Source: Deltaproteobacteria bacterium | GTDB taxonomy: Bacteria; Desulfobacterota_B; Binatia; Binatales; Binataceae | Reading direction: 5' to 3' | Assembly: GCA_021827465.1 (NCBI GenBank) | Contig: JAKAVX010000097.1 | Span: 1 to 8,046 of the forward strand | Length of the DNA stretch: 8,046 bases | Shown: positions 1 through 8,046 of the stretch, piece by piece | How the letters are laid out: each line of letters begins with the position of its first letter | How positions within the stretch are numbered: position 1 is the first letter of the stretch | The notes under the pieces: generated by a model | Told to the model about the DNA's origin: nothing | The model's database searches: none | The model's input: only the letters and a program-made list of their open reading frames with translations | Translations under genes and position numbers: made by a program

Positions 1-684
1 GCGCCCGTTGTGCGAGCTTACCGAAAAACGCTTGCGGTCCACCGGATGACGGCCGACCGGACGCGCGATCGTAAGGCGCTCGCGCGAGACCGTCCCGCGC
101 ACGATCGCGAGGTAAATCTTTTTTACGGTGCGCTCCTTGAACTGGTTCGAAAGCGAGGTCTTGGCGTACGGAGTCCGCGCGACAACCATCACGCCTGAGG
201 TTTCCTTGTCCAGCCGATGCACGATTCCGGGCCGGAGCACGCCGTCCGGCTCCGCCATCCGGGCAAGCTCCGGAAAGCGCGCGAGCAACGCGTCAACCAG
301 GGTCGCGTCAGGATGGCCGGGCGCGGGATGCACCGTCATGTTCGCGGGCTTGTTGACGACGATTATCTCGTCATCGGCGTACATCACGGCGATATCCGGC
401 GCGGGAGCCACCATCTCCGGCGCTTCGGCCGGTTGCGGCGCAAGTATTTCCACCCGGTCCCCGGTTCTGACGCCGGCCGAGGCGCGCGCGGGCTCTCCGT
501 TGAGCATCACGAGACGAGCCTTTATCATCCGCGCGACCTGCGAGCGCGTGAACTCGGGATAGAGCCGCGCCGCCACGAACACGTCAAGGCGCATCCGGTC
601 GTCCCCGCTTTCCGCGGTCAGCAGCGCGGGCAGGAGCGGATTCACCGGCGCGTCCGCATAGTTGAGATCAAGTACGGTTGCCAA
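1..684 (-). CDS. rluD: RluD-type 23S rRNA pseudouridine synthase, 3' end cut off by window
   Basis: Pseudouridine synthases of the RluA/RluD family convert uridines of 23S rRNA to pseudouridine. The visible 228 codons, read from TTG at 684, show an N-terminal S4 RNA-binding domain (about residues 32-64, beginning RLDVFVAARL). A linker leads into the catalytic domain: DDEIIVVNKPANMTVHP at 104-120 and the family signature HRLDKETSG at 156-164, whose Asp159 is the expected nucleophile. The frame is open to base 1, so the C-terminus lies outside the window. An in-frame TGA lies just upstream of the TTG, so the start cannot be further upstream. No good Shine-Dalgarno precedes the TTG, and a GTG at codon 14 or ATG at codon 31 are alternatives. 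The gene lies 124 bp downstream of leuD on the same strand. The family is certain; the exact paralogue (RluD rather than RluA or RluC) is inferred from the S4 domain. Confidence 0.93.
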   Translation of the reverse strand, partial: MATVLDLNYADAPVNPLLPALLTAESGDDRMRLDVFVAARLYPEFTRSQVARMIKARLVMLNGEPARASAGVRTGDRVEILAPQPAEAPEMVAPAPDIAVMYADDEIIVVNKPANMTVHPAPGHPDATLVDALLARFPELARMAEPDGVLRPGIVHRLDKETSGVMVVARTPYAKTSLSNQFKERTVKKIYLAIVRGTVSRERLTIARPVGRHPVDRKRFSVSSHNGR

Positions 685-754
685 CGGAATTCATCGGCTT
701 CGCGCCTTCCGCCGCGTTCGGATACGGGGAAGGCAGGGGAAAACCTGAAGTCTT

Positions 755-788
755 ACAAATAATATAACGCACAACGGCGAAAAATCAC
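755..788 (-). promoter_or_regulatory. Possible promoter for rluD
   Basis: On the minus strand an AT-rich patch in otherwise GC-rich DNA contains TATATT (bases 766-761, 5 of 6 matches to TATAAT). A weak -35 match, GTGATT, lies 16 bp upstream. Initiation near 754 would give a leader of about 70 nt to the TTG start. The patch lies between the leuD stop and rluD, where a promoter is plausible. The evidence is sequence match only. Confidence 0.3.
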
Positions 789-808
789 CGGTGCGCGCGC
801 CGCCCGAG

Positions 809-1399
809 CTAGGATTTGTAGGGAACCGGATGGGCTTTCTCGTAGACGCCGATCTCGGCGTCGTGAGCCAGCGTCAGCGCGACATCGTCGAGTCCTTCGA
901 GCAGGCATTTCTTCGCGAACGGCTCGATCTCGAACCGCGCCGACCATCCGAACTCGTCCGACACGGTCTGCGCCGCCAAATCGACGGTGAGCGCATAATT
1001 TTCGTGGCGCTTGATCGCCTGGAAAATAGCCTCGACCTCCTCGGGCTTGAGGATAATCGGCAGCATCCCGTTCTTGAGGCAGTTGTTGCGGAAGATATCC
1101 GCGAACGATGGCGCGATCACCGCGCGGAGCCCGAAATCCGCGAGCGCCCATACCGCATGCTCGCGCGAACTGCCGCATCCGAAGTTCGCCCGCGCGACCA
1201 GGATAGCGGCCTTCGTGAAGCGCTCCTGGTCGAGCACGAACCGGCTGTCGGGCTGATTGCGCCAGTCGTAAAAGAGCCCCTTGCCGAGCCCGGTCCGGAC
1301 GACGGCCTTTAAGAACTGCTTGGGAATGATCTGATCGGTATCGACGTTGGGCCGGTCCAGAGGCGCGACCAGTCCGGTGAAATTCTTGAACGCTTGCAT
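809..1399 (-). CDS. leuD: 3-isopropylmalate dehydratase small subunit LeuD
   Basis: LeuD is the small (swivel-domain) subunit of isopropylmalate isomerase, which with LeuC interconverts 2- and 3-isopropylmalate in cytoplasmic leucine synthesis. The 196-aa product has the usual family length (about 200). Its motifs are NVDTDQIIPKQFL at 18-30, NFGCGSSREHA at 72-82 and APSFADIF at 96-103, then GLDDVALTL near 169-177. The frame is open up to an ATG at 1486, but the first 29 residues of that version are low-complexity and do not match the LeuD N-terminus. Homology begins at the ATG at 1399, which a GGGAG precedes by a rather long 13 nt. Its partner leuC lies 3.5 kb upstream, beyond a restriction-modification island, an unusual separation for these two genes. 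With that distance and the intervening genes, leuD probably needs its own promoter. Confidence 0.96.
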   Translation of the reverse strand: MQAFKNFTGLVAPLDRPNVDTDQIIPKQFLKAVVRTGLGKGLFYDWRNQPDSRFVLDQERFTKAAILVARANFGCGSSREHAVWALADFGLRAVIAPSFADIFRNNCLKNGMLPIILKPEEVEAIFQAIKRHENYALTVDLAAQTVSDEFGWSARFEIEPFAKKCLLEGLDDVALTLAHDAEIGVYEKAHPVPYKS

Positions 1400-1682
1400 C
1401 GCTGAATCGATTCTCCCGCGGTTACCCTGCCAGTGGCTCGAGGTTCGAGGTTCGCCCGTATTCGGTTCCTCGGAAACCTGACTCATAATTCCTTATCAGG
1501 AAAGAGGCTGGTCTGTAACGCTTTTGGAAGACGCGAATTGTTAGCATGGCGTCCGGGAGCCCGTCTCGCGCCATGGGCCGGGCGAGGAACGCAAACAGTC
1601 CCTCCCTACGGCCCCGATCGCAAGCGCGGCAGCGAGCGATCTCCGCAGACAATCGTGCGCCGGCAAAGAGGAGCGCTATCGG
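1400..1682. other. Intergenic stretch between secreted-protein gene and leuD
   Basis: I see no convincing gene here; the short open frames on both strands have no recognisable features. The minus strand contains a short dyad (TTCCT-TATC-AGGAA, 1490-1503) and AT-richer sequence around 1480-1530 that could hold a leuD promoter. A possible pair on the minus strand is TTACAG and TAAGGA with 17-bp spacing, ending near 1494. The match is too weak to call as a promoter. A short repetition (GAGGTTCGAGGTTCG) near 1440 accounts for the odd residues in the extended leuD frame. Confidence 0.4.
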
Positions 1683-2192
1683 CTATTTGCAGGGCGTCGG
1701 GCTCATTCTTGCCGATTTGCCGCTACCGCACTGCCACATCGGAGGCGTGTTGAAAACGTGGGTCGCTGCCCACGCCTTGTACTGTGGAGAATTCATCCAC
1801 GCCTCGAGCTTGGGATCGGTCCGCGGCGCAGGCGGCGGTATGTGCATGGGCTCCTCGAAGCGGGGAGGGCCGGCTTTCGTATTGTACTGCGGGGCGTGAG
1901 TGCCGTGGAAAGGCTTTGTCTCCCATGCGGTGCCCGGCGGACAGGGAGGAAACTCGCTGCTGGTCGGATCTCCCGGGCCCGCACATTTATACACAGCCAC
2001 CGGGTACGAGGGCTTATTCGTCCAACCCGGCGGAAGTGGTGGGTAGGCGTCGGGCTCAGGCTTGTTCGGAACAGTCGGCGGCGGAGAAGCTCCGGGCCGA
2101 TCCTGCGCACGCGCGGTGGAAACGGCGGCGAGCGACAATGACAGGAGGCCCGCCGCAAGGATAAAAATCGAGCCGCTGGCTTTTAGGTTCAT
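1683..2192 (-). CDS. Secreted proline-rich four-cysteine protein, function unknown
   Basis: I do not recognise this 169-aa protein. The N-terminus is a clear Sec signal peptide: MNLKAS, a hydrophobic core (about residues 8-22, FILAAGLLSLSLA), then an AxA-type site in STARA before QD, so cleavage is likely after residue 29. The mature chain is rich in Pro and has a stretch of Pro-rich turns (SPPPTVPNKPEPDAYPPLPP). It contains exactly four cysteines, in VYKC, FPPC, MWQC and the C-terminal TPCK, which could form two disulfides outside the cytoplasm. No transmembrane helix follows the signal. The ATG at 2192 has a good Shine-Dalgarno (GGGAG, 8 nt upstream). It sits 32 bp downstream of a broken small membrane-protein ORF in the same direction, suggesting a former two-gene unit. 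It is probably a periplasmic or exported protein. Confidence 0.8.
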   Translation of the reverse strand: MNLKASGSIFILAAGLLSLSLAAVSTARAQDRPGASPPPTVPNKPEPDAYPPLPPGWTNKPSYPVAVYKCAGPGDPTSSEFPPCPPGTAWETKPFHGTHAPQYNTKAGPPRFEEPMHIPPPAPRTDPKLEAWMNSPQYKAWAATHVFNTPPMWQCGSGKSARMSPTPCK

Positions 2193-2224
2193 CTCTATTT
2201 CTCCCGTGCCGAGAGCCCTAACGT

Positions 2225-2432
2225 TTACTGCGTGTCGTTGCTGAACGACAGGTCGTACATCGGCGTGATGTTTGAATCCTGAGTCGTCCCGTCAGGTGTG
2301 TACTCGGTTACCTGCCAAAACAGGTAGCACTCGTTGGTCAACCCCGCCTGTGCCGCCGCGATGAGCAGTGATCCCTATTACGAGCAACAATCCCGCGGGG
2401 ATTAGAAGAAGGAAACCGCGATTGGGGCCAGG
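2225..2432 (-). pseudogene. Remnant of a small membrane or exported protein, frameshifted
   Basis: Two adjacent minus-strand frames join into one protein-like sequence if a single base is removed from the GGG run at 2375-2373. The upstream frame (open from 2432, after a TAG) gives NRGFLLLIPAGLLLVIG, a strong hydrophobic helix. The downstream frame continues with SLLIAAAQAGLTNECYLFW and ends in SNDTQ before TAA at 2225-2227. As written, the upstream frame ends shortly after the break and the downstream frame has no start codon. No ATG or GTG start is visible for the joined version, so its 5' end is probably missing too, perhaps cut by the neighbouring island. The fused product would be a signal peptide or membrane anchor followed by about 40 polar residues. 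I do not recognise the family. A sequencing error at the GGG run is an alternative to a true pseudogene. Confidence 0.5.
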
Positions 2433-2523
2433 CTAACGTCGCGAACCCTGAGCGCGAGTGCTAAAGTCGCCCCAGCCCGAGGATGGCCCAAAATCCACTG
2501 GAAGATTAGCTGCGCGAACCTGA

Positions 2524-2542
2524 GAGCCCAATGCTCGGGCTC
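2524..2542. other. Small inverted repeat downstream of the methyltransferase gene
   Basis: GAGCCC (2524-2529) and GGGCTC (2537-2542) form a perfect 6-bp stem with a 7-nt loop, 15 bp past the methyltransferase stop on the minus strand. No T-tract follows, so it is at best a weak or Rho-assisted transcript end. The rest of the gap (2433-2557) holds no gene that I can support. Confidence 0.3.
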
Positions 2543-2557
2543 CGCTGTCCCGGAAAC

Positions 2558-3547
2558 CTATTTCTCTCGGCGCAGTGGGAGCAGGAATTGGCCTTTCGGA
2601 ACAGGGTCTCTTGATTCGGCGAGTCCCATCTCGGCGATGAGCTTGGGGAAGCGCAGTCGCCCCGTCTCCAAGTAGCGCGGGTCCAGCTCAAAAGCGAGCC
2701 AGCGTCTTCGGAGCCGTTCGCATACCGCTCCGGTTGTGTTCGAACCGGCGAAAATGTCGAGGACCAGATCACCCTCATCCGTCAGGAAGTTGACGAAAAA
2801 TTCCGGAAGCTGTGACGGAAAGCGCGCAGGATGCGGCTTTAATCCGGCTTGCTCGCACAGCTTGAGGTAAGAGCCATTCGAGTCGTTGTTGCCCTGCACG
2901 AGCAGGTTCGAGCAGATTGCTCCGCCCCGGTCACGTCCCCACTTCTCGGTGATGTTGTGGCCCGACGGCCTCTGTTTTGCGCGGTAGCCCTTTTGTATGA
3001 GCCTCTCCATGTCCTTGCTGTACGGAACCAGCACCTTGCGATTGTCCGCTTTTGGACTCGGTGTCTTCGATAGCCACCAGAGGCAGTTGACGGAATCTTT
3101 AACCCTTATGCGGCGCACGGTGACCCATTCCGCTGGCGCTGGCATTTTCCCGGGGTTGTGCCAGTAGAACTCCTGCGCCAGGTAAAACTTCAGGTCCTCG
3201 ACCAGGGCGACCAACAGTTTGAAGTGGTAGAGCGATCTTGTTGGCCGGCCGGGCTCGTATGCTCCGCCGAGATCGATTACAAAACTTCCGTCCTCCGCGA
3301 GGACCCTCTTCACGTCGCGCGCAAATTCCAGGAACCACGGAATGTATTCGGGCTGATCCTTATTCCCGTATTCTTTCTTGAAGTGAAGTGCAAAAGGGGG
3401 CGAGGTCATCACGAGGTTCACGCTCGCTGCCGGTAGCTCCCGCAGCAGTAAGCGAGAATCGCCCACGTAGGCCGCGCCGAGCTTCGTCGCGTAAATCGTC
3501 CTTTGTTTCAAAAGCGGGAGGCCGGAGCTTGGGAAATCGTTCTTCAT
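2558..3547 (-). CDS. M.PvuII-like type II DNA methyltransferase (N4-cytosine, beta class)
   Basis: This enzyme would methylate the recognition site of the adjacent restriction system. The 329-aa protein has the beta-class order: catalytic motif IV first (VMTSPPFAL, 46-54), target-recognition region in the middle, and SAM-binding motif I late (LDIFAGSNTTG, 263-273), with motif II acidic residues in FELDP (286-290). SPPF is typical of N4-cytosine enzymes. From memory of M.PvuII, long stretches agree: SPPFAL and KKEYGN near the start, GSFV with GGAY, FYWHNP, IRVKD with NCLWW, KQRPSGH, HPARFP with LPEFF, and IFAGSNTTG. Length is also close (M.PvuII is about 336). PvuII specificity (CAGCTG) is therefore a reasonable hypothesis, not shown. 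The gene is last in a C-R-M series, 38 bp after the endonuclease stop. It has its own promoter and C-box and no Shine-Dalgarno, with a predicted leader of only about 8 nt. Confidence 0.93.
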   Translation of the reverse strand: MKNDFPSSGLPLLKQRTIYATKLGAAYVGDSRLLLRELPAASVNLVMTSPPFALHFKKEYGNKDQPEYIPWFLEFARDVKRVLAEDGSFVIDLGGAYEPGRPTRSLYHFKLLVALVEDLKFYLAQEFYWHNPGKMPAPAEWVTVRRIRVKDSVNCLWWLSKTPSPKADNRKVLVPYSKDMERLIQKGYRAKQRPSGHNITEKWGRDRGGAICSNLLVQGNNDSNGSYLKLCEQAGLKPHPARFPSQLPEFFVNFLTDEGDLVLDIFAGSNTTGAVCERLRRRWLAFELDPRYLETGRLRFPKLIAEMGLAESRDPVPKGQFLLPLRREK

Positions 3548-3554
3548 CTGGACA

Positions 3555-3567
3555 GACTATGAGTATT
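3555..3567 (-). promoter_or_regulatory. C-protein operator (single C-box) upstream of the methyltransferase
   Basis: Plus-strand GACTATGAGTATT is 12/13 identical to the box at 4402-4414 and 10/13 identical to the one at 4421-4433, upstream of the controller gene. All three have the same orientation. Here the box is single, lies 7 bp from the methyltransferase ATG and covers the predicted -10 hexamer. A bound C dimer would be expected to block this promoter. The sequence match is direct; binding is inferred. Confidence 0.75.
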
Positions 3568-3589
3568 GCTGCAACGAGGTCTTTGTCAA
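3562..3589 (-). promoter_or_regulatory. Predicted methyltransferase promoter
   Basis: On the minus strand a perfect -35 hexamer TTGACA (3589-3584) is separated by 16 bp from AATACT (3567-3562), which matches TATAAT at 4 of 6 positions. The -35 includes the TGA stop codon of the endonuclease gene. Transcription would begin about 8 nt before the ATG at 3547, giving a nearly leaderless mRNA, which fits the absence of a Shine-Dalgarno. The strong -35 suggests activity without an activator. Confidence 0.65.
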
Positions 3590-4143
3590 TGTGCCGCGTC
3601 GTTCACAGCCGCGAGAAAATCGTCGCGCCAGTACCGGCTCTCACCCGTCAGAGGTACCGGCTGCATCACTTTCAACACCTGTGGATCGTCTTCCCGCCGT
3701 GCCAGCTGCCGTGCGGCAATGAAACGAAACTTCCACTCGCCGGTCTGATTGAAAGTGCACACGGCCAGCACGTCAAAGTGATCCGCCAGGTAGCCCCTGG
3801 TCTTACGCCCTTGCCTATCGCGACCTCCGCGGGTCTTTTGAATTTCGACTTTGCATCCCCGCTCCGGTCGAAAGTTCTCGTCGCTCCGCAGGTTTTTGCA
3901 TTCGACGCGAAGGTTGCGACCCTCAGGCATCACGATTTCGAAGTCGGGCTGCCCGTCAGCGTCGTGCCACTGAAGCGAAACGATCCTGCCTTCCGTGCGT
4001 AGTCGTTCGAGATGGCGGTGTAAATAAAGCTCGGCCAGCTTGCCTCTGACATCAACTTGTGCGCGGAACCCATGCTCGATTGCCTCGAGGATGTCCGTTA
4101 CAGGAGCATTAAGTCGTTTCTCTAGCGGATGGGAGAAGGTCAT
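3586..4143 (-). CDS. Predicted PD-(D/E)XK type II restriction endonuclease
   Basis: This 185-aa protein is the likely nuclease partner of the methyltransferase. The catalytic PD-(D/E)XK core is visible: GQPDFEI with Pro66-Asp67, then 13 residues to ECK (Glu81, Lys83), which should bind Mg2+ and cut the phosphodiester. An acidic helix residue in GKLAELYL (Glu39) could complete the site. A basic stretch KVEIQKTRGGRDRQGRKTRG (98-117) may contact DNA, followed by a hydrophobic strand HFDVLAVC (122-129). I see no similarity to R.PvuII, although the methyltransferase is PvuII-like. The ATG at 4143 overlaps the controller stop as ATGA and has a strong GGAGGAGG 7 nt upstream, so translation is probably coupled to the C gene. 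The gene carries one CAGCTG (3703-3708), so self-protection by the methyltransferase would matter if that is the target. Function rests on motif and context. Confidence 0.85.
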   Translation of the reverse strand: MTFSHPLEKRLNAPVTDILEAIEHGFRAQVDVRGKLAELYLHRHLERLRTEGRIVSLQWHDADGQPDFEIVMPEGRNLRVECKNLRSDENFRPERGCKVEIQKTRGGRDRQGRKTRGYLADHFDVLAVCTFNQTGEWKFRFIAARQLARREDDPQVLKVMQPVPLTGESRYWRDDFLAAVNDAAH

Positions 4144-4358
4144 CCGCGATCCTCCTCCATGAGAGCGGCGAGGCTGATCCCGAAGGCGCGGGCGATGTCC
4201 GCTAGGACCGTGAGAGTCGGGTTGCGTTCGCCCCGCTCGATTCCGCCTATGTAGGTTGGGTGTTTTTTAGCTCTGGACGCCAGCTCCTCCTGAGTCCAGC
4301 CGCGGTCGATCCTTAGCGCCCGCACCCTCCGCCCTAGCCGGCTTTGAATAGCCCTCAT
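4140..4358 (-). CDS. Controller (C) protein of the restriction-modification system, XRE-type HTH
   Basis: C proteins are small dimeric regulators that delay endonuclease expression after the system enters a new cell. The 72-aa product is an all-helical HTH_3/XRE domain: RLGRRVRALRIDRGWTQEEL, then LASRAKKHPTYIGGIERGERN, with the recognition helix around HPTYIGGIERGE, then PTLTVLADIARAFGISLAAL. The motif YIGxIERGERN is typical of this family. The ATG at 4358 fits the start of homology. The frame is open to 4454, but that part runs through the operators and is unlikely to be protein. A GTG at 4400, just downstream of the predicted promoter, would give a leaderless 86-aa variant. No good Shine-Dalgarno precedes either start. 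The stop overlaps the endonuclease ATG. Predicted role: activator of its own C-R operon and repressor of the methyltransferase through the C-boxes. Confidence 0.9.
   Translation of the reverse strand: MRAIQSRLGRRVRALRIDRGWTQEELASRAKKHPTYIGGIERGERNPTLTVLADIARAFGISLAALMEEDRG
4151..4158 (-). promoter_or_regulatory. Strong ribosome binding site for the endonuclease gene
   Basis: GGAGGAGG on the minus strand, 7 nt before the ATG at 4143 and inside the 3' end of the controller gene. It fixes the endonuclease start and contrasts with the weak or absent sites before the controller and methyltransferase genes. Confidence 0.8.
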
Positions 4359-4401
4359 TTTGTGCCGAAAGCCTAATGCGCAAAGGTGGGCACGCTCCAC
4401 A

Positions 4402-4433
4402 GACGATGAGTATTCCGAAAGACGATAAGTATC
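4402..4433 (-). promoter_or_regulatory. Tandem C-boxes (OL/OR-like) and weak promoter upstream of the controller gene
   Basis: Two 13-bp copies on the plus strand, GACGATGAGTATT (4402-4414) and GACGATAAGTATC (4421-4433), are identical at 11 positions and spaced 19 bp start to start. The distal copy contains a GATA-AG-TATC dyad. Read on the minus strand, the proximal copy contains the same AATACT -10 candidate as the methyltransferase promoter. The sequence 16 bp upstream (TTCGAT) is a poor -35 and lies partly under the distal box. This is the arrangement expected for autoactivation at the distal site and repression at the proximal site, as in other C-regulated systems. The repeats are seen directly; their role is inferred. 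Confidence 0.75.
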
Positions 4434-4447
4434 GAACCCGCCCCTTC

Positions 4448-4753
4448 GGGACACTCGACGTCTGCCTGGACAACATAGCGCACCGGTAAAATGTCCCGTA
4501 TCGCGTCTGGGAGCAGGCGAGCGGTGGTCGCGTTCGCTAGATCACCAAGAAATGGCTCAGCTACCGCGAACGCGAAATTCTGGGCCCCGGCTTGAGGCTG
4601 GAGGAAGCGCGCGACGTCACCGGTATCGCGCGCCGAATCGCTGCGATTCTCCTGATGGGACCCGAGTTGGACGCGAACTACGAGGCGATAAGGAGCGCAG
4701 CGTTCGCGTGGCCTCGGTCGGAGGGCGCTGGCACACCGGACGTACCGGAGTAG
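4448..4753 (+). pseudogene. Degraded C-terminus of a type ISP restriction-modification enzyme
   Basis: Type ISP enzymes are single-polypeptide translocating restriction-modification proteins of over 1000 residues. A single plus-strand frame here reads GTLDVCLDNIAHR, a TAA (4487-4489), NVPYRVWEQASGG, a TAG (4538-4540), ITKKWLSYREREILGPGL and ARRIAAILLMGPELDANY, ending at TAG 4751-4753. From memory, family members end with the same order: LDVYLN..AYWRNVP..VWEY..GGY.V.KKWLSYRE..LLGR, then ARRIAALLLL.PALDANY. Homology on both sides of two in-frame stops shows a decayed gene tail rather than a chance ORF. The rest of the gene, which should lie to the left, is absent; the controller promoter begins 15 bp away on the opposite strand. 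The match was made by recall, so the family name is good but not proven. Confidence 0.72.
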
Positions 4754-4800
4754 CGGCCGCTGCCATCGCCGGCGCGCGGCCCGCACCATTTCTCTGCGGA

Positions 4801-4915
4801 CCCTCACCTGGCGCTTCGCGCCGTCCTCTCCCGGATCTCGGGCGAGGATCAGGAAAGCGGCGTCGCGGCTGCACCCTCACCCTGGCCCTCTCCCATGTCA
4901 AAAAATGGGAGAGGG
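4801..4915. repeat. Two related CCCTCACC-type intergenic repeat units
   Basis: CCCTCACCTGG (4801-4811) and CCCTCACCCTGG (4874-4885) each begin a unit containing a CCTCTCCC block and a hairpin. The first hairpin is GGCGC-TTC-GCGCC (4810-4822); the second is the long inverted repeat at 4886-4915. Similar CCCTCACCC...CCTCTCCC elements are scattered between genes in many GC-rich bacteria, so this looks like a dispersed noncoding repeat family. Nothing else is seen in 4754-4956. Confidence 0.45.
4886..4915. repeat. Perfect 11-bp inverted repeat downstream of leuC
   Basis: CCCTCTCCCAT (4886-4896) pairs perfectly with ATGGGAGAGGG (4905-4915) around an 8-nt loop. It begins 41 bp past the leuC stop on the minus strand. 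No T-tract follows on that strand, so it may stabilise or end the leuC message by folding alone, or simply be a repeat-family hairpin. Confidence 0.6.
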
Positions 4916-4956
4916 AAACGGCGCGCTCGCCGTGTCAGATGACTGCGGCTACTGGC

Positions 4957-6366
4957 TCAGTTCTTCGGCCAGTCGCGGATGTCGACGAAATGGCCCGCGA
5001 GAGCGGCCGCCGCCGCCATCTGCGGACTCACCAGGTGCGTCCTGCCGCCCTTGCCCTGGCGTCCCTCGAAATTGCGGTTCGACGTGCTGGCGCATCGCTC
5101 GCCCGGCTCCAGGATGTCGGGATTCATGCCGAGGCACATGCTGCATCCCGGCTCGCGCCATTCGAAGCCCGCTTCGCGGAAGATTTTATCGAGGCCGAGT
5201 TTCTCGGCTTCTTCCTTGACCAGTTCCGACCCCGGAACAACCATTGCGTTGACGCTCGCGGCGACTTTCCGGCCGCGCACGATCTCGGCCGCGGCCTTGA
5301 GGTCGCTTATTCGCGAGTTCGTGCATGAGCCGATAAAGACGCGGTCGATTTTGATGTCCTCAATCGGGGCGTTCGGCTCGAGCCCCATGTATTCGAGCGC
5401 GCGTTCGGTCGCGCGGCGCTCGCCGGGGTCGCTCAGCGCGGCGGGGTCGGGAACCTTGCCCGTCACCTCGACGACCATCCCGGGATTGGTGCCCCAGGTG
5501 ACCTGCGGGGCGAAGGAGGCCGCGTCGAAGCGGACGCTGCGGTCGAATTTGGCGCCTTCATCGGTGCGCAGCTCGCGCCATTTTGCGGCGGCCTTGTCGA
5601 AGTCGGCGCCCTTGGGCGCGAAGCGCCGTCCGCGCATGTAATCGATCGTCTTTTCGTCGACGGCGATCATTCCGGCGCGCGCGCCGGCTTCGATCGACAT
5701 GTTGCAGACGGTCATCCGCTCTTCGACCGAGAGCGCTTCGAACGCCGCGCCGCGGTACTCGACGACGCATCCGGTCGCGCCGTCAGTGGTGATACGGCCG
5801 ATAATCCCGAGGATGAGATCCTTGGCCGTGACGCCGGGCTTGAGATGGCCGTCGACCCGAATCTCCATCGTCTTGGGCCGGTTCTGCCAGAGGCACTGCG
5901 TGGCCAGCACGTGCTCGACCTCGCTGGTGCCGATTCCGAAGGCAAGCGCGCCGACCGCGCCGTGGGTCGAGGTGTGGCTGTCGCCGCATACGATCGTCAT
6001 CCCGGGCTGGGTGAGGCCGAGTTCGGGGCCGATCACATGGACGATACCTTGCTCGCGCGAGCCGAGATCGAACAGCGGGACGCCGAACTCGCGGCAATTG
6101 CGCCGCATCATCTCGACCTGAAGGCGCGAATCCGGGTCCTCGATAGGCAGCGAGCGATTCGTGGTCGGGACGTTGTGATCGAGGGTTCCGAAGGTGCGAG
6201 CGGGCACGCGCGCCTTGCGACCGCTGTTGCGCAGCGCCTCGAACGCCTGGGGGGAAGTAACCTCGTGAATCAGATGGAGATCGATATAGAGCAGGGCGGG
6301 CTCGCCGGGCTTCTCGATAACGACGTGATTCTTCCAGATTTTCTCGAAAAGGGTCTCAGCCGCCAT
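4957..6366 (-). CDS. leuC: 3-isopropylmalate dehydratase large subunit LeuC
   Basis: LeuC is the catalytic, 4Fe-4S-containing large subunit of isopropylmalate isomerase of leucine biosynthesis and works as a complex with LeuD in the cytoplasm. The 469-aa product has full family length (E. coli LeuC is 466). Visible signatures include [17 protein letters not shown] (27-43), DHNVPT (63-68), [19 protein letters not shown] (128-146), and the cluster ligands Cys348 in GSCTNSR, Cys408 and Cys411 in PGCSMCLG, then [12 protein letters not shown] near 428-438. No key residue is missing. The ATG at 6366 matches the family N-terminus (TLFEKIW), with a rather distant GAGGTGG upstream. The 3' end faces the restriction-modification island instead of leuD. 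A dyad in its leader (6390-6419) may be regulatory. Confidence 0.97.
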
Positions 6367-6389
6367 CGCGCGGGACGTGCCACCTCACC

Positions 6390-6419
6390 TGTCGGATTAG
6401 GAAACCGTATTATCCGACA
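6390..6419. promoter_or_regulatory. Inverted repeat in the leuC leader
   Basis: TGTCGGAT (6390-6397) and ATCCGACA (6412-6419) are perfect 8-bp inverted copies with a 14-bp AT-richer spacer, 24 bp upstream of the leuC ATG. It could be a regulator-binding dyad or an mRNA hairpin. The spacer (TAGGAAACCGTATT) contains no clear -10. The role is unknown. Confidence 0.4.
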
Positions 6420-6437
6420 ACCGCGCGGGCTGTCCAA

Positions 6438-6464
6438 GCGGGCTCGCGGTGCGAACGAGCCCGC
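6438..6464. terminator. GC-rich hairpin between the usp gene and leuC
   Basis: GCGGGCTCG (6438-6446) and CGAGCCCGC (6456-6464) form a perfect 9-bp stem with a 9-nt loop, 70 bp past the usp stop on the minus strand. It lacks a T-tract, so intrinsic termination is uncertain. It may act as a Rho-assisted end or mRNA-stabilising hairpin. Confidence 0.4.
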
Positions 6465-6533
6465 GCGGGCCGCCGGGCACGGTCCGTCAGACGGCGCTCC
6501 GGCGGCGTGCCGGGAAAGTTCAATATGGCCGGG

Positions 6534-6974
6534 CTATTTGCGCGGATAGCGCACCACCATGACCGGGCAGGGCGCGCTGCGCACCACCTTGTCGCAGGTG
6601 CTGCCCATCAGCAGATGCTCGAGCGGGCCTTCGCCGCGCGAGCCGATAACCACGGCGTCGATATTCTTTTCCTTGACCTCGCGGAGAATTTCGTAGACCG
6701 GGTCGCCTTCCACGAAAATCGCTTCGTGGGGCAGATCCTTGACCGCGTCGTCGTAGCGGGCCATCAGTTCGGCCGACTTCTTGCGGGCGCCTTCGATAAG
6801 CGCGTGATAGTCGCCGTGATGGGTCTCGTAGATCTTGTCGGCCGGGTTCCTTATCACGTGGAGCAGGTAAAGCTTGGAGTTGTACAGACGAGCCATCGTG
6901 GTGGCGTGCTCCAGCACCCGATCCGCGTACTTGGAAAAGTCCGTGGGGAAGAGAATGTTCGCAATCTTAACCAT
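6534..6974 (-). CDS. Universal stress protein, UspA family
   Basis: UspA-type proteins are small cytoplasmic, usually dimeric nucleotide-binding proteins tied to stress survival. The 146-aa sequence is a single Usp domain: NILFPTDFS at the start with the conserved Asp12, ARLYNSKLYLLHVI (28-41), and the ATP-binding loop G-2x-G-9x-G(S/T) as GSRGEGPLEHLLMGS (Gly111, Gly114, Gly124-Ser125), followed by VVRSAPCPVMVV (130-141). The complete loop suggests an ATP-binding member. I chose the ATG at 6974, with AGGAG 9 nt upstream; an adjacent in-frame TTG at 6977 is possible but less likely. The gene is upstream of leuC in the same direction but separated by 167 bp with a strong hairpin, so it is probably its own unit. 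No promoter is clear. Confidence 0.94.
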   Translation of the reverse strand: MVKIANILFPTDFSKYADRVLEHATTMARLYNSKLYLLHVIRNPADKIYETHHGDYHALIEGARKKSAELMARYDDAVKDLPHEAIFVEGDPVYEILREVKEKNIDAVVIGSRGEGPLEHLLMGSTCDKVVRSAPCPVMVVRYPRK

Positions 6975-7109
6975 CAACCTGTGCTCCTGTCCTGACGAGC
7001 CTCTTGAAAAGCCTTAAATCCAGGGCTCAGTCAAGAGCGCGGGCCATGGACAGCCTCCAGTTGGGATAGAATCGCCGCCCGCCGATGCGGCGTCAATCGA
7101 ATCCGGGCG

Positions 7110-7136
7110 AAAAAGGCGGCGCCTGATAGTGCCGCC
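7110..7136 (-). terminator. Rho-independent terminator, minus strand
   Basis: Read on the minus strand, GGCGGC (7136-7131), a 10-nt loop and GCCGCC (7120-7115) are followed directly by five T (7114-7110). This is a compact classic intrinsic terminator. It lies about 85 bp past the stop of the small minus-strand ORF at 7222-7386 and well upstream of usp, so it may end transcripts from that ORF or from dinB. Confidence 0.6.
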
Positions 7137-7221
7137 GCCCGCCAAGAAAAGCGCATTGCGCGGTTTGTCGCAAACCCCTCAGCTCGCGGCCGCGAAATAA
7201 GGAGCGACGCCGGGTCCCGGG

Positions 7222-7386
7222 TCAGCTCGCGATCGGCTCGCGGACGCGCCGGTTGGCGTTGAAGACGACCGCGGGCACGCCGAGCCGTGGGTCCCGATAA
7301 ATCTCGCGAAGTTCCGCGAGCGTCTCGCCGGCTGTGGAAAGCGAATCGCGCGCCTTCTCGCAGATCCCGGACGGGTCCGCTATCAA
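7222..7386 (-). CDS. Possible small protein or gene remnant, 54 aa
   Basis: I do not recognise this. The minus-strand frame ending in TGA at 7222 reads like real protein in its last 54 codons: ADPSGICEKARDSLSTAG, then ETLAELREIYRDPRLGVPAV and VFNANRRVREPIAS, with GC-rich third positions as in neighbouring genes. A terminator lies downstream. The start is the weak point: TTG at 7386 has no Shine-Dalgarno, and extending the frame to the right gives low-quality Ser/Ala/Arg-rich sequence antisense to the zinc-ribbon gene. It could be a true small gene, the 3' end of a decayed one, or a chance frame. Confidence 0.35.
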   Translation of the reverse strand: MIADPSGICEKARDSLSTAGETLAELREIYRDPRLGVPAVVFNANRRVREPIAS

Positions 7387-7408
7387 TTTCCAGGTGGAGG
7401 AGAGGGCG

Positions 7409-7585
7409 ATGGCGAAGGAGGGAGCGGAATCTATCGACGCGCGCGGGGAGCGCGAGGCGGCGGCGCGGGAAAGCGATGAAAGGGCGCGATGCGACGCGTG
7501 CGGCTCGCCCATGAAGCCGATGGGGCATTGCAAGTACGTGTGCCTTCGATGCGGCTTTCTCAGGACCTGCAACGACGTAATCTGA
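7409..7585 (+). CDS. Zinc-ribbon miniprotein, 58 aa
   Basis: The only intact plus-strand gene. After a charged, probably disordered N-terminus (1-26, rich in Glu, Arg and Ala), the C-terminal half holds six cysteines: CDAC (28, 31), Cys41, Cys45 and Cys48 in HCKYVCLRC, and Cys54. The paired CxxC knuckles (28/31 and 45/48) are a standard Zn(2+)-binding ribbon; Cys41 and Cys54 are extra. Similar short proteins ending CGF.RTC.D occur in diverse bacteria as hypothetical proteins, to my recollection. The ATG at 7409 is fixed by GGAGGAGAGG about 3-12 nt upstream. A longer version from 7334 has no such site and adds non-conserved-looking sequence. It converges on dinB with 50 bp between the stops. 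The function is unknown; nucleic-acid or protein binding is only a family-level guess. Confidence 0.75.
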   Translation: MAKEGAESIDARGEREAAARESDERARCDACGSPMKPMGHCKYVCLRCGFLRTCNDVI

Positions 7586-7635
7586 GGGCCGCGTCGACTC
7601 GCCCCGGGCGGATTTCGCGCAACCAAAGGGGCGAC

Positions 7636-8046
7636 CTACTTCTCGCGGCGGGTTGGGGCGGCGCGCTCCGCGCTGACCATCCCGCGCGTGACGGTCTCCT
7701 CGCCGAAGCGCCGCGCGAGCGAATCGAGCGCCTGGTTCAGACGCTCGCGCTTCGAATCACGCGGATGCGCCGCCGACGCCTCGAACAGGCCCATCTGGCG
7801 CGGCTCCGAGCGTTCGAGATTGTGCACATGAATTCCGGCGAGCCGGATACGGCCGGGCTCGCTCACGCGGTCGAGCAGGGCGATTGCGACGTGCGAGATT
7901 TCCGCGCCGTCGTCGGTAGGGCGTTCGAGCGAAAAGCTTCGCGTCAGGACCGGATAGCGGCCCTCGCCGAGCGGACGCGCGAGCTTGAGCTTCAGAGTAA
8001 CCGTGCGCGCGCGCACGCTGTCGCCGCGAAGCCGGCGGCCGAGCGC
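7636..8046 (-). CDS. dinB: DNA polymerase IV, C-terminal part, 5' end cut off by window
   Basis: DinB is the Y-family polymerase that copies past damaged template bases. The 136 visible residues run in from the window edge without a start. They begin in the little-finger domain (LGRRLRGDSVRARTVTLKLKL, about 2-22; RSFSLERPTDD, 36-46; AIALLDRV, 54-61; IRLAGIHVHNLE, 67-78). A beta-clamp binding motif QMGLF at 84-88 follows, then the conserved tail segment RLNQALDSLARRFG (102-115). The polymerase and palm residues lie beyond 8046. The last 16 residues are basic and variable. The GTG at 8016 is an internal codon, not the start. It converges with the zinc-ribbon gene. The assignment rests on the characteristic order of little finger, clamp motif and RFG tail. 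Confidence 0.88.
   Translation of the reverse strand, partial: ALGRRLRGDSVRARTVTLKLKLARPLGEGRYPVLTRSFSLERPTDDGAEISHVAIALLDRVSEPGRIRLAGIHVHNLERSEPRQMGLFEASAAHPRDSKRERLNQALDSLARRFGEETVTRGMVSAERAAPTRREK

Follow-up and report, generated by a model that had tools for sequence, protein, structure and literature searches.

A type II restriction-modification (R-M) cassette in the window (the whole 8,046-nucleotide stretch of DNA analysed here, probably from Binatota) is most readily explained as being timed by its own controller (C) protein, a reading to which we give a probability of about 0.72. The methyltransferase (M) would be made first from a strong promoter of its own, C would later drive expression of the endonuclease (R) while the M promoter is shut, and read-through would then supply M. 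The parts of this predicted circuit are known from other systems, and their wiring into one operon was found here only in the closest relatives of the cassette. The cassette contributes a compact example of C regulation, with a restriction nuclease of a family that lies outside Pfam and PDB sequence descriptions.

Genes of the cassette

Assignment as a C-protein-regulated type II R-M system with the gene order C-R-M, all three genes being co-directional, is supported by the predicted products:

2558..3547, minus strand: M gene, PvuII-like N4-cytosine DNA methyltransferase, 329 aa (PF01555, E 1.4e-41; PDB 1boo, M.PvuII, E 2.9e-106)
3586..4143, minus strand: R gene, predicted PD-(D/E)XK restriction endonuclease, 185 aa (from homologues, conserved residues and a structure model)
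4140..4358, minus strand: C gene, controller protein, 72 aa, HTH (PADLOC Control_protein, E 4.5e-14; matches to C.BclI and C.AhdI in the PDB)

C precedes R in the same direction with a 4-bp overlap, and M follows 38 bp behind R. M.PvuII-type enzymes modify CAGCTG. The start of C was placed at the ATG at 4358 because the homologue alignment begins there, and on the same ground a GTG at 4454, giving a longer C frame that encloses the tandem boxes described below, was rejected. R had no significant match in Pfam or among PDB sequences; its 250 homologues at E <= 0.001 include some that are 70-84% identical, and among 36 sequences D63, D67 and K83 are invariant and E81 nearly so. These conserved residues of catalytic type, together with a structure model (mean pLDDT 87.4) for which nuclease folds stand at the top of the structure-comparison list, predict a PD-(D/E)XK-like nuclease.

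In the C protein, T35, Y36 and R45 are the motif counterparts of T36, Y37 and R46 of C.Esp1396I in an alignment to chain 4fn3, a chain that we regard as C.Esp1396I numbered with an offset of 3. In excerpts of PMC4041747, T36 and R46 of that protein contact bases of GTC and Y37 helps bend the DNA.

Relatives of the cassette (loci with L numbers) were taken from genome contigs (41 loci), with further ones from whole genomes; L042 and L043 were dropped as duplicates of L001 and L006. L048, whose C hit has 35% identity, was counted as a miss in box counts, and both it and L068 (C hit of 42% identity, box found) were left out of the clade analysis of the M box. C and R form one fused frame of ~240-260 aa in L003, L007, L010, L013, L015 and L016, and the C frame of L004 ends early in this reading.

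Three C-boxes in the window

The three 13-bp boxes of the initial annotation, all in the same orientation, two with a 19-bp tandem period and a single one 12/13 identical to the proximal tandem copy, were recovered exactly in place:

3555..3567, minus strand: single C-box AATACTCATAGTC, a predicted operator for the M promoter (top-ranked by the matrix among 16,062 positions)
4402..4414, minus strand: proximal C-box AATACTCATCGTC, predicted activator site (pattern and matrix)
4421..4433, minus strand: distal C-box GATACTTATCGTC, one 19-bp period further upstream (pattern and matrix)

All three match GACNATNAGTATY on the plus strand without mismatch. From base composition, 13-mers this similar (at most one mismatch) are expected 0.0035 times per window, or 2e-5 times per 100 bp of one strand, and when the 200 bp upstream of M were shuffled 400 times, a match as good as the single box arose once. 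A looser count that allowed two mismatches stands out less: it gave 4 matches against 1.24 expected, with at least 4 in 8 of 200 shuffles. The strongest test of the predicted boxes is a matrix trained on the C-upstream boxes of other loci (17 boxes from 13 loci, with the window, L001 and L047 excluded), since its top three among the 16,062 positions are exactly these sites, at 28.0, 25.1 and 17.5 bits, the next site scoring 3.8.

A box lies 48-56 bp upstream of the C start, which is partly extrapolated, in 16 of the 17 loci with a tblastn C hit, L048 having none upstream of C; in 7/17 a second box lies exactly 19 bp further upstream. A later scan of related R-M loci found a strong C-upstream box in 19 of the 20 with a C hit, of which 13 had trained the matrix and match by construction, so that only the remaining seven, which gave it no box, count as a test: six of these (the window, L001, L047, L063, L064 and L068) have a strong box and L048 has none.

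A single C-box on the predicted M promoter

The single box coincides with a predicted promoter of M:

3584..3589, minus strand: predicted -35 TTGACA of the M promoter (L001 and L047 alike), with the R stop codon inside it
3562..3567, minus strand: predicted -10 of the M promoter, AATACT, which the C-box contains (transcription start predicted at ~3555, ATG 3547, near-leaderless; L001 and L047 alike)

With sigma-70-like promoters assumed for this host, TTGACA-16-AATACT at 3589-3562 is the sole promoter called in 2400-4960, where shuffles give 0.3, and bears out the claim that the box covers the -10 of a promoter with a perfect TTGACA. A single C site thus sits at the -10 and start of the predicted M promoter. 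In L001 and L047 the arrangement is TTGACAA, 14 less conserved bases, CAATACTCATAGTCTGTCC, 3 bases (2 in the window) and ATG. The M box falls within a 19-bp run identical in all three of these close loci (window, L001, L047), a strong footprint because four-fold degenerate sites in C, R and M are only 41-59% identical pairwise among them, and in each it outscores the C-promoter boxes. The R stop within the M-promoter TTGACA is TGA, as in L047. RNA folding at the M start did not exceed that of shuffles (z 0.74).

Beyond these three loci an M box was found probably in L008, where it is weaker (17.5 bits with a 25-box matrix, 9.3 bits with a 19-box matrix from which the window trio was excluded) and the second-best site of its locus with both 16-base matrices; we grade it as no more than probable because the score depends on the matrix. 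A match to the endonuclease at 2385-2936 of L008 contains one in-frame TAG; R of that locus may therefore be broken, even though its C box and probable M box are retained. No M box was present within 250 bp upstream of M in 14 of the 18 co-directional loci with a C hit (L063 and L064 judged at a 12-bit threshold), which indicates that repression of M is not essential to the family. R-M gaps of 72 bp (L002) and 50 bp (L018) lack a box, and in the other box-less co-directional loci M starts inside R or at most ~15 bp from the R stop, L048 being ambiguous. In a 45-row M tree the box-bearing window, L001, L047 and L008 form one clade (100/99), which a single origin of the M box would explain most simply.

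Control of the M promoter by a single C site, in the manner of Esp1396I, is well supported at the sequence level. The initial view of a C-regulated R-M system, with C as a DNA-binding switch and one site on the M promoter, agrees with gene order, matrix ranking, footprint and matching contact residues.

The predicted C-R promoter and its tandem operator

The C promoter probably lies downstream of the tandem boxes, its -10 ~25 bases on, and would yield a near-leaderless transcript without use of AATACT:

4394..4399, minus strand: predicted -35 of the C-R promoter, TGGAGC (weak), separated from the proximal box by 2 bp
4370..4375, minus strand: predicted -10 TAGGCT of the C-R promoter (predicted start ~4363, ATG 4358; TAGCCT at the matching place in L001 and L047)

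Across 16 loci (L063 and L064, fetched later, excluded) the best -10 score at 25 +/- 1 bp past the proximal box averaged 3.18 against 2.33 (sd 0.20) in shuffled sequence, with none of 2000 shuffles as high, a count that flatters offset 25 because the offset was picked from a scan of the same loci. The 11 divergent loci gave 3.27 against 2.35 (sd 0.25), again with 0/2000 as high. Offset 25 came first of 28 offsets for the -10 score in the 16 loci; in the first scan of these loci, offsets 0 and 2, which are the bases adjoining the box, scored z 3.9 and 3.5, against 3.5 at 25. From the proximal box downstream to the start codon the distance is 36-43 bp in 15 of the 16 (the exception, L003, has an unclear C start), which would make the C mRNA near-leaderless, as described for this class in excerpts of PMC4824078.

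In the best promoter pairs the -35-like hexamer starts 2 bp after the box in 11/16 loci, 1 bp after it in three and 5 bp after it in two (L004 and L010, whose best-scoring -35/-10 pair lies elsewhere). Such a predicted -35 set against the box is the geometry of an activator touching sigma, not of a repressor on the -10, and a TQE in the C protein resembles the sigma-contact SQE patch described in the excerpted text of PMC4824078. The window hexamers TGGAGC and TAGGCT are weak (each 3/6), as would be expected of a C-dependent promoter, and the C-R promoter hence remains a prediction.

The canonical C operator is 35 bp. Canonical OL/OR pairs leave ~4 bp between sites (PMC4321490, in part), which puts their centres ~15 bp apart; in the excerpted PMC3758141, the 25OL oligonucleotide has 24 letters as printed, from which a period of 14 bp would follow. 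Among the relatives, L063 and L064 have a second site 15 bp downstream of the first, and a GAC half-site, read by eye, is kept at that place in L008, L013, L015, L016 and L029. Because the printed oligonucleotide gives 14 bp, our figure of 15 bp rests on the reported ~4 bp, the 35-bp length of the operator and L063/L064. The GAC half-site occurs in 7 of the 11 loci without the 19-bp tandem versus 0 of the 7 with it (18 C loci, L048 and L068 excluded, kinship ignored). In the window, neither a GAC half-site 4 bp past the proximal box nor a recognisable site over the -35 is present; the predicted operator is of a 19-bp upstream-tandem layout, not a canonical OL/OR pair. One family thus holds two operator layouts, with the second site 15 bp downstream or 19 bp upstream.

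Proposed circuit and alternative readings

In a naive cell the strong M promoter, TTGACA-16-AATACT, would be active at once and produce methyltransferase, while the C-R promoter, with its weak -35 and -10 downstream of the tandem, would leak a small amount of C. C dimers on the proximal (and distal) box, placed against the -35, would then recruit RNA polymerase, setting up positive feedback and delayed synthesis of the endonuclease, and the same protein on the single box, at the -10 and start of the M promoter, would close it. From then on M would be supplied by C-R-M read-through, since C, R and M point the same way, and control of M would pass from its own promoter to the operon. A terminator search of 2400-4960 gave four terminator-like sites, every one of them on the plus strand and none on the minus; with M co-directional behind R, a C-driven transcript could reach M. 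We infer this sequence, with M first, C second and R third while the M promoter is closed, from the layout and from Esp1396I.

The reading proposed initially takes the AATACT of the boxes as the -10 for C, which places the tandem over the core promoter, and has M simply down-regulated. [AG]ATACT does resemble a -10 and is present in most C-upstream boxes, but boxes lying on the core promoter should repress C rather than activate it, four of the 16 box-bearing loci (L008, L013, L015 and L016) lack [AG]ATACT in the box, and a -10-like signal stands ~25 bp further downstream, all of which make this account unlikely. The accompanying description of a poor controller -35 is correct for the promoter then chosen, which is probably not the real one; the tandem as a usual OL/OR pair does not agree with a 19-bp period (~15 bp in the canonical pair) or with the lack of a site over the -35; and simple down-regulation of M left out read-through into a gene 38 bp behind R.

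The circuit that we prefer, in which read-through supplies M, could be modified if C bound at 3555-3567 were also an elongation roadblock that limits M from both promoters. A polymerase coming from the C-R promoter would meet the site 18 bp past the R stop, and a roadblock is documented for C.Kpn2I inside its own gene (PMC6237814, in part), but M behind a blocked operon could drop too low for safety, and we consider the roadblock possible though rather doubtful. Far less credible still is that the M box is a neutral relic, or a by-product of a -10 that resembles a C-box. AATACT contributes to both motifs and most co-directional loci do without the box, yet the identity extends past the -10 and through CATAGTCTGTCC in 3/3 loci of high synonymous divergence, and the M box scores above the C-promoter boxes in each of them.

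We suggest, tentatively and as less probable than not, that in one clade a C-box doubling as a -10 made an internal operon promoter repressible by C, independently of Esp1396I. C would hand M over to the operon, bound C may also gate read-through, and one dimer site would set the M:R ratio of an operon whose genes all run one way.

Distribution and surroundings

In the loci of distant R relatives from acidobacterial records (L023-L028, L030, L032-L034 and L036-L041), M is oriented the opposite way and C gave no hit. In viral contigs scanned with the R alignment 33 stretches matched a pattern and no relative was confirmed; plasmid and phage records gave one match each.

In the window the cassette separates leuC and leuD (809-6366), and in L047/L053 it lies at another site: the 16 kb around the L047 cassette (L053) contained no LeuC or LeuD match at E 1e-4. 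The cassette hence occupies different places among relatives and its regulation travels along. At 4544-4750 (plus strand) an open fragment reading KKWLSYREREILG..., with no Pfam or NCBIfam match, resembles the end of a large type ISP-like R-M enzyme and is perhaps the remnant of an older defence gene at the same spot. A proline-rich, secreted-looking frame of 169 aa at 1683-2192 (minus strand) had no Pfam match.

Comparison with known systems

Our literature search, which covered titles and the beginnings of abstracts, most subscription papers and REBASE being outside it, returned no report of such a Binatota system or of a C-repressed internal M promoter in a C-R-M operon. Control of M appears in one clade of the C-R-M family, so the evolution of a timing switch could be tested by comparing close relatives with and without the M box.

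Control of M by C is described for Esp1396I, EcoRV and Kpn2I (Esp1396I: PMC4041747; Kpn2I: PMC6237814; both in excerpt). PvuII is similar in its methyltransferase, to which M is alike, and in a C-box of the GACT-tat-AGTC kind, and PvuII C-R fusions have a counterpart in the fused C-R genes of relatives of this cassette. In EcoRV and Kpn2I, as far as the excerpted sources describe them, C occupancy or activation likewise goes with lower M promoter activity, but there the M promoter overlaps a divergent C promoter, whereas in this cassette M has a promoter internal to the operon that it shares with C. Csp231I and EcoO109I share dimer sites spaced more widely than the canonical pair; in the excerpted PMC4321490 they are CTAAG-N5-CTTAG with an 18-bp spacer in Csp231I, the figure for EcoO109I being 25 bp, in contrast to the GACT-like 11-bp cores with ~8 bp between them in the window. 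Esp1396I resembles the cassette in its C sites, a tandem ahead of C-R and a single one at the start site of the M promoter (PMC4041747, in part), and in the matching DNA-contact residues. Its C/R and M genes are convergent in that account, whereas C-R-M are co-directional here, and its OL and OR are close-set, whereas the two boxes of the tandem here have a 19-bp period and both lie upstream of the predicted -35; an operator of the Esp1396I type, with OL and OR ~4 bp apart and OR over the -35, was not found in the window. The likeness to Esp1396I is thus said to lie in the predicted working of C at M, not in the type of C operator.
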